From an uncultured Candidatus Entotheonella sp. (lineage in GTDB: Bacteria > Tectomicrobia > Entotheonellia > Entotheonellales > Entotheonellaceae): a DNA stretch of 64,000 nt. The stretch spans positions 3,581,489 through 3,645,488 of the forward strand of contig OY282375.1 of assembly GCA_958295825.1 (NCBI GenBank), given 5' to 3'. A model generated the notes under the pieces. It did no database searches. It had not been told where the DNA came from and saw nothing but the letters and a program-made list of their open reading frames with translations. Shown piece after piece: positions 1-64,000 of the stretch (the first letter of the stretch is position 1; each line of letters starts with the position of its first letter). The position numbers were made by a program, and so were the translations under genes.

Positions 1-1077
1 ACGGAGGTGCGAGAAATCGATCTGGGCAACCAGCGGCTGGTGCTGAAGCCGCTGGGCGCGGCGGAAACCGACGACGCTTTGGCGGTCTACCTGCCGCAGG
101 AAGGCTGCGTGGCCGCGGGCGATACGGTGATGACCGGCAGCTTTCCGATGTTCGGCCAGCCGGTGATGGACGAGGGGCTGATGGGCACGCCGCGCTGGCT
201 GGACACCTTGGCCGCCATCGAGCGCCTAAAGCCGGACCACGTGCTCCCCGGCCACGGCCCCGTGGCCCACGCGGCGGAACTGTCCCTCCTCAAACGCCTC
301 GAACGCTACTTCCTGGACGAAGTCGCCGCCCGCGTGGCGCGCGGCATGCCGCTGCCGGCGTTGCTGGCCGATCTGGAGGCGCAACTGCCCGAGTGGATCA
401 CGGCGATTCCGGTCGTCTGGGGGACGCCGCGCTACGCCATCCTGCGCGTTTACCGCGGCTTGGTGCGGGGCGAGGACGATGACCCCGGTTGGCAGCAATA
501 CAAGCCGTCGGCCATTCCCTGTTCCGACCCCGGCCGCGTGTCAGCGGCCTGTGAGGGGTTGACGACCGTTGCGTCGTTCCAGACCGCCGCTCAGGAATTT
601 GCCGAAGGCGGCGACCCCGGCAGCGCCATCGCCACCGCCCGCCGCGCCACCGAATGCCTGCCGGATGAGCCGGCCGCCTGGGTCTGCCTCGCCGATCATC
701 TCGTTCGCGGCGCCGTCCACACCACCAGCGTACTCGAAAAGGGCGACTTCTTCGCCCCGGCCCGCGCCGCCCTGCAACACGCCCTTGACCTCGACCCCGC
801 CTGTGCCCCGGCCCGTCTGGCGCTTGGCCGCTTTCTCGTCATGTCGGCCTACCGCAACGGCCACGACCCTGCCCCCGGCATGAGCCATCTGCACCGTGTC
901 GTCGACGCCGCACCCGAGGACGCCGCCCTCCTGGCCGACGTCCACTTCTACTTGGGCATGGCGCACCGCACCCAGTCCGACGAGCCGCAAGCCCGTGCCG
1001 CCTTCGCCACCGCCCTACGCCTCCTGCCAACCCACCACGCGGCCCGCCTCGCCCTCGCTGCAAGCGAGACGCCTTGA
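1..1077 (+). CDS. MBL-fold hydrolase with C-terminal TPR region (5' partial)
   Basis: The reading frame is open from base 1, so the gene begins upstream; the GTG at 7 is probably an internal valine. The visible part starts late in a metallo-beta-lactamase fold: the zinc-binding HxHxDH motif must lie outside, but the downstream PGHGP motif (about residue 82 from the GTG) is present, and SFPMFGQ upstream of it fits the same fold. After a linker, about residues 190-350 carry helix pairs with Ala/Leu/Asp spacing typical of tetratricopeptide repeats (for example ARAALQHALDLDPACAPA). The MBL part suggests a hydrolase; the TPR part suggests protein contacts. The substrate cannot be told. The next gene converges on it, with 10 bp between. 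Confidence 0.7.
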   Translation, partial: TEVREIDLGNQRLVLKPLGAAETDDALAVYLPQEGCVAAGDTVMTGSFPMFGQPVMDEGLMGTPRWLDTLAAIERLKPDHVLPGHGPVAHAAELSLLKRLERYFLDEVAARVARGMPLPALLADLEAQLPEWITAIPVVWGTPRYAILRVYRGLVRGEDDDPGWQQYKPSAIPCSDPGRVSAACEGLTTVASFQTAAQEFAEGGDPGSAIATARRATECLPDEPAAWVCLADHLVRGAVHTTSVLEKGDFFAPARAALQHALDLDPACAPARLALGRFLVMSAYRNGHDPAPGMSHLHRVVDAAPEDAALLADVHFYLGMAHRTQSDEPQARAAFATALRLLPTHHAARLALAASETP

Positions 1078-1087
1078 CGGTGCCGGG

Positions 1088-1787
1088 TCAATGCGATTCC
1101 AGCAGATGTTCCAACCGGGATAACCAATCAGCGAAATGGGGACACTGGCCGCGAATCGTGTCGAGGCCGATGTGCAAGGCGGCGTTGGTGCCGTCCAAGG
1201 GCTTTTGGTAGCCGGGCATCAGGGCCCGAATACGCTTGGAGGGAGCGGTGAACGGAGAATCGTTGATGTGTTCCGGGGTGTCGAATTGGTCTCGGATGTT
1301 CTGGAGGTCTCTGGCGAGTTGTGGTCTGCCACCGATTCCTTCCGCGAAACGTTGGCAGTCGCTGAACAACAGGGCTTCAAACTCGTGCATCATCAAACGG
1401 CACAATCGGCTGGCGTTGAATCCGTGGCCCATGTGCCTGACAACATCATCGCGGAGGGCATTTTCGACGTTGACAGGCTTGCACGGAAATGGCGGTCGGG
1501 CAGAATCGGCACGCTTGGGCCAAGCGCGAGTACCCGTCTGCGGCAGGCCGTAGTAATCCACCATCGTGCTGACTGCGCAGCCCGGATTAGTATTCAAATG
1601 ATTGACGATACCCTGCCGCACCGACGACCAGGCACGACCCCCGCCGCGTCCAGACCGCTGACGGGCATTCCCCATCAAGCGGGCGCTGACCGAGGAATAA
1701 CCGACACGGTAAAGATGCGGCGCGAGTATTTTATCGACGAAGGTTTCTTTCGGTTTGGCCTTCGACATGGACCAGCAATCGTGTCAT
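1088..1787 (-). pseudogene. DUF4276 family protein, partner of the adjacent ATPase, frameshifted
   Basis: The DUF4276 family starts with a Toprim-like VEGQTEE motif. Here the true start is ATG at 1785-1787, giving MTRLLVHVEGQTE, after which one extra T in the run at 1748-1750 (plus strand) shifts the frame to an early stop. The rest, ETFVDKILAPHL onward, reads on in another frame to 1088 and includes the conserved TMVDYYGLP and MHEFEALLFSD motifs. With the base removed the protein would be about 233 residues, normal for the family. It follows the ATPase stop by 21 bases, so the two form an operon. The single-base change may be a real inactivation or a sequencing error; the rest of the frame is well preserved. 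The family is often found beside AAA ATPases in presumed defence modules; its biochemical role is not established here. Confidence 0.75.
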
Positions 1788-1808
1788 GCGCTGTAAATCC
1801 GTGGGGCG

Positions 1809-2921
1809 TCAAGCCGGGCGGCCGCCAATCTCGTTCTTCTCCCACAGTTGCCCAAGACTGTAATCCTTCAGCCACGCTTCCAGACTCTCAGAGTCAAGGC
1901 GCGTAAAGGTCACTTCACCGTTTACCCGGTCAGCCACGATCACGTCTTCCGGCTCAAAATGGTCGAGCAGGAAGGGAGACTGCGTGGCCATGACGACTTG
2001 TGTCTCCAGGGAAGCCTTTTTGACCAAGGAGGCCAGCATGGTGATGGCGTACGGGTGCAGGCCGAGTTCGGGCTCGTCCAGAAGGATGACGGAGGGCCGA
2101 GTTTCCCTCGGTTGTTGCAATAGGGTGGTCAAGGCGATGAAACGCAAGGTGCCGTCCGAGAGTGCCGCGGCGTCGAAATCGGCGTCCGAATCTCGGTGCC
2201 GCCACTGAAGACGGATTTTGTCTTCGTTCAGTGACAGTGGCGCCAAGGCAAAATCGTCGAAAAACGGGGCGGTCAGTTGGATGGTGCGTCGAATCAAATC
2301 GTAACTGGTCCTGTGTCTGTGATACAGAAAGTACAGAAACGCAGCTAGATTCGATCCGTCCTGCTGCAAGAAGCGATCGTCGTTCACGTCACACGTGCTC
2401 TTCATCGGCGACACGCTGCTGGTGTCGTGGAAATGATAGAGGCGCCACGTGTCCAGATAACCACGAATGTGTTTCGCAATTCCCGTTCTATTGCTCGGGG
2501 CAGCGAGGCCCGCCTCGCCATCAGATCCGGTTAAATTTTCGCCATACGGCTCTGAGTAATTCACTTTGTCCCAGAAGTACACTGTCTCCATTTCCGGGGA
2601 AAGCGAATCGTCATCCGTATCCGTCGGGACAAGTCTTACTCCGTATTGGTTAACACCATCGTCGAAAGAGACGAAAATTTTGAGAGCCTCGGTCGCTGCT
2701 CTGGTGCCAAAGTGCAAAATGCGGTCCGCCCCTCCGGCTGTCCTAACGTAGTGTTGGAGCCGGCCCATTCGAATCGCCCGCAAGAACGAAAAAACCTCGA
2801 TAAAGCTTGATTTGCCGGAGCCGTTCGGACCGATCAGGACGTTGATCGGGTCGAGCTTCAGGCGCTCCACGTCCTTGATGCTCTTGAATCCCTTGATGGT
2901 GATCCAGTCAAGTATTGCCAT
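1809..2921 (-). CDS. AAA family ATPase (OLD/COG4637-like), probable defence-type module
   Basis: An ABC/SMC-like ATPase of 370 residues. Walker A is GPNGSGKSS at about 31-39, the signature-like ALSDGTLRF lies near 255, Walker B VILLDEPELG is at 278-287, and a switch-type ATQSP follows. The N-terminus ITIKGFKSIKDV is typical of single-chain AAA_21/AAA_15 ATPases. No separate coiled-coil arm or C-terminal Toprim domain is visible, so the effector is probably the DUF4276 partner encoded 21 bases downstream. Related two-gene arrangements (ATPase plus Toprim-like or nuclease-like partner, as in PARIS or AbiL) abort phage infection; a similar role is inference. The neighbouring genes on either side are unrelated. 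Confidence 0.8.
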   Translation of the reverse strand: MAILDWITIKGFKSIKDVERLKLDPINVLIGPNGSGKSSFIEVFSFLRAIRMGRLQHYVRTAGGADRILHFGTRAATEALKIFVSFDDGVNQYGVRLVPTDTDDDSLSPEMETVYFWDKVNYSEPYGENLTGSDGEAGLAAPSNRTGIAKHIRGYLDTWRLYHFHDTSSVSPMKSTCDVNDDRFLQQDGSNLAAFLYFLYHRHRTSYDLIRRTIQLTAPFFDDFALAPLSLNEDKIRLQWRHRDSDADFDAAALSDGTLRFIALTTLLQQPRETRPSVILLDEPELGLHPYAITMLASLVKKASLETQVVMATQSPFLLDHFEPEDVIVADRVNGEVTFTRLDSESLEAWLKDYSLGQLWEKNEIGGRPA

Positions 2922-3113
2922 GACCTTAGCCCATGAAACGACACCTGATTAGGGTGGAGGGAGACCCCACCCCGCGGAGCCACTGCGCGATTATACACGC
3001 AGCTTGTAGCAGCAACGGGCGAGCACCGCACCGGCGCTCTTCCTTCAATCCGTCTATCGGTTTATGATTCGGATGGAAAGCGGCTTAAAACGCAAATAAA
3101 GGGAGGCAGGTGC

Positions 3114-3743
3114 ATGGAAACCGTCGTCGTTGCCATTATCGGAATCGTCGCGGCGCTGCTGGCGGGGGTGCTGGGGCGTCCGGGGCAAGCCGAGCCGGGT
3201 GCGGCATCGACCGGGGTGGACCCGGTGGCTCGGGTGGCGGCCCTGGTCGGCGGGGTGTTGGCGCTGACTGCGGTTGTTCTCGTCGTCATGGTGTCCGTGG
3301 GGCCGCTACATCGGCTCGAAGAAGTGGGCCAGCGCCTTGAGGACCTCGGCCACCTGACCGTCAAATCCACCACGACGCTCGCCGACTTCGCCGCCTCGCC
3401 GGACGAGATCAGCCCTGCAGACCAAATCAAGGTGCTGACAGCCGAAGCTAAGGCCGTTCTCGACGGCAACGGGCCCCAGGTCATGACCGCAGCCGGCCGG
3501 CGGTGGGCGGTGGGCGACGTGGTTTACGTCAACGAAGGCCAATGGGTCACGCGGCTGCATCCCCAAGGCCGCCGCGACCGGTCCTCCACCAGCGAAACCT
3601 GCGGCATTGAGCCCGCCGGCACCCTGACCATCCGCGGCTTCAGCGAATCCCGGCGAGTAGCCCTTCTCCAATACACCCCGCCCGGTCCTACCACCGGCAC
3701 CCGCTGCCCCTCCGGCACGTACTTCTTCTACCGGGTCAAATAG
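3114..3743 (+). CDS. Hypothetical membrane protein with two N-terminal TM segments
   Basis: I do not recognise the family. The 209-residue product has a hydrophobic segment at about 3-22, a second at about 43-64 (VAALVGGVLALTAVVLVVMV), then a soluble domain. That domain contains a short helical linker (LHRLEEVGQRLEDL) and a C-terminal part ending in GTYFFYRVK. The likely topology is two TM helices with the C-terminal 145 residues on one side of the inner membrane. A clear ribosome site, GGGAGG, precedes the ATG at 3114. It stands alone between a minus-strand ATPase module and an insertion-sequence remnant. Confidence 0.55.
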   Translation: METVVVAIIGIVAALLAGVLGRPGQAEPGAASTGVDPVARVAALVGGVLALTAVVLVVMVSVGPLHRLEEVGQRLEDLGHLTVKSTTTLADFAASPDEISPADQIKVLTAEAKAVLDGNGPQVMTAAGRRWAVGDVVYVNEGQWVTRLHPQGRRDRSSTSETCGIEPAGTLTIRGFSESRRVALLQYTPPGPTTGTRCPSGTYFFYRVK

Positions 3744-3912
3744 AAATATTGAGACCAGCGGTAATAATGCCAGTGTCAGCGGCGGCAATTCCCGCTCGGC
3801 TTCCGGTACGGATGATTGGGTAGCCGGTAGCCTCTTCGAAAACTACTAGGACCTGTGGACATTCAGGCAAGCACCAAGCGAGAACTCACCACATAGATCA
3901 TCGCGGCGTAGC

Positions 3913-4032
3913 TGAGAGTCTGTTCCTAAAGTCGGTGACATCCCCAAAGCAGGCAGGAGGTTCACCGATTGCAGGGTGTTTACCCGATGTCGACAACATA
4001 AGGGATAGTCGGACTTATGGAACAGGCTCTGA
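3913..4032. repeat. MITE-like element, copy A
   Basis: A 120-bp element bounded by imperfect inverted repeats, TGAGAGTCTGTTCC at 3913-3926 and GGAACAGGCTCTGA at 4019-4032. Its interior (for example ATCCCCAAAGCAGGCAGG and GATTGCAGGGTGTTTACCCG) recurs in opposite orientation at 61943-62097. The same end sequence also closes the IS5-family remnant at 36192-36205, so an IS5-type transposase probably moved it. Relative to the other copy, copy A lacks about 30 bp in the middle. Confidence 0.7.
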
Positions 4033-4265
4033 CATTGGTCTTCTCGAAGCGCATCGCAAGGCGACGGAAGTGTTTGAGTTTGCAGAAAAATTCTCTGTCC
4101 GCTATCAGCGCCTCGGATTCGACGTCGGCGAGCAGCGGTGGCGTACCGGTCAGGTCGTGACAGCTGGCCCGGCAGCAGCACGAACTTCACAAGTTGCCCA
4201 AGGCGTCGCCCCTCACGCTGATCTGGGTGCTTGGGCCGCAGCGCGAGCGAACGCCGAGCAGGCCC
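4033..4265 (-). pseudogene. IS5-family transposase remnant (C-terminal part)
   Basis: Reading the minus strand, pieces of an IS5-type transposase appear in different frames: STQISVRGDALGNL, then LVKFVLLPGQLS one frame over, then ALIADREFFCKLKHFRR and LAMRFEKT. These match the conserved run before and around the catalytic glutamate of IS5-family DDE transposases. At least two frameshifts and the loss of the N-terminal half make it inactive. Its 3' end is cut by MITE copy A at 4032. The remaining stretch up to 4413 shows no convincing gene. Confidence 0.65.
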
Positions 4266-4413
4266 CGAAACCCGTGATGCGGAAGGCTGATACCCGTCGA
4301 GAAGCGAGCGACGCATGCACCGACAGGTAATCGCCCCCCATGGGAGTGGCCCAGCCCGGTTGATGACCGCACGGCATTGAGGGGCGCCTCTCGCGAATAC
4401 GTCGAAAGCCCCT

Positions 4414-5277
4414 TCAACCGACCCCGTGGCTGCCGTCGTACCCGTTGCTCGACAACGGCTGCCAGCTCGCCAGATGCTCTGCCCGCGGGCGGTGGATTTC
4501 GATGTGCAGCGGGTGGCACGTCGCAGCATCGCTGGAGTGGCCGGACCCGCAATCGCCGCCCGGACAGCTGGACAGCGCCGCCAGCAGATCGATCTCGGCG
4601 AACAGTTCGATGAAATCCCCCGCCCGCGAAGGGCTCGCCTTCATGAAGTATTGGTTCGTGTCGCGCGTGTAGCCGGTACACATGAAGACATTGACCACGT
4701 CGTGCACGTGTGTCTCGGCCGCGGCGAGCGGCAGGTTCCTCGCTGCGGCCAGGGCTCGGGTGAGATTCGAATGGCAGCAATAATGGTAGTTGCCACCCGT
4801 CAGCAGAAAGTTCGTGTAGGGATCGCAGCGGGTGCCGATGACGTCATGCACGCCGGCGCCGAACTCGTCGATGCCGTACCAGTCCAGGGTGTCGTGGGTG
4901 ATGGTCGCCAGCGGGCGCAGCCATGGAAAGGTGCTCCACAGCCGGTCGCCGGTGCTGACGTGGGTCGCGTGCAGGGCACGGGTCTTGCCGCTGTAGAACC
5001 GCTCGCGGAGGTCGGAGGCGTTCCACAGGTTCAGGTCGCCAACCTGTGAGCCTTCGGTGGTGACGATGCGAAACAGATGTCCGGCCGGGATCTCGAATGC
5101 CCGCGCATCGCGAGGCGGCACGGTCAACGCCTCCACCAGGGTGAGATCGCTTCGAACCGTCTCGTAGAACGTCCGATCGAACGGTGGCAGTCTGTCCAGG
5201 GTGTAGACCGTCACGGGTTCGATCGCCCGCCGGGCAGCCGCGTCGGCAGGTTCGGGATTCTGCGCTGCAATTGCCAT
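4414..5277 (-). CDS. DUF1989 / urea carboxylase-associated family protein
   Basis: A 287-residue protein of the DUF1989 family, which includes the proteins encoded beside urea carboxylase (urea amidolyase). Family hallmarks seen are AGHLFRIVTTEGSQVGDLN, the CDPYTNFLL segment, the histidine/cysteine-rich NYHYCCHSNLTRAL, and NVFMCTGYT followed by a C-terminal CPGGDCGSG. The conserved Cys and His residues suggest a metal site. No urea carboxylase or allophanate hydrolase gene is nearby, so the substrate is open; some relatives act in purine or urea breakdown. The start at 5277 follows GGAGCA. The last ten residues are low-complexity and may be altered by the adjacent insertion remnant. Confidence 0.8.
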   Translation of the reverse strand: MAIAAQNPEPADAAARRAIEPVTVYTLDRLPPFDRTFYETVRSDLTLVEALTVPPRDARAFEIPAGHLFRIVTTEGSQVGDLNLWNASDLRERFYSGKTRALHATHVSTGDRLWSTFPWLRPLATITHDTLDWYGIDEFGAGVHDVIGTRCDPYTNFLLTGGNYHYCCHSNLTRALAAARNLPLAAAETHVHDVVNVFMCTGYTRDTNQYFMKASPSRAGDFIELFAEIDLLAALSSCPGGDCGSGHSSDAATCHPLHIEIHRPRAEHLASWQPLSSNGYDGSHGVG

Positions 5278-5796
5278 GGTTTGCTCCGGCGGGGTGCTTG
5301 TGAGCTAATCGATTTGCTGCTAAAGGCGTGCCAAGATCTGACGCCAACTGAGCGGGCGGTAGTATTCACCGCCAATGATTGAGAGAGCGGTCTAGGCGAG
5401 GTCGACGGCCTCGCCTGGACTCTCTTAAAACAAGTCCAGGGAACACACAATCGAGCACGATGCTAACCTGCGGGGGACAAACGTACAGTGTCCTTATGCT
5501 AAATCCGATGTCAAATAATTTCTTGAATTTTTCCCGCGTTGTTCCATGCGCTATGAGACGCCAATACCGACCTTCACAAGCTGCAGCATTGCTCGGCGTG
5601 GCCGGTTGACGCTGATCCGGGCTGACGGTGCTTGTGCAGATCAGTTGGGCGCTCGGGTGTATCTTCATCCGGCGTCGTTCAGGGGCTTTGAGTTGAGGCG
5701 TGTTGCCGAAAAGCGTTGCATCATCCAGTTGAAGCTAGTTAACATGGCAGCAGGGCAACTCACAAACATCCACCAAGAAAGCATGAGGTACAGGAC
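5278..5796. other. 519-bp spacer between divergent genes, with one hairpin
   Basis: No credible coding frame was seen. The stretch is more AT-rich than the genes around it. It contains a perfect 8-bp stem with a 7-base loop at 5394-5416 (AGGCGAGG and its complement) without a T-run, so either a DNA palindrome or a weak terminator-like structure. It must hold the promoters for the DUF1989 gene (leftward) and the RidA gene (rightward), but I could not pick out convincing -35/-10 boxes. Confidence 0.4.
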
Positions 5797-6180
5797 ATGT
5801 CGAGAACACTGATTTCCACCGGGTCAACATTTGAAAAGACGATCGGGTATTCCCGTGCTGTTGTTCAGGGAGAGTGGTGTTTCGTCTCGGGAACAACCGG
5901 CTATGACTATCGCTCGATGCAAATCCCCACCGGCCTGGAAGACCAGATTGCCAATTGCTTCAAGACGATCGGTGAGGTGCTGGACGAGGCAGGTTTTTCG
6001 CTTGACGATGTCGTGCGCGTTACCTACATAGTTGCCGACAGCGGCTTGGTTCCTCAAGCGACGACGTGTGTCGGCAGCTATTTCCACGATATTCGTCCTG
6101 CGGCGACGATGATAGTAGCAGGCTTGATCGAAGAGGAGATGAAGATCGAGATCGAGGTGACGGCGCTTCGCCAAAGTTGA
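5797..6180 (+). CDS. RidA family protein (Rid/YER057c/UK114)
   Basis: A 127-residue single-domain Rid protein. The fold signature is visible as GTTGYDY near 31, the EVLDEAGFSLDDVVRVTYIV helix-strand segment and the C-terminal IEIEVTALR. Canonical RidA deaminates reactive enamine/imine intermediates such as 2-aminoacrylate and carries an arginine near position 105. Here that position reads AATMIVAGL with no Arg, so this is more likely one of the Rid1-7 subgroups of unknown specificity. The start follows a weak AGGACATG context. It stands between divergent and unrelated genes; a second Rid protein lies at 12410-12799. Confidence 0.85.
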   Translation: MSRTLISTGSTFEKTIGYSRAVVQGEWCFVSGTTGYDYRSMQIPTGLEDQIANCFKTIGEVLDEAGFSLDDVVRVTYIVADSGLVPQATTCVGSYFHDIRPAATMIVAGLIEEEMKIEIEVTALRQS

Positions 6181-6277
6181 CCTGTCCCAACTCGATGCCA
6201 TCTGGCCCAAGACGAGCCGGCAACGTAAGTCCAGGCATTTGCCATGCTGGGTACAAACCAAGCTGAGGACAAAGGCC

Positions 6278-7102
6278 ATGAAATTCTTTCAAAACGTTGG
6301 TAAGCACGGGCTACTGGGATTGTGCATCGTCATCGGGATCACCGTATGCAGTAACACGCGCGAAATGCTTTGGGCCGATACTGAGCGAGATGCGGCAGCA
6401 CCGGCTATGGAATCAATGCCAATCGGATGCAGCCGCGGACACGACATCAGGCCCGGAGATACATGCGCATGGACGCTCGAGGGAGATGAGGTCGAGATTC
6501 ATGCCGCGATGGACGGTTGCGCTCAGGTGAGCTTGAGGCAGATTGGGCAACGCGACCCCGAGTCCGGGCCTCGGCTGTGCCCGGGAGGCCCGGACTATTC
6601 CAGGCGCGGTCTTTCTGAAGCGTACGTTGGCGATACGGTTGTCGCGTCAGCCATGGACGCACCGATGTGTGGAATGATCTCGATCTCAGGCCTCAGTGTC
6701 GATTTCAACGGTACCGATATCCACATATGGCCAGGACTGGACCTGAGACAATTGGTCGTGCACTGGAACGGAGCGCACTGGTCCGTGAAGGAGACGCCGA
6801 GCCAAGCATGGCTCCATCCGGGGCGTGTTGTCGACGTGCCTGCCTGCCAGCCCGGACAGCGCCTGAGATCGAATGACGTCTGCCGGTATGGAGGCCATGT
6901 TGCCGTGATCGGCCGCCAGGGCAACCGGGTCGACGTGTGGGAAGACGGCAAGGATCAGCCAGAGAGGTGGGTGGTAGCCCCGGATGGGTCCTGCTACGTC
7001 CTTTCGTCGATGAGTGCTCGTTCCTTTTCATCGCTCGCCTTCGCGGGTCTCCATTTGGTTTGGGATGGAGCCGAAAGTACGTGGACAGTCGTTGCGCCGT
7101 GA
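6278..7102 (+). CDS. Secreted cysteine-rich hypothetical protein with internal duplication
   Basis: No family recognised. I chose ATG 6278 over an in-frame ATG at 6239 because it begins directly with a signal-peptide-like sequence (basic start, then LLGLCIVIGITVCS). The exported part has eight cysteines. Two segments share the pattern C-x2-G-x8-C followed by a hydrophobic strand: GCSRGHDIRPGDTCAW and ACQPGQRLRSNDVCRYG, each leading to a further cysteine about 20-40 residues on. This suggests two homologous small disulfide-bonded beta modules. A periplasmic or extracellular binding role is only a guess. Confidence 0.55.
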   Translation: MKFFQNVGKHGLLGLCIVIGITVCSNTREMLWADTERDAAAPAMESMPIGCSRGHDIRPGDTCAWTLEGDEVEIHAAMDGCAQVSLRQIGQRDPESGPRLCPGGPDYSRRGLSEAYVGDTVVASAMDAPMCGMISISGLSVDFNGTDIHIWPGLDLRQLVVHWNGAHWSVKETPSQAWLHPGRVVDVPACQPGQRLRSNDVCRYGGHVAVIGRQGNRVDVWEDGKDQPERWVVAPDGSCYVLSSMSARSFSSLAFAGLHLVWDGAESTWTVVAP

Positions 7103-7282
7103 TCGACCGGATGGTGCAGTCCAGTCTGCTCGATCCCAGCACCCCAGGGTTGTCGGGAAGCTTTTCCGCGACAAGCATAGGAATAAATGAACGCCTCCGA
7201 CACGTGCGTCAGCGGCGTGTGACATCTCTCGACTCCGTTCTCATCTCCAGCCGCCATCGCCGCCCTCCAAAGGCGCAACACC

Positions 7283-8071
7283 CTACAGACTCATGCCGCC
7301 ATCCAGAAAAATGGTCTGTCCGGTCATGTAATCGGATGCGGCCGACGCGAGATAGAGCGCAAGAAAGCCCACCTCGCGCAGTTCGCCGGGACGTGTCAAG
7401 GGCACGCTGCGCGCCGCCATGTCCTTGGCGCGCTGCATCCCGTCGTCCCCGACCGTCACCGGATCGGGGAAAATGCCCGGCGCGATACTGTTCACGTGCA
7501 CCCCATACGGCGCCCATTCGAGCGCCTGCGCCCGCGTGAAGCCGGCCAAACCCGTCTTGGCAATTGAGTACACCACCATGTCGCCGCCGCCTTGTCGGGC
7601 GGTCCAGGACGAAATGTTGATCACCTTGCCCGACCTGCGCGCCAGCATGTGCGGCCCGACGGCGCGGGTGCACAGGATCGCCTCGGTGAGATTGACGTCC
7701 ATGACGCGGTTCAGTTCCTCGTCGGTCAAGGCAGCCGTTTCTTGCCCGGGCAGGGCCACCAGCGGCTTGTAAATGGCGTCACCCAGATTATTGATCAGCA
7801 CGTCAATCTGCCCAAAGGTCTCCATGACCAGGTCGACCGCCCGTTGCACGTCGTCGGTTCTGGTGACGTCCGCAATCACCGGCACCACCTTGCGGCCGCT
7901 GGCTTCGGCGATCTCGGCCGCAACGCCCTCGACGTAGCGCGGGGTCAGCGAGTTGAGCGCCACGTCGGCGCCGGCCTCGGCGAGCACTTGGGCGATGCCC
8001 TTGCCGATGCCTCGCCCCGCTCCGGTAATGAAAACCACTTTGTCGGTCACGTCAAAAGCTTGTGGAAGCAT
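7283..8071 (-). CDS. SDR family NAD(P)-dependent oxidoreductase
   Basis: A classical short-chain dehydrogenase/reductase of 262 residues. The cofactor loop TGAGRGIGKG lies at 16-25, NNLG at about 94, the catalytic serine in INISSWT and the YSIAK catalytic Tyr/Lys pair near 165-169; the C-terminus TGQTIFLDGGMSL is typical. It would reduce or oxidise a small alcohol/ketone, as FabG-type enzymes do, but the substrate is not readable from sequence. AAGGA precedes the ATG at 8071. It is 52 bases downstream of the quinone-type oxidoreductase on the same strand, with an HxlR regulator further upstream, suggesting a small redox operon. Confidence 0.9.
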   Translation of the reverse strand: MLPQAFDVTDKVVFITGAGRGIGKGIAQVLAEAGADVALNSLTPRYVEGVAAEIAEASGRKVVPVIADVTRTDDVQRAVDLVMETFGQIDVLINNLGDAIYKPLVALPGQETAALTDEELNRVMDVNLTEAILCTRAVGPHMLARRSGKVINISSWTARQGGGDMVVYSIAKTGLAGFTRAQALEWAPYGVHVNSIAPGIFPDPVTVGDDGMQRAKDMAARSVPLTRPGELREVGFLALYLASAASDYMTGQTIFLDGGMSL

Positions 8072-8123
8072 GATTCAATTCCTTGAAGGTGGGTGATGCC
8101 GATCCGTCGCGCGACTACTCGCC

Positions 8124-9107
8124 CTACGGCATCAGGATGGTCGAGCCTGTGGTCTTGCGCGCCTCCAGGTCGATATGGGCCTGTGCCGTATCGCTCAACT
8201 TGTACCGCTGATTGATCTCGACTTTTAGAACACCGTCGGCGATCAAGCCGAAAAGCTCGGCGGCGTTGCGCGCTCGAACTTCGGGGTTCTTCACGAAGAA
8301 ATACAGGCCGCCGCGTGTCACGTTTTGCGCTTTCATCGCCAGGCGGGCGGTATTCAGCAACGGCGCCGGCCCCGAGGATTGGCCAAAGGAAACCATCCAG
8401 CCGCGCTCGGCCAACACGTCGATACCCTTATCAAACGTGTCCTTGCCGACGGCGTCATAAATGACGTTGGCGCCTTTTCCTTGCGTGAGGTCGAGCACCG
8501 CGGCGCCGAAATCAACCTCGCGGTAAAGGATCGGGTGATCGCATCCGTGAGCCTGGGCCAAGGCGGCTTTTTCTTTGGTTCCCACCGTGCCGATGACGGT
8601 TGCGCCCAGATGCTTCGCCCATTGGCAAAGCAGCAGGCCGACTCCGCCGGCGGCGGCATGGACCAGCGCGGTGTCGCCGGGTTTCACCTTATAGAGGTCG
8701 CGCACCAGATAATGCGCGGTCAGGCCCTGGAGCGTCGCGGCCGCGGCAATCTCTTCGGTCGTCCTGTCATCCAGCTTGATCAGGTGATTGGCGCCGATCA
8801 CCCGTTGTTCGGAATAGCTGCCGCGCACCATGCAATAGGAAACGCGGTCGCCAGCAGCAAAGCCGGCCACGTCAGGCCCGACCCCATCGATTACGCCGGC
8901 GCCTTCCATGCCCAAGGCGACGGGCAAGTCGTTCATCGGATAGCCGCCGGACCGTTGTTGGATATCGATATAGTTCAGGCCGACTGCGGTATGACGGAGG
9001 CGGACCTCGCCCGTGCCCGGATCGCCGACCGATATGTCCTCCCAGCGCATGACTTCGGGCCCACCCGTCTCGTGAATACGGATTGCTTTAACTGTCCTTT
9101 CAGCCAA
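8124..9107 (-). CDS. Zinc-independent NADPH:quinone oxidoreductase (MDR family)
   Basis: A 327-residue medium-chain dehydrogenase/reductase of the quinone reductase group. It shows the GroES-like N-terminal half (VGLNYIDIQQRSG, LPVALGMEGAGVI) and the Rossmann motif AAAGGVGLLLCQWAK, with no structural or catalytic zinc cysteines. Such enzymes reduce quinones or alkenals with NADPH. Translation starts at TTG 9107, justified by a strong AAAGGAGG six bases before it. It is probably co-transcribed with the SDR gene downstream; the HxlR regulator at 9228-9638 on the same strand may control both. Confidence 0.9.
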   Translation of the reverse strand: MAERTVKAIRIHETGGPEVMRWEDISVGDPGTGEVRLRHTAVGLNYIDIQQRSGGYPMNDLPVALGMEGAGVIDGVGPDVAGFAAGDRVSYCMVRGSYSEQRVIGANHLIKLDDRTTEEIAAAATLQGLTAHYLVRDLYKVKPGDTALVHAAAGGVGLLLCQWAKHLGATVIGTVGTKEKAALAQAHGCDHPILYREVDFGAAVLDLTQGKGANVIYDAVGKDTFDKGIDVLAERGWMVSFGQSSGPAPLLNTARLAMKAQNVTRGGLYFFVKNPEVRARNAAELFGLIADGVLKVEINQRYKLSDTAQAHIDLEARKTTGSTILMP

Positions 9108-9227
9108 GGTGCTTCCTCCTTTGCATCACTGGATTAATCGTAACTGGCAACGCGGCGCACTCAACCGGAGACGACGGGCCGGGCGCACCACGTCTACTTG
9201 GAGCAATCGCCTGTGCGCGACTCAAGT

Positions 9228-9638
9228 TTACGGGCTTGAATGATTGATGGCGGCCAGCATCTCGTCGCGGACCCCGAAAAAATCAGTCCGTATTCGTTCG
9301 GCCAACTCGCGGGAAACATTGGTTTCCGGATCATACTTTTCGGCCCAGTCCATAATCGCCAGCATGACGGGGAGCAGATCTTTTCCCTTGTCAGTCAGTT
9401 CGTACAGGACTTGGCGCCCGTTGGCCGGATCTTTTTCCCGGCTGATGATTCGCCGCGTTTCAAGGCGACTCAGCCGGTCGGACAGCACGTTGGTCGAAAT
9501 GCCTTCACCGGCATCCAGGAAGTCCTGAAACCGGGTAGAGCCGCGAAACATCAAGTCGCGGATAATCAATAACGACCAACGATCCCCGAAGACGCCGAGC
9601 GCAAACCGAATTGGGCATTGATTGGGTTCGTAAATCAT
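9228..9638 (-). CDS. HxlR family winged-helix transcriptional regulator
   Basis: A 136-residue HxlR-type regulator. The characteristic start CPIRFALGVFGDRWSLLIIRDL is followed by the recognition region (GISTNVLSDRLSRLE, then the wing with GRQVLYELTDKGKDL). Family members often sense aldehydes or quinones, sometimes through a cysteine, and control adjacent detoxifying oxidoreductases. The next genes on the same strand are a quinone oxidoreductase and an SDR, so local control of these is a reasonable inference. The single cysteine near position 8 is the one commonly conserved in the family. Confidence 0.9.
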   Translation of the reverse strand: MIYEPNQCPIRFALGVFGDRWSLLIIRDLMFRGSTRFQDFLDAGEGISTNVLSDRLSRLETRRIISREKDPANGRQVLYELTDKGKDLLPVMLAIMDWAEKYDPETNVSRELAERIRTDFFGVRDEMLAAINHSSP

Positions 9639-9944
9639 GTGCCTAGCATACCGGCTTTGGAATCACTTGCAAATAACAAGTATCCTTCCCATACTACTTG
9701 CAAACACGTCAACGACACATGACAGCGGTTGCGTCCCGGCGACGTCCTCAGTCTCGGCGCTATGGGAACATGCCGCGCCTTGGCCGGTGGCGCGCGCTTG
9801 AGAATATGCAGGTCGGATTAGCCTGCAGGCGTAATCCGACTGCCGCAGCGTCCGGGCGACTACTTTTGGAAGAGACATTTTAAGATGAGTTAACAAGTTG
9901 CCAAGGGCGTAACATCACATACTCAAGACCATAGAGAGGCAGCG
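9639..9944. other. Spacer between divergent HxlR and hydrolase genes
   Basis: About 306 bp with no convincing gene. It contains one copy of the REP-like palindrome (9812-9840). The hydrolase ribosome site AGAGAGG lies at its right end. Promoter elements could not be assigned with confidence. Confidence 0.4.
9812..9840. repeat. REP-like palindrome, copy 1
   Basis: Near-perfect inverted repeat with arms GTCGGATTA and TAATCCGAC around a GCCTGCAGGCG centre. The same motif recurs in at least six other intergenic places in the window and never inside a gene. Confidence 0.8.
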
Positions 9945-10835
9945 ATGAGCAAGCAGGCGGTGACGTTTTATTCCCAAGGCTGCAAGTTGATGGGCGATCT
10001 CTACCGTCCAGACGATCTCGGCGACGGCGAGACGCGGGCGGGGATCTTGCTGTGCCACGGCTATACGGGTGTGAAAGATCTCTATCTGCCGGACAATGCG
10101 GCGGCGCTGGTCGCGGAAGGCTATGTCGTGCTCGCGTTCGACTACAAGGGCTGGGGCGAGAGTGAAGGGCCGAAGAGCCATCTCGATCCGCACGGCCGTG
10201 TCGCCGATGCGCAAGCCGCGCTCACCTTTCTCGCCCTGCAGCCGGAGGTCGACGCGGATCGCCTTGGCGTGTACGGCACGAGCTATGGCGGCGCCACGGT
10301 GGTGTGGCTCGCGGCAGTCGATGAGCGCGTCAAATGCCTGGTCTCGGTGGTCGGTGTCGGCCACGGCAAGCGCTGGATGCGCAGCGTCCGCCGGCCCGAC
10401 GAATGGTTCGACCTGCTGGAGCAAAGCGCCACCGATCGCGAGCGCCGCCTGCGTACTGGCGAATCAACCTGTGTCGACCGAAACGCCGTCCTGCTGCCGG
10501 ATCGCCAATCGCTCGAACTTGCCACCGCCGCGCGCCACGACAACCCGGCGGCGGTCAGCACCTTGCCCTTCGACTATGTCGACGAAACACTCGTATTCAA
10601 CCCTGAATGGGTGGTCGACAAGATCGCGCCACGCGCCGCGCTGTTCATCACCAGCGACCAGGATCGTCTGGTGCCGCCGGAAGAGTCGAGCGCCCTGTAC
10701 GAGCGCGCCGGCGAGCCCAAGAAACTCGTGATCCTCAAAGGCTACGGCCATTACGAAGTCTATAGCGAGCCCGCCTTCTCCGAAGTGATGCGTGAAACCA
10801 TAGCCTGGTACCAACGCTACGTGCCGGCGCGGTAG
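9945..10835 (+). CDS. Alpha/beta hydrolase family protein
   Basis: A 296-residue alpha/beta hydrolase. The oxyanion-hole region ILLCHGYTGVKDLY, the nucleophile elbow GTSYGG (Ser near 107), an acid in ITSDQDRLVPPEES and the catalytic His in KGYGHYEVY complete the triad. DYKGWGES after strand 4 is typical of dienelactone hydrolase/acyl-CoA thioesterase-like members. A signal peptide is absent, so it is cytoplasmic. The substrate is probably a small ester or peptide-like compound. AGAGAGG precedes the ATG. The porin gene follows 56 bases downstream and may be co-transcribed. Confidence 0.85.
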   Translation: MSKQAVTFYSQGCKLMGDLYRPDDLGDGETRAGILLCHGYTGVKDLYLPDNAAALVAEGYVVLAFDYKGWGESEGPKSHLDPHGRVADAQAALTFLALQPEVDADRLGVYGTSYGGATVVWLAAVDERVKCLVSVVGVGHGKRWMRSVRRPDEWFDLLEQSATDRERRLRTGESTCVDRNAVLLPDRQSLELATAARHDNPAAVSTLPFDYVDETLVFNPEWVVDKIAPRAALFITSDQDRLVPPEESSALYERAGEPKKLVILKGYGHYEVYSEPAFSEVMRETIAWYQRYVPAR

Positions 10836-10891
10836 CGTACGCTGCTAAACTTCGGGCCACTGATCAGGCTCATTGCTTTGGAAGGATATGA

Positions 10892-12286
10892 ATGGGAAAA
10901 GGACTCGAACACGTGTCGCATAAATGTGTCATCTTCATTGCCGGCCTGGTCATGGTATCCCTCGTTGCGGTGTCTGCCGCAGCGCAGGAGCAAGCTGCAC
11001 CGACAGACCGGGAAGAAGCCGTCGAAGACAAGGCGCTCGTAGGCGCCGGTACCCGCGCCTACGACCCGGAAAAGGCGTTCTTCGGCCCGCTGCCGCGCTA
11101 CACCAGCAGCGACGGGAACCTCAGTGTCGGCACCGGTTTGCTGCTCGACTTCGATGCCGGGCTCTATGGGAGATCGGGCGCGCGCGGCGGCACGTCAATC
11201 GACAATCTTGAAGACGGCGTGCTCGACCGGCGTGTGATACTGAGGGCCAACGCGCTGCTCTATAAGGACTTCATTCTCTTCGGGTCGTGGAACTTCTCCG
11301 ACCGTGACGGCCATTTCAGCGACGGCCTGCGTTCCGCCGTGCTCATCTACCGCGGTTTCGATCCATGGTGGATAAGAGTCGGCCAACACGCCATCGCCTC
11401 GCCCCTCGACGCGGCGCGCGGCATCCGCTCGTTCATGGAGGAGTCGATGGCCTCAGGCGCCTTCGGCTACGCGCCGGGCACGCCCTCGCTCGGCGCCTCG
11501 GTATCGCACCGCGGCGCCCATCACAACGTTCGGCTCGGCGTCTGGAGCGTGCCCGTCAAGGAGATGGGCGGTGATCGGGAAGGCTACGGCGTGCATGGCC
11601 GCGCAACCTACGCGCCCATCGTCGAGCGAACGAGGGCGCTTCACTTCGGCCTCGCCGGCTATTGGCGCAAGCCCACCATCTTACAGGGGGAGGCCAGCGG
11701 GGGCGAGCGGTTCGGCGCGCGCCCGGAACTCCGCATCGATGAGGAGGGCATCGTCGTGGACACGGGGCGCATCGGGTATGTTGACAGCTACCATTACACG
11801 TCGCTCGAGCTCGCCGGCGTCTACGGGCGGTGGTCGGTTCAGGGCGAGCTTCAGCGCGTCGGCATCGACCGCGACGACGGGCCGGGTGGCGTCGCCTATC
11901 CCGACCTGTCGTTCAACGGATACTACCTGCTTGGCAGTTATTTTCTGACCGGGGAGTCGCGCAATTACTATCAGCGCCTCGGCTCGTTCTGGCGCGTGGC
12001 GCCGTATCGCGAGTTCGATCCGTGGGGCAGCGGCGGCTGGGGTGCGTTTGAGGTCGCGGCCCGCGTCAGCCGTATCGATCTCGACGACGAGGTTGACGAC
12101 CTCGTGGGCGGGGTGCGCGGCGGCGTCAGCAACAACATCTCGTTGGCGTTGAACTGGTATTTCAACCCCTATGTCCGTTTGTCGTTGAACTATGTCCATG
12201 CCGAAGTCGACAAGCTGGACGAACAGGGGAACCAGGAAGGCGGTACGGTAGACGGTGTAGGCATGCGCTTGCGCTGGGAGTTCTGA
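10892..12286 (+). CDS. OprO/OprP-type porin
   Basis: An outer-membrane beta-barrel protein of 464 residues resembling phosphate-selective porins O and P. It has an N-terminal signal peptide (hydrophobic IFIAGLVMVSLVAVSAAA ending before QEQ). Repeated amphipathic strands with aromatic belts follow (VILRANALLYKDFILFGSWNF and LALNWYFNPYVRLSLNYV regions). The C-terminal residue is phenylalanine, as required for barrel assembly. The family forms trimers for anion uptake, but several members have other specificities. No phosphate-regulated box was recognised upstream. GGAAGG lies seven bases before the ATG. Confidence 0.85.
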   Translation: MGKGLEHVSHKCVIFIAGLVMVSLVAVSAAAQEQAAPTDREEAVEDKALVGAGTRAYDPEKAFFGPLPRYTSSDGNLSVGTGLLLDFDAGLYGRSGARGGTSIDNLEDGVLDRRVILRANALLYKDFILFGSWNFSDRDGHFSDGLRSAVLIYRGFDPWWIRVGQHAIASPLDAARGIRSFMEESMASGAFGYAPGTPSLGASVSHRGAHHNVRLGVWSVPVKEMGGDREGYGVHGRATYAPIVERTRALHFGLAGYWRKPTILQGEASGGERFGARPELRIDEEGIVVDTGRIGYVDSYHYTSLELAGVYGRWSVQGELQRVGIDRDDGPGGVAYPDLSFNGYYLLGSYFLTGESRNYYQRLGSFWRVAPYREFDPWGSGGWGAFEVAARVSRIDLDDEVDDLVGGVRGGVSNNISLALNWYFNPYVRLSLNYVHAEVDKLDEQGNQEGGTVDGVGMRLRWEF

Positions 12287-12409
12287 ACGGAAAACCCCGA
12301 GATTGGCCAGCTGGTCGATTCAAGAACAGATACTTCCAGCGACCCTGGCCGGCCGAGCTTGAAGCGCGCCAGCACCCCCTCACGCACGATGGGACCGCGG
12401 TTGCCGAGC

Positions 12410-12799
12410 CTAGACCTTTGCCGCGACGGCCTCAATCTCGAGCAGAAACTCGCTCCTTACCAAGCCGGCGCCGGTGAGCAGCATCGATGCCGGTCGCGCG
12501 TCGCCCAGGAAGCGGGATCGGACCTTGACATAATCCGGGATGTCCTGCTCGTGCAGCAGGTAGTGGGTTACTTTGACCAAATCGTTGACCGTCATGCCCG
12601 CCGACTTGAGCGTGTTGACAATGTGGCCCCAAGCGATCTCGGCCTGGCCGGTAATGTCGGCCGGCAACCCACCGTCCAGGGCAAGGCCCGGCGTCCCCGA
12701 GGTGAACAGCCAGCGAGCGCCCGGCAGCACTTCAACCGCGTCGCTGTAGCTGCCGATCTGCGCGGCAACCCCAACGTTGTGAACGATGTTAGGCATCAC
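12410..12799 (-). CDS. RidA family protein
   Basis: A 129-residue Rid protein distinct from the one at 5797. It shows LFTSGTPGLALDG, the SAGMTVNDLVKVTHYLL segment, and DARPASMLLTGAGLVRSEFLLEIEAVAA at the C-terminus. An arginine follows the substrate loop, but the exact RidA ArgGlu pair is not conserved. It may act on imine intermediates or be a specialised pathway member. Translation can begin at GTG 12799 or ATG 12796, both just after AAAGGAGGAAC. It lies immediately downstream of a truncated gene remnant. Confidence 0.85.
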   Translation of the reverse strand: MMPNIVHNVGVAAQIGSYSDAVEVLPGARWLFTSGTPGLALDGGLPADITGQAEIAWGHIVNTLKSAGMTVNDLVKVTHYLLHEQDIPDYVKVRSRFLGDARPASMLLTGAGLVRSEFLLEIEAVAAKV

Positions 12800-12823
12800 G
12801 TTCCTCCTTTCTTGGTTCGTGGA

Positions 12824-13075
12824 TCAGGGAATATGGACACCGATGGGCGCCAGAACGTCCACGCTGGCGTCCTTGGCGTTGATGACCAGGATACTTCGGC
12901 TGGCTGGGTGCCAAGCCACGATTTCGGCCATGCCGGCGTCCAGCTCCTGGTTTTCGGCGTAACGGCCGATCAGCGTCAGGACGGCCTGCCGCGGCGGCGA
13001 CTCGGCCATGGGTTGGGCCAGCGCCGGGATGCAGGCCATCAGGAGCGCCAAAGCGCCCAGTAAAACGGTACGGAA
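12824..13075 (-). pseudogene. Choice-of-anchor I domain protein, truncated at both ends
   Basis: A fragment with the tail of a signal peptide (TVLLGALALLMACIPALAQ) and about 50 residues resembling the start of choice-of-anchor I / beta-propeller secreted proteins (LIGRYAENQELDAGMAEIVA, then SILVINAKDASVDVL). Normal members exceed 450 residues; here the frame stops at 12824. The 5' end is also lost: the upstream codon at 13076-13078 is a stop and no start codon precedes the signal sequence. The left break abuts the RidA gene and the right break abuts the methyltransferase pseudogene, consistent with insertion and deletion. Confidence 0.6.
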
Positions 13076-13082
13076 TTACAAG

Positions 13083-14327
13083 TTACAGGCTTAATAGCAC
13101 GCCCTGCCCTGTGCCGCGCGCAACCATGCCCGGCACGTCGAATCCCTTGCCATTCAGAATGTCTTCAACCGTCCGTAGCTGCACACGGGGGTATGGCCGC
13201 GCAAACGTGGACTGGGTATCCCCTGCCTCAGCCATGAAGCGATGGAAGTTACGTTCCTTCGTTACGCCCAATGGCTCCAGGATAATCAGGCCGACCCTCA
13301 GCGCCGCGCCGTTCTCCAACACGCCTCGCAGGGCGCGTCGCGTGGCAATACCGACGTTCTTGCCGCCCTTCACCTCCATCGCCATGCTTTGCAGGTCGTC
13401 CACGTTCGGCATAGCGAAGTACAAGCGCCCGTCGATGCCGCCGTCTGCCGTGCGCCGCGTTGTCACGAAGCCGTCCACGGTTTCGACAGCCCATTTCTGG
13501 AAGTGGTAGGGATCACGCTTCCACAGGTCGCGGGCGCCTTCCAGGGTGCGCGGCACGCCGTCAACTTCAAAGTCCTTGCCCGCCACCAATCGCAGGCGGT
13601 CTTGCAGGCGCACCTTCGCCACGCGCTTGACGGCGTGAATGGCGATGTCGATACTGACCCAGCGCCGCCCCAGTCTGTGGGCAGCCTCCAGCGGGGTGGC
13701 GCAACCGCAGAACGGGTCGAATACCACGTCGCCTTCATTGCTGCTGGGTCTTGATGATGCGCTCAAGCAGCGCCAAGGGCTTTTGCGTCGCGTAGCCCAT
13801 GCGTTCACGGGCACGGCTAGACAAGTTGTCAATATCGTTCCACAAATTCGTTGCAGGTCGCCCGCCAGAGAGATAGGTCTTGCGATCAGGGCGCCCCGTG
13901 CCAGACTACAAGTCGCCCCTCTCTGTCCAACGCCCGCAACTTGGCGGGCTTCATACGCCACCCCCATCTTGGGACATATCCCTTGTATTCATACACAAGG
14001 TTCGGCCTTTCTCCCATTGATGCCGTGCGTATGATTTCGTGAAGTCTGTATCTGCCCTTCTCGTCTTCAGGTCTGTAAAAGTCGGACACCTATTTCTCAT
14101 CCTGAGGCACATACACCGGATTCCACGTCCTAGCAGATGTCTTGGAAGAGGACAAGATGAGGTCTCTCACCTGCCCAAAGCCTTTGGAATCGTTATGAGA
14201 ACTTGTGCGTCGCGTTGTATTCCTGATTCGAGTTGAAGGGCGGGTCCAGGTAAATCAGGTCCACGCTGCCCAGGTTCACGTGATCTCGCATGATCGTGAG
14301 GCAGTCGCCGTAGTAGAGCCGGTTCAC
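13083..14327 (-). pseudogene. DNA adenine/cytosine methyltransferase, multiply frameshifted
   Basis: A beta-class DNA methyltransferase in pieces. GTG 14327 starts VNRLYYGDCLTIM with catalytic motif IV YLDPPFNSN, then a stop near 14194. A later block reads WNPVYVPQDEK, stop, SDFYRPEDEKGRYRL and RPNLVYEYKGY. Then in another frame come NLWNDIDNLSSRARERMGY and TQKPLALLERII, and finally, after one extra base near 13746, motif I DVVFDPFCGC with the C-terminal target domain to 13083. About 200 residues between motif IV and WNPVYV are deleted. The start GTGA overlaps the stop of the IS1595-type transposase upstream, so the gene was translationally coupled to it, as expected for a passenger gene. Confidence 0.8.
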
Positions 14328-15172
14328 GCGAAGCACCCACGGATGAAGCCGCCGAACGGATCGACATTCTTGCGTTCGTTGTACTTCCAGCAGGCTTCGG
14401 CGACGTACAGCAGGGTATACGGTACGCCGTAGTGGTGATGCGAGCCGTACCAGGCGCGCTTGAGCAAAGACCAGAAGCCCTCAATCGTGTTGGTGTGAAC
14501 CGAGCCTTCGGCATAGGCCGTGCTGTGGTTGATAACGGCGTGCTGCATGAAGTTCTTGACGCCGCCATAGCCCTTCCATTCGTCCGTCATCAGCAGCGAG
14601 CCGGCGGGTTCCACGTTGTCCTTGATGAACTTGAGCAGGGGCTTGCCGCGGACCTTGGCGGCAGTGCGGGCCGTTACGCGGCCGCCGCGTTCGACGGCGC
14701 CGACGATCAGGTGCTTGGCCGTGCCGCGTCCTTTCTTGGCGGGCTTGTCGTCTTCGCGCCGATTGCCGTTACGCGGCTTGCCGCCCAGATAGGTTTCGTC
14801 GGCTTCGATGATGCCTTGGAGCAGGTGACGCTCGCGGTTCACCATCGCAACCCGAATGCGGGTTTGCATGTACCCTACGGTTTGTTGCCTCACGTCCAGA
14901 TCACGGGCAAGCTGGCAGCTCGACAGGCGTTTCTTGGCGTTCGCCATCAAGCCGATTGCCAGGAACCACTTTTGCAAAGGGACTTTGGTCTTTTGCATGA
15001 TCGTGCCGGACAGGACGTTGAAGCTGGACTTGCAAGCGTGGCAATTCCAACGGCCCACCTTGTCACTCCTGCAATGCGGGCAGGTCGGATTATCCCCCCA
15101 ACGGACGGTTTCAAGGTGTTCAAGGCAGGATTCTTGCGTCGGATACTTGCTGAAAATACTGATCAGGTTCAT
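14324..15172 (-). CDS. IS1595 family transposase (ISXO2-like)
   Basis: An apparently intact 282-residue transposase. The N-terminal zinc ribbon CPHCRSDKVGRWNCHACK (about 32-49) is followed by a helical domain and the DDE domain: first Asp in GIIEADETYLGG, second in LLMTDEWKGYGG, and the last acidic residue in HTNTIEGFWSLLKRAW (often N or E/H in this family). Strong AGGAGGTGACGCC precedes the ATG. Its stop overlaps the start of a methyltransferase reading frame by four bases. Directly upstream (13 bases before the ATG) an IS5-family element has inserted, probably cutting it off from its promoter. Confidence 0.9.
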   Translation of the reverse strand: MNLISIFSKYPTQESCLEHLETVRWGDNPTCPHCRSDKVGRWNCHACKSSFNVLSGTIMQKTKVPLQKWFLAIGLMANAKKRLSSCQLARDLDVRQQTVGYMQTRIRVAMVNRERHLLQGIIEADETYLGGKPRNGNRREDDKPAKKGRGTAKHLIVGAVERGGRVTARTAAKVRGKPLLKFIKDNVEPAGSLLMTDEWKGYGGVKNFMQHAVINHSTAYAEGSVHTNTIEGFWSLLKRAWYGSHHHYGVPYTLLYVAEACWKYNERKNVDPFGGFIRGCFA

Positions 15173-15187
15173 GGCGTCACCTCCTAG

Positions 15188-16014
15188 GCTCAGGACCTAT
15201 AAAAGGTATCATGGGGCCTGTGATGAGAGTCAACACGCTGACGCCACTAGGAGAGCGATCATGTCCGAGCACCACTTCTGGCTGGCCGACGACCCGTTTA
15301 ACCGACTCAAACCCCTGTCACCCAACAAGGGGCGCGGCGTCCCACGCGTCGATGACCGAAAGGTCATCCACGTCATCCGCTATGGGCTGAGGTGGCGCGA
15401 CGCGCCCGCCTGTTACGGACCCCACAAGACACTCTACAATCGCTTCGTGCGCTGGAGCAGGGCCGCGGTGTCTTCGACCGCATCTTTCAGCCCCTTGCTG
15501 CTGAAAGCACCGCCACCAAGACGATCATGATCGATAGCACCCATCTCAAAGCGCATCGTACCGCAGCCAGCTTGCTGAAAAAGGGGGGCTTTCGCGCTGC
15601 ATCGGACGCACCCGGGGCGGGCTGAACTCCAAGCTCCACGCCGTCTGCGACGGCAAGCCCGTCGTGCTGCGGTTGACGGCGGGGCGGGTCAGCGACTACC
15701 GCGGGGCTGATACGGTACTTGAGGCCCTACCGAAAGCCGCTGTCCTGATAGCCGACAAGGGTTATGACAGCGACAGGTTGCGCGAGGCCCTTGTCGAACG
15801 TGGCGTCAAGTCCTGCATTCCGGGCCGCGCCAAGCGCAAAGAGCCCATCATCTACGACACCGAGTTGTACAAGAGCCGTAACCTCATCGAGCGCCTGTTT
15901 GGCAGGCTGAAGGATTGGCGCCGCATCGCCACTCGTTACGACCGCTGTGCGCATACGTTCTTCAGTGCTATCTGCATAGCTGCCACGGTTAGTTTCTGGT
16001 TATGAGTCCTGAAC
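15188..16014 (+). mobile_element. IS5-family insertion sequence, 827 bp, with CTAG target duplication
   Basis: Ends read inward GCTCAGGACCTATAA (left) and GTTCAGGACTCATAA (right), an imperfect inverted repeat of about 15 bp. It is flanked on both sides by CTAG (15184-15187 and 16015-16018), the kind of duplication made by IS5-family elements. Size and content (one broken transposase) fit. It sits upstream of the IS1595-type transposase gene within the bases that supply its ribosome site context, so it arrived after that element. Confidence 0.85.
15261..16005 (+). pseudogene. IS5-family transposase, frame interrupted twice
   Basis: Three successive frames together make an IS5-type transposase: MSEHHFWLADDPFNRLKPL to about 15470, then GVFDRIFQPLAAES with IMIDSTHLKAHRTAAS to 15590, then GGLNSKLHAVCDGKPVV, LIADKGYDSDRLR and LIERLFGRLKDWRRIATRYDR (D-D-E residues all present). 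Two -1 shifts are needed. The second falls on an A5G6 run at about 15580-15590, a plausible programmed slippery site for this group; the first (near 15465) has no obvious slippery sequence. Activity would need both shifts, so it is probably dead, but the DDE residues are intact. Confidence 0.8.
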
Positions 16015-16257
16015 CTAGGAGAAGGCGGGCCACCGGAGTCGTTCCCGGTTCCGTGCATGGACAGGTCTCAAGCCCCTTGCCTGCAACATGCGTCGCCTGA
16101 TTCACTTGCAACGTCTGGCGAGGATGAGTTGAGCGCCAACGGTGCGGATGTCCTTATTGAAAGGCGAATCCTCGTTGCTGGGAGGCGAATTCCCCTGGAT
16201 AGCCGAGTTTATTTTCTCGCCGACGTGCCAGCAAATTGCCAATCCTGTCATCTTTGA
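16015..16257. other. Spacer right of the IS5 element
   Basis: 243 bp without a recognisable gene. Being upstream of the IS1595-type transposase before the IS5 insertion, it should contain that element's outer end, but no inverted repeat matching the region past the methyltransferase (about 13075) could be fixed with confidence. Confidence 0.35.
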
Positions 16258-17070
16258 CTATCCACGAGGCATTTTTCGAGGTGCCCTGAAGCTGTTGAGT
16301 TCATGAATCAACCGCAGCCCCTTGAGGGTCAGCAACGGATCAATTACGTCGATGGCCTTGGTTTCGGGCGTGATGACTTCCACCAAGCCGCCGGTGGCGA
16401 TGACTTTGACCGCCTGCTGATTCTCCTCGACAGGCGTCATTTCGGCCTTCAGCCGCGCCACCAGCCCTTCGACCAGCGCCGCGTAGCCGAGGATGAGACC
16501 GGACTGCATGGTGTGCACGGTGTTGGTGCCGATGGCGCGCGGCGGGCGGACAAGCTCGACCTGATACAACTGCGCTGCGGAGCGGGTCAGCGATTCCAGT
16601 GCCGTCATCATGCCGGGGGCGATGGCACCGCCGAGGTATTCGCCACGCGCCGACACGCAATCGAACACGGTAGCGGTGCCGAAGGCGATGGCGATGGCCG
16701 GGCCGCCGTACAGGTGATGCGTCGCCGCCGCGTTCACCACGCGATCAGCGCCGACCTCGCTGGGGTTGTCCACCGACAGCGTCACGCCGCTGCGGGTGTG
16801 CGGTCCGACCATCAGGGGCTCGACGCGCAGGTATTGCCGCGACAGTTGATCAAAGACCGCGCGCAGCGGCGGTACGACGCAGGAGATCGATACGCCGCGA
16901 ATGTCCTCCACGACGATGTCGTTGGCGCGGAAGAGATTGAGCAGCAGGATGGCGTACTCGTCGGCGAGTTTTTGCCGCTCGGTGGCGAAGCGCCAGTCGG
17001 CCAGCAGGGCGTCGCCGCGGAACACGCCGGCTTTGATAGTGGTGTTGCTGACGTCGATGGTGAGCAGCAT
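16258..17070 (-). CDS. coaX: Type III pantothenate kinase
   Basis: CoaX phosphorylates pantothenate, the first step of coenzyme A synthesis, using the ASKHA fold. Seen: the phosphate-binding N-terminus LLTIDVSNTTIKAGVF (canonical DVGNTN has become DVSNTT), GADRVVNAAA, the AFGTATVFDCVS phosphate-2 region, and GGAIAPGM. The catalytic first Asp is kept; Gly-to-Ser and Asn-to-Thr at the loop are unusual. I start at ATG 17070, preceded by GGGGAGG, not at the ATG four codons upstream. The length (270) is slightly above the usual 255. The aminotransferase gene lies 46 bases upstream in the same direction. Confidence 0.85.
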   Translation of the reverse strand: MLLTIDVSNTTIKAGVFRGDALLADWRFATERQKLADEYAILLLNLFRANDIVVEDIRGVSISCVVPPLRAVFDQLSRQYLRVEPLMVGPHTRSGVTLSVDNPSEVGADRVVNAAATHHLYGGPAIAIAFGTATVFDCVSARGEYLGGAIAPGMMTALESLTRSAAQLYQVELVRPPRAIGTNTVHTMQSGLILGYAALVEGLVARLKAEMTPVEENQQAVKVIATGGLVEVITPETKAIDVIDPLLTLKGLRLIHELNSFRAPRKMPRG

Positions 17071-17116
17071 GGGCCTCCCCATGGCTGAAGGGCAGGGGTC
17101 GTGCCGAGGCGTGGGC

Positions 17117-18301
17117 TCAGTTCCGGCAGGCTTCGATCGTCTCTTTGAAACCCGGCAGGGCGTTTTCGATGGTGCGGTCTTCCACGCAGTAGGCCAGGCG
17201 GAAATAGCCCGGCGTGCCGAAGCCGCGTCCGGGCACCGCGAGAATGCGCCGCTGTTGCAGCATGTTGACGAACGCCGTGTCGTCCTCGATGGGCGAGCGC
17301 GGGAACAGGTAGAACGCCCCCTGCGGCCTGACGAATTCGTATCCCATGGCCGCCAGTGCGTCGCACATCAGGGCGCGCTTGCGCCCGTATTGCCGCATGT
17401 CGATGCTGACGCCCTGCAACTCCCGCACCACGTGCTGCATCAGCGCCGGGGCATTGACGAACCCCAGGGTGCGGTTGGCGAAGCTCAGGCCTTCCAGAAG
17501 CTCCTCCAGGCCGGCGCAGGCGGGGTTGACGGCGACGTGGCCGAGCCGCTCGCCGGGCAGCGCCAAGTCCTTGGCGTGCGACGTCACCGCAATGCTGTTG
17601 TCGAAGTAACCGTGCACCTCGGGGTAGATCAGGCCGTCGTAGAGCAGTTTCTTGTAGGGCTCGTCGCTGACCAGATAAATCTGTGTGCCGAACTCGGCCT
17701 GCTTGCGGCGCAGCAGGTCGCCGAGGGCCTTGATGGTGTCCGCGTCGTACATGACGCCGCAGGGGTTGTTGGGCGAATTGATGAGGACGATCTTGGAGCG
17801 GGCCGACAGCGCCGCCTCGATGGCCGGCAGGTCGAGATTGAAGTGCGCGTCGGTCGGTACGACCTTGCTGATACCCTGGTGGTTGTCGGCGTAAAAGTTG
17901 TATTCGACGAAGTACGGCGAGAAGATCATCACCTCGTCGCCGGGGTCGAGCAGCGTCTTGAACACCACGTTGAGGCCACCGGCGGCGCCGACGACCATGG
18001 TGATGTGCTCGGCCGTGAAGGCGATGCCGGTTTCGCGCCCGAGTTGTTCCGCCACCGCGGCGCGCGTTTCGACGTAACCGGTGTTCGGCATGTAGCGGTG
18101 CATGCCCGGCTTGGGCTGGCTGACCAGCCGGTGCAGCGCCTCGTGGAATTCGGGAGGCGGCTCGACTACCGGGTTGCCGAGCGAAAAGTCGTAGACGTTG
18201 TCGGCCCCGTGCTCCTGCATGAGCCGGATGCCTTCTTCGAACATGCCGCGGATCCAGGACGCCGCCTGCATGTATTGCCGAACATTTTGCGCGATGGCCA
18301 T
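17117..18301 (-). CDS. Class I/II PLP-dependent aminotransferase
   Basis: A fold-type I aminotransferase of 394 residues. VGAAGGLNVVFKTLL binds the PLP phosphate, INSPNNPCGVM carries the ring-stacking Asn region, and LVSDEPYKKLLYDG the Asp that pairs with the pyridine. The Schiff-base lysine is in TSHAKDLALPGERLGH, and FRLAYC near the C-terminus holds the carboxylate-binding Arg. It belongs to the AspC/aminotransferase group that pyridoxal-dependently moves amino groups from aspartate, alanine or related donors; specificity is undefined. The ATG at 18301 follows AAGGGAG. It probably shares a transcript with coaX. Confidence 0.85.
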   Translation of the reverse strand: MAIAQNVRQYMQAASWIRGMFEEGIRLMQEHGADNVYDFSLGNPVVEPPPEFHEALHRLVSQPKPGMHRYMPNTGYVETRAAVAEQLGRETGIAFTAEHITMVVGAAGGLNVVFKTLLDPGDEVMIFSPYFVEYNFYADNHQGISKVVPTDAHFNLDLPAIEAALSARSKIVLINSPNNPCGVMYDADTIKALGDLLRRKQAEFGTQIYLVSDEPYKKLLYDGLIYPEVHGYFDNSIAVTSHAKDLALPGERLGHVAVNPACAGLEELLEGLSFANRTLGFVNAPALMQHVVRELQGVSIDMRQYGRKRALMCDALAAMGYEFVRPQGAFYLFPRSPIEDDTAFVNMLQQRRILAVPGRGFGTPGYFRLAYCVEDRTIENALPGFKETIEACRN

Positions 18302-18483
18302 GCTGACTCCCTTGTTGGCTTGGCGAGCGGTGCGGCACCAAGGCACCGCATCCACTGTCAGGAGCGCGTTAGCATGCGTGAAAACGCTTGGCGGCGCAAG
18401 CGCGATGTCGAGCTGTCTGGCGAAATGCCGCTTGACATGACGGTGGGCCAAATTTAGTTTGCTCGGCGTGAATCAGTCATGCA

Positions 18484-18512
18484 GGCCGGATTAGCCGCAG
18501 GCGTAATCCGAC
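18484..18512. repeat. REP-like palindrome, copy 2
   Basis: Arms GCCGGATTA and TAATCCGAC around GCCGCAGGCG, matching the 9812 copy. It lies in the short region between the divergent aminotransferase and monooxygenase-like genes. Confidence 0.8.
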
Positions 18513-18550
18513 ATTCCATCACGACAGTTATCTGCCCTCGGGAAAATACC

Positions 18551-18832
18551 ATGCTGACCTTAACCGCCGTTCTGACGGTGAAAGCCGGGCAGGAGGACGA
18601 ATTCGAGCGCGTCATGCACGTCACGGTGCCGAAGGTGCGCGAGGAGCCCGGCAATCGCGCCTACGTGCTGAACCGTTCGACCGAAAATCCGCGCGTTTTC
18701 ATGGTCTATGAAGAATACGAGGACGCCGAGGCGCTGGAATCGCACCGCGCCCACCTGAAAGAAATGGGCATCGACCTGAGCGACCTGCTGGACGGGCCGC
18801 CGGTGCTGACCTTTTACGACAAGCTGCTGTAG
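18551..18832 (+). CDS. Antibiotic biosynthesis monooxygenase (ABM) domain protein
   Basis: A 93-residue single ABM domain (dimeric ferredoxin-like alpha+beta barrel). The strand-helix pattern LTLTAVLTVKAGQEDEFERV, then FMVYEEYEDAEALESH, is typical of quinol monooxygenase-like (YgiN) members. These act without cofactors on quinones or as small-molecule isomerases or hydrolases; no substrate can be deduced. It is 18 bases upstream of a thiolase-like gene and, through that, of a DUF35 gene, so it is probably the first gene of a three-gene operon and may handle the same acyl substrate. Confidence 0.85.
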   Translation: MLTLTAVLTVKAGQEDEFERVMHVTVPKVREEPGNRAYVLNRSTENPRVFMVYEEYEDAEALESHRAHLKEMGIDLSDLLDGPPVLTFYDKLL

Positions 18833-18850
18833 CGGCGCGGAGAACACATC

Positions 18851-20065
18851 ATGGGTCGCCTGACAGACAAGTATTGCATCGTCGGCGTTGGCGAAACGTC
18901 CTACTCCAAGAACTCCGGCAAGACGACGCGCGCCATGGGCGCCGCGGCGATTTGCAACGCCATGCGCGACGCCGGCCTGGGCGCCGACCAGGTGAACGGC
19001 GTGCTGAGCTACCACGGCGGCGATTCGACCGCGGGGCCGGAGATTGCCGCGGACCTCGGTATTCGCCCGGACTTCTACATGGACTGCTCCGGGGGTGGGT
19101 CGAGCACCGAGGCGCTGGTCGGCCTGGCCATCGGCGCCATCGAAGTGGGGATGTGCGAAACGGTGGCGATTTTCAGATCGATGAACGGCTACAGCGAGGT
19201 GCGCATCGGCGGTACCGGTCGCCGCGCCGCGGCGCCGGTGGCGGGCAGCCAGTTGTTGAGCCGTCCGTACGGCATGGTGAGCGCCGGGCAGAATTTCGCC
19301 CCGGTGTTCATGCGCCACATGATGGAGTACGGCACCAGCAGCGCCCAAGTGGCGGCGGTGAAGGTGGCGCACAGCAAGCACGCCAGTAACAACCCGAAGG
19401 CGTTTTACCGCAAGCGCTACACAGTCGATGACGTACTGAACTCACGCTGGATCTGCAAGCCGCTGCACCTGCTCGACTGCTGCGTGGAGACGGACAACGC
19501 TACGGCGCTGATCGTCACCTCGGCCGAGCGCGCGGCGGATTTACGACAGCGGCCGGTCTACGTCATGGGGGTGGTGGGGCGCGTCACCAAGAAGCGCGGC
19601 GACACGTTCTACAACGACGCGCCGATTACCGACGTGGCCGGCAAGTACGCCGCCGAGCGGGTATTCGGCATGGCCGGCGTCGGTCCCGAGGACGTGCACG
19701 TGACCGGCTCGTACGACGCTTTCACGTTCACCACCCTGCTGCAGTTGGAGGACTACGGCTTTTGTCGCAAGGGTGAAGGCGGCGATTACGTGTCGAACGG
19801 TATCATCGAGCTCGGTGGCAAGCGCCCGAACAACACCAGCGGCGGGCATCTGTGCGAGGGCTACACGCACGGCATGAGCATGGTGATCGAGAACGTGCGG
19901 CAGTTGCGCGGCCAAGCCGATGATTCGTGCCCAGGGTGGCAGGACGGCATCCACACGCACGGTTACGCCGAAGGCGGCTGCCGCCAGGTGCGCGAGGCTG
20001 AAATTTCCATGAACCTGGGATGGGCCAACCCGGTAACGGGCAGCGCCCTCATCCTGCGGAGGTAG
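18851..20065 (+). CDS. Thiolase-like protein (SCP2-thiolase/lipid-transfer type)
   Basis: A 404-residue thiolase-superfamily protein. The nucleophile-region block MDCSGGGSSTEALVGLAIG contains a Cys at about 77, placed as in non-decarboxylating thiolases. The C-terminal part carries GGHLCEGYTHGMSM (GGxxxxGH-like with His shifted) rather than the usual CxG motif. Such divergent members, paired with a DUF35 OB-fold partner, occur in archaeal HMG-CoA synthesis and in steroid side-chain (Ltp2-type) retro-aldol enzymes. The order here, ABM protein-thiolase-DUF35, fits an Ltp-type acyl-CoA aldolase/thiolase needing its OB-fold partner. It overlaps nothing; the next start is 5 bases on. Confidence 0.8.
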   Translation: MGRLTDKYCIVGVGETSYSKNSGKTTRAMGAAAICNAMRDAGLGADQVNGVLSYHGGDSTAGPEIAADLGIRPDFYMDCSGGGSSTEALVGLAIGAIEVGMCETVAIFRSMNGYSEVRIGGTGRRAAAPVAGSQLLSRPYGMVSAGQNFAPVFMRHMMEYGTSSAQVAAVKVAHSKHASNNPKAFYRKRYTVDDVLNSRWICKPLHLLDCCVETDNATALIVTSAERAADLRQRPVYVMGVVGRVTKKRGDTFYNDAPITDVAGKYAAERVFGMAGVGPEDVHVTGSYDAFTFTTLLQLEDYGFCRKGEGGDYVSNGIIELGGKRPNNTSGGHLCEGYTHGMSMVIENVRQLRGQADDSCPGWQDGIHTHGYAEGGCRQVREAEISMNLGWANPVTGSALILRR

Positions 20066-20070
20066 GCACC

Positions 20071-20574
20071 ATGCCGCAAGTCGAATACCGTGGAATGCTC
20101 CTGATGGTCCCCGACAACGACAGCGAATTTGGCGGCTATTTCGAGGCTGCCCGAGAGCACCGGCTGGTCGTAAAGAAATGCGCCGCTTGCGGCCTGCTGC
20201 GTTTCCCGCCCGGCTCCGGCTGCCCCTGGTGCACGTCTCTGGACTGGACGTGGCAGGAAGTCCGTGGCAAGGGCACTATCTATTCCTACGAAATCATCGC
20301 CCACGCCATTCAACCCGGCTTTCGCGATTTCACCCCCTACCCCGTCATCATCGTCGAACTTGACGAACAACGCGGCGTTCCCACCCCTCATGACGGCCTG
20401 CGCCTCATCGCCAACCTCGTGGATGACCAATTCCAGCCCGAAGCCGAAGCCAACGTCGCCATCGGTAAGCGCGTAGACGTTGTCTTCCAAGACCTGTCGC
20501 CCGAATTGTCCCTGCCGCAATTCCGCCTCACCGACGAGCCGCCCGCGGGGTCGGTGTGGCAGTTTCCTGGGTAA
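20071..20574 (+). CDS. Zn-ribbon/OB-fold protein (DUF35 family)
   Basis: A 167-residue DUF35 protein: an N-terminal helix, a rubredoxin-like zinc ribbon KKCAACGLLRFPPGSGCPWC (about 35-54, four Cys) and a C-terminal OB fold (GKGTIYSYEIIAHA, PYPVIIVELDE). These proteins bridge thiolase-like partners and bind acyl-CoA through the OB fold; in steroid catabolism the equivalent partner is essential for the aldolase. GGAGG lies nine bases before ATG 20071, five bases after the thiolase stop, so the two are translated together and probably form a complex. Confidence 0.88.
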   Translation: MPQVEYRGMLLMVPDNDSEFGGYFEAAREHRLVVKKCAACGLLRFPPGSGCPWCTSLDWTWQEVRGKGTIYSYEIIAHAIQPGFRDFTPYPVIIVELDEQRGVPTPHDGLRLIANLVDDQFQPEAEANVAIGKRVDVVFQDLSPELSLPQFRLTDEPPAGSVWQFPG

Positions 20575-20597
20575 TAGGGCGATTCAGTAGGCAAAAG

Positions 20598-21227
20598 CTA
20601 CGTGAAGAGATCTTGTAGCCATGCGAGGAATGCGTGACAAAGGACACCGTCAACCTCCAAGTCGCGGGCGCCAATGGCGGAGCCCATGCGCCTGGGATCT
20701 TCTCTGGCTGCCAGCCAAGCGTGGAGCTTGGCCCGCTGAGTTTTCTGCTTGGAAAACTTTCTGTCCTGCTCGGGAATGGCGTCAATATAGCGCTGAGACA
20801 TGGGCCATACCGTATCCCCGGCGGGCACCATTTGAACTACGAAATCTTCGAGCTCACCGCCGGACGTGTTGTCTGGCATTAACCACACACCAACACGGGG
20901 CTTACTCGCGGCAGTGACGATCGTCCCTTCAGCAGCAGGGTGTCTGGGTAACCGGATGCCTTCGGTTGACAATCGAGTCTTTACGGCGTCCCAGCGCGAC
21001 GACAGGTCCGTATTAGCGTCGACCAAGATGCCGAGAGCTTGTCGTCCCGGTGCTCTCAATTCGGCGCCAATGGAATCGAGCAGTGGTTCGACGCCCTCAC
21101 GATTTTCAATGACAAAATCAAGGATGGATTTGTGTCGCCTCAATAGGTGTCGCACGACGTGCTCATCGTCCTGTCCTTCAACGAGGAGAACGCAGGGCTT
21201 TGGCAGAGAGGAATTGGGGCGGGCCAT
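20598..21227 (-). CDS. DUF3226 Toprim-like protein, partner of the adjacent ATPase
   Basis: A 209-residue DUF3226 protein. A Toprim-like fold is indicated by LLVEGQDDEHVVRHLL near 14-29 (catalytic Glu), LGILVDANTDL near 68-78 (Asp pair) and the family hallmark VWLMPDNTSGGELEDFV near 113-129. Toprim domains cut or join nucleic acids with metal help, or serve as inactive sensors. The gene starts three bases after the stop of the ATPase, so they are translationally coupled. With that ATPase it makes the second ATPase-effector pair in the window, here without any frameshift. Its biochemical function has to be tested. Confidence 0.8.
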   Translation of the reverse strand: MARPNSSLPKPCVLLVEGQDDEHVVRHLLRRHKSILDFVIENREGVEPLLDSIGAELRAPGRQALGILVDANTDLSSRWDAVKTRLSTEGIRLPRHPAAEGTIVTAASKPRVGVWLMPDNTSGGELEDFVVQMVPAGDTVWPMSQRYIDAIPEQDRKFSKQKTQRAKLHAWLAAREDPRRMGSAIGARDLEVDGVLCHAFLAWLQDLFT

Positions 21228-21230
21228 CGG

Positions 21231-22334
21231 TTACCTGACTTCAATTCCGTATTTGGCCGCGGCGTTGAGGTTATCCTCCGAGTACTCTACAGCGCGAATT
21301 TCGTTCCCATGCCTCTCGAGACGTACCAAGACCCCGTGTACATCTTCCAGATCCGCTGCTGCTTGCGCGAAGCCGACTACACAGTCCCAGCCGTGGGTTG
21401 TGGCCAGAACCTGCACGTCGTTTTCACGAGCAGTTTTCATGACCATTTTCCAGAAGTCACGCTGTATGGAATGGTGGACACCGTTCTCCGCTTCGTCGAT
21501 CAACAGAAAACCACCTTGACCGTTGGCGAGCGCTAAGGCGACGCCAAGCAATCGAACCGCCCCGTCGCCAAGACTTTTCAAGGGAACTGGATTATCCTGA
21601 CCTTTGAGCTTCACAATCGCACGACGAAACGGCCCTCTTCTGTCATCTCCCACAAAAGCGATGCGCTCTACGGGTTCCCCACCAATAATTTGTAAAGACT
21701 GTACAGCCCGCCCGTCATCATCGGTCAGGGCCACGCTGTCCCAAAATCCTGCCAATTGATAGTTGTTGGGTAAACCCGGACCCAGAGACACACACCGAAT
21801 TTCAGAGGTGGATTCAGAACTGTCCGGACGCAATCCACTCCGTAACGAACGGGGCAAACGATAGGGAGCCCAAAAGGCGCGCAAGGGAATTGCATGGTTT
21901 GCGTTTTTGAACTCGATACGCAGTGATTCGTCGGCCTCAGCCTCTGAAAAAAGCTGGCCTTGTTGCACCGCAGGGCCGATATTGATGCTTAATCGAGACT
22001 TTTCAACAGGTCCGATTGATATGCCGCAGTCTGAGGAGTGACTCCGGCCGAAGAAAAGGGCTTCTGGGTCCGGTCTGTATATTTTGTCGCCATCCTCGTC
22101 CACACCTACAACCAACTCTTCTCTTCTTTCCAGTACTTCCAATAGCACAGGGTAACTGCCACGCGCTGCATATACGCGTACGGCGTCTAACAGTGTCGTC
22201 TTGCCTACGCCGTTCTGCCCTGCAATCAACGTAATGCGGCCTAGGCGAGGGATCGAGAGCTCGTCTATGCCACGAAAACCCTTGATCGAAAGACTGGGCA
22301 GATGGAGGCTTTCGTCGAGTGGCGGGGTTTCCAT
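21231..22334 (-). CDS. AAA family ATPase (AAA_21/AAA_15 type) of an ATPase-Toprim module
   Basis: A 367-residue ATPase: Walker A GQNGVGKT at 39-46, a signature-like KSLGDGAVRLLGV near 255, Walker B FLLIDEAENG at 276-285 and ATTHGWD after it. The organisation is the same as SbcC/OLD-type ATPases, without long coiled-coil arms. I start at ATG 22334 because AGGGAG lies seven bases upstream; an in-frame ATG at 22388 lacks such a site. The partner gene (DUF3226) is three bases away. Similar ATPase plus Toprim/nuclease pairs act in abortive defence against phage or mobile DNA. Confidence 0.85.
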   Translation of the reverse strand: METPPLDESLHLPSLSIKGFRGIDELSIPRLGRITLIAGQNGVGKTTLLDAVRVYAARGSYPVLLEVLERREELVVGVDEDGDKIYRPDPEALFFGRSHSSDCGISIGPVEKSRLSINIGPAVQQGQLFSEAEADESLRIEFKNANHAIPLRAFWAPYRLPRSLRSGLRPDSSESTSEIRCVSLGPGLPNNYQLAGFWDSVALTDDDGRAVQSLQIIGGEPVERIAFVGDDRRGPFRRAIVKLKGQDNPVPLKSLGDGAVRLLGVALALANGQGGFLLIDEAENGVHHSIQRDFWKMVMKTARENDVQVLATTHGWDCVVGFAQAAADLEDVHGVLVRLERHGNEIRAVEYSEDNLNAAAKYGIEVR

Positions 22335-22449
22335 TTCGCACTCCCTTGCTTCCGTACGTGAGCCATACCGCTCTGCAACGAACGGCATGTGTCAATAGGG
22401 CACAATGTAGCAGATGCCCCATTTGCGGGCAATGAAAGGTGGTGCATGG

Positions 22450-22977
22450 TTAACGGTAAATCCCGTGTGCCGCGATGTAGTCGGCGACTGCTTCGGGAAG
22501 CATGCCGCCGAGCGAAGCGGGCGAGGCACCCTGCCGGAGTCGTTGGCGGATGTCACTGCTGCGGACCGCGTGGGTGGCGGGCAGGCTGAGGCGGCCAAAC
22601 TCCCGGTCGATGTCAGCGTGGCGCTGCCAGCGCTGCCATTCGGCGGCGATGTCGGGGCCGACGAGAAGGGAGAGCGGCTGCTGCAGGTGGTCCCGGAGAT
22701 GGCGGAGCACGTCGTAGGTGTATACGGGGTTGCCGTCGTCGGTGGCCAGGTGGCGTTCGACGACGCACACGCCGGCGCGGGCTTGCAGCGGCGCGTCGAG
22801 AGCCAGGCGGCACATGCGAAGCCGGTGCTCGAAGGGGGCGGACTGTTTGCCGAAGGCGTGGCGGAAGGCCGGCACGATGAGAACGTGGTAGCCGAGCTCG
22901 ACGGCCCGCCGGATCATGGAGACGTGCCCCGCGTGGACCGGATCGAAGCTGCCTCCATAGACGGTGTAACGGCGCAT
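22450..22977 (-). CDS. nadD: Nicotinate-nucleotide adenylyltransferase
   Basis: NadD joins nicotinate mononucleotide and ATP in NAD synthesis. Seen: GGSFDPVHAGH at 8-18 (HxGH-type nucleotidyltransferase motif), KQSAPFEHRLRMC, and the C-terminal RSSDIRQRLRQG equivalent to the (S/T)-x-x-I-R motif. At 175 residues it is shorter than the usual 200-215, mainly between the two motifs, and might be a relative with another nucleotide specificity. The gene is divergent from the prephenate fusion gene. Confidence 0.8.
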   Translation of the reverse strand: MRRYTVYGGSFDPVHAGHVSMIRRAVELGYHVLIVPAFRHAFGKQSAPFEHRLRMCRLALDAPLQARAGVCVVERHLATDDGNPVYTYDVLRHLRDHLQQPLSLLVGPDIAAEWQRWQRHADIDREFGRLSLPATHAVRSSDIRQRLRQGASPASLGGMLPEAVADYIAAHGIYR

Positions 22978-23118
22978 GCACCTACCCTTCCTGCAATGTT
23001 TGTCCGCCCCCTTATGGCGTGCTATAACGGGCGCCTCCAGTATTCCTCAGACACTGTAGGACACCCTGACCTCGGCTCAAGCCGGGAGAATGAACATTAT
23101 CACGGCAAGGGGCAACTT

Positions 23119-24801
23119 GTGAAAATCGGCTTTTTGGGACCGCAGGGAACGTACACGGAGGAAGCAGCGAAGGCGGCTATGGCGGACGCCGTTTACGTGC
23201 CCTACGCCGCTATCGAATCGGTGTTCGACGCCGTGGCCCGGCAGGAAGTGGACCGTGGGCTGGCGCCGATCGAGAACGTCATCCAGGGCCCGGTGACGGA
23301 GACCCTGGACAACCTGTTCCACTGCGCCGACCGCGTCAAGATCGTCGACATGCTCGTGCTGCCCATCCAGCACGCCATCGGGGCTCTCAGCCCGCAGTCC
23401 CAGGTCAGCCGCATCCTTTCCAAAGACCAGGCGCTGAAGCAGTGTTCGGCCTACTTGCAGGACCACTACCCGCAGGCGCAATGCCTCGATGTGGACAGCA
23501 CCAGCGCGGCTATGGAGACCATCGCCACAGAGCGCCTGACGGACGCGGCGGCCATCGGTAGCGAGACGGCTCTGAAACAGTACGGCCTGCACGTCCTCGG
23601 CCGCGACATCGGCAACGTCAAGCACAACAAGACCCGTTTTGCCGTCCTCGGTCCCGTCTCGGAGCCCCATCACCGCCGTACCGGGCGCGACGCCACCGCC
23701 TTCGCCCTGTATCCGCACCGCGACCGCCTCGGCATGCTGAACGACATTCTCTCTGCGATCAGCCTCGACTATAAGCTCAACCTGTCTTCCATTCACTCGC
23801 GCCCCGACACCCGCGGTACCTTCTTGTTCCACATGGAGGTCGAGGGGCACCTGGAGGATGAGCCGGTGGCGGCGTGCATGGCGCATCTGGCGCGGCAGTT
23901 CAGCGATCAGGAAGTCGAGGTCAAGGTGTTCGGCACCTACCCGCGCTGTGCCTTCAACGAGCCGGCGATCAAGACCATCGGCATTCTCGGCGGCACGGGC
24001 CAGATGGGGCAGTGGTTTCGGAAATTCCTCGGCGAGGCGCGCTACAACGTGCTCATCAGCGGACGCCGCACGCCGCTGACCTACCAGCAGTGCATCGAGC
24101 AGGCGGACGTGGTCATCATCAACGTGCCCATCCGCAACACGGTGGACGTGATCCGTGACGTGGGCCGCTATTTCCGCCCCGGCCAGCTCATCGCCGACAA
24201 CACCTCGATCAAGACGCAGCCCGTCGCAGCGATGCTGGCGGCGGTGCCGGAGGGGGTCGAGGTGCTCGGTATGCACACCATTTTCGGCCCGCGCGTGGAG
24301 AGCCTGCGCCACCAGAACATCGTGTTCACCCGCACCCCCGCGTCGGGCCCGCGTGCCAAGGAGTTCGAGGACATTTTCTACAAGCACGGCGCCACCATCA
24401 CCTATACGACGCCGCAGTACCACGACAAACAGATGGCCTTTCATCAAAATCTCGAACACTTCACCAAGGTCGCACTGGCGCAGGTGCTGCATACACACTT
24501 CAGCGACCCAACCGAGATGGACCGCTACAGTTCGCCCAACTCCCGCACGTCGCTGGCCATCATGGGCCGCATCCTGCGCGCCGATCCGGACCTCTATAGC
24601 GAAATCCAGTCTTACAACCTGCAGGGCCCAGCGATGCTGAAAGCCTACCTCGACGTGGTGCAAACCCTGGCGCAGGCGATGATCGATGGCAACGTCGGCG
24701 CCTTCACCCGCAGCATGACGGCGAGCGCCGACGCCCTGGGTGAGGACTATCTGGCGGACATGCTGCGGAGGTCGCAGATCATTCAGCGTAGCTTGGTGTG
24801 A
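23119..24801 (+). CDS. Prephenate dehydratase-ACT-prephenate dehydrogenase fusion
   Basis: A single 560-residue chain with three parts. Residues 1-180 are prephenate dehydratase (KIGFLGPQGTYTEEAA; catalytic KTRF at 171-174). About 193-272 is an ACT domain (GMLNDILSAI; NLSSIHSRPD with the Phe-binding ESRP-like site). About 285-560 is prephenate dehydrogenase (ILGGTGQMGQWF, NAD motif at 291-297; MHTIFGPRV in place of HPMFGP). So one protein can make both phenylpyruvate and 4-hydroxyphenylpyruvate; no chorismate mutase domain is present. Start is GTG 23119 with AAGGGG six bases before it; the longer frame upstream is antisense to nadD. The order pheA-tyrA in one chain is uncommon. Confidence 0.85.
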   Translation: MKIGFLGPQGTYTEEAAKAAMADAVYVPYAAIESVFDAVARQEVDRGLAPIENVIQGPVTETLDNLFHCADRVKIVDMLVLPIQHAIGALSPQSQVSRILSKDQALKQCSAYLQDHYPQAQCLDVDSTSAAMETIATERLTDAAAIGSETALKQYGLHVLGRDIGNVKHNKTRFAVLGPVSEPHHRRTGRDATAFALYPHRDRLGMLNDILSAISLDYKLNLSSIHSRPDTRGTFLFHMEVEGHLEDEPVAACMAHLARQFSDQEVEVKVFGTYPRCAFNEPAIKTIGILGGTGQMGQWFRKFLGEARYNVLISGRRTPLTYQQCIEQADVVIINVPIRNTVDVIRDVGRYFRPGQLIADNTSIKTQPVAAMLAAVPEGVEVLGMHTIFGPRVESLRHQNIVFTRTPASGPRAKEFEDIFYKHGATITYTTPQYHDKQMAFHQNLEHFTKVALAQVLHTHFSDPTEMDRYSSPNSRTSLAIMGRILRADPDLYSEIQSYNLQGPAMLKAYLDVVQTLAQAMIDGNVGAFTRSMTASADALGEDYLADMLRRSQIIQRSLV

Positions 24802-24817
24802 ACCAGCGCAGCGGAAC

Positions 24818-24843
24818 GTCGGCTTACGTTTCGCTAATCCGAC
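24818..24843. repeat. REP-like palindrome, copy 3
   Basis: GTCGGCTTACG and CTAATCCGAC arms facing each other around TTTCG. It lies between convergent genes and reaches to the tenA stop codon, so it might help 3'-end formation. Confidence 0.75.
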
Positions 24844-25509
24844 CTACAACGGCCAGGTTTCCTGCCGGTACGCCATGTCCCAGAAGAGATATTCATAGCG
24901 GCAGCTATCCGCGAACAACCGGCTGAGACGGGCTTGACGGTCCGTCGCGCCGCCTCCCAGGTGGTCGAGCAGGTCTCGCAACCAAGCGGCGAGGGCGGCG
25001 AACTCGGGGGCCGCGTACATTTGAATCCAATCGTTATACAGCGGTTGCGGCGACGGCGCGCCTTGCGCCGCCAAGGTCTGACCGATGTCGCTGTAGTCCC
25101 ACATGCAGGGTAGGACGGCCGCGGTGATGTCTGCCAAGTCGCCGCTGTAGGCAGCGGTCAGTAGGTGTTGGGTGTAGGCCCGGGTGCCGGGCGCCGCCTG
25201 TGTAGCCTCCAACTCGTTCGGACTGATGCCGAATTTCGCCGCAAAGCCTCGATGCAGCTCCATTTCGGTGTTCAGTGTCTCGTGCAGCAGTCCTGCAAAC
25301 CGCCCCATCGTCTCGAGGTCGTCCGCCTTCGCCACCGCCAGCGCCAATACGCGGCTGTAGTCGACTAGAAATACGTAGTCCTGGCACATGTAGAATCGAA
25401 ACGCCTCCAGCGGTAGCTCGCCGTCACCGACCCCGGTCACAAAGGGGTGTTGAAGTACCTGCCGGCGAAGGTCGGCGGTTTGCTGGCGCAAGTGCTCGGT
25501 AAAACGCAT
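24844..25509 (-). CDS. tenA: TenA family aminopyrimidine aminohydrolase / thiaminase II
   Basis: A 221-residue all-helical TenA protein. The catalytic cysteine is in VLPCMWDYSDIG at position 135, as in Bacillus TenA; the substrate carboxylate lies in SCRYEYLFWDMAY near 205. QDYVFLVDYSRVLALA forms the usual second helix with an active-site Asp/Tyr. TenA salvages 4-amino-5-hydroxymethyl-2-methylpyrimidine from degraded thiamine, and some members hydrolyse thiamine. No other thiamine gene or TPP riboswitch was seen nearby. GGAGGAACC precedes the ATG. Confidence 0.9.
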   Translation of the reverse strand: MRFTEHLRQQTADLRRQVLQHPFVTGVGDGELPLEAFRFYMCQDYVFLVDYSRVLALAVAKADDLETMGRFAGLLHETLNTEMELHRGFAAKFGISPNELEATQAAPGTRAYTQHLLTAAYSGDLADITAAVLPCMWDYSDIGQTLAAQGAPSPQPLYNDWIQMYAAPEFAALAAWLRDLLDHLGGGATDRQARLSRLFADSCRYEYLFWDMAYRQETWPL

Positions 25510-25543
25510 GGTTCCTCCATTTGGCTGTTGATCATCGTTGCCG

Positions 25544-25570
25544 GCCGGATTCGCCGCAGGGGCAATCCAG
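25544..25570. repeat. REP-like palindrome, degenerate copy
   Basis: GCCGGATTCGCC followed by a weaker right arm GGCAATCCAG; a decayed member of the same repeat family, between divergent genes. Confidence 0.5.
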
Positions 25571-25689
25571 CGATGGGGCGCCCGCCGGCAGAGTGTACCG
25601 CGTGGCCTGCCATCATTGACACTCCCGGCGTGCGCGCCGTATGCTGCCCGCCAAATTTTCGATACAAACTACCAGAGAGAGGCTGCACC

Positions 25690-26085
25690 GTGGATGATGC
25701 TGAACTGAGGCGCGTGACGCGAGAGACCGCCGAGATGCTCTTTGGTCCCCCAAAGCCGGGCGAGGGTGTGTTCCAGTTGTGGAAGAAATTCGACCCGGAT
25801 CTGGCCCGCCATATTTCCACCTTTTTCACCGGCCGGCTCTACGCCCGCAACGTCATCTCCCAGAAGGAGCGAGAATTGTGCGCCGTTGCCGCGCTAACGG
25901 TGCTACAGCGGCTCGACGAACTCCACATCCACATTGGCGCAGCCATGAACGTGGGCGCCACCCGGGAGGAGGTCGCCGAGGTTATTTTCCAGATGATGAC
26001 GTACGGCGGCGTGCCAACCATGGTGGAAGGGCTGAAGGTTTGCAAGGCGGTTCTGCAGGAGAGGGGCATGTGGGACGACGATTGA
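25690..26085 (+). CDS. Carboxymuconolactone decarboxylase family protein
   Basis: A 131-residue AhpD-like/CMD protein with a single domain. ISQKERELCAVAALTVLQ is the conserved segment, followed by ELHIHIGAAMNVGATREEVAEVI, where true decarboxylases have the HxxxA-x-x-G motif. The CxxC pair of AhpD is absent, so it is not a peroxidase reductase partner. Start is GTG 25690 after AGAGAGG; a longer frame upstream crosses the intergenic repeat and is not used. Its last codons are followed at once by a pilin remnant. Confidence 0.8.
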   Translation: MDDAELRRVTRETAEMLFGPPKPGEGVFQLWKKFDPDLARHISTFFTGRLYARNVISQKERELCAVAALTVLQRLDELHIHIGAAMNVGATREEVAEVIFQMMTYGGVPTMVEGLKVCKAVLQERGMWDDD

Positions 26086-26937
26086 CGGGTGACGGCAGGT
26101 CGTGCCGCCAGGGTGAGACGGGTTTCAGCCTGCTTGAGTTGATCGTCGTGCTCGCCATTTTGGGGCTCGTGGCCGCGATTGGCACCCCCAACGTGGTGTC
26201 GTGGCTGACCCGCCTGCGCTCGCGTGCCACCGTCGATGAGGTATTGTCTATTCTGCAGTTGGCGCGCCTGCAAGCCATCGCCCCCAACACCCGCTTAGCG
26301 GGTATGCCTGTATCGCAACGCAACCCCGCATGACTTCCTGACCCTTCGCAACCCCGATGCCCTGCAGCCAGACTGCCCCGCGCCGCCCGCCACGTCAAGC
26401 CCAGCCTACGCGGCGTTCCGCCACACGATGACCGAACTGCCGGGTATTCGCATCACGAAAACGACCCGTCGGTCGTTCGTTTTTGGCCCACGTGGAACGG
26501 CGACCGCCGGCAGCTTCACCCTCATCGAGTTGCTGATCGCCCTTGCCGTTGGTTCGCTCCTCACAGGCGGTATCTACGGCATTCTGGTCCAGCAGCGCAA
26601 CGTCCATGCGATGCACCAGCAGGTGCTGGAGATGCGGCAAAACATTCGCATGGCCGGCTTTGATCCGACGGGCAACGCCGGCGCCGTCACCGCCGAAGCC
26701 GACCTGATGCGCTTCACGCTTGACCGGAACGAAGGGTTCCCGCACACTCAGCTCAAGACCATCGACGTCGTCGCCGTACAGCTTGGCGATGCCGCCGAGG
26801 ACGGCAATCTGAACTGCGCCCTGGACGCCGGTGAGGATGCCAACGACAACGGTCGTCTCGACCAAGGCAAGCGGACGTTCGTGCTATCGGGCGTGCGGTC
26901 GGCCATCGGGGCGCCGTATTTGGCGCCGCAGAGGTGA
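26082..26937 (+). pseudogene. Chimaeric minor type IV pilin / pseudopilin remnant (GspH/FimT plus PilW)
   Basis: The first part is a GspH/FimT-type pseudopilin with the prepilin peptidase motif ETGFSLLELIVVLAILG, where Gly precedes Phe. Near 26298 the frame shifts by one base (VCLYRNATPHDFLTL continues in another frame). The C-terminal motif FGPRGTATAG then runs straight into a second prepilin motif, SFTLIELLIALAVGSLL, of a PilW/PilV-like protein, which itself is short (IRMAGFDPTGNAG kept, the middle lost) and ends at 26937. This looks like recombination between the two similar prepilin motifs plus decay. No start codon except TTG 26082 is available. No other pilus gene lies in the window. 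Confidence 0.65.
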
Positions 26938-26995
26938 CAGAAGCAGGCAGAGGGGTTGTCCCTGCCGGCGGAGTGACGATCCACCACGTTGAACC

Positions 26996-27015
26996 GGCAG
27001 CCTTATGAGGCTGCC
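26996..27015. terminator. Hairpin between pilin remnant and Lon-like gene
   Basis: GGCAGCC and GGCTGCC pair perfectly around TTATGA. It has no T-run on either strand, so it is a possible weak or Rho-assisted 3' structure between two convergent units. Confidence 0.35.
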
Positions 27016-27121
27016 TCGAGCCACGGGCCTCGAAGTAGGGATTCTGGAAAACGCCAGCATTTCCTCGGATGACTTCAGGTGCTCCCTTCAGGCGTTGCGC
27101 TTGCCCGAGTGAACGGCTTCT

Positions 27122-29578
27122 CTACGGCCTATGCGGCGTCTGAGGAACGCCGTTGGTGGGCGCGCGGCGATACTGGAAGGCGTACCACTGCTCGGCGTAG
27201 CGCCGCAGCTGGGCATCCACGTGGCCGTTCACCGCGCCGGCGTCGACACCCGTCAGAATGGGCAATCCGTCGTCGATGATGGAGATAGGGTAGAGATGGA
27301 ACTGCCCGGCCGACACCGCATCGACGACCTCTTGCTTGAGCATCAAGTCATCGACGTTCTGCGGTGGCAGCAGAACCCCTTGCGAGCCGGTCAGGCCCTG
27401 ACGCTGGCAGACGTCGAAGAAGACCTCGATTTTCTCGTTGATGCCGCCGACAGGCTGGAGTTGCCCCTGCTGATTCACCGATCCGGTGACGGCGACGCCC
27501 TGATCGACCGGCAGATTGGCCAGCCCGGAGAGCAGCGCGTATACCTCGGCGGCTGAGGCGCTGTCGCCCGCCACCCCGTCATACGACTGCTCGATGCACA
27601 GGCTGGCGCTGAGAATCAGGGGTTTATCCTGCCCGTAGGTGCGCCGCAAATAGCCACTGAGGATGAGGATGCCTTTGTGATGGGCGGCATCGCTCAGTTC
27701 CACCTCGCGTTCGATGTTGACGATGCCCGCGTCACCCATCGAGGTGACTGCGGTAATGCGCATCGGACAGCCGAAGGCCGTGCCGTCGGCCAACTCGTAG
27801 ACCGACAGGCCATTGACCTGCCCAACAACCACGCCGCGCGTGGTCAGCATCAGGAGGTCCTCGTCGATCATCTCGTAGATTTGCTCGGCGGTCAGGTTCA
27901 GGCGCTCCTGCCGCGCTTGCAATGCCCGCTCCACGACCGCCGCGGTGATCATCGCCGCGCCGTCCTTACCAGCCCAATAATTCGCTTCCCGCGCCACGTC
28001 GGCCATAACGTCCAGACAGGCGCTGATTTTGTTCTGCCGCCCGGCGGTGCGCACGCCCCACTCGACCAACGCTGCTACGGCCTCGCGGGCGCATGGACGC
28101 AACCCCGCTTCGCGGCACACGCGGCTGAGAAAACCGGCAACTTGCAGAGGGGTGTCGTGCCGGCGTGGCAGCGTCGTATCGAAGTCAGCCTTGACCTTGA
28201 ACAAACGCCTGAAACCGGCGTCTTCGTAGGCCAGTTGCTGGTAGAGTTCCTCATCGCCGAGCAGGATGACCTTCACGTCGCACGGGACCGGATCCGGCTT
28301 CAGTGTTGTCGTCGGCACCAAGGTATGGTGGTCGATGGACTGGATTTCCGCCTTGCCGTGGCGCAGCAGGCGTTTCAGCGTCGACCAGACGAGGGGGTCG
28401 TACAGGGCCTCCTGGGCGCGAAAGACGAGATAGCCGCCGTTGGCGCGGTGAATGGCTCCGGCGCGGATGCCCATGAAGTCGCTGCGCCGGGCGCCGCCGT
28501 GCTCGACTGCAGGTTCGATGGCGCCAAACAGGTTCTTGTAGGTCGGGGAGGCTTCAAAGACCACCGGGCGGCCCGTCGCGTCGGCGTGATCAACGATGAC
28601 GTTCACCTGAAAGTCATGGAATGGCTCCTCGTCGTCATACGGCGGCCGCGTGGGCTCCCGGTCGGGAGGGACCGGGGGAGCGGGATGAAAGCGCTCGCTC
28701 TCCTCGTTCAGCGCCGCTTCCGCGTCCTGCAGGTAGCGCTTCACGTCCGCTGCGTCAAACAGCTTCTCGACCTCGGCCACGGCCTCCCGGACAACGGGCT
28801 TTGCCGCAGCACGCTCCAGCGTCCGCAGGTCCTCTTGCATCTTCTGCCGAAGTTCGCCGAGCTCGACCAGCACGTCGGCACTGGCCGCGTTCAGCGTTTC
28901 CTGTCGGGTGCGCAGGTCGCGGAAGCGGGTGACGTCGAAGCCGCCGCCATCGACGCGTTCTTCCAACTCCGCCATGGGCGTCAGACGCCCCTCGAGCACC
29001 GGCGCCACCTCCGCCGCCAGCGCCATGTCCAGCCCCTGCCAAACCAAGCCGAACGCCGGCGCCAAGCGCGCCTCGAGTTGCGCCACCAGTCGCTGTTCGC
29101 GCCGCTGATACCGGTCCAGGCAGCGGGCCTTTCGGTGCTGGCAGTCAGCACCTGCCAGCGCCTTTGGAATGTCTTCCTTGAGGCCCTCGATCAGATCCTG
29201 CATGGCCTTTTTCAGCGCTGCGCCTTGTCCCGCTGGCAACGCCAGCAGGCGCGGACATTCCGGGTTCTTGAAGCCATACACGTAGCATAGGTCCGGCGGC
29301 CGCGCCTCGGAGTTCCGAAGCTGCGCCGCGACCTGCTGAACCGCCGCCAGCTTGCCCGTGCCGGCGTCGCCGGAAACGTACACGTTGTACCCGGCGTGGT
29401 TGATCTCCATGCCGAGCAGCAGCGCCTTGCGCGCGCGTTCCTGGCCGATCAGGCCCGCCTCCGGCGCCACGTCATCGGTGCTCGCGAAGGGAAGACTGTG
29501 AGGGTCGCACCGCCACCGCAGTCTGGCGACCGGCACCTCGGGAAACGCCACCGTGTCATGCCTATTGATTGGGTCCAC
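27122..29578 (-). CDS. Lon family (S16) ATP-dependent protease, LonB-like / AAA_32
   Basis: An 818-residue protease: N-terminal ATPase with degenerate Walker A GDAGTGK at 70-76, a long helical insert rich in charged residues at about 200-300, HRANGGYLVFRAQ with Walker-B-like VILLGDEEL, then the S16 proteolytic domain. The catalytic dyad is Ser673 (AGDSAS) and Lys716 (GGINEK). Such proteins (YcbZ/PF05362 with AAA_32) degrade misfolded or specific proteins in the cytoplasm. Start is GTG 29578 with GGAGG four bases upstream; a TTG at 29617 would add 13 residues with no better site. It is convergent with the pilin remnant. Confidence 0.88.
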   Translation of the reverse strand: MDPINRHDTVAFPEVPVARLRWRCDPHSLPFASTDDVAPEAGLIGQERARKALLLGMEINHAGYNVYVSGDAGTGKLAAVQQVAAQLRNSEARPPDLCYVYGFKNPECPRLLALPAGQGAALKKAMQDLIEGLKEDIPKALAGADCQHRKARCLDRYQRREQRLVAQLEARLAPAFGLVWQGLDMALAAEVAPVLEGRLTPMAELEERVDGGGFDVTRFRDLRTRQETLNAASADVLVELGELRQKMQEDLRTLERAAAKPVVREAVAEVEKLFDAADVKRYLQDAEAALNEESERFHPAPPVPPDREPTRPPYDDEEPFHDFQVNVIVDHADATGRPVVFEASPTYKNLFGAIEPAVEHGGARRSDFMGIRAGAIHRANGGYLVFRAQEALYDPLVWSTLKRLLRHGKAEIQSIDHHTLVPTTTLKPDPVPCDVKVILLGDEELYQQLAYEDAGFRRLFKVKADFDTTLPRRHDTPLQVAGFLSRVCREAGLRPCAREAVAALVEWGVRTAGRQNKISACLDVMADVAREANYWAGKDGAAMITAAVVERALQARQERLNLTAEQIYEMIDEDLLMLTTRGVVVGQVNGLSVYELADGTAFGCPMRITAVTSMGDAGIVNIEREVELSDAAHHKGILILSGYLRRTYGQDKPLILSASLCIEQSYDGVAGDSASAAEVYALLSGLANLPVDQGVAVTGSVNQQGQLQPVGGINEKIEVFFDVCQRQGLTGSQGVLLPPQNVDDLMLKQEVVDAVSAGQFHLYPISIIDDGLPILTGVDAGAVNGHVDAQLRRYAEQWYAFQYRRAPTNGVPQTPHRP

Positions 29579-29761
29579 GCTGCCTCCGAAGATGGCTGCC
29601 AATGCTTTGAAAACCAAGGGGTTGGCGAGTCAATTTGCCAACCCTTCCAGGATCAGATAGCATGTCCAAACGATACCCCAAGGGATTTAGCAAGGCAACC
29701 TGCCCCATCCGCTGTTCGGCATGCCGCTGCAGTGGTTCGCGGTGTTCTGCATTTCACCTGA

Positions 29762-31516
<1,755 letters not shown>

Positions 31517-31530
31517 GGGGGCGGGAGAAT

Positions 31531-31556
31531 GCCGGATTGCGCGGCGTGAATCCGAC
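31531..31556. repeat. REP-like palindrome, copy 4
   Basis: GCCGGATTGCG and a GTGAATCCGAC right arm between the sulfate-activation gene and aguB. Same family as the 9812 copy with some substitutions. Confidence 0.65.
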
Positions 31557-31572
31557 TTGCCGGGAGGAAGCG

Positions 31573-32457
31573 ATGGCGAGGGCGCCGTCCGAAGTGACCG
31601 TGGGACTCATCCAGATGCAGGCCGAGGCGGACCCGCGGGCGAACGTGCAACGGACCGTCGGCGCCGTCCGCGACGCCGCGGTGCAGGGCGCGCAGATCAT
31701 CTGCCTGCAGGAGTTGTTCAGCACGCCCTATTTTTGTCAGACTGAGGACCTCGGACCGTTCGCTCTGGCGGAGCCCATTCCAGGCCCGACGACCGCAGCC
31801 TTCGGAGCGCTGGCCGGAGAACTGGAGGTCGTGCTAATCGTGCCGCTGTTCGAGCAGCGAACGCGCGGCCTATACCACAACAGCGCGGTGGTGTTTGACG
31901 CCGACGGCTCCCGCCTCGGCACCTACCGCAAGATGCACATTCCCGACGACCCCTCCTACTACGAGAAGTTTTATTTCACACCGGGCGACCTCGGCTTCCG
32001 AACGTTCAAGACCCGCTACGCCGACATCGGCGTGCTGATCTGCTGGGACCAATGGTTCCCCGAGGCAGCACGCCTGGCGGCCCTTTCCGGCGCCCACATC
32101 GTGTTTTACCCCACCGCTATTGGCTGGCACGACGACGAGCCTGCCGAGGCACGCCACACCCAGCACGAAGCCTGGGAAATGGTGCAACGCAGCCACGCCA
32201 TTACCAACGGGGTCTACGCCGCCGCCGTGAACCGCGTCGGACGCGAGGGCACGGTGACGTTCTGGGGCGCCTCGTTCCTGGCCGCGCCGGACGGCAGCCT
32301 GGTGGCGCGCGCCGCGTACGATGAGGAAGCCATCCTCGTCGCCAAGTGCGATCTGGACGCCGTCGATACCGTGCGCCAGCAATGGCCCTTCCTGCGCGAC
32401 CGCCGTATCGACACGTACGGCGCCCTTACCGCCCGGTTCATCGACCATGACGCCTGA
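31573..32457 (+). CDS. aguB: N-carbamoylputrescine amidase
   Basis: A 294-residue nitrilase-fold amidohydrolase. The Glu-Lys-Cys triad is seen as CLQELF (Glu near 47), GTYRKMHIP (Lys) and LICWDQWFPEA (Cys). GFHDDEP-like GWHDDEPAEARHTQ and HAITNGVYAAAVNRVG are subfamily features of AguB. It converts N-carbamoylputrescine to putrescine, CO2 and ammonia. GGGAGG precedes ATG 31573. The next gene, aguA, overlaps its last eleven bases, so both steps of agmatine conversion are made together. Confidence 0.93.
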   Translation: MARAPSEVTVGLIQMQAEADPRANVQRTVGAVRDAAVQGAQIICLQELFSTPYFCQTEDLGPFALAEPIPGPTTAAFGALAGELEVVLIVPLFEQRTRGLYHNSAVVFDADGSRLGTYRKMHIPDDPSYYEKFYFTPGDLGFRTFKTRYADIGVLICWDQWFPEAARLAALSGAHIVFYPTAIGWHDDEPAEARHTQHEAWEMVQRSHAITNGVYAAAVNRVGREGTVTFWGASFLAAPDGSLVARAAYDEEAILVAKCDLDAVDTVRQQWPFLRDRRIDTYGALTARFIDHDA

Positions 32458-33505
32458 CGCCCCCGCCGCCCTGGGCTACCGGATGCCGGCGGAGTGGGAG
32501 CCGCACGCCGCCACTTGGCTGGCCTGGCCGCATAACGAAGGCACCTGGCCGGGGCGTCTGCCGCAGGTCCGGGATATTTTCCTCGACGTGATCGAGGCGC
32601 TGCACCAGGACGAAACGGTTCACCTGCTGATCAACGACGCAGCCACGGCCGAACAGGTGGGTCAACGGATACATGATCGCGGCCTCGATGCGCGCGCCAT
32701 CAAGCTGCACGAAATACCCACCGCCGATGCCTGGCTGCGCGACAGCGGCCCTATTTTCCTCACGAACGTCGGTCCGCAGCCGCCTTTGGCCGCAAGCGCC
32801 TGGCGGTTCAACGCCTGGGGCGGCAAATACGACGACTTGCAGGCCGACGCCGGCCTATCGCAACGCATCGCGTCGCGCCTCGGCGTGCCGTGTGTCGAGC
32901 CCGGCATGGTCCTCGAAGGCGGCGCCATCGACGTCAATGGCAGCGGCGTTTGCCTGACCACCGAGCAGTGCCTGCTGCATCCGAACCGCAACCCCGGCTT
33001 GCAACGCGCCGACATTGAGCGCCACCTATGCGCCATCCTTGGGGTCTGCCATATCATCTGGCTCGGCCGCGGCATTGTGGGCGACGATACCGATGGGCAT
33101 GTCGATGACGTGGCGCGATTCGTCGGTCCGAACACGGTGGTCTGTGCCGTGGAAGCCGACTCCCAGGACGCTAACTTCGCGCCCCTGCAAGATAACTTCC
33201 GACGTCTGCAGACGGCCACCGACGCGCGCGGCCGGCCCCTCGACATGGTGCCCCTTCCCATGCCGGGGCGCGTCGGTTCGCCGCAAGAGCGCCTGCCGGC
33301 CAGCTATGCCAACTTCTACATCGGCAACGGCGTCGTGTTGGTGCCCACCTACGACCACCCCAACGACGACCGCGCCCTGCGTATCCTGCAAGACCTCTTT
33401 CCCGGCCGCCGCGTCGTCGGCATTGCCTGTGAGCCGCTCGTCTGGGGGCTCGGCGCCATCCACTGCGTGACCCAACAACAACCGGCTATTGCCGGCAAGC
33501 CTTGA
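32447..33505 (+). CDS. aguA: Agmatine deiminase
   Basis: A 352-residue peptidylarginine-deiminase-type enzyme turning agmatine into N-carbamoylputrescine and ammonia. Seen: MPAEWEPHAATWLAWP at the N-terminus, IPTADAWLRDSGPIF, VLEGGAIDVNG, GDDTDGHVDDVARFV with its catalytic Asp/His, and the nucleophile Cys in GLGAIHCVTQQQP close to the C-terminus. Its ATG lies within the 3' end of aguB (11-base overlap), a translationally coupled pair. The stop codon lies inside a long hairpin (33494-33533). Confidence 0.93.
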   Translation: MTPDAPAALGYRMPAEWEPHAATWLAWPHNEGTWPGRLPQVRDIFLDVIEALHQDETVHLLINDAATAEQVGQRIHDRGLDARAIKLHEIPTADAWLRDSGPIFLTNVGPQPPLAASAWRFNAWGGKYDDLQADAGLSQRIASRLGVPCVEPGMVLEGGAIDVNGSGVCLTTEQCLLHPNRNPGLQRADIERHLCAILGVCHIIWLGRGIVGDDTDGHVDDVARFVGPNTVVCAVEADSQDANFAPLQDNFRRLQTATDARGRPLDMVPLPMPGRVGSPQERLPASYANFYIGNGVVLVPTYDHPNDDRALRILQDLFPGRRVVGIACEPLVWGLGAIHCVTQQQPAIAGKP

Positions 33506-33533
33506 GCGTTTTTACCCCGATTCAAGGCTTGCC
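33494..33533 (+). terminator. Twelve-base-pair hairpin spanning the aguA stop
   Basis: GGCAAGCCTTGA at 33494-33505 pairs perfectly with its complement at 33522-33533 around a 16-base loop that includes a T5 run. The left arm contains the aguA stop, and the ribosome site of the next gene (GGAG at 33540) comes just after. No T-run follows the right arm, so it may reduce downstream expression or protect the upstream message rather than terminate fully. Confidence 0.5.
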
Positions 33534-33549
33534 AGTTATGGAGTGACCC

Positions 33550-35631
33550 ATGAATGCCCAACGCGCCAACCGTCTGATCCACGAAACCAGCCCATACCTG
33601 CAGCAGCACGCCCACAACCCGGTCGACTGGTATGCCTGGGGCTCTGAGGCGCTCGACAAAGCCCGCGCCGAGAACCGGCCCATTCTGCTGTCTATCGGCT
33701 ACTCCGCCTGCCACTGGTGCCACGTTATGGAGCGCGAATCGTTCGAAGACGAGCAGATTGCCGCGCTGATGAATGAGCACTTCGTGAACATCAAGGTCGA
33801 CCGCGAGGAACGCCCCGACCTGGATCACATCTACCAGACCGCCGTTCAGTTGTTCACCGGGCAGGGCGGCTGGCCGCTGACCATGTTCCTCACCCCGGAT
33901 CAGGAGCCGTTCTACGGCGGTACCTATTTCCCGCCGGACGACCGTTACGGCCGCCCCGGCTTTCCGCGTCTCCTACGCACCCTGGCTGATGCCTATCACA
34001 ACCGCCAGCAGGACGTCGTCAAGAGCACCACCCAGATTCGCGACGCCATGCAGAAACTTTCAACCCGGCTTGCGGCCAGCGGCGGCCTGTCGCTGGACCT
34101 GGTGACGAACGGTGTGCGCACCCTCGTCAACCACGTGGACATGGTGCACGGCGGCTTCGGCACGCAGCCGAAATTCCCCAATCCCACCAATCTCGACTGC
34201 CTGCTGCGCTATTGGCATTACAGCGGCAACGAGAATTTCCTCAACGTGGTCAAGCTATCGCTGGACAAGATGGCCGGCGGCGGCATTTACGATCAGCTCG
34301 GCGGCGGCTTTCACCGCTATTCGGTCGACGACCACTGGTTGGTGCCGCACTTCGAGAAAATGCTGTACGATAACGCCCAATTGCTGCCGCTTTACGCCGC
34401 CATGCACCGGATCACCGGCGAGGCGCGCTATGCCCGCGTGGCGCGCGAGACGCTGGACTACGTACAGCGTGAAATGCGCCATCCCGGCGGCGGCTTCTAC
34501 GCCACCCAGGACGCCGACAGTGAGGGGGAAGAGGGCAAGTTTTTCGTGTGGACGAAGGCCGAGGTGGATGAGCGGCTTGGCGACGACGCCCGTCTGTTCT
34601 GCCGCTCCTACGACGTGACGGAGGCCGGCAACTGGGAGAGCGGCAACAACGTCCTGCATCTGACGGTATCCCTGGAACAACTCGCCAACCTGTTCCAGCA
34701 GGACGTGGCGACAGTGGGCGAGAAGCTCGAAGCGTCTCGGCGCACCCTGTTCGCGGCGCGTGAACAGCGCGTCAAGCCGTTCCGCGACGAGAAGATTCTG
34801 ACGGCCTGGAATGGCCTGATGCTCTCCGGGATGATCGATGCCGCCAGCGCGCTTGGGGACGATGAGGCGATGCAAACGGTGCGCGATACCATCGCCTTTC
34901 TGCGGCACCACATGCTGCGCGATGGGGTTCTGTTGCGCAGCCACAAGGACGGGCAGTCGAAGCTGGCGGGCTACCTCGACGACTATGCCTTTCTGGCTGC
35001 CGCCCTGCTCGACGCCTTCGAAGCCACGTTCGAGCCGTCCTATTTCGACCTGGCGCGTCAATTGACCGCGATCCTGCTGGCGGATTTCTGGGACGACGCC
35101 AACGGCGGCTTCTTCTTCACCGGCAGAAACCACGAAACGCTGATCGACCGCGTCAAGTCGGCCACCGATCAGGCCATCCCCTCAGGCACCGCGGTCGCCG
35201 CCCGCAACCTGCTGCGCCTCTACGCCCACACCGGCGAAGCCGATTACCTGCAGCGCGCCGAGCGGGTCCTGCTGCTCTACCACCAGCATATGGAGCAGCA
35301 ACCCTTCGGCTACGCCAGCCTGCTGAGCGTGTGCGCCGATTACCTCCACAAGCCGCAAGAAATCGTGCTGATCGGCACCCCCGGCGCGCCGGACACGCAG
35401 GCCCTACTGGCCGCCCTGCACCGCACCTACGTGCCGCACAAGACCCTCGTCCTGATCGACCCGCAACGCGCCGCAGCGACCCTCGCCGCTCTGCCCCTGC
35501 TACGGGACGTGCTGGCCGGCAAGACACAGGTTGACGGCAAGGCGACGGTATACGTCTGCCGCGACTTCACGTGCTCGCTGCCCGTCACCGAGCCGGCCGA
35601 ACTCGCGGCGTTACTAAGCAGGTCTGTGTGA
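33550..35631 (+). CDS. DUF255 thioredoxin-domain protein (YyaL/SPATA20 family)
   Basis: A 693-residue protein. The N-terminal thioredoxin-like domain has [21 protein letters not shown] and the active site ACHWCHVM (Cys54 and Cys57), then the (alpha/alpha)6 glycosidase-like repeat region ([39 protein letters not shown]). The family, conserved from bacteria to humans, is thought to work in redox or protein folding; the enzymatic role is unclear. It is 44 bases downstream of aguA, separated by a hairpin. Confidence 0.9.
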
Positions 35632-36202
35632 TGGTGTTGCCCCCTGTGCGTTCATGTCGGCTATCACAAGTGAGCGATTTCGCTATTTTTACGGCGCTCA
35701 CTCGCAGAGTTGGCAAGACTGACGTATGGGCATCTCGAAAACTGACTCACTGGCGGGACTAACTGGCGTCGAGTGACTCTGCCGCGTCATGGAGATAGAG
35801 AATAAACGGCGGTTTGCATGGTGACGTCGCTCCTCAAAAAGAGCCATTGTGCTTTCAAGGAGGGCATCCGGCACACCCCGCTGCCCCTCTTTAGCGTGAA
35901 TCCACCCTCGTCCGAAGCTACAGGATGCCCTGCAAGAGTTGGGCGTATCGGAGTTGAGAGATCGTGCCCGAGCCCAGGGGATTTGCGGTCTTATCACGTC
36001 GTTGGGTAGTGGAGCGAACGTTTGCGTGGCTGGGGTGCTGCTGTCGTCTTGCCAAGAACGTAGAGAGGACGGTGGCAAGTTCTCTGGCCTGGGTGAAGCT
36101 GGCCGGATGCCGGTTCAGGATGCGACGCGACGGGTCGCTCGGCGCCAGAAGACCACGTATGTCTTCGAAAATCGTCGCCTGATGACTTAATGGAACAGAC
36201 TC
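35632..36202. other. Spacer filled by an IS5-family remnant
   Basis: 571 bp between DUF255 and glutamate dehydrogenase. Only the broken transposase described at 35860-36205 is recognisable; the first 200 bases show nothing. Confidence 0.45.
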
Positions 36203-36205
36203 TCA
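35860..36205 (+). pseudogene. IS5-family transposase C-terminal remnant with right inverted repeat
   Basis: In the frame through about 35964-36100 the run RRWVVERTFAWLG, then RLAKNVERTVASSLAW, is the C-terminal signature of IS5-type transposases of a different subgroup from the 15261 copy. The N-terminal half is absent. It ends with GGAACAGACTCTCA at 36192-36205, the same end sequence as both MITE copies. This end overlaps the stop codon of glutamate dehydrogenase (36203-36205), so the element inserted exactly at the end of that gene. Confidence 0.7.
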
Positions 36206-37465
36206 GGGATAAATGCCCCGGTCTTGAATCGCGTTGACGACGCGATCAACCGCCAGGATATACGCCGCGGTACGCAGACTCGTGTGCTCCCGCTCGGCTA
36301 GCGCCATAACCTGCCCGCAACTCGCATTCATGACGTCCTTGAGTTGTTGATTGACCTGCTCCTCCTTCCAGTGAAATTCCTGCAGGTTCTGAACCCACTC
36401 AAAGTAGGAGACCGTGACCCCGCCGGCATTCGCCAGAATGTCGGGAATCACCGTCACGCCGCGATCTTGAAAAATCGCATCTGCTTCCGGCGTGGTCGGA
36501 CCATTTGCCGCCTCGGCGATCAGCTTGCTCTGCACCTGTGGCGCAATCCGTTCGGTGAGCTGATTTTCCAGAGCGGCGGGCACCAGAATGTCGCAGGGGA
36601 GGGTGAGAAGCGCCTCATTGGAGAGGCGGTCGCCGGACGAGAAATTACTGACGGAGCCCGTTTCCCGCCTGCAAGCCTGCAGAGCTTCCGCATCGAGCCC
36701 TTGTTCGCAGTAGATACCGCCCTTTGAATCGCTAACCGCGATGACCCGGCATCCCAGTTGCGCCAGGAGCCTGACCGCTACCGAACCGGCGTTGCCAAAG
36801 CCCTGCACCGCCACGGTTGCCCCGTCGAGGTTGATGCCCACGCGCTTCGCCACGTTGATGATGGCATAAACACAACCACGTCCCGTCGCCTCCAGACGTC
36901 CCAGGGAGCCGCCGACGCTGATGGGTTTGCCCGTCACCACGCCAGGGACGGAGTACCCCTTGTGCATGCTGTACGTATCCATCATCCAGGCCATCACGCG
37001 AGCATCGGTATACATGTCGGGGGCTGGAATGTCGCTAGCTGGGCCTATCAGAAAGGCAATTTCAGTGGTATAGCGCCGTGTGAGACGCTCGATTTCGCGT
37101 AGCGACATCTCCTTGGTGTTACAACAAACCCCGCCCTTCGCACCGCCGAAGGGCAGATTCACGACGGCGCACTTCCAGGTCATCCACATGGACAGGGCGC
37201 GCATCTCGCTGAGGGTGACGTATGGCGAGTAGCGAATACCGCCCTTGGCCGGGCCACGGGCGACGTTGTGTTGCACTCGGTGCCCGGTAAATACCTCCGT
37301 GCTCCCGTCATCCATGATCACCGGGAAGGTAACGGTCAGTTCCCGGCTTGGGGTGCGCAGGATGCGACGCATGCCGTCATCCAGTTCCAGATGCTCAGCG
37401 GCGGCGTCCAACTGCTGTTGGGCAATGGCGAATGGGTCGTCAACGATTGCGGTATCGCTGCTCAT
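36203..37465 (-). CDS. Glu/Leu/Phe/Val dehydrogenase (glutamate dehydrogenase)
   Basis: A 420-residue amino-acid dehydrogenase. The N-terminal substrate domain has AKGGIRYSP and NLPFGGAKGGVCC (substrate Lys), then IPAPDMYTD. The Rossmann domain begins at GRGCVYAII with VQGFGNAGSVAVRLL. IAEAANGPTTPEAD and ILANAGGVTVSYFEW are typical of glutamate dehydrogenases, which interconvert glutamate and 2-oxoglutarate plus ammonia with NAD(P). Start after GGAGACATTCT. The stop codon coincides with the inverted-repeat end of an IS5-type remnant, so the last codons could have been altered by it. Confidence 0.9.
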   Translation of the reverse strand: MSSDTAIVDDPFAIAQQQLDAAAEHLELDDGMRRILRTPSRELTVTFPVIMDDGSTEVFTGHRVQHNVARGPAKGGIRYSPYVTLSEMRALSMWMTWKCAVVNLPFGGAKGGVCCNTKEMSLREIERLTRRYTTEIAFLIGPASDIPAPDMYTDARVMAWMMDTYSMHKGYSVPGVVTGKPISVGGSLGRLEATGRGCVYAIINVAKRVGINLDGATVAVQGFGNAGSVAVRLLAQLGCRVIAVSDSKGGIYCEQGLDAEALQACRRETGSVSNFSSGDRLSNEALLTLPCDILVPAALENQLTERIAPQVQSKLIAEAANGPTTPEADAIFQDRGVTVIPDILANAGGVTVSYFEWVQNLQEFHWKEEQVNQQLKDVMNASCGQVMALAEREHTSLRTAAYILAVDRVVNAIQDRGIYP

Positions 37466-37489
37466 AGAATGTCTCCATTAAGCTGTGCG

Positions 37490-37514
37490 GTCGATTAGCG
37501 AAGCGTAATCCGAC
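37490..37514. repeat. REP-like palindrome, copy 5
   Basis: GTCGATTAGCGAAGCGTAAT followed by CCGAC; the left arm lacks one G of the motif. Between two minus-strand genes. Confidence 0.7.
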
Positions 37515-37571
37515 ATTTCACTGAAACATTATGGACCCGGGTTCGCCAACGGTATCCGGTAGTTTCCGTTG

Positions 37572-38744
37572 CTACCATTCATACTCCGGCCCCGGCAGAT
37601 ATTTGAACTTTTCCAGGGCGTCCGGGCGCAGGGTGAAGCCCAGCCCAGGTTTCTCGGGGGCGCCCACGGTGCCGTCGGGGCGAATGTCGAACGCCTCCTC
37701 GAACAACTCCCAGATCATCGGCATGTAGCCCTGACTCACCTCCAGGATGTGGCAGTTCGCCGCCGCCATGGCGACGTGGATGGAAGCCGCGAACAGCACG
37801 CCGCTGCCCCAGGCGTGCGGCGCCAGACGGACTTGGCGGGTGGAGGTGAGGGCGGCGATGCGGCGAATTTCCGTGAAGCCGCCGGCGCGCGCCACATCCG
37901 GCTGTGCGATGTCGAGGGCGCCGTGCTCCATGAGGTCGAGGAAGTCGTGGCGGGTAAATTCTCGTTCCCCGGAGGCGATGGGAATTTTCGTCGCCTGCCG
38001 CACCAGCGCCTGCCCGTGATGGTCGTCCGGCGACACCGGCTCCTCGAACCAGGAAATATCGTATTCCTCCAGTTCCCTGGAAAGCCGGACGGCGGTGGAC
38101 ACGTCCAGCGAGCCGTGCGCGTCCACCATCAGTTCCACGTCCGGGCCGATGCCGCGACGGGCAGCCTGCACGCGGCGCACGGTGTTCTCGATAGAAAAGC
38201 CGTCGCGGCCCACCACGCGCATTTTTACGGCGCTGAAGCCCTGGGCCGCGTAGCCCGCCATTTCTGCCTCGGCCTCGTCGCCCGGCGCCCAACCGCCCGA
38301 GCCATAGCCGCGCACCTCGTTGCGCATGGCGCCAAGGGCCTGGTACACCGGCACCCCCAGTGCCTGCGCCTTGACGTCCCACACCGCGATGTCGACACCG
38401 GCGATGGCCTCCATCACCATGCCGCGACGGCGCGACGGCTCCGGCTGCTGCCAGCCGCGCTCCATAGCCGGGCGGAAGCGCGAGCCGTTGTACAGCTTTT
38501 CGTAGATGCGCTCCGAAAACATCGGGTCCTCGCCCACGATGTCGGGCCCCAACTCGTGCTCGACGATGGCTTGCACCACACCGGGATTGCCCAGCGCCGC
38601 GCCCATGCCGGTGAGGCCATTGTCGGTATCCACGAAGATGATCGCCGAATCCGTCTTGACCTTGGTGCCCAGGTCGGTGCGGTGGCGGCGCTCCACGGGC
38701 ACCGGGTCGCTCATGGGCACAGCGCGTACCTGCGTGATTTTCAT
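37572..38744 (-). CDS. Enolase-superfamily dehydratase/racemase (mandelate racemase type)
   Basis: A 390-residue member of the mandelate racemase/muconate lactonizing group. The catalytic K-x-R pair is at FSAVKMRV. Mg2+ ligands follow in LMVDAHGSLD, WFEEPVSPDD and IASGEREFTR, and a His in RLAPHAWGSG acts as the second base. Such enzymes abstract a proton next to a carboxylate and dehydrate sugar acids or racemise. The ATG at 38744 follows GAGGGAG. It is the last gene of a six-gene minus-strand operon with an NIPSNAP pair, flavin reductase, PhyH dioxygenase, amidohydrolase and cupin; the substrate is unknown. Confidence 0.88.
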   Translation of the reverse strand: MKITQVRAVPMSDPVPVERRHRTDLGTKVKTDSAIIFVDTDNGLTGMGAALGNPGVVQAIVEHELGPDIVGEDPMFSERIYEKLYNGSRFRPAMERGWQQPEPSRRRGMVMEAIAGVDIAVWDVKAQALGVPVYQALGAMRNEVRGYGSGGWAPGDEAEAEMAGYAAQGFSAVKMRVVGRDGFSIENTVRRVQAARRGIGPDVELMVDAHGSLDVSTAVRLSRELEEYDISWFEEPVSPDDHHGQALVRQATKIPIASGEREFTRHDFLDLMEHGALDIAQPDVARAGGFTEIRRIAALTSTRQVRLAPHAWGSGVLFAASIHVAMAAANCHILEVSQGYMPMIWELFEEAFDIRPDGTVGAPEKPGLGFTLRPDALEKFKYLPGPEYEW

Positions 38745-38788
38745 GATTTGGCTCCCTCGCGGAAGGACGGCGGGTGGGATGGATGGGA

Positions 38789-39406
38789 TTATTGCAGTGG
38801 CGAGCAACTGAACGGCGTCAGCAGCTTGCTCTCCTGCTTTAGCGGCGCGATGCCGCCGGGCGGTGGCCACACGCCCTTTTCGCGCGTTTCGGCGCGCACC
38901 CTGAGCCGCTCCTCAAAGCTGGTGTACGCCCATAGGTGAATCCACACGTTCAGGTCGCCGACGTCCGAATACCAAGCGCCCGCCAGCGGCGAGTATTTTT
39001 CCCGCTCGCCGACATGCTCGCTCCACTTTTCGATCACGCGCGGGATGGCGCCGGGCGCATAGGTATAGATGCGCATCTCGTACAGCGGCCCCAGCTTGGC
39101 GGCGCCGCGGTCCTGCATGAAGGGTGCCGGCAGGTAGACGGCGGAGTGCATGTTGACGATGAACTCGCCGTTATCCGGCGGCCAGACACCATCGGCCACC
39201 ACTTTGGCGCGAACGTCCTGCCGCTGGTTCGGGTCGTCGTACGGCCAGACGTGCACCACTTGGTTCAGCGGCCCAGCCTCCGTGTACCAGAAACCGAACA
39301 GCGACGAATAGGTCTCGCGGCCCTCCTCGAGCTTTTCGACGGTGCGGCGCTCGAATTCGGGCACGGAGCGGGGTTTGAGGTCATAGGTCCGAATCTCATA
39401 GATCAT
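38789..39406 (-). CDS. NIPSNAP family protein with two domains
   Basis: A 205-residue protein with two NIPSNAP (ferredoxin-like dimer) repeats: MIYEIRTYDLKPRSVPEFE at 1-19 and LYEMRIYTYAPGAIPRVIE starting near 111, each ending with VHVWPYDD or IHLWAYTS. NIPSNAP proteins bind small hydrophobic or aromatic molecules; bacterial ones accompany catabolic or tailoring operons. The ATG at 39406 follows GAGGAAC. It is 44 bases upstream of the enolase-superfamily gene and 84 downstream of the flavin reductase. Confidence 0.85.
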   Translation of the reverse strand: MIYEIRTYDLKPRSVPEFERRTVEKLEEGRETYSSLFGFWYTEAGPLNQVVHVWPYDDPNQRQDVRAKVVADGVWPPDNGEFIVNMHSAVYLPAPFMQDRGAAKLGPLYEMRIYTYAPGAIPRVIEKWSEHVGEREKYSPLAGAWYSDVGDLNVWIHLWAYTSFEERLRVRAETREKGVWPPPGGIAPLKQESKLLTPFSCSPLQ

Positions 39407-39490
39407 CTCGCGTTCCTCATGCGATGGGCTTTGGGCTGGTAAGAGGTGGGAATTGTGCCACGGCGCCGCTTGGGGGCGCAATACCGGGGC

Positions 39491-40003
39491 TTAGCCGGCG
39501 AGGGCGCGGCGCAGCAGCGGGGCGGCGCCGTGCATGAAGTCGGCCACCACGGCGTCGAGGTCGTCCAGTTGCGATTCCAGGACGTACAGGCCGCGGCTGG
39601 GCACCGAGGCGCCAAGTTCGACGAGCAGCGGGCGGAAGTGCGTCTCCACCGCCAGGGCGTGCTGCGGGGCGGCGCCGAGCATGACGGGAAGCGCCACCGT
39701 GCCAGCCAAGTCGTTGCTGCCGTAGCGGTCGAAGAAGGCTTTGAGCAGGCCGGTGTAGGAGGCTTTGTAGACCGGGCAGGCGGGAACGATCAGGGCACTG
39801 GCCGCTACTTTCTGGCTGAGGGTTGCGAGTTCGTCGTCCTCCCAGGCGAACAGGCGGCCGGCCACGCGTGCCAGCTCAATCGTTTCGAGGCTGGCGAGGC
39901 CGCCGGCGCCAACGGCTTCGACCGCCGCGCGGGCCGCCGTCTCGGCCACGCGCGTGGTACGGCCGCCGGGGTTGGGATTGCCGATGACGACGCTCACCTG
40001 CAT
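39491..40003 (-). CDS. NADPH-dependent FMN reductase
   Basis: A 170-residue flavodoxin-fold FMN reductase (SsuE type). VSVVIGNPNPGGRTTRVAET binds the flavin phosphate, and SALIVPACPVYKASYTGLLK with FFDRYG is the isoalloxazine region. It would supply reduced FMN to a monooxygenase. The ATG at 40003 follows GGAGG five bases upstream; an ATG nine codons upstream would overlap the dioxygenase stop. It lies between a PhyH gene (11 bases upstream) and a NIPSNAP gene; no flavin-dependent monooxygenase of the luciferase type is in the operon, so its partner is unclear. Confidence 0.88.
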   Translation of the reverse strand: MQVSVVIGNPNPGGRTTRVAETAARAAVEAVGAGGLASLETIELARVAGRLFAWEDDELATLSQKVAASALIVPACPVYKASYTGLLKAFFDRYGSNDLAGTVALPVMLGAAPQHALAVETHFRPLLVELGASVPSRGLYVLESQLDDLDAVVADFMHGAAPLLRRALAG

Positions 40004-40014
40004 GCCGGCCTCCA

Positions 40015-40920
40015 TCAGCGAACGTGCCACGCTGCGGTCAGCGGCTTGGCGCCGACGAGCTCGCCGTAGCCGACGCCCGTGGTGCCGGTCGGCGACGGAC
40101 CGAAGTAGCGCTCGTCCACAGCATCGGCGAGGCGCTGGTAGCGCACGTCGACTGACAAGCGCACGCGATTTTCTTCGGAGACGTTTTGCAGCGAGCCGTG
40201 CAGCGTGAACATCGGGAAGATCACCACGTCGCCGGCGGCGACGTCGCGGGTCAGCAGCCGGGCGCCGCGCTCCTCGGCGAACTGCAGCGGCGTGGCGTTG
40301 AAGGCGGCGGTGCGGTGGGTGTCGCGGGCGACGTCGAAGCCCTTTTGCGAAGCGACGATGTCGTCGAAGCGGTGCGAGCCCTCGACCACGAACAACGGAC
40401 CCTCGCTGATCGGCACGTCGCCGAGCGCGACCCAGGCGGTCAACACGGTCTCGGTGGTGCGGGTAAAGAAGCCGTAATCGCAGTGCAGGTTGGTGAATTT
40501 GCCGCGATTCGCGGGACGCAGGAACAGGTAGTCCTGCGCCCGCGCCGGCTCGCCGAACACCGCGCTCATGAGGCCGTAGAGACGTGGGCCGTGGGTAATG
40601 CGGCGCAGCGACCAGGTTTCGCAGACGGACTTCCAGAAGGCGCCGAGGTCGTCCACCTGCTCCTTGCGGCGGCTGGAACCGGAATAGATGCCATCGACGA
40701 CGGGCGGCAGAATCTCGCCCACCTCGGCGAGGCGGCTGAAGATGTCGGCGCGCGCGGCCATGACGTCGCCGCGTGGGATGAATTCGCGCATGTAGAGGTA
40801 GCCGCCGTTGGCGAGTTGTGCTTGCAGGGCGGCGGCATCGCCCTGCAGCGCTGTGTGGTCCTCGAACGACCCGAGGCGCTCGGCCGGGATCGTTTCGCCC
40901 TGTGCGACAACGGTTTGCAT
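40015..40920 (-). CDS. Phytanoyl-CoA dioxygenase (PhyH) family Fe(II)/2-oxoglutarate enzyme
   Basis: A 301-residue double-stranded beta-helix dioxygenase. The iron triad is HCD (LHCDYGFF) and the distal His in FTLHGSLQN; the 2-oxoglutarate-binding Arg is in NRVRLSVDVRY. VALGDVPISEGPLFVVEGSH is typical of the family. PhyH enzymes hydroxylate, desaturate or halogenate free or carrier-bound substrates; the exact substrate here is not seen. It is the third gene of the operon, downstream of the amidohydrolase by 44 bases. Confidence 0.88.
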   Translation of the reverse strand: MQTVVAQGETIPAERLGSFEDHTALQGDAAALQAQLANGGYLYMREFIPRGDVMAARADIFSRLAEVGEILPPVVDGIYSGSSRRKEQVDDLGAFWKSVCETWSLRRITHGPRLYGLMSAVFGEPARAQDYLFLRPANRGKFTNLHCDYGFFTRTTETVLTAWVALGDVPISEGPLFVVEGSHRFDDIVASQKGFDVARDTHRTAAFNATPLQFAEERGARLLTRDVAAGDVVIFPMFTLHGSLQNVSEENRVRLSVDVRYQRLADAVDERYFGPSPTGTTGVGYGELVGAKPLTAAWHVR

Positions 40921-40964
40921 GGTGCCTCCGGTTCAGGACGTGTGGTGACGTGATGACTGCGGCG

Positions 40965-41795
40965 TCAGAGCGGCCAATCCAGCCACTCGCAGATGGCGCG
41001 GCCCATTACCCATTCCAGGTCGTCGCCTTGCAGCCACGGCAGGTGCTCGGTGAACAGGGTGATGCACTCGTAGTAGGTGCAGGGCATGCGCGTCAGGTCG
41101 GTGCCCCAGAAGGTGCGCTGCGGGCCGAAGGCATCGACGAGCGTGCGGATACGTGGATGCAGGTCGCGGAACGGGTACGGCTCGGCGGACAGCGACGGCA
41201 TGCCTGACGCCTTGACCGCCACGTTGGGGCGCCGGGCAAGCTTGCACACCTGCGGGAGGTCGTCGAATACCTGCGGGCCTTTGTCCACCCCCAGCCCGAC
41301 GTGGTCGATGACGACTTTCAGCCCCGGATGGGCAGCGGCGACGCGGTCAAGCTGGTCGAGAGCGTCCGGCATGATGACCATGATCGGGATGCCGGCCTTC
41401 TCCAGCGCCGGCCATAGCCAATCGGTCGAGCCGTCGGTGAGCAGGTGGCGGTAGTGCTCGTTGTGGAACGTGAAGCGCATGCCGAGCATGCCCGGCTGTT
41501 GCTTCCAGGCGGTGATCTTGCCCGGGCTGGTCGGGTCCTTGAGGTCCAGGCGGCCCATCACGGCGAAGCGGTCGGGATAGCTCTGCGCCGCCTCCAGCGC
41601 CACGTCGTTGCGGTCCCCTTCCCATGACGGCGGCACGATCACCGCGCGCCGCACGCCGGCCAAGTCCATTTGGAACAGCATCGTTTCCTTGCTGATCGGA
41701 TAGGGTTTCTGCGCGTCCTGTGCCCGGCCCGCCGGCCACGGCCGGTCAGCCGACTCGGCCTGCCACACGTGCACCTGCGAATCGACGATGTTCAT
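40965..41795 (-). CDS. Amidohydrolase_2 family metal-dependent hydrolase
   Basis: A 276-residue TIM-barrel amidohydrolase starting MNIVDSQVHVW (D-x-H-x-W metal site at about 5-11). It includes VKASGMPSLSAEP and FGPQRTFWGTDLTRMPC with the catalytic Asp near 235. This group includes 2-pyrone-4,6-dicarboxylate lactonase, fuconolactonase and decarboxylases, so lactone hydrolysis or decarboxylation is the best guess. It sits between the cupin (17 bases upstream) and PhyH gene. An in-frame longer reading upstream is antisense noise inside the cupin. Confidence 0.87.
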   Translation of the reverse strand: MNIVDSQVHVWQAESADRPWPAGRAQDAQKPYPISKETMLFQMDLAGVRRAVIVPPSWEGDRNDVALEAAQSYPDRFAVMGRLDLKDPTSPGKITAWKQQPGMLGMRFTFHNEHYRHLLTDGSTDWLWPALEKAGIPIMVIMPDALDQLDRVAAAHPGLKVVIDHVGLGVDKGPQVFDDLPQVCKLARRPNVAVKASGMPSLSAEPYPFRDLHPRIRTLVDAFGPQRTFWGTDLTRMPCTYYECITLFTEHLPWLQGDDLEWVMGRAICEWLDWPL

Positions 41796-41812
41796 GGATG
41801 CGGTTCCTCCGG

Positions 41813-42313
41813 TCACACGACCTGGTACTTCAGGCGCGTCACGGTGTCCATGTTGAGGCCCTCGAGGCGGATCAGGCGGGTCGGCCCGTCGTGGCGGGGG
41901 GAGTGCAGGTCGCCCTCGTTGTACACGAAGGCCATGCCGGGGGTGAGGGTATACGTCCTGGCCTTGCGGACCTTGCCGGGCTCGGCCTCGCTGGCCGCCT
42001 CCAGCAGTTCCCAGTCCGTCATCTCGGTCTCGCCCGCGGCTTGCCCGTAAATGGCCCACGTCGGCCCGTGGTCGTGCGGCGGGCTCTCCTTGGCGCCGCG
42101 ATGCACGTGCGCCAGGATGCAAAAGCCGAGCTCGGCGTCCTCGTACAGAATTTTCCGGTCCGGTACGTCGTCTCCCAGATGCGCCGCCACGAACGCGCCG
42201 TCCTGCAGCACCTCCTGCACCAGTGCGCAAACCCGCTCTCGTCCCGCCGTGCCGGGATCGGCTTTCAGGATGTCGTGACACGAAGCGGCAAAGGCTTCCA
42301 GTGTATGCCCCAT
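41813..42313 (-). CDS. Cupin protein, cysteine-dioxygenase-like (COG5553 type)
   Basis: A 166-residue cupin. The metal-binding motif SPPHDHGPTWAIYGQAAGET (H-x-H with later Glu) and GDLHSPRHDGPTRLIRLEG (second His) fit a metal-dependent double-stranded beta helix, like the small thiol dioxygenase relatives. First gene of the six-gene operon. The ATG at 42313 follows GGAGACAAC. It might oxidise or sense a thiol-like or aromatic compound; no cysteine dioxygenase signature Tyr-Cys crosslink could be assigned. Confidence 0.8.
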   Translation of the reverse strand: MGHTLEAFAASCHDILKADPGTAGRERVCALVQEVLQDGAFVAAHLGDDVPDRKILYEDAELGFCILAHVHRGAKESPPHDHGPTWAIYGQAAGETEMTDWELLEAASEAEPGKVRKARTYTLTPGMAFVYNEGDLHSPRHDGPTRLIRLEGLNMDTVTRLKYQVV

Positions 42314-42517
42314 GATGTTGTCTCCTGTCTCGTCTGGCCGGTTCCTCAAAACGCCGGGCATTCTACCGTGCCCTCCGCCCTACTTCAACACGCCTTGGCG
42401 CCCGTGTGTCGGGTCGCAATCAACTCCATCCCGCAGGGAGAGGGTTGGGGGGAGGATCTGATCTGCAAGTATGAACGAGTCGGTGGATTTCAAACTGATA
42501 CACTATCCGTAATTGGC

Positions 42518-42546
42518 TTGCGCTGTCCTGCGGGTAAGGGTATAGT
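42518..42546 (+). promoter_or_regulatory. Possible sigma-70 promoter in the 42.3-42.8 kb spacer
   Basis: TTGCGC at 42518-42523, 17 bases, then TATAGT at 42541-42546. The -10 box is framed by GGGTAA (42532) and TTACCC (42546), a short operator-like inverted repeat. A transcript from about 42553 would run to the terminator at 42754-42804 (about 250 nt). Pure motif reading. Confidence 0.35.
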
Positions 42547-42753
42547 TACCCCCGTCTGCCAACGGGCACCGACTGGACAATACGAGCCGATGAACGATGC
42601 CCGCATGTTACTCAAGTATGAAAGAAGTCTATGGAATCGGGCGACCCTGTTCGATCATGCCGATTACCTGGAATCGTCATGGCCTCTCTGTTCCGCGCGG
42701 GGGATCGGGAGGTGAACCGTCTCTGACCGTTTGCCTCGATAAGGGTGCATAGC

Positions 42754-42804
42754 AACCGAGCGCCTTCCCCAAGCTTCAAGATGAGGGGGCGATTCGGTTT
42801 TTTT
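42754..42804 (+). terminator. Rho-independent terminator or attenuator before a small gene
   Basis: AACCGA pairs with TCGGTT, CGCC with GGCG and CCC with GGG across an irregular stem, ending in T7 (42798-42804). The only plus-strand gene near is the small gene starting at 42833. The hairpin therefore either ends a non-coding RNA or attenuates that gene. Confidence 0.65.
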
Positions 42805-42832
42805 GTGTCCACAACACACAAGGAGATGCGCT

Positions 42833-43036
42833 ATGACCCCGACGCCGCCACAAGGAGTCCTCAAATTTACCGGCCGCAATCGCCTGGAAGTCAAGCGCAA
42901 GGCGCTGCGCTTCTGGCGGTCCCACCAAGGGCTGTTACACGAGAGCATGCAGGACTTTGTGAAGCACTGCACGCTGAGCCCCGACGAGAAAGTAATCACG
43001 TATCGCCGTTATCCCGTACTCGACTCGTCACGCTGA
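42833..43036 (+). CDS. Small basic hypothetical protein
   Basis: A 67-residue protein with a good ribosome site, AAGGAG seven bases before the ATG, lying directly after the terminator-like structure. It is rich in Lys/Arg (RNRLEVKRKALRFWRSH) and includes an amphipathic helix. No family recognised; a nucleic-acid-binding role is possible. It is 28 bases upstream of cca. An in-frame start at 42803 would run through the terminator stem. Confidence 0.55.
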   Translation: MTPTPPQGVLKFTGRNRLEVKRKALRFWRSHQGLLHESMQDFVKHCTLSPDEKVITYRRYPVLDSSR

Positions 43037-43064
43037 GTACCCCTCACAGGACTGCCGCAGCGCC

Positions 43065-44480
43065 ATGGACCTGCCCCCCGCTGTTCTGTCGCTCGTAGAC
43101 GCCGTCCGCGCAGCCGGCGGGCGCGTCTACATGGTGGGCGGTACGCTGCGGGATTTTCTGCTTGGCAAGGTATACAAAGACCTCGACCTGCTAGTCACCG
43201 GATTGCCCCAAAACGATCTGATGCGCCTGCTGCGCCGCCGTGGGCGGGTGCAGCGCGTCGGGCAAGCTTTCGGGGTGCTCAAATTTCAGCCGCGCGAATG
43301 GGACGGCTCGCCCATTGATATCGCCCTGCCTCGCGTTGAAACCTCCACCGGCATCGGCCACCGGGATTTCAAGGTGGCCTTCGATCATACCCTGCCCATT
43401 GAAACCGACCTCGAGCGCCGCGATTTCACCATCAACGCCATGGCGCTCGACCTGCTTGATAAACGCCTCATCAACCCGTTCGGCGGGCACGCCGACCTGG
43501 AGCAGCGTGTGCTGCGACAGGTCAGCCCGATGGCCTTTCCCGAGGACCCCCTGCGCATGCTGCGCGGGGTGCAATTTGCCAGCCGCTTCGGCCTGCGCGT
43601 CGAACCAGAAACGTGGTCGGCGATGTCGGCCCACGCCGCTTCGATCAACACCGTGGCGCCCGAACGGATTGCCATGGAATTGCAAAAGCTCTTCCAGGCC
43701 CCCAAGCCGTCGCACGGCTTTGTTCTGATGCACGAGGTGGGATTGCTGCCGCATCTGTTCCCCGAGATCGACCGCTTGGCAGCCGTTCAGGATGATCGGT
43801 CGGTGGCATCTCATAGGGATTCGCCGCCGGATACCAGCCTGTTCGGACGCAGCATGCGACGGCTCGACGCTGTGCAGGAAGGCGTCGACTTGGTCAACCG
43901 CGGCGACCTGCATTTACTCATGGCCGCGCTGTGGCTTGATTGCCAGCCAGCCGAGGGTGAATCGGCAGGTGACCAGCAAGAGCCGTTGCGATGGGCTGCC
44001 GGTTTGGTGCAGGAACGCCTGGAAGCGTTGCGTGCCACTACCATTGGCGTGCGGCCTGCCCTGGTCGCTGTCTTGATCGCCAGGAGCAATTTCGAGGTTG
44101 ATGCCCTGGCTCAGGCGGGGAGCCTGCGCCGTTTCGCCCACCGGCTGGGGTGCGACGAGGCGTTCATGGTGATCGATCTTCATGTGGCAGAACGTCTTGC
44201 CAACCACGCTGACCAAGGAATCGACGACCTGCTGGATGCGCGCCGACGCCTTCGCGCTGAAATCGAGCGGGGTTCGCCCTTGAGACTCAAGGACCTCACG
44301 GTCAACGGCAACGACCTGCGGCAAATCGGCGTCGCACCCGGTCCGGGTATGGGACGGATTTTGAACGAACTGTTGCAGGAAGTACTCGACGACCCATCCC
44401 GCAACACCCGCGAGGGACTGCTGGCCGCAGCCGCTAAAGTTGCATCGATAACACCACGGTCAGGACTAGAAGGGCAATGA
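43065..44480 (+). CDS. cca: tRNA nucleotidyltransferase / poly(A) polymerase family (CCA-adding)
   Basis: A 471-residue class II nucleotidyltransferase. GGTLRDFLLG and DLDLLVTG carry the catalytic Asp pair. RRDFTINAMALDL follows, then LEQRVLRQVSPMAFPEDPLRMLRGVQFASRFG, the neck domain that recognises tRNA. The C-terminal part, with RLKDLTVNGNDL, resembles bacterial CCA-adding enzymes; some close relatives are poly(A) polymerases. The 84-nt tRNA-Leu in this window has no encoded CCA, so a CCA-adding enzyme is needed. The 3' end overlaps the convergent membrane-protein gene by 47 bases. Confidence 0.88.
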   Translation: MDLPPAVLSLVDAVRAAGGRVYMVGGTLRDFLLGKVYKDLDLLVTGLPQNDLMRLLRRRGRVQRVGQAFGVLKFQPREWDGSPIDIALPRVETSTGIGHRDFKVAFDHTLPIETDLERRDFTINAMALDLLDKRLINPFGGHADLEQRVLRQVSPMAFPEDPLRMLRGVQFASRFGLRVEPETWSAMSAHAASINTVAPERIAMELQKLFQAPKPSHGFVLMHEVGLLPHLFPEIDRLAAVQDDRSVASHRDSPPDTSLFGRSMRRLDAVQEGVDLVNRGDLHLLMAALWLDCQPAEGESAGDQQEPLRWAAGLVQERLEALRATTIGVRPALVAVLIARSNFEVDALAQAGSLRRFAHRLGCDEAFMVIDLHVAERLANHADQGIDDLLDARRRLRAEIERGSPLRLKDLTVNGNDLRQIGVAPGPGMGRILNELLQEVLDDPSRNTREGLLAAAAKVASITPRSGLEGQ

Positions 44481-44928
44481 TGAGGTAGGAAACGACCTGC
44501 ATGCGCCTGGTAACGCGGTCAACCACCTCGGCGTCCAAGGGATAGATGCCGGCGTCCATGCGGGTCAGGCGGAAGGCCATGCTGAAGAGTTGCACAGGCA
44601 CGAGAAAGACCACCACGAAAACGGACGCCAGTTTGAGGATCAGGGCAAGATGAAACGCCGCCAGGGCCGGTTCGTCGCCAGCGCCGAAAGCCCGATAGGC
44701 CGGCGGCAGCAGGTACAGCCCGCCCGTCATGATCAGCAGCATCAGGGCCAGCACGACGACGGTAAAGAAAGGCCGCAGCGTGCGCGCCAGGAAGTGCACC
44801 CGAATGCGTACGTCCTCGGTACTGCGCCTGAGCATCGGCAGCCAGAACGCGGTGAGGAAGATGTAGCCCCCCAGGACGACGGTCATGGACAGGATGTGGA
44901 TCCAGCGCATGAGGTTGAAAAATGCCAT
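44434..44928 (-). CDS. Four-helix membrane protein (CopD/DUF4149-like)
   Basis: A 164-residue integral membrane protein with four hydrophobic segments (about 10-30, 55-77, 90-115, 143-162). The HILSMTVVLGGYIFLTAFWLP region with an invariant His resembles CopD-like and cytochrome-related membrane proteins, but the assignment is loose. Inner-membrane location. The ATG at 44928 follows GGAGATGGC. Its C-terminus overlaps the convergent cca gene by 47 bases. Confidence 0.7.
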   Translation of the reverse strand: MAFFNLMRWIHILSMTVVLGGYIFLTAFWLPMLRRSTEDVRIRVHFLARTLRPFFTVVVLALMLLIMTGGLYLLPPAYRAFGAGDEPALAAFHLALILKLASVFVVVFLVPVQLFSMAFRLTRMDAGIYPLDAEVVDRVTRRMQVVSYLIIALLVLTVVLSMQL

Positions 44929-45125
44929 GCCATCTCCAAGGCGCAAGGGGCCGGCGCGTGCGGTCCGGCGATGGGCGGGAAGCCTACACGACGGTGCGCG
45001 GGATCGTCAAATTCCTGCATGCCGCGCGGGTTTGAGGGGCTGCGGGAAGTATGGTACATTTTGCCCGCCCCTCATGAAGATACGGTCCGAAGGTTTTGTA
45101 ATTGTGAGACAAGGGAGTTGCAGGG

Positions 45126-45467
45126 ATGACATTACAGGAACTGCAAAAAATGACCGTCGTCAAGCTGCGACAGGAAGCGATGCAGCATGGCATTTCCGGT
45201 GTCAGTGGCATGTCCAAAGCCGAATTGATCGAGGCGCTGGCCGAGTTTTTGGGCATCGACGCGACGACCCCGTCGCGGGCGGCACAGGCGAAGATTTCCG
45301 GCGACAAATCGGTCCTCAAAAGGGAAATTCGTTCGTTGAAGGCCACGCGCGATGCGGCTTTGAAGGCCGGCGATGCGAGCAACTTGAGCCGCACGCGGCT
45401 GGACATCAAGAGACGCAAGCGTGCGCTGCGGCGCTTGGCCGAAGAAGCCCAAGTCGCCACGGCTTAA
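45126..45467 (+). CDS. Rho N-terminal (SAP-like) domain protein
   Basis: A 113-residue protein whose first 45 residues, TLQELQKMTVVKLRQEAMQH to ELIEALAEFLG, make the SAP-like helix-extended-loop-helix of Rho's N-terminal domain. The remaining part is a basic helical tail (IKRRKRALRRLAEEAQ). It lacks any ATPase domain. It probably binds nucleic acids. AGGG precedes the ATG. A 38-codon basic peptide gene follows 39 bases later in the same direction, likely in the same transcript. Confidence 0.75.
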   Translation: MTLQELQKMTVVKLRQEAMQHGISGVSGMSKAELIEALAEFLGIDATTPSRAAQAKISGDKSVLKREIRSLKATRDAALKAGDASNLSRTRLDIKRRKRALRRLAEEAQVATA

Positions 45468-45506
45468 GCAGCATCCAACGCCGTCAGGATGTGGGAGAAC
45501 AAGATT

Positions 45507-45623
45507 ATGAAAACGTCGACGAAGAAACGCAACAAAACAGCCCGCCTGAAAGCCATGCTGAAAGCCAAGCTGCGGCGCGCCCGCCTGCGCGTCAGCAAGG
45601 GCCAGCGGCAGTACAGCCGCTGA
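45507..45623 (+). CDS. Very small basic peptide (38 residues)
   Basis: ATG 45507 to TGA 45623; GGGAG lies 11 bases before it. The peptide is 38 residues with 17 Lys/Arg and a repeating pattern (KAMLKAKLRRARLRVSKG), so it should form a charged helix. The position right after the Rho_N gene and the ribosome site argue that it is real. Function unknown; the composition is like ribosome-bound or nucleoid small proteins. Confidence 0.5.
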   Translation: MKTSTKKRNKTARLKAMLKAKLRRARLRVSKGQRQYSR

Positions 45624-45679
45624 CGACCCGATGGACCCGCCCGGCACCCGCACACCCACCCAACCCTGCCTTTCACAGT

Positions 45680-46411
45680 TCACCCGACACGGGCAACGGT
45701 GTACACGTCGACACGCGCTGCCCCGGCTCGCCTCAACATGCGGGCACACTCCTGCGCCGTTGCCCCGGTGGTGTAAACGTCATCGATCAGCAACAACGAC
45801 CTGCCCTCGCAGAATCGGTCCGGCTGCACTCGGAATGCCCCACGAATGTTGCGGCGTCGTTGGGTGGCACTCAGGCCGATCTGCGACTGGGTGTGCGTGT
45901 GCCGGATCAACGCTTGGCTCCATACGGGAACCCCGACCTCCTGCCCCAACCCATTGGCCAGCGCCAGAGCCTGATCGAACTCGCGCTGGCGCAACCGCAG
46001 CCGGTGCAACGGCACGGGCACCAAGGCATCAGGTATCCGGTCGCCCCAATGGACCGCGAATTGCCCGCTCAACAAATCGGCCAAGGGCCGGACGAGACCG
46101 AACACAGGCCGGTATTTCATGGCGTGAATGACCTCCCGCAACGTGCCCTCGTACAGTCCCACGGCCCGCGCCCGCTCGTAGGGCGGCGGGCTAAGCAGAC
46201 ACTTGCCGCAGCGATGCGTTGTGCTGCCGATGCCTTCAACCGAGGCCGCAAACGGCGTCCCGCACTGTGCGCAGACTGGCAGCCGCACGAATTCAACCTC
46301 GGTCCAACAGCCCATGCACACCCATGGATCGCTTGTTCCCGACGTACTCGCCTCACATACCACACAGCGCGGCGGCAGGATGAAATCGCACAAGGTGCGC
46401 AGGATTCGCAT
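45680..46411 (-). CDS. comF: ComF family protein (phosphoribosyltransferase-like)
   Basis: A 243-residue ComF protein: an N-terminal zinc-binding region with CxxC pairs (PPRCVVCE, WVCMGCW, VCAQCG, HRCGKCL) and a C-terminal phosphoribosyltransferase-like domain ending with SLLLIDDVYTTGAT, the PRPP-binding loop. ComF helps move single-stranded DNA in naturally competent bacteria, perhaps with PriA, and is also widespread without competence. ATG 46411 follows GGGAGCC. The amgK-like gene lies 30 bases upstream on the same strand. Confidence 0.88.
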   Translation of the reverse strand: MRILRTLCDFILPPRCVVCEASTSGTSDPWVCMGCWTEVEFVRLPVCAQCGTPFAASVEGIGSTTHRCGKCLLSPPPYERARAVGLYEGTLREVIHAMKYRPVFGLVRPLADLLSGQFAVHWGDRIPDALVPVPLHRLRLRQREFDQALALANGLGQEVGVPVWSQALIRHTHTQSQIGLSATQRRRNIRGAFRVQPDRFCEGRSLLLIDDVYTTGATAQECARMLRRAGAARVDVYTVARVG

Positions 46412-46441
46412 GTGGGCTCCCGCGGGCATCCGGAACCCGCT

Positions 46442-47488
46442 CTACAGGGGCGTAAAACGCCTCAGCAAGTCGGCGAGCAGCTGCAAGCGCTCATAGCGCT
46501 GCATCAAGGGCCGCAGGTAGGCCAGCGTCGGGGGAATGTAGGGCAGATACTGTGGGCGGTCATGGACGACATGCATGGCGGCGAACGTGCCGATGGCCTT
46601 GAGACAGCGCTGCACGGCGGCCATGTCGAACAGCCACGTGAACTCGTCTTTGTCTACCGTCTGGCCGCTCTCGGCCTGCCACCTGTCCAGGTAGTAACCA
46701 ACCAATGCCGTTGTGCCGTCGGCGGTGAGCACGTCGGCGGTGCCGCGGTCGGTGAGCAGCGATGCCAAGTCGTAAGATTGCGGCCCCATGCGGGCATCCT
46801 GGAAATCCAGCACCCCGACCGAGCCGTCATGCACCATGATGTTCCAGCCGTGGTAATCGCGGTGGCAAAAAAACCGCGTGGCTGCCGCAAGCGGGACGCA
46901 CAGGGCATGGAAGGCGTTGTTCCAGGCTTGGCAGTCGTTCGGCCCCAGTGATTGTTGCCAGAGCTCGACGATGGCATACGTTTGGAAGAAGTACAGTTCG
47001 CTCGTCAGCTTGTCCATGTCGAACACCAGATGAAAAGCCGGGCATGCGGGATCGACTATTGGCGTCGCCCGGGTGTGCATTTTGACGAGTTCGTCCACGG
47101 CTTGCTGGCCCCAACGCAAGCGGTCCTCCGGGTTGCCATGCTGCCATTGTGCCGACAGGCTTCGATCGCCGTAATCCTCCAGGCACATCAACCCGGCCTC
47201 GGGTTGCACGCCGTAAACCTCCGGCACACGCACGCCGCAGGCCCGCAGATGCCGACCGACGGTCAGAAAGTCCGGCGATTCCTCCGGCGGCCACGGGTCG
47301 CAATGCATTACCACACAACTGGCCGGATAGCCGGTGGCGGGTGCTGCCCAGCGCAGCCGGTAGTAGCGACGTGTCGAGGCGTCGGCCGTCAGGGGCGTGA
47401 AGGAAGGATTCTCGGAGGCGCCGGGTAACAGGGTGGCCAGGAATGGCTGCAACCGTTCAAACGTCAAGGTCGGATTGCCGGTGGTCAT
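46442..47488 (-). CDS. AmgK-type sugar kinase (N-acetylmuramate/N-acetylglucosamine kinase-like)
   Basis: A 348-residue aminoglycoside-phosphotransferase-fold kinase. DASTRRYYRL, LEDYGDRSL, the catalytic loop FCHRDYHGWNIMVH and the Mg2+ Asp in VLDFQDARMGPQSYDLA are all present. AmgK phosphorylates MurNAc or GlcNAc at C1 in cell-wall recycling. It overlaps the nucleotidyltransferase gene upstream by ATGA (47485-47488), the arrangement of the amgK-murU pair. The identity of the sugar is not proven. Confidence 0.8.
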   Translation of the reverse strand: MTTGNPTLTFERLQPFLATLLPGASENPSFTPLTADASTRRYYRLRWAAPATGYPASCVVMHCDPWPPEESPDFLTVGRHLRACGVRVPEVYGVQPEAGLMCLEDYGDRSLSAQWQHGNPEDRLRWGQQAVDELVKMHTRATPIVDPACPAFHLVFDMDKLTSELYFFQTYAIVELWQQSLGPNDCQAWNNAFHALCVPLAAATRFFCHRDYHGWNIMVHDGSVGVLDFQDARMGPQSYDLASLLTDRGTADVLTADGTTALVGYYLDRWQAESGQTVDKDEFTWLFDMAAVQRCLKAIGTFAAMHVVHDRPQYLPYIPPTLAYLRPLMQRYERLQLLADLLRRFTPL

Positions 47489-48519
47489 ACGAGGCGCTCC
47501 TCTTGAAGAGATTGCCCGCTCGGTACCCGTGCGCCCGGTCCCAGAATGCAACGCCTCAGAACAGTACCGGCACCGACGGTTGCGTTGTCACCCAAGACGC
47601 TTTCCCGCACTTCGGCGTTTGGCCCGACACGGCACCCGGAACCGAGCACGGCATATGGGCCGATCCGAACGCCGGCGGCAAGCGTCGCATCAGGGCCCAG
47701 CACGACGGGCGGATTGAGAATGGCGTCGTTCACGGGCTGTTCACCTGCGCCGCGCACCACTCGGCTGCCAACCGGCAAACGGCCCTCCCATGACGTGCCC
47801 GGCGTGCCGTCCAGCAGGTCCCAGTGAGCTTGCAGATAGCGTTCGGGCAGCCCCACGTCCAGCCAATAGCCGTGGTGGCGATAAGCAAGAACCGACCGCC
47901 CATCTTGCAACAATTGCGGATAGGTATCGGCGGTCGTGCTCGCGAAACGCTTAGCGGGGATGGCATCAAGCACTTGCGGCTCGACAATCTGAATGCCGGT
48001 GAAAATCGTCTCCTCTTCCCCTGGGCCGGTGGCCAACGGTTCCGGGCGGCCGTTGATCCGCCGCACCCGGTCGCCCTCATCAACCACCACGACGCCAAAG
48101 AGGCGAGCCGCCGGGTCAGGTCTGACAACCATGGTCACCAGCGCCCCGCGGGCACGATGCCACGTCCACAGCGCCTGTAGGTCGAAATCGGCCAGCACGT
48201 CGGCGTTGATGACCAGGAACGGCTCCCCATGCAAAAGCGATTCTGCGTTCTTGAGCGCGCCGGCGGTTCCCAGAATTTCCGGCTCGGGAGTAAAGCTGAG
48301 GCGTACCCCCCACCGGCTGCCGTCGCCGATCCACGCCGCCAACTGGTCGGCCAGATGGTGGCCGTTGATCACCACCTCGCGCACGCCCTGGCAGCGCAGT
48401 TGCGCTAACAGATGTCCCACCATCGGGACCAACATGAGCGGCAGCAGCGGCTTGGGCAGCCGGTCGGTCAGCGGCTGCAGGCGCGTTCCCAGGCCCGCCG
48501 CCAGAATCATCGCCTTCAT
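47485..48519 (-). CDS. Sugar-1-phosphate nucleotidyltransferase with hexapeptide C-terminus
   Basis: A 344-residue nucleotidyltransferase starting AMILAAGLGTRLQPLTDRLP (N-terminal signature), with FLVINADVLADFD as the metal-binding Asp motif and GYWLDVGLPERYLQAHWDLL. The C-terminal 100 residues carry left-handed beta-helix repeats (VVLGPDATLAAGVRIGPYAV). MurU, the usual partner of AmgK, is 220 residues and lacks that domain, so this is a longer type; it may make UDP- or GDP/CDP-activated sugar. I prefer ATG 48519; ATG 48540 would give seven more residues. Confidence 0.8.
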   Translation of the reverse strand: MKAMILAAGLGTRLQPLTDRLPKPLLPLMLVPMVGHLLAQLRCQGVREVVINGHHLADQLAAWIGDGSRWGVRLSFTPEPEILGTAGALKNAESLLHGEPFLVINADVLADFDLQALWTWHRARGALVTMVVRPDPAARLFGVVVVDEGDRVRRINGRPEPLATGPGEEETIFTGIQIVEPQVLDAIPAKRFASTTADTYPQLLQDGRSVLAYRHHGYWLDVGLPERYLQAHWDLLDGTPGTSWEGRLPVGSRVVRGAGEQPVNDAILNPPVVLGPDATLAAGVRIGPYAVLGSGCRVGPNAEVRESVLGDNATVGAGTVLRRCILGPGARVPSGQSLQEERLV

Positions 48520-48635
48520 GGCGTTTGCACCGCCGACCATGCGGGGCTGTTGATGCCGGATGGCTCGGCAAGTATACTCGCCCGCACCATCGTTTCCCCC
48601 GTAGTTCTCAATGGTCCAACACAGCCGAGGGCATC

Positions 48636-49577
48636 ATGGACATTGGTCTGGTCTACCATCCCGATTATCTGAAGCACGATCCCGGCGGGCGCCATCCCGA
48701 ACACGCCGGGCGGCTCGAAGCGGTCATGCAGGCCCTGAAGGCCAGCGGTCAGTCGCGGCAGCTTGTGCATCTCGACTGGGACGACGATCCGCAAGCCTGG
48801 GTGGCCGAGGTGCACGAGCCCGAGGTGATGCAACGGGTGCAGGCGGCCAGTCAACAGGGCCGCGCCGCGCTCGATCCCGATACAATTGTCAGCCGCGATT
48901 CCTACGATGTCGCGTTGCAAGCAGTTGCCGGCACTCTGGCCGCTGCCGATGCCGTGGTGAGCGGCGAGGTGTCGCAGGCGTTTTGCGCCGTGCGGCCGCC
49001 CGGCCATCATGCCGAAGCGCACCGATCCATGGGGTTTTGTCTGTTCAACAACGTCGCCATCCTGGCGCGCTACCTGCAGAAGCGGCACGGGTTGGACAAC
49101 GTCCTGATCATCGACTGGGACGTGCACCACGGCAACGGCACGCAGCACATTTTCGAGGCCGATGCGAGCGTCATGTATATCAGTACGCATCAGTATCCAT
49201 TCTATCCCGGCACCGGCGCCAGCAGCGAGACCGGCACCGGCAGCGGCGAGGGCTACACCCTCAATTTTCCCCTGTCGGCCGGCACCGGCGATGACGCCTA
49301 CGTGACGGTCTTCGAGCAGGCTATCCTGCCGCGCGCCTTGGCATACCGTCCCGACTGCGTACTCGTGTCCGCCGGTTTTGATGCCCACTATGACGACCCC
49401 TTGGCCCACATGCAAGTGAGCGAGGCAGGATATCGGCGTATGACCGAGGTGGTCAAAGAAATCGCCGCTGCCTGTTCCCGGAACCGTCTCATTTCGGTTC
49501 TCGAAGGCGGCTACAACGTGGAGGCCCTGGGGCGCAGCGTGACCACACACGTAGAGACTCTACGACAAGACCCTTAA
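48636..49577 (+). CDS. Histone deacetylase family protein (amidohydrolase)
   Basis: A 313-residue class II HDAC-like zinc enzyme. The Zn-binding and proton-relay motifs are RPPGHHAE and IIDWDVHHGNGTQ, with the Asp pair and STHQYPFYPGTG; LEGGYNVEALG is typical. Prokaryotic members cleave acetyl-polyamines, acetoin or acylated compounds. It starts an operon with nifS 25 bases downstream. A polyamine role would agree with aguAB elsewhere in this window, but that is inference. Confidence 0.9.
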   Translation: MDIGLVYHPDYLKHDPGGRHPEHAGRLEAVMQALKASGQSRQLVHLDWDDDPQAWVAEVHEPEVMQRVQAASQQGRAALDPDTIVSRDSYDVALQAVAGTLAAADAVVSGEVSQAFCAVRPPGHHAEAHRSMGFCLFNNVAILARYLQKRHGLDNVLIIDWDVHHGNGTQHIFEADASVMYISTHQYPFYPGTGASSETGTGSGEGYTLNFPLSAGTGDDAYVTVFEQAILPRALAYRPDCVLVSAGFDAHYDDPLAHMQVSEAGYRRMTEVVKEIAAACSRNRLISVLEGGYNVEALGRSVTTHVETLRQDP

Positions 49578-49602
49578 CGGGTGAAGATGAATCGCTGACG
49601 AC

Positions 49603-50745
49603 ATGCGCTACATTTACCTGGACCATAACGCTACCACGCCCGTGCTGCCCAAGGTGCTGGAGGCGATGCTGCCCTATCAGTGCGAGGCTTTCGGCAACCC
49701 ATCGAGCGTGCACCATTACGGCCGGCGGGCGCGGGTGGCGGTCGACGACGCCCGCGACTCGGTCGCCGAGGTGTTGGGGGCGCCCGCGTCGTCGGTCATT
49801 TTCAGCAGCGGCGGCACCGAGGCCAACAACACCATCATCAAGGGGGTTGCGCAGGCGCGCCGTGAGCATGGCCGCCACCTGGTCACCTCGCAAATCGAGC
49901 ATCCCGCCGTCCTCGATGCCTGCGCCGCTCTCGAACGGCAAGGCTATGCGGTCACCTACGTCCCGGTGGACGAACGCGGGCTCGTCGATCCGCAGGCGGT
50001 GCGCGACAGCTTGACCGATCAGACCATTCTGGTATCCATCATGGTTGCCAACAACGAAGTCGGTACACTGCAACCCATCGCCGACATTGCCCGGCTGGTG
50101 CGCGAACGCGGCGTCTTGATGCACACCGACGCGGTTCAGGCATTCGGCAAGGTGTCCCTGGCGGTCGAAGACTTGGGCGTGGATTTTCTTTCCTTTTCCG
50201 GGCACAAGATATACGCCCCGAAAGGTATTGGGGGCTGGTACGAGCGCTCGCCGGCGGTGTTGCAACCGCTCCTGCACGGCGGTCATCAGGAGCGCGGGCG
50301 GCGTTCCGGCACCGAGAACGTCCCTGGTATCGCCGCGCTGGGCAAGGCTTGCGCCATCGCCGCCGGCGACATGACAGCCGAGGAGGAACGCCAGCGGCAG
50401 CTTCAGCAGCGTTTTGAACACGGCATCCGGGAACGCATTGGCGAGGTGCGCATTCAGGGCGAGAAAGCGCCGCGGCTGCCGAGCACCACGAACGTCGCCT
50501 TTGGCGGGGCTGAAGGTGAGGCGCTGATGATGAGCCTCGATCTGCAAGGGGTGGCCATTTCGACCGGTTCGGCGTGCAGTTCCGGATCACTGGAACCGTC
50601 GCATGTGCTGCGGGCCATGCGCGTACCGAGGCCCTATCTGCACGGGGCGTTGCGATTCAGCCTGGGACGCGCCACCACGGCGGACGACATTGCCTACGTC
50701 CTTGACATCCTGCCGGGCATCGTGGCGCAAGCCCGCGGCGTGTGA
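49603..50745 (+). CDS. nifS: Cysteine desulfurase (NifS/IscS type)
   Basis: A 380-residue PLP enzyme. It begins YIYLDHNATTPVLPKV; the PLP lysine is Lys202 in SFSGHKIYAPKG, and the persulfide cysteine is Cys325 in STGSACSSGSLEP. This loop without a long extension fits the NifS subtype. It delivers sulfur from cysteine to the scaffold encoded 26 bases downstream. The symbol is by type and partner; no nitrogenase gene is in the window, so a general Fe-S role is more likely. Confidence 0.9.
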   Translation: MRYIYLDHNATTPVLPKVLEAMLPYQCEAFGNPSSVHHYGRRARVAVDDARDSVAEVLGAPASSVIFSSGGTEANNTIIKGVAQARREHGRHLVTSQIEHPAVLDACAALERQGYAVTYVPVDERGLVDPQAVRDSLTDQTILVSIMVANNEVGTLQPIADIARLVRERGVLMHTDAVQAFGKVSLAVEDLGVDFLSFSGHKIYAPKGIGGWYERSPAVLQPLLHGGHQERGRRSGTENVPGIAALGKACAIAAGDMTAEEERQRQLQQRFEHGIRERIGEVRIQGEKAPRLPSTTNVAFGGAEGEALMMSLDLQGVAISTGSACSSGSLEPSHVLRAMRVPRPYLHGALRFSLGRATTADDIAYVLDILPGIVAQARGV

Positions 50746-50771
50746 TGCGGGACGGACAGAGAGGGCATGGT

Positions 50772-51146
50772 ATGAAATACTCGGACACGGTTCACGAGCA
50801 CTTCGACAACCCCCGCAATATCGGTGTCATCGAACATCCCGACGGGGTGGCGGAAGTTTCCAACCCAGCCTGCGGCGACATCATGCACCTCACGTTGCGT
50901 ATCGTCGACGCGCGCATCACCGAAGCCAAATTCAAAACGATGGGCTGCCCGGCAGCCATCGCTGCCGGGTCGGTAACCACCGAATTACTCATCGGTCGCG
51001 GTGTTGGTGAGTCCACGCCGCTGACACGCGCCGAGGTAAACGAGTCGCTCGGCGGTCTGAGCCCGCAGAAAGTGCATACATCCGTCCTTGCCGAGGACGC
51101 TGTGAAGGCTGCTGTCAGGGACTATCATCGGCGGCAGGGGAAATAG
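50772..51146 (+). CDS. iscU: IscU/NifU-type Fe-S scaffold lacking the third cysteine
   Basis: A 124-residue scaffold, one domain. It starts YSDTVHEHFDNPRNIG. Cysteines remain at 34 (NPACGD) and 59 (MGCPAA), with the Asp at 36. The third ligand, normally Cys in KVHCSVLAED, is Thr103 here (QKVHTSVLAED). Scaffolds usually need all three plus Asp/His to hold a [2Fe-2S] cluster, so its cluster chemistry may differ. The codon ACA is at 51078-51080 and the surrounding frame is perfect, so it is not a frameshift artefact. It follows nifS by 26 bases. Confidence 0.88.
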   Translation: MKYSDTVHEHFDNPRNIGVIEHPDGVAEVSNPACGDIMHLTLRIVDARITEAKFKTMGCPAAIAAGSVTTELLIGRGVGESTPLTRAEVNESLGGLSPQKVHTSVLAEDAVKAAVRDYHRRQGK

Positions 51147-51218
51147 CGCCTTCCATGATCCTTTACGGGTCTTGGGGACGCCGGCCGGGAGCAGAGCACG
51201 GAGATTCAGGGAGAACGC

Positions 51219-51584
51219 ATGGCTGAAGAGCCATATGTGAGGATGGAGCACTTCGGCGAGTTCATGAAGCGCATGGACGAGCGTTTCGACCACGTGAACG
51301 AACTCGCCGACCAGCGCTTCGACAGCATAAACCAGCGTTTTCTCGACCTCGAAAAGCGCATGGAACAGGGCTTTGCCCATGCCGAAAAGGCGCGGGAACA
51401 AAATTATGTTCACCTCAACCAGCGTCTGGATGGCATGAATAGGCGTTTTGACGATGTGAGCAAGCGCTTTGATGGCGTGCAGGCGGAGATTCGTAGCCTG
51501 CGGACTTTGATCGTGGCGCTGCATACCCCCATCGTCCTTGGCGTTTTGGGGGCCATCGTAAAGTATCTGTTTTTCAGCAGCTGA
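51219..51584 (+). CDS. Coiled-coil protein with C-terminal membrane anchor
   Basis: A 121-residue protein. From about 15 to 95 it is a charged coiled coil with repeated units such as DERFDHVNELADQRFDSINQ. The last 20 residues (LHTPIVLGVLGAIVKYLFF) form a hydrophobic segment, so it is probably a tail-anchored inner-membrane protein. Similar proteins (DUF1640/bacterial CCDC90-like) have unknown roles. AGGGAGAACGC precedes ATG 51219. It is 72 bases after the scaffold gene. Confidence 0.6.
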   Translation: MAEEPYVRMEHFGEFMKRMDERFDHVNELADQRFDSINQRFLDLEKRMEQGFAHAEKAREQNYVHLNQRLDGMNRRFDDVSKRFDGVQAEIRSLRTLIVALHTPIVLGVLGAIVKYLFFSS

Positions 51585-51631
51585 TGTCCCCGCGTTCCGA
51601 TCAGGGAAGTGGCGACTTCAATGATCAGAAT

Positions 51632-51657
51632 GTCGGATTACGCTTCGCCAATCTGAT
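51632..51657. repeat. REP-like palindrome, copy 6
   Basis: GTCGGATTACG and CCAATCTGATC arms around CTTCG; the right arm is slightly decayed. Next to the coiled-coil gene and an IS4-type remnant. Confidence 0.65.
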
Positions 51658-51737
51658 CTACATCTTGATACTTCGAGGTGGCGGGAAAAATAACGCAGCA
51701 CGCGACCGGTGGAAGCAAAAAAGGCCCGGGAAGGGAA

Positions 51738-52070
51738 CTCCCTCATAAGCGCTAACTTGTTCAAGGGGGTCATGTGAAACGTTCCGCTTTTCCACCAGCA
51801 GCTTGCCGCAGAGCCAGCCTTGGCGCTTTCGGTGTCGTATGTCGGCAGATGCCCCAACTGCCAGCGAGTTGAAACGCTTGCAGACCCACTCGACTTGCCA
51901 CCGGGTACGATACCATTCAAGAACCCTCCGGGGCCGTGAAGGTCGTTTCCGGCCACGTGGTGAACACGGTCACGCAGTTCGCAAACGCCAAGGTTCGCGC
52001 TTCCTTCCTGACACTCGCGTGTTCACAACAGGAAACCACGACATGGAAAACAAGTTAGCGTTATGGGAGC
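51738..52070. mobile_element. IS4-family remnant (333 bp) with intact-looking inverted ends
   Basis: The inner ends are exact 12-base inverted repeats, CGCTAACTTGTT (51749-51760) and its complement (52049-52060). Outer bases ACTCCCTCATAA and TTATGGGAG extend the match. On the minus strand the inside reads, over two frames, LEWYRTRWQVEWVCKRF, QLGHLPTYDTESAKA and LCGKLLVEKRN, the C-terminal signature of IS4-type transposases. Everything else is deleted, so the piece now resembles a MITE. The rest of the spacer 51585-52151 shows no gene. Confidence 0.65.
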
Positions 52071-52086
52071 ATCCCCCCACCAGTGG

Positions 52087-52109
52087 CCCTCCCCCTCATA
52101 GGGGGAGGG
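52087..52109. terminator. Nine-base-pair hairpin downstream of glnA
   Basis: CCCTCCCCC and GGGGGAGGG around TCATA. It lies 42 bases after the glnA stop on the minus strand; no T-run follows there, so its strength as a terminator is uncertain. Confidence 0.45.
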
Positions 52110-52151
52110 TAAAACCCTGAATGACAAGCCGGCTCTGGAGCCGATAGGGCT

Positions 52152-53564
52152 CTAGATGTCGAAGTACAACTTGAACTCGAACGGATGCGGCCGCAGGCGG
52201 ACCTCATCCACTTCATTCGAGCGTTTGTAATCGAGCCACATGCCGATGGCATCGGCGGTGAACACGTCGCCCTTGAGCAGGAAGTCGTGATCCTGTTCCA
52301 GAGCGTCGAGGGCGCCTTCGAGCGAACCCGGCACGGAGGGAACCTTGCTGAGTTCCGCAGGCGTGAGGGCGTAAAGGTCCTTGTCCAGCGGCTCGCCGGG
52401 GTCGATGCGGTTTTCGATGCCGTCCAGCCCCGCCATGAGCATGGCGGAAAAAGCCAGGTAGCCGTTGCAAGACGGATCGGGGAAGCGTACCTCGATGCGT
52501 TTCGCCTTCGGGCTCGGCGAGTACATGGGGATGCGCACCGCGGCGCTGCGGTTGCGGCTGGAATACGCCAAATTGACCGGCGCCTCAAAGCCTGGCACCA
52601 GGCGCTTGTATGAGTTGGTGGTCGGCGCCACGAAGGCGCACAGCGCCGGGGCGTGCTTGAGGATGCCGCCGATGTAGTTGAGGCACATCTGGCTGACCCC
52701 GGCGTATCCGTCACCCGCGAACAGCGGCTCGCCGTCCTTCCACAAGCTCTGGTGCACGTGCATGCCGCTGCCGTTGTCGTTGTAAAGCGGCTTGGGCATA
52801 AACGTGACCGTCTTGTTGTAGCGTCGCGCCACGTTCTTGATGATGTACTTGTACCACATGAGGTTGTCGGCCATGGCCACCAGGGAGTTGAACCGCATGT
52901 CGATCTCGGCTTGGCCGGCGGTGGCGACCTCGTGGTGATGCGTCTCGACGCGGATGCCCAGCTTTTCCATGAGCAGGATCATCTCGGTACGGATGTCGTG
53001 CATGCTGTCCGAGGGCGGCACGGGAAGGTAGCCTTCCTTGTAGCGCGGCTTGTAGCCCAGGTTGGGACCCTCGACACGACCGGTGTTCCACTGTCCTTCC
53101 ACCGAATCCACGAAGTAGTACGCCGAGTGCTCGTTGCTATCGTAGCGGATGTCGTCCAGGATGAAAAACTCCGCTTCCGGCCCCACGTAGGCCGTATCCG
53201 CAAGACCACCGGCCTTCACATAGGCCTCGGCCTTCTTGGCGATGTTGCGAGGGTCGCGAGTGTAGCGCTCGTGGGTCAGCGGGTCCACGATGTCGCAGAT
53301 CATCACCAGGGTGGGCTCTTTCATGAACGGGTCCATGCGGGCCGTGGTGGGATCAGGCATCATCAGCATGTCGCTGGCGTTGATCGCCTGCCAGCTGCGC
53401 ATGCTGGAGCCGTCGAAACCAAAACCCTCGTTGAACACGTCCTCGGTGAGCTCGCTGATGGGGTGGGTCATGTGCTGCCACAGGCCCGGAAAATCGAGAA
53501 AGCGCAGATCAAAGACCTTGGCCCCCTTGTCTGCGGCCAGTTTGAGTACTTCACTCGGTGTCAT
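52152..53564 (-). CDS. glnA: Glutamine synthetase type I
   Basis: A 470-residue GSI. The N-terminal beta-Grasp region is followed by catalytic motifs: [52 protein letters not shown] and [15 protein letters not shown] holds the adenylylation tyrosine near 397, so the enzyme should be controlled by GlnE. It makes glutamine from glutamate, ammonia and ATP as a dodecamer in the cytoplasm. AAGGAGGCAATTGTT precedes the ATG. glnB lies 56 bases upstream; the pair probably shares the sigma-54 promoter at 54113. Confidence 0.95.
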
Positions 53565-53620
53565 AACAATTGCCTCCTTGTTAAACGTGCGACAACGGAT
53601 TCAGCGTCAGCCGGCATCGC

Positions 53621-54034
<414 letters not shown>

Positions 54035-54112
54035 CTACCAAAGTTTACCACGTCTGGGCCGGCAAAGTACAAACGGCCGGCCCGTTCTGCCTATGGATCA
54101 AACAACAATTAC

Positions 54113-54127
54113 GCAACATCCATGCCA
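54113..54127 (-). promoter_or_regulatory. Sigma-54 (-24/-12) promoter for glnB-glnA
   Basis: The minus strand reads TGGCATGGATGTTGC, matching the RpoN consensus TGGCACGGNNNTTGC at all but one position (GG and GC spaced by ten). It is 154 bases upstream of the glnB start, a normal distance. NtrC sites should lie further upstream, towards 54250, but the IS remnant begins there. Confidence 0.75.
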
Positions 54128-54218
54128 TAAACAACAGCATGGCCCAAAAACCTCGCAACTTGCGGCTTGGCGGCCTTGCGGACGGCTCGGGGTGTGGAAA
54201 CGCTAACACTGTTCAGGG

Positions 54219-54246
54219 CATTTTTGTGTCAAGAGTAACAAAAATG
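54219..54246. other. Nine-base perfect inverted repeat upstream of glnB
   Basis: CATTTTTGT and ACAAAAATG with a ten-base gap. It lies 92 bases upstream of the sigma-54 site, between it and the ISAs1 remnant. It could be a regulator site or the outer end of a mobile element (CAGGGCATTTTTG at 54214); the sequence alone does not decide. Confidence 0.4.
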
Positions 54247-54280
54247 TCCTTCAAAGGGAAAGAAATGTCGACCTGTGACC

Positions 54281-55143
54281 AGGGTAAGCGGAAGCACTCA
54301 CCCAGTGCTTTATCAACTGGACGGACAGCCTGCGTGAATCGATCGCTGGGGAGATGGTCGCCATTGATGGCAAGACCTTGCGCCGCACGTGATCAGCACT
54401 TGGGCCAGTGCCAATCGGCTCGTTCCGGTCAACTCAAGATGGGTGACACGTCCAACGAAATCACTGCTATTTCCCACTTGCTTGGGTGTTTGGCATTGGA
54501 TGGGGCGACGGTGACGGTCGACGCATGGGATGCCAAAAGGGGATCGCCCGCCGTATCGTCGAGCAAGGGGCGGATTAGGTCTTGGCTCTCAAAGACAACC
54601 ATGCGACGCCGCATGGCGAGGTCAGGCTCCTTTTCGATGTGGTCACCGCGGTAGGCTTGACGAATGCGAGTTGCGACCCTTATCCGAGCGGCGATGCCGA
54701 CCCGGGTCGTATTGAGACGCGTCGCTACTGGCTCAGCGGCGATACTGGGTGTTTGGGGGTGAAGGGTTCCTGGGCTAACGTTGCGGCTGTTGGCCTGGTC
54801 GGGTCGCGGGTGGAGCTTGGCGACGTGGTGGCTTGTGAGCGGCGTTATTTTCTGACCTCGCTTGGGTGTATGTGGCGCGTTTTGCGCAAGCGGTACGGCG
54901 GCACTGGGGTATCGAGAATTCGCTCCCTTGGGTGCTTGACGTAAGCTTTCAGGGAGACGACTGCCGGATTCGTCAAAGCGCTAGGCCTCGAACGACGTTG
55001 GCGCTGCGTCACGTCGCCCTGAACCTGATGCGCCGGGAATCGAGTCACCAGTGTGGCGTCAAGGCCAGACGCAAACGGGCTGGGTGGGGGATCACAGCTA
55101 TCTGCTGCAGGTCTTAACCGGATGACGCCATATGCGCTTACCC
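54281..55143 (+). pseudogene. ISAs1-family transposase remnant
   Basis: The ends CAGGGTAAGCGG at 54281 and its relative (revcomp CAGGGTAAGCGC) near 55143 may be the inverted repeats. The interior carries, in several frames, CFINWTDSLRESIAGEM then VAIDGKTLRRT (DDE first Asp) then stop, ISTWASANRLV, KMGDTSNEITAISHLLG, and near the end HWGIENSLPWVLDVSF and RHVALNLMRRES. All are ISAs1 signatures. At least three frameshifts and a missing N-terminus make it inactive. Confidence 0.75.
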
Positions 55144-55155
55144 TGGGCCCGTGAC

Positions 55156-55353
55156 CTAATTGAATTTGAACCGGGCCTTCTTGACGCCGGAGGCCGACAA
55201 TCGATGCAGCTTCTCCAACTCTTCGTCACTGGGTTCCAACTCTCCATTCTCCCAAGCGATCACGTCCGCCGGCCGCACGCGAAAGAGCTGCGCCATCTGC
55301 ACATGGGTCATTTCCGTATGCTCGCGTAGAGCCTGAATTTCCTCGGGTGTCAT
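55156..55353 (-). CDS. Small helix-turn-helix protein (XRE/antitoxin type)
   Basis: A 65-residue protein starting TPEEIQALREHTEMTHVQMA, then QLFRVRPADVIAWENGE: a Cro/C1-type HTH in which the recognition helix is VRPADVIAWENG. The C-terminal ASGVKKARFKFN is basic. It is like HigA-type antitoxins or small regulators; no toxin partner is adjacent (an ISAs1 remnant on one side, a VWA gene on the other). AAGGAA lies about ten bases before ATG 55353. Confidence 0.7.
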   Translation of the reverse strand: MTPEEIQALREHTEMTHVQMAQLFRVRPADVIAWENGELEPSDEELEKLHRLSASGVKKARFKFN

Positions 55354-55394
55354 CGTCCACAATTCCTTAAGGTTCTCTCGAATACAAACACGCA

Positions 55395-57704
55395 CTAAAG
55401 CAAGCCGGCTCGCCGTCGCCACCACCACTCGACAGCCAGAACGGTAAGGAGCAGCAGGAACAGCGGCAGGGACTCGCGCAAGCGCAGCCGAGTTTCTTCC
55501 AGCACGCGGTAATCTGGCTCGCCGCCGAAGAACTGCGCCAGGCTGGCAAGGGTGGGCCGTGCGTGGTCGTCCAGGGTGAAGAAGGTGCCGTCCGTGCGGT
55601 CGGCGATGTCGCGCAGCAAGTCGTGGTTCGGCGCGCCGTTGTGATTTTCGTTGCCCGGACGGCGGACGGGCAGCAGCAAGCGGTTGGCCTCGTGCGTTTT
55701 GTCCTTGATCTGGGCCTGCACGTCGAGTTCGTACACCCCCTCCTCCTCGGCCCGGAAGCGGTAGCGGTATTCACCCGGATTGCCAGTCGGCCGGTATGGC
55801 ACGGCGATCTCCTGCCCCGTCGGCGTGCGCAAGGTGGGACGCAACGCGGCCTCCGTGGCGGGGCGGTAATCGTCCTGCAGCACCTGGAACAGACCGGTAA
55901 CCTCACTGCCGACGGGGAATTCGCGGGCGTCGGCCATGCTGCGGACCTGCTTCAGAACGGGGTCGTGGATGAGCCAGCGCACCATCTGACGGATGAACTG
56001 CAGGTAGTACTGGTTCGAGTCCATGCGGCCGGCCAACTGAAAATTCCACTTCCAGGTGTAATCACTCATCAGAGCCAGGGTGCGGCCCTCGCCGACGGGT
56101 TGCATGGCCAGCAGCGGCGCACCGGGGCCGTCCGCGGAGGACTCACCGGTCACGGCCAAGACGGTAGCACCAGGCTTGGCTTGGCCGACACGGTTGAGGG
56201 CATCCAGTTCCGGCATGGATTTCCAGATGCGCTCGTTTTCCTGGTCGTCCGACGACAGCCGCGTGACCGGGTGCGTCCTGCCCGCCTCGGTCAGCATCAA
56301 CTGGTGCGTGGCCTGCTGATAATCGCGGCGCTCGCGGAGCAAGGAGACCGGCAGGATGGCCTCAATGGGCGTGCCCAGGTAGCCGCCCTGCGAAAAGGCC
56401 AGCGGCCCGCCGACCATCGCAAAGGCGCCGCCGTCCATGACGTAGCGCGCCACGTTCTGCAAATAGGTCACCGGGAAATAACGCCGCGAGTCAAAATTCT
56501 CGAAGATGATCAGATCGAAATTCCTCAACTCCCGCGTAAACAACCGCTCGGTGGGGAACGGGATGAGGCTGAGTTGGCTCTCGGGCACGTTCACCACGTC
56601 GTTGGCAGTACGCAAGATGACGAACGACAGCAGGTCGATGCTGGGATCGAGCTTGAGAGCTTGGCGCAGGAAGCGGTAGTTCCAGGTAGGGCTGCCGCAC
56701 ACCAGCAGCACGCGGATTTTGTCGCGCACGACGGAGAGCGGGAAATCAACGCGGTTATTGTCGGTAAGCGCTTCGCCGAGCCGCGGGGCGATACTGACCG
56801 TATAGGCAAATTCGCCGATCGTGTCCGGCTCCAAGGGGAATGTCATTTGCTGCTCGGAGGCGTCCGAAGCGACTAGCATGCGCTGGGTCGCCACGACGCG
56901 GCCGTCGCGTTGCAGGACGACGGCCAGCGTTTCGTCGGCATAGCCCCAGACCTGAATGGTAGCGGTGACGTCCGCCGGATAATGCAGGAACGTCAGCGAC
57001 GGCGCCTGCACGTCGACGACACGGATGTCCCGGAACGTGTCCAGATCACCGACGCCGACGGCCACCACGGGCACGCCCGCCCGGCGCAGATAGCCGAGGC
57101 CGGTGTCTGAACCATGATGCACGCCGTCGCTGAGTACCATGACGCCCACCGGCGGCGCGCTACGGTTGTCGTCAAGCACCTGAGTAACAGCGCCGATCAA
57201 GTCCGTCCGCTGCCCGCCCGGTTGCACCTGCGGCAGGTCTTCACGCGGTATCATCCGCAGCGTGTCGTCGAACTGATACAGATCGATCTGATACCGCTCC
57301 GCCAGCTTATCCAACGCCGAGCGCTGCTCATCATGCAGATAATCAACCACCCCCTGCAGGCGCGTGCCCTCCTCGTCCATAGCCAACCCCATGCTGCCGG
57401 AGGTATCTACCAGCACCGCCAACTGTGGCAGCAGCAGCATCACCTTCTGGATCAGCAGGGCGGGGTTGAGCAGCATGATCAGAACTAGTGCGTACGCCCC
57501 GAACCGCAGCGCCGTCAGCCCCAACCGCATCCGCCTCGAAGTGCGCGGCCCCAGGTCGAGCCACTGCCGCACCAGCAGCGCAACGAAGGCCAGCGCAATA
57601 ACGACCACCACCGCGACGGGAAACATCGCCTCCCACGTCACACTGCTCCTGAACGTTCCCGCCTGGGTATTCCACAGCAACGGAGAAAAGGGCCACAAGG
57701 TCAT
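55395..57704 (-). CDS. Membrane VWA-domain protein with glutamine-amidotransferase-like domain
   Basis: A 769-residue membrane protein. N-terminal TM helices at about 27-47 and 60-80 are followed by a VWA-like domain (LAVLVDTSGSMGLA with MIDAS Asp-x-Ser-x-Ser) and an immunoglobulin-like middle. Then comes an amidotransferase-like domain (RVLLVCGSPTWNYRFLRQAL, FAMVGGPLAFSQGGY) and a C-terminal TM (FLLLLTVLAVEWWW). Proteins of this kind accompany MoxR ATPases and DUF58 proteins in Bat-like operons of periplasmic stress response; none of those is adjacent here. Starts from ATG 57704; no strong ribosome site was seen. Confidence 0.78.
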   Translation of the reverse strand: MTLWPFSPLLWNTQAGTFRSSVTWEAMFPVAVVVVIALAFVALLVRQWLDLGPRTSRRMRLGLTALRFGAYALVLIMLLNPALLIQKVMLLLPQLAVLVDTSGSMGLAMDEEGTRLQGVVDYLHDEQRSALDKLAERYQIDLYQFDDTLRMIPREDLPQVQPGGQRTDLIGAVTQVLDDNRSAPPVGVMVLSDGVHHGSDTGLGYLRRAGVPVVAVGVGDLDTFRDIRVVDVQAPSLTFLHYPADVTATIQVWGYADETLAVVLQRDGRVVATQRMLVASDASEQQMTFPLEPDTIGEFAYTVSIAPRLGEALTDNNRVDFPLSVVRDKIRVLLVCGSPTWNYRFLRQALKLDPSIDLLSFVILRTANDVVNVPESQLSLIPFPTERLFTRELRNFDLIIFENFDSRRYFPVTYLQNVARYVMDGGAFAMVGGPLAFSQGGYLGTPIEAILPVSLLRERRDYQQATHQLMLTEAGRTHPVTRLSSDDQENERIWKSMPELDALNRVGQAKPGATVLAVTGESSADGPGAPLLAMQPVGEGRTLALMSDYTWKWNFQLAGRMDSNQYYLQFIRQMVRWLIHDPVLKQVRSMADAREFPVGSEVTGLFQVLQDDYRPATEAALRPTLRTPTGQEIAVPYRPTGNPGEYRYRFRAEEEGVYELDVQAQIKDKTHEANRLLLPVRRPGNENHNGAPNHDLLRDIADRTDGTFFTLDDHARPTLASLAQFFGGEPDYRVLEETRLRLRESLPLFLLLLTVLAVEWWWRRRAGLL

Positions 57705-57883
57705 TGGAGTTTCTTGTCGGTTGGGGTTGGAAGGGTATATGGATTGGGGTTGAATTCCCCCCAATTACAGCCGATGGGCCATGGGAATGTCAACAGCCCT
57801 AATAAGGACTGCATTTTGTCAGGCTATGCCCCTGGGGCAAATGCCGAGAAATTCGCTCCAGCAATTGAACGCATTCTGTTGAT

Positions 57884-58600
57884 TCATGGAGACTTGTCCC
57901 CCCGGTGGTGTCTGTGGGATTTGTCAGGTCGGCACCCCCTTCCCTGTACCTGTCGGGTTGCGACGTTCATCAAACCAGCCAAGCGGACGGCCAAGCGGCA
58001 AGCCTGGTCGCGTTGGCCTTTCCGCAGCAGCTCCAGAACGTCAGAGTCGAGCAGTTGCGACCAAAGGGCCTTTCTGGTCTCCAAACTCGGATGGCGCGCC
58101 GCCATGGGCTGGCGCAATGCGCCCAGCAGGTCGAGCAAGTCGGCGTATTCCGGGCCGAACGTCCGCTCCATTTGGTGCCTTATTCTGGTGGCCAGGGCCG
58201 GCGAGCAACCGCTGGTTGACACTGCAATGGTCAGCGACCCGCGGCGCATCACGGAGCCGGCCACGAAGTTGCTGTGGGACACGTCGTCCGTGACGTTCAG
58301 CAAGACACCGTGCTTGTCCGCCTCGTCCTTGAGGCGGGCGGCCAGGGCGGTGTCACGGGTCGTCACGATGGCCAGCCAAGCGCCCTGCAGATCACCTGGC
58401 TGACAGACACGAGGAAGCCAAGTGATGCGGTGCTCGTTCGCCCACAGGCCCAAGTTGTCGGTGAGGGTCTCGTTAATGACGGTTACGGTTGCGTTGGCGG
58501 CCAACAAGCCTTGCACTTTGCGCTCCGCCTCGACGTCGCCGCCGATGACGATGCAGCGCCGTGATTGCAAATCGGTGAGGAAAATGGGGTAAACATCCAT
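57884..58600 (-). CDS. Precorrin-2 dehydrogenase / sirohydrochlorin ferrochelatase-type protein
   Basis: A 238-residue protein like the N-terminal half of CysG or yeast Met8. It has the Rossmann segment RRCIVIGGDVEAERKVQGLL, then NVTDDVSHSNFVAGSVMRRGSLTIAVSTSGCSPAL, where the Asp and His pair take part in NAD-dependent oxidation and iron insertion. It makes siroheme from precorrin-2, needed for sulfite or nitrite reductase. No separate methyltransferase gene (cobA) is nearby. The last 25 residues are very basic (RGCRPDKSHRHHRGDK). Confidence 0.88.
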   Translation of the reverse strand: MDVYPIFLTDLQSRRCIVIGGDVEAERKVQGLLAANATVTVINETLTDNLGLWANEHRITWLPRVCQPGDLQGAWLAIVTTRDTALAARLKDEADKHGVLLNVTDDVSHSNFVAGSVMRRGSLTIAVSTSGCSPALATRIRHQMERTFGPEYADLLDLLGALRQPMAARHPSLETRKALWSQLLDSDVLELLRKGQRDQACRLAVRLAGLMNVATRQVQGRGCRPDKSHRHHRGDKSP

Positions 58601-58693
58601 TGGCAGCGGACCCACTTACGGCTGTTGCAGAGCGCCTATGGCTGGCTTGACAGCCTCCGGGTTCTGTACTAGGGTTTTCGCCTCGTTGTCATT

Positions 58694-58777
58694 GCCGGAG
58701 TGGTGAAATTGGTAGACGCGCGGGACTCAAAATCCCGTGAGGGCAACCTCGTGTCGGTTCGAGTCCGACCTCCGGCA
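58694..58777 (+). tRNA. tRNA-Leu (anticodon CAA)
   Basis: A 84-nt sequence with acceptor GCCGGAG...CTCCGGC, D-arm AAATTGGTAGA, anticodon stem CGGGA/TCCCG with loop CTCAAAA (anticodon CAA), a long variable arm (GAGGGCAACCTC) and T-arm GTCGGTTCGAGTCCGAC. This is a class II leucine tRNA. CCA is not encoded. The discriminator base is A. It lies in the divergent region between a siroheme gene and the sulfhydrylase operon end. Confidence 0.95.
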
Positions 58778-58855
58778 TACCGCCGAACTCACGCAATTTC
58801 CTGCCTCGAATCGTCCCCGGCGTTTCGCCACCAACCTGAACCGCCCAGCGACCGC

Positions 58856-60704
<1,849 letters not shown>

Positions 60705-60734
60705 GTTGTTCTCCTCCCGGCGGCGACCCCGCCC

Positions 60735-61727
60735 CTACACCACTTCCAATGCGACGGCCGCCCACGTCAACCCGGCCCCGAAGGAGGCCATGACGACGGT
60801 GTCGCCCGATTGCAAACGCCCCTGTTCGCGCGCCTCGTGCAAGGCCACGATAACGGAGGCGGCTGATGTATTTCCATACCGGTCGATGTTGACCATGATA
60901 TTGGCGGTATCAAGCGGCAGTTTCTTGGCCGCCGCCTCAATGATACGCCAGTTCGCTTGGTGCGGGATCAACAGCCGCAGGTCCGCTAGCGTGCGACCGG
61001 CGCGTTTCAGGACGTCGTGCACCAAGCTGGTCAGAGCTCGCACGGCGAAGCGGAAGACACGCCCGCCATTCATGCGCAGATAATGTTCGCCGGTATCAAC
61101 GGTCTGGTGACTGGCCGGTTGCCGAGAGCCTCCAGCCGGCACCTTGATGACCTCCGACATGCTGCCGTCGCTGGCCCAACTGTGCGCCAAGACGCGCAAA
61201 TCGCCGCTCATTCCCTCACCGGACTGGACAACCAATGCCCCGGCACCGTCCCCGAAAACCAGAGCGGTTTCCTGGTCGTCGTCATTCACCATGCGCGAAA
61301 CCAACTCAGCGCCGATGACCAGGGTCGTGCCGCAGACGCCGGCGCGGGCCAACCCGGTGGCGGTGATCAGGGCGTAGAGGGAGCCCGTGCACCCGGCGTT
61401 GAGATCATAAGCTGGCACCGTCGGCAATTGCAGCGCTTGCTGAACCAGATTGGCCGTCGAGGGGGTGATGTGGTCCGGCGAAGCGGTTGCGACGATGACG
61501 CACTCAACGGCGTCATGCGCCAGCCCGGCATCGACCAACGCCGCCCGGGCGGCGTTGACGGCCATGTCGGAGGTGGCTTCCTCAGGCGCGGCACGACGCC
61601 GTTCACGGATGCCCGTAAGTCTGACGATATGCTCTTCCGTGATGCCAAATCGCTCGGCGACGTCGGCATTGGTCAAGCGCGCCGACGGCATGTAGCTGCC
61701 GACGCCACGGATACAGATCTGGGACAT
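60735..61727 (-). CDS. fabH: Beta-ketoacyl-ACP synthase III
   Basis: A 330-residue KASIII. The catalytic triad is Cys113 (LNAGCTGSLYAL), His (LLIPHQANWRII) and Asn (RYGNTSAASV). Start MSQICIRGVGSYMPS after GAGG. It condenses acetyl-CoA or other acyl-CoA with malonyl-ACP. It is the first gene of a three-gene operon with a CoA-binding protein and metY, not a standard fatty-acid cluster, so a specialised acyl product is possible. Confidence 0.9.
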   Translation of the reverse strand: MSQICIRGVGSYMPSARLTNADVAERFGITEEHIVRLTGIRERRRAAPEEATSDMAVNAARAALVDAGLAHDAVECVIVATASPDHITPSTANLVQQALQLPTVPAYDLNAGCTGSLYALITATGLARAGVCGTTLVIGAELVSRMVNDDDQETALVFGDGAGALVVQSGEGMSGDLRVLAHSWASDGSMSEVIKVPAGGSRQPASHQTVDTGEHYLRMNGGRVFRFAVRALTSLVHDVLKRAGRTLADLRLLIPHQANWRIIEAAAKKLPLDTANIMVNIDRYGNTSAASVIVALHEAREQGRLQSGDTVVMASFGAGLTWAAVALEVV

Positions 61728-61942
61728 GAGAAAAACCTCGCACGCTGCGAGCGATTGGACGGTTTGCGGGGTGGCTGACCAGACGGCCAAATTGTGTGTT
61801 GATGACTCTGGGTTGAAGCGGCTTCAATCATAGTCGCTTCAGCCCATGCGGTCAAACGATGTCCCAGCCGTCTGGACGGGTTCCGCCTGGTCGGTCACAA
61901 TGGCGCAGGACCGGCGACCCGCAATAAATGTGCTTGGACATC
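61728..61942. other. Spacer upstream of fabH
   Basis: About 215 bp before the second MITE. It must carry the fabH promoter on the minus strand; I could not pick convincing boxes. Confidence 0.35.
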
Positions 61943-62097
61943 TCAGAGTCTGATCCATTAAGTCCGACTATCTCCATTATTCTGCCGGCATCGGGTAAAC
62001 ACCCGCCATTTCCAGGGCGCTTTTTGGCGTCAAACACCCTGCAATCGGTGAACATCCTGCCTGCTTTGGGGATGTCACCTTTAGGAACAGACTCTAA
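61943..62097. repeat. MITE-like element, copy B
   Basis: About 155 bp with ends TCAGAGTCTGATCC (left, 61943) and GGAACAGACTCTAA (right, 62084). The interior matches copy A (3913-4032) in opposite orientation, including ATGTTCACCGATTGCAGGGT (revcomp) and GGGTGTTTACCCGATG, plus an additional segment of about 30 bp that copy A lacks. It ends ten bases before the start of the class IV aminotransferase and sits just ahead of that gene's ribosome site. Confidence 0.75.
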
Positions 62098-62107
62098 GGG
62101 AGAACGT

Positions 62108-63097
62108 ATGAGATCAACGTTGCGATTAACGACCGATGAGGCCGTGGCGTGTTTGCGCAGCGGGCTGCATGACAGGGCGGACAACTTCCACGCCATGTAT
62201 TCCAGCGTGCTGGGAGGCATCGTCACGGATCCGGCGCTCATGGTACTGCCGCTCGATGACCACATGGTGCATCGCGGCCACGCCGTATTCGACACCGCGG
62301 CCATCGTCGACGGCATGCTCTACCAACTCGACCCGCATCTCGAACGCCTGCTGCGGTCGGCGGAAATGGCACGCGTTCCGCTGCCTTTCGAGCCGCAGCA
62401 GTTGCGGCAGATTATCATCGACACCGCCGCGGCCAGCGGCCAGCGCAACGCTTCGGCGCGTTACTGGCTGTCGGTCGGCCCCGGCGGTTTTGGCCTGTCG
62501 TCACGGGAATGCGTGCGCAGCAGCTTCTACGTCATGATTTTCCGCCCGGAACCGGAGCCGGAGAATTTCTACACAGAGGGCGTCAAGCTCGTCACCAGCA
62601 GCGTGCCGATCAAGCCGCCGTACTTCGCCAAGGTGAAGTCGAACAACTATCTGCCGAACGCGCTGGTGCTTCTGGAAGCCAAGGATCGCGGCGCCGACCA
62701 CGGCTTGTTCCTCGACGCGCAGGGGTACGTGGCCGAAAGCTCGCACATGAACGTGGCGTTCGTGAACTCGGATAACGTGCTATGCCATCCCCCGTTCGAC
62801 GCCATCCTCACCGGCATCACGGCACAGCGCATGCTGCATCTCGCCAGGCAGCTCGTCAATTCGGGGGATTTGGAAGGCATCGCCCTGAGGAACGTGCCGA
62901 TACAGGAGTGGAGAGCAGCGCGTGAGATCCTGCTGCTTGGCAGCTCCCTGAAGGTGGCGCCGGTCGTACGGTGGGACGATCAAGTGGTGGGGGACGGACG
63001 GCCCGGACCGATCGCCCGAAAATTACTTGCGATGTGGGAGGCGGACCAAAAAGACGCAGCGGATCAGTTGGTGCCCGTGCCCTACGCCGTCGATTGA
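62108..63097 (+). CDS. Class IV aminotransferase (BCAT/DAAT-like)
   Basis: A 329-residue fold-type IV PLP enzyme. HMVHRGHAVFDTAAIVDGML is the start of the substrate side, the PLP lysine is in FAKVKSNNYLPNALV, and VAESSHMNVAFVN with LTGITAQRML binds the PLP phosphate. Members are branched-chain or D-amino-acid aminotransferases, or 4-amino-4-deoxychorismate lyases; the lack of the typical RGR motif makes a plain BCAT uncertain. AAGGGAGAACGT precedes the ATG 62108, right after the MITE. It ends one base before the convergent ispH stop. Confidence 0.83.
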   Translation: MRSTLRLTTDEAVACLRSGLHDRADNFHAMYSSVLGGIVTDPALMVLPLDDHMVHRGHAVFDTAAIVDGMLYQLDPHLERLLRSAEMARVPLPFEPQQLRQIIIDTAAASGQRNASARYWLSVGPGGFGLSSRECVRSSFYVMIFRPEPEPENFYTEGVKLVTSSVPIKPPYFAKVKSNNYLPNALVLLEAKDRGADHGLFLDAQGYVAESSHMNVAFVNSDNVLCHPPFDAILTGITAQRMLHLARQLVNSGDLEGIALRNVPIQEWRAAREILLLGSSLKVAPVVRWDDQVVGDGRPGPIARKLLAMWEADQKDAADQLVPVPYAVD

Positions 63098-63098
63098 A

Positions 63099-64000
63099 TC
63101 AGGCTTCGGATTTTGCCTTCGTCAGTTCCGCGGGCAGCAGAAACTTGACATTCTCCTCGGTAACGGTGAGGTCGTCGACTTCTGCCACGCCTAGGCGCTG
63201 GCAGTAGGCCACCACTTCCTGCACCAGAAACTCAGGCGTCGAGGCGCCAGCCGTCACCCCGACCCGCGTGACGTCCGCCAACGCGGCGGGATCAAGGTCG
63301 GAGGCCTGCTGAATGAGCATTGCCTTGACGCCGGCCATCTCGGCTACCTCGCGCAGACGGTTGGAGTTTGAACTGTTGGTCGCTCCGATGACCAGCACTA
63401 ACTGCACCTGCTTGGCCATCGCCTTGACGGCGCGCTGACGGTTTTGCGTCGCGTAGCAGATGTCGTCCTTGGCGGGCAGCGTCATGGCCGGGAAGCGCGC
63501 GCGCAGGGCTTCCATGATGTCGGCGGTGTCGTCCATGCTGAGGGTCGTCTGGGTGAGGCACACCACCTTGCGCGGATCGGACACACTCAAGTCCCGCACG
63601 CCATCCACTGAATCGACCACCTGAATGCGGTCCGGCGCCTCACCGCGCGTGCCGACCACCTCGTCGTGGTCTTCGTGGCCGATGAGAATGATGCTGTAGT
63701 TCTCCTTGGCATAGCGTTGCACTTCGAGGTGCACCTTGGTGACCAGAGGGCAGGTGGCGTCGAGGATGTGCAATTGCTTCGTCTCAGCCTCGGCCCAGAC
63801 ACTGGGAGCGACGCCGTGGGCGCTGAAGATGGCGGTGGCGCCGGCCGGGATTTCGGAGATTGCCTCGACGAATACCGCGCCTTTCTCCTGCAGAGCTTCG
63901 ACAACGTGCCGGTTGTGCACAATCTCCTTGCGCACGTAAACCGGCTTGTCGAAAAGCTCCAGCGCTTGCTCGACGATGTCAATGGCCCGGTCCACCCCGG
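63099..64000 (-). CDS. ispH: 4-hydroxy-3-methylbut-2-enyl diphosphate reductase (5' partial)
   Basis: The C-terminal 300 residues of IspH, the last step of the MEP isoprenoid pathway, which makes IPP and DMAPP with a [4Fe-4S] cluster. Seen: PVYVRKEIVHNRHVVEAL, SAHGVAPSVW, DATCPLVTKVH (cluster Cys), DDICYATQNRQ (cluster Cys), NSSNSNRLREVA and VGVTAGASTPEFLV. The N-terminal GFCAGV cysteine lies outside the window; the GTG read near 63995 is the Val/Met codon inside, not a start. The gene converges with the aminotransferase, one base apart. Confidence 0.92.
   Translation of the reverse strand, partial: GVDRAIDIVEQALELFDKPVYVRKEIVHNRHVVEALQEKGAVFVEAISEIPAGATAIFSAHGVAPSVWAEAETKQLHILDATCPLVTKVHLEVQRYAKENYSIILIGHEDHDEVVGTRGEAPDRIQVVDSVDGVRDLSVSDPRKVVCLTQTTLSMDDTADIMEALRARFPAMTLPAKDDICYATQNRQRAVKAMAKQVQLVLVIGATNSSNSNRLREVAEMAGVKAMLIQQASDLDPAALADVTRVGVTAGASTPEFLVQEVVAYCQRLGVAEVDDLTVTEENVKFLLPAELTKAKSEA

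Follow-up and report, generated by a model that had tools for sequence, protein, structure and literature searches.

A predicted PDT-ACT-PDH fusion without chorismate mutase at the prephenate branch point in a Candidatus Entotheonella genome

Prephenate dehydrogenase (PDH, TyrA) is known from several kinds of fusion protein. The accessible part of Song et al. (2005, PMC1173090) describes fusions of TyrA with AroQ, AroF, HisHb, ACT and REG, as well as the Archaeoglobus TyrA-AroQ-PheA-ACT protein, which agrees with the Archaeoglobus TyrA-CM-PheA fusion to which an earlier, sequence-only reading of the present DNA had compared this gene. A chain made up of mutase, prephenate dehydratase (PDT) and PDH was found in Archaeoglobus and Ca. 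Huberarchaea and is apparently unique to them, according to the available text of a survey of archaeal fusions (PMC11237513). The common fusions of the pathway join consecutive steps, an arrangement that is explained by channelling or by cooperation. The gene described here lies in the window, the stretch of 64,000 nucleotides of Candidatus Entotheonella DNA that was analysed, and links in one chain two enzymes that draw on prephenate in competition with each other.

The gene and its domains

Translation of 23119-24801 on the plus strand of the window gave a protein of 560 residues with a single terminal stop.

23119..24801, + strand: complete PDT-ACT-PDH fusion gene for 560 aa, from the GTG start through the stop codon; uninterrupted frame in 4 of 5 genomes of the phylum
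23107..23112, + strand: likely ribosome-binding site AAGGGG, 6 bases 5' of the GTG, as judged from the sequence
23125..23652, + strand: PDT domain, residues 3-178 (Pfam PF00800, 175.7 bits against a cut-off of 25.2)
23695..23955, + strand: ACT region, residues 193-279, with the boundary set in this analysis (Pfam ACT match at 201-251, below cut-off)
23968..24399, + strand: PDH nucleotide-binding domain, residues 284-427 (Pfam PDH_N match at 323-427)
24409..24717, + strand: PDH dimerization domain, residues 431-533 (Pfam PF20463, PDH_C, 38.8 bits, above cut-off)

The open frame extends 5' of the GTG, reaching 795 aa when counted from an ATG at 22414, and this extension overlaps an opposite-strand cytidylyltransferase-like gene at 22450-22977. 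The latter, 141 bases away, is the upstream neighbor of the fusion gene, and a TENA family gene lies 42 bases downstream; both neighbors are on the minus strand, so the fusion gene stands alone. Elsewhere in the window (20598-22388, minus strand), a DUF3226 gene adjoins an AAA (AAA_21/AAA_15) ATPase gene.

The PDH_N match (PF02153, residues 323-427) scored 44.4 bits, above its cut-off. The Pfam ACT match at residues 201-251 scored 18.7 bits, under the cut-off of 27, and the assignment of this region was backed by its position and by the alignment of residues 2-276 to the NCBIfam PDT model PRK11898. This was the nearest NCBIfam model to the first half of the protein (209.7 bits against a cut-off of 219), while PRK08655 was the nearest to the second (180 bits against 310). 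Both halves belong to known kinds, yet they score under the cut-offs that NCBI uses for naming. Pfam found no CM_2 (chorismate mutase) domain in the 560-aa protein, and the domain order bore out the earlier claim that a single chain carries both prephenate branches, with ACT between them and no mutase. An AlphaFold2 model of the protein, built from two sequences, had a pLDDT of 35.3.

Spread and origin of the fusion

The window genome consists of one contig of 4.29 Mb and is 93.76% complete. A search of this genome returned the fusion gene as the sole match to the whole protein and also as the sole PDT match and the sole PDH_C match. All five genomes examined from the window's phylum carry the fusion, four of them in one open frame, namely the window and relatives at 91, 68 and 67% identity, the closest being L008 (OX639990.1). 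The fifth copy, in G001 (77% complete), is split, residues 2-94 being encoded in one frame and residues 86-558 in another. The shift of frame lies within the PDT part (L105, near 1110-1177) and reflects either error or decay. The dN/dS ratio relative to L008 was 0.127 for the whole gene, 0.130 for the PDT part, 0.138 for ACT and 0.118 for PDH. The single-frame copies and the low dN/dS make it very unlikely that the assembly is wrong or that one half has decayed, and a sequencing error that joined two genes, the first refutation foreseen by the sequence-only reading, was ruled out by the one open frame in four of the five genomes.

The survey covered 386 bacterial genomes, five of the window's phylum and 381 others, and some match to the window protein at E <= 0.001 was obtained in 264 of the 386. 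Among the matches listed, only those in G000, G002, G003, G004 and G160 spanned both halves in a single frame, which outside the window's phylum corresponds to at least 1 of 381 genomes (G160), again among the matches listed. The G160 match shows two TAG, yet its 574-aa open frame contains both halves. In the phylum of G160, referred to here as the second phylum, 10 of 45 genomes from several families have a single-frame fusion, a count that leaves out G399, where the PDT part is close to a contig end. When 381 genomes around G398 were sampled, 11 had a match at E <= 1e-42, and every one of these belongs to the two phyla; this sample overlaps the first survey, so the counts are not additive.

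Two narrower views of the distribution were rejected. The fusion is not unique to the window genome, since it occurs in the 10 of 45 second-phylum genomes, and G160 is not the sole example outside the window's phylum, as a 649-aa protein of G033 is PDT-ACT-PDH by Pfam; the window query missed it because its PDH is too distant. The architecture had been called unusual, and it is indeed rare among the 381 genomes outside the phylum, among the matches listed, but these same examples show that it is not unique.

A tree was built from 52 PDT halves, excluding the partial rows L068 and L095, which have no ACT letters. Its 15 fused members, five from the window's phylum and ten from the second, formed one clade with support of 100/100. 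The fused members among 52 PDH halves also formed one group, at 92/84, a support that is not firm and falls short of the standard used for monophyly. In the 386 genomes, and among the matches listed, the nearest PDH half outside the window's phylum was that of G160 (E 1.9e-50), followed by one at 1.9e-34. Moreover, two residues distinguish the fused PDHs: Thr in place of Pro after the catalytic His386, and Asn361, each present in all 15 fused proteins and in none of the 37 others. Both residues were chosen with the alignment in view, and the sequences, being related, are not independent. Most likely, to judge from these sequences, the two phyla share one fusion, acquired through descent or transfer.

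The G033 fusion (L042:1160-3106, minus strand, 649 aa) has PDT at 25-204, ACT at 227-284, PDH_N at 336-483 and PDH_C at 487-586 by Pfam. It keeps the ordinary ESRP motif and its PDT half (N_L042) lies outside the fused clade in the PDT tree; therefore, the PDT-ACT-PDH order arose at least twice. When the whole G033 protein was used as the query against the 386 genomes, only G033 gave a full-length single-frame match of the ordinary-PDH type, among the matches listed, and G003 of the window's phylum was matched over both halves. G315, a member of G033's family, has one half on each of two contigs.

Several other candidates proved not to have this architecture. G312, G296, G067 and G126 (L037-L040) each carry a PDT gene and a PDH gene side by side in one frame, separated by a stop codon. 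In these loci barely more than that one codon parts the two genes, a possible path to a fusion. G348 (L041:2183-3871, plus strand) is PDT-ACT-DAHP synthase by Pfam, and G408 and G401 were read as PDT-ACT followed by a DAHP-synthase-like part. The second-phylum sequences L101:971-3052 and L102:968-3052 (both minus strand) read as PDT-ACT with a DAHP-synthase-like C-terminal part and a longer N-terminal part, which from its sequence is probably a mutase.

Active sites, substrate and cofactor

The following features of the two active sites were located by alignment and from the sequence.

23632..23640, + strand: PDT motif TRF at residues 172-174, shared by all 15 fused rows
23989..24009, + strand: dinucleotide-binding loop GGTGQMG, residues 291-297 (sequence, alignment)
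24061..24069, + strand: residues 315-317 (GRR) at the end of beta-2, NADP predicted, in 5 of 5 rows of the window's phylum
24205..24207, + strand: Ser363, equivalent of Haemophilus Ser179 by alignment; role from the accessible part of PMC2954222
24274..24279, + strand: catalytic His386, then Thr387; Pro instead of Thr in 37 of 37 other PDHs
24568..24570, + strand: Arg484, equivalent of the substrate-binding Arg297 by alignment
24580..24582, + strand: Ala488, aligned with the residue that sets the choice of prephenate or arogenate (position 222 of the plant enzymes, Gln301 of Haemophilus)

The alignment showed that the PDT residues E52, N53, S101 and Q108 and the TRF motif are present in the window protein; we take these to correspond to residues of E. 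coli PDT studied by mutation. Glu159 and Glu232 are also named for the E. coli enzyme in the available text of PMC8192741. In the PDH half, S363, H386, H435, D436, H447 and R484 aligned with Ser179, His200, His248, Asp249, His260 and Arg297 of the Haemophilus structure 2pv7, and the roles of these Haemophilus TyrA residues are described in the accessible part of PMC2954222. As had been noticed from the sequence alone, both active-site motifs are present (TRF at 172-174 and GGTGQMG at 291-297), and the catalytic residues are intact. Four of the ten fused rows of the second phylum (L056, L057, L058 and L059) deviate at one or more of the named PDH positions, so the members need not all be equally active.

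Residue 222 of the plant enzymes decides between prephenate and arogenate, with Gln or Asn as the non-acidic residues for prephenate, as stated in the accessible part of PMC5681985. The column of Ala488 is that of Haemophilus Gln301 and also that of the residue, Asn or Asp, in which plant chains 5t9e and 5t9f differ. Because Ala488 is non-acidic, the window PDH is predicted to use prephenate rather than arogenate. No precedent for Ala at this position was found in the literature covered.

At the end of beta-2, all five rows of the window's phylum read SGRRT, without Asp, while the same column is acidic in all ten rows of the second phylum (Asp in seven, Glu in three). An Asp at this point is taken as a mark of NAD in the part of PMC1173090 that was available. 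From this column, NADP is the predicted cofactor of the window PDH, and NAD that of the second-phylum enzymes. A lack of NAD-dependent activity, which the sequence-only reading would have counted as evidence of an inactive half, is consequently a poor refutation.

Proposed role, the ACT region and known systems

Taken together, these features make it highly probable that the fusion acts as a bifunctional enzyme at the branch point between Phe and Tyr synthesis. We infer both activities from them, along with the cofactor, the preference for prephenate and any control by ACT. A free-standing chorismate mutase of the AroQ type would make prephenate; the N-terminal PDT would convert part of it to phenylpyruvate and the C-terminal PDH the rest to 4-hydroxyphenylpyruvate, probably with NADP, and aminotransferases would complete both branches. 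Provided that the protein is uncut, the fusion would fix the ratio of the halves at 1:1, and ACT would be placed where either half could be acted on, common regulation being the hypothesis that this suggests. The two halves compete for the same substrate, so the fusion could not channel. The points against a bifunctional role are the Ala488 without precedent, the NCBI scores below cut-off, the deviations at PDH positions in four of the ten second-phylum rows, the exopolysaccharide setting of the gene in that phylum and the 92/84 support for PDH monophyly.

The window genome has one CM_2 match, in a 103-aa open frame away from the fusion (G000:C1:821174-821410), and chorismate synthase is also encoded elsewhere (G000:C1:2454319-2455350). 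For 'Entotheonella', the accessible part of a paper from 2016 (PMC4996862) states that features of Phe or Tyr synthesis were not found, whereas the window genome has PDT/PDH, the mutase and chorismate synthase.

A ligand motif of the ACT region is altered.

23794..23805, + strand: HSRP replacing the ligand motif ESRP, residues 226-229, in all 15 fused rows and in none of the 37 others

GALV and ESRP are the key ligand-binding motifs of ACT, as given in the available part of PMC10845154. The first residue of ESRP is Glu in 28, Gln in six and another residue in three of the 37 other rows with letters at this position; HSRPD is invariant across all 15 fused rows, and the Ala of GAL has been replaced in the fused proteins by Leu, Ile or Met (GLL, GIL or GML). 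Of ten PDT-ACT positions that are near-fixed in the fused proteins and rare in the others, eight fall in residues 193-279. The p value of this enrichment was 0.0015 relative to all evaluated positions and 0.075 relative to conserved positions only, for residues chosen after the alignment was seen. Judged by its motifs, the ACT sensor has changed from the ordinary PDT form, and with the ligand motifs altered, control by phenylalanine cannot be assumed.

One reading, doubtful but a real possibility, is that ACT has lost ligand binding and is now a structural or dimerising linker, so that the enzymes are merely tethered. The region is under the Pfam cut-off in the window protein (18.7 bits) and in L051 (ACT_4, 22.9 bits) and gives no ACT row for L011, whereas six of six other PDTs compared exceed the cut-off, and ESRP is lost in all 15 fused proteins. 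However, the changes are identical in all 15 rows from two phyla, and an invariant HSRPD fits a new function better than decay.

The alternative is that ACT is a working common switch, where a single effector (Phe, Tyr or both) would bind at the altered site and control both halves, which we regard as a tentative and rather unlikely refinement of the best explanation. There is a parallel in aspartokinase-homoserine dehydrogenase, where ACT domains between two enzymes act as a branch-point valve. Three observations argue for a switch, 1) the ACT part is under selection like the enzymes (dN/dS 0.138), 2) the clade-specific residues cluster in ACT (eight of the ten PDT-ACT positions) and 3) the clade-specific T387 lies beside the catalytic His of PDH (15 of 15 against 0 of 37). 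Nevertheless, the ligand-binding motifs of ordinary PDTs have been changed (HSRP, GLL/GIL/GML), the enrichment at p 0.0015 for all positions is only 0.075 for conserved ones, with the residues picked post hoc, and the pLDDT of the structure model is only 35.

An error of sequencing or assembly is very improbable, and so is a loss of function in one half. The two frames of the G001 gene do show that error or decay occurs in the group, but single-frame copies exist in 4 of 5 genomes of one phylum and in 10 of 45 of the other, the catalytic residues are present and dN/dS is low in both halves.

In the second phylum (L011, L051, L053, L054, L056-L059, L128-L131 and L133), the fused gene comes directly after, or overlaps, a Poly_export gene in eight of ten loci and follows a HAD hydrolase gene in the remaining two, both of genus g335. 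In the wider stretches, the gene before Poly_export encodes a long TPR protein that matched the PrsT model TIGR02917 in all three cases tested, once above and twice below cut-off, while the divergent neighbor resembles the XrtA chain length determinant (TIGR03007) in four of four tested, all below cut-off. These matches suggest that the setting is like an XrtA exopolysaccharide locus. No neighbors of exopolysaccharide type were found among the genes adjoining the window copy, and a plain housekeeping role does not explain the exopolysaccharide setting in the second phylum. A still more speculative and, in our judgment, unlikely proposal is that the fusion is a prephenate valve of one origin in two phyla, with ACT rebuilt (ESRP to HSRP, along with the changes next to the catalytic His of PDH) so that a single amino acid signal would set Phe:Tyr, and placed in the second phylum in an exopolysaccharide locus.

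A literature search with few subscription journals within reach found no report of PDT-ACT-PDH without mutase, and the annotated protein databases probably hold such proteins already. Because the enzymes that were joined, on at least two independent occasions, compete for one substrate, channelling cannot explain the fusion, which therefore offers a clean test of ratio control against shared allostery at a metabolic fork.

The P- and T-proteins (chorismate mutase-PDT and chorismate mutase-PDH) join consecutive steps, whereas the window fusion joins competing steps and has no mutase. The TyrA-ACT and TyrA-REG proteins also have a regulatory domain in the TyrA chain but, as the accessible part of PMC1173090 describes them, the domain is C-terminal of TyrA and there is no PDT. 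The closest solved structure to the PDH half is the Haemophilus T-protein 2pv7, and in Pfam terms both are without most of the N-terminal part of PDH_N. The G033 protein shares the PDT-ACT-PDH order without mutase and, unlike the window protein, has an ordinary ESRP and a PDH whose match covers almost all of the PDH_N model. The Archaeoglobus TyrA-AroQ-PheA-ACT protein likewise combines both prephenate branches and ACT in one chain, but its available description sets it apart as an archaeal fusion with the opposite order, an internal chorismate mutase and a C-terminal ACT.
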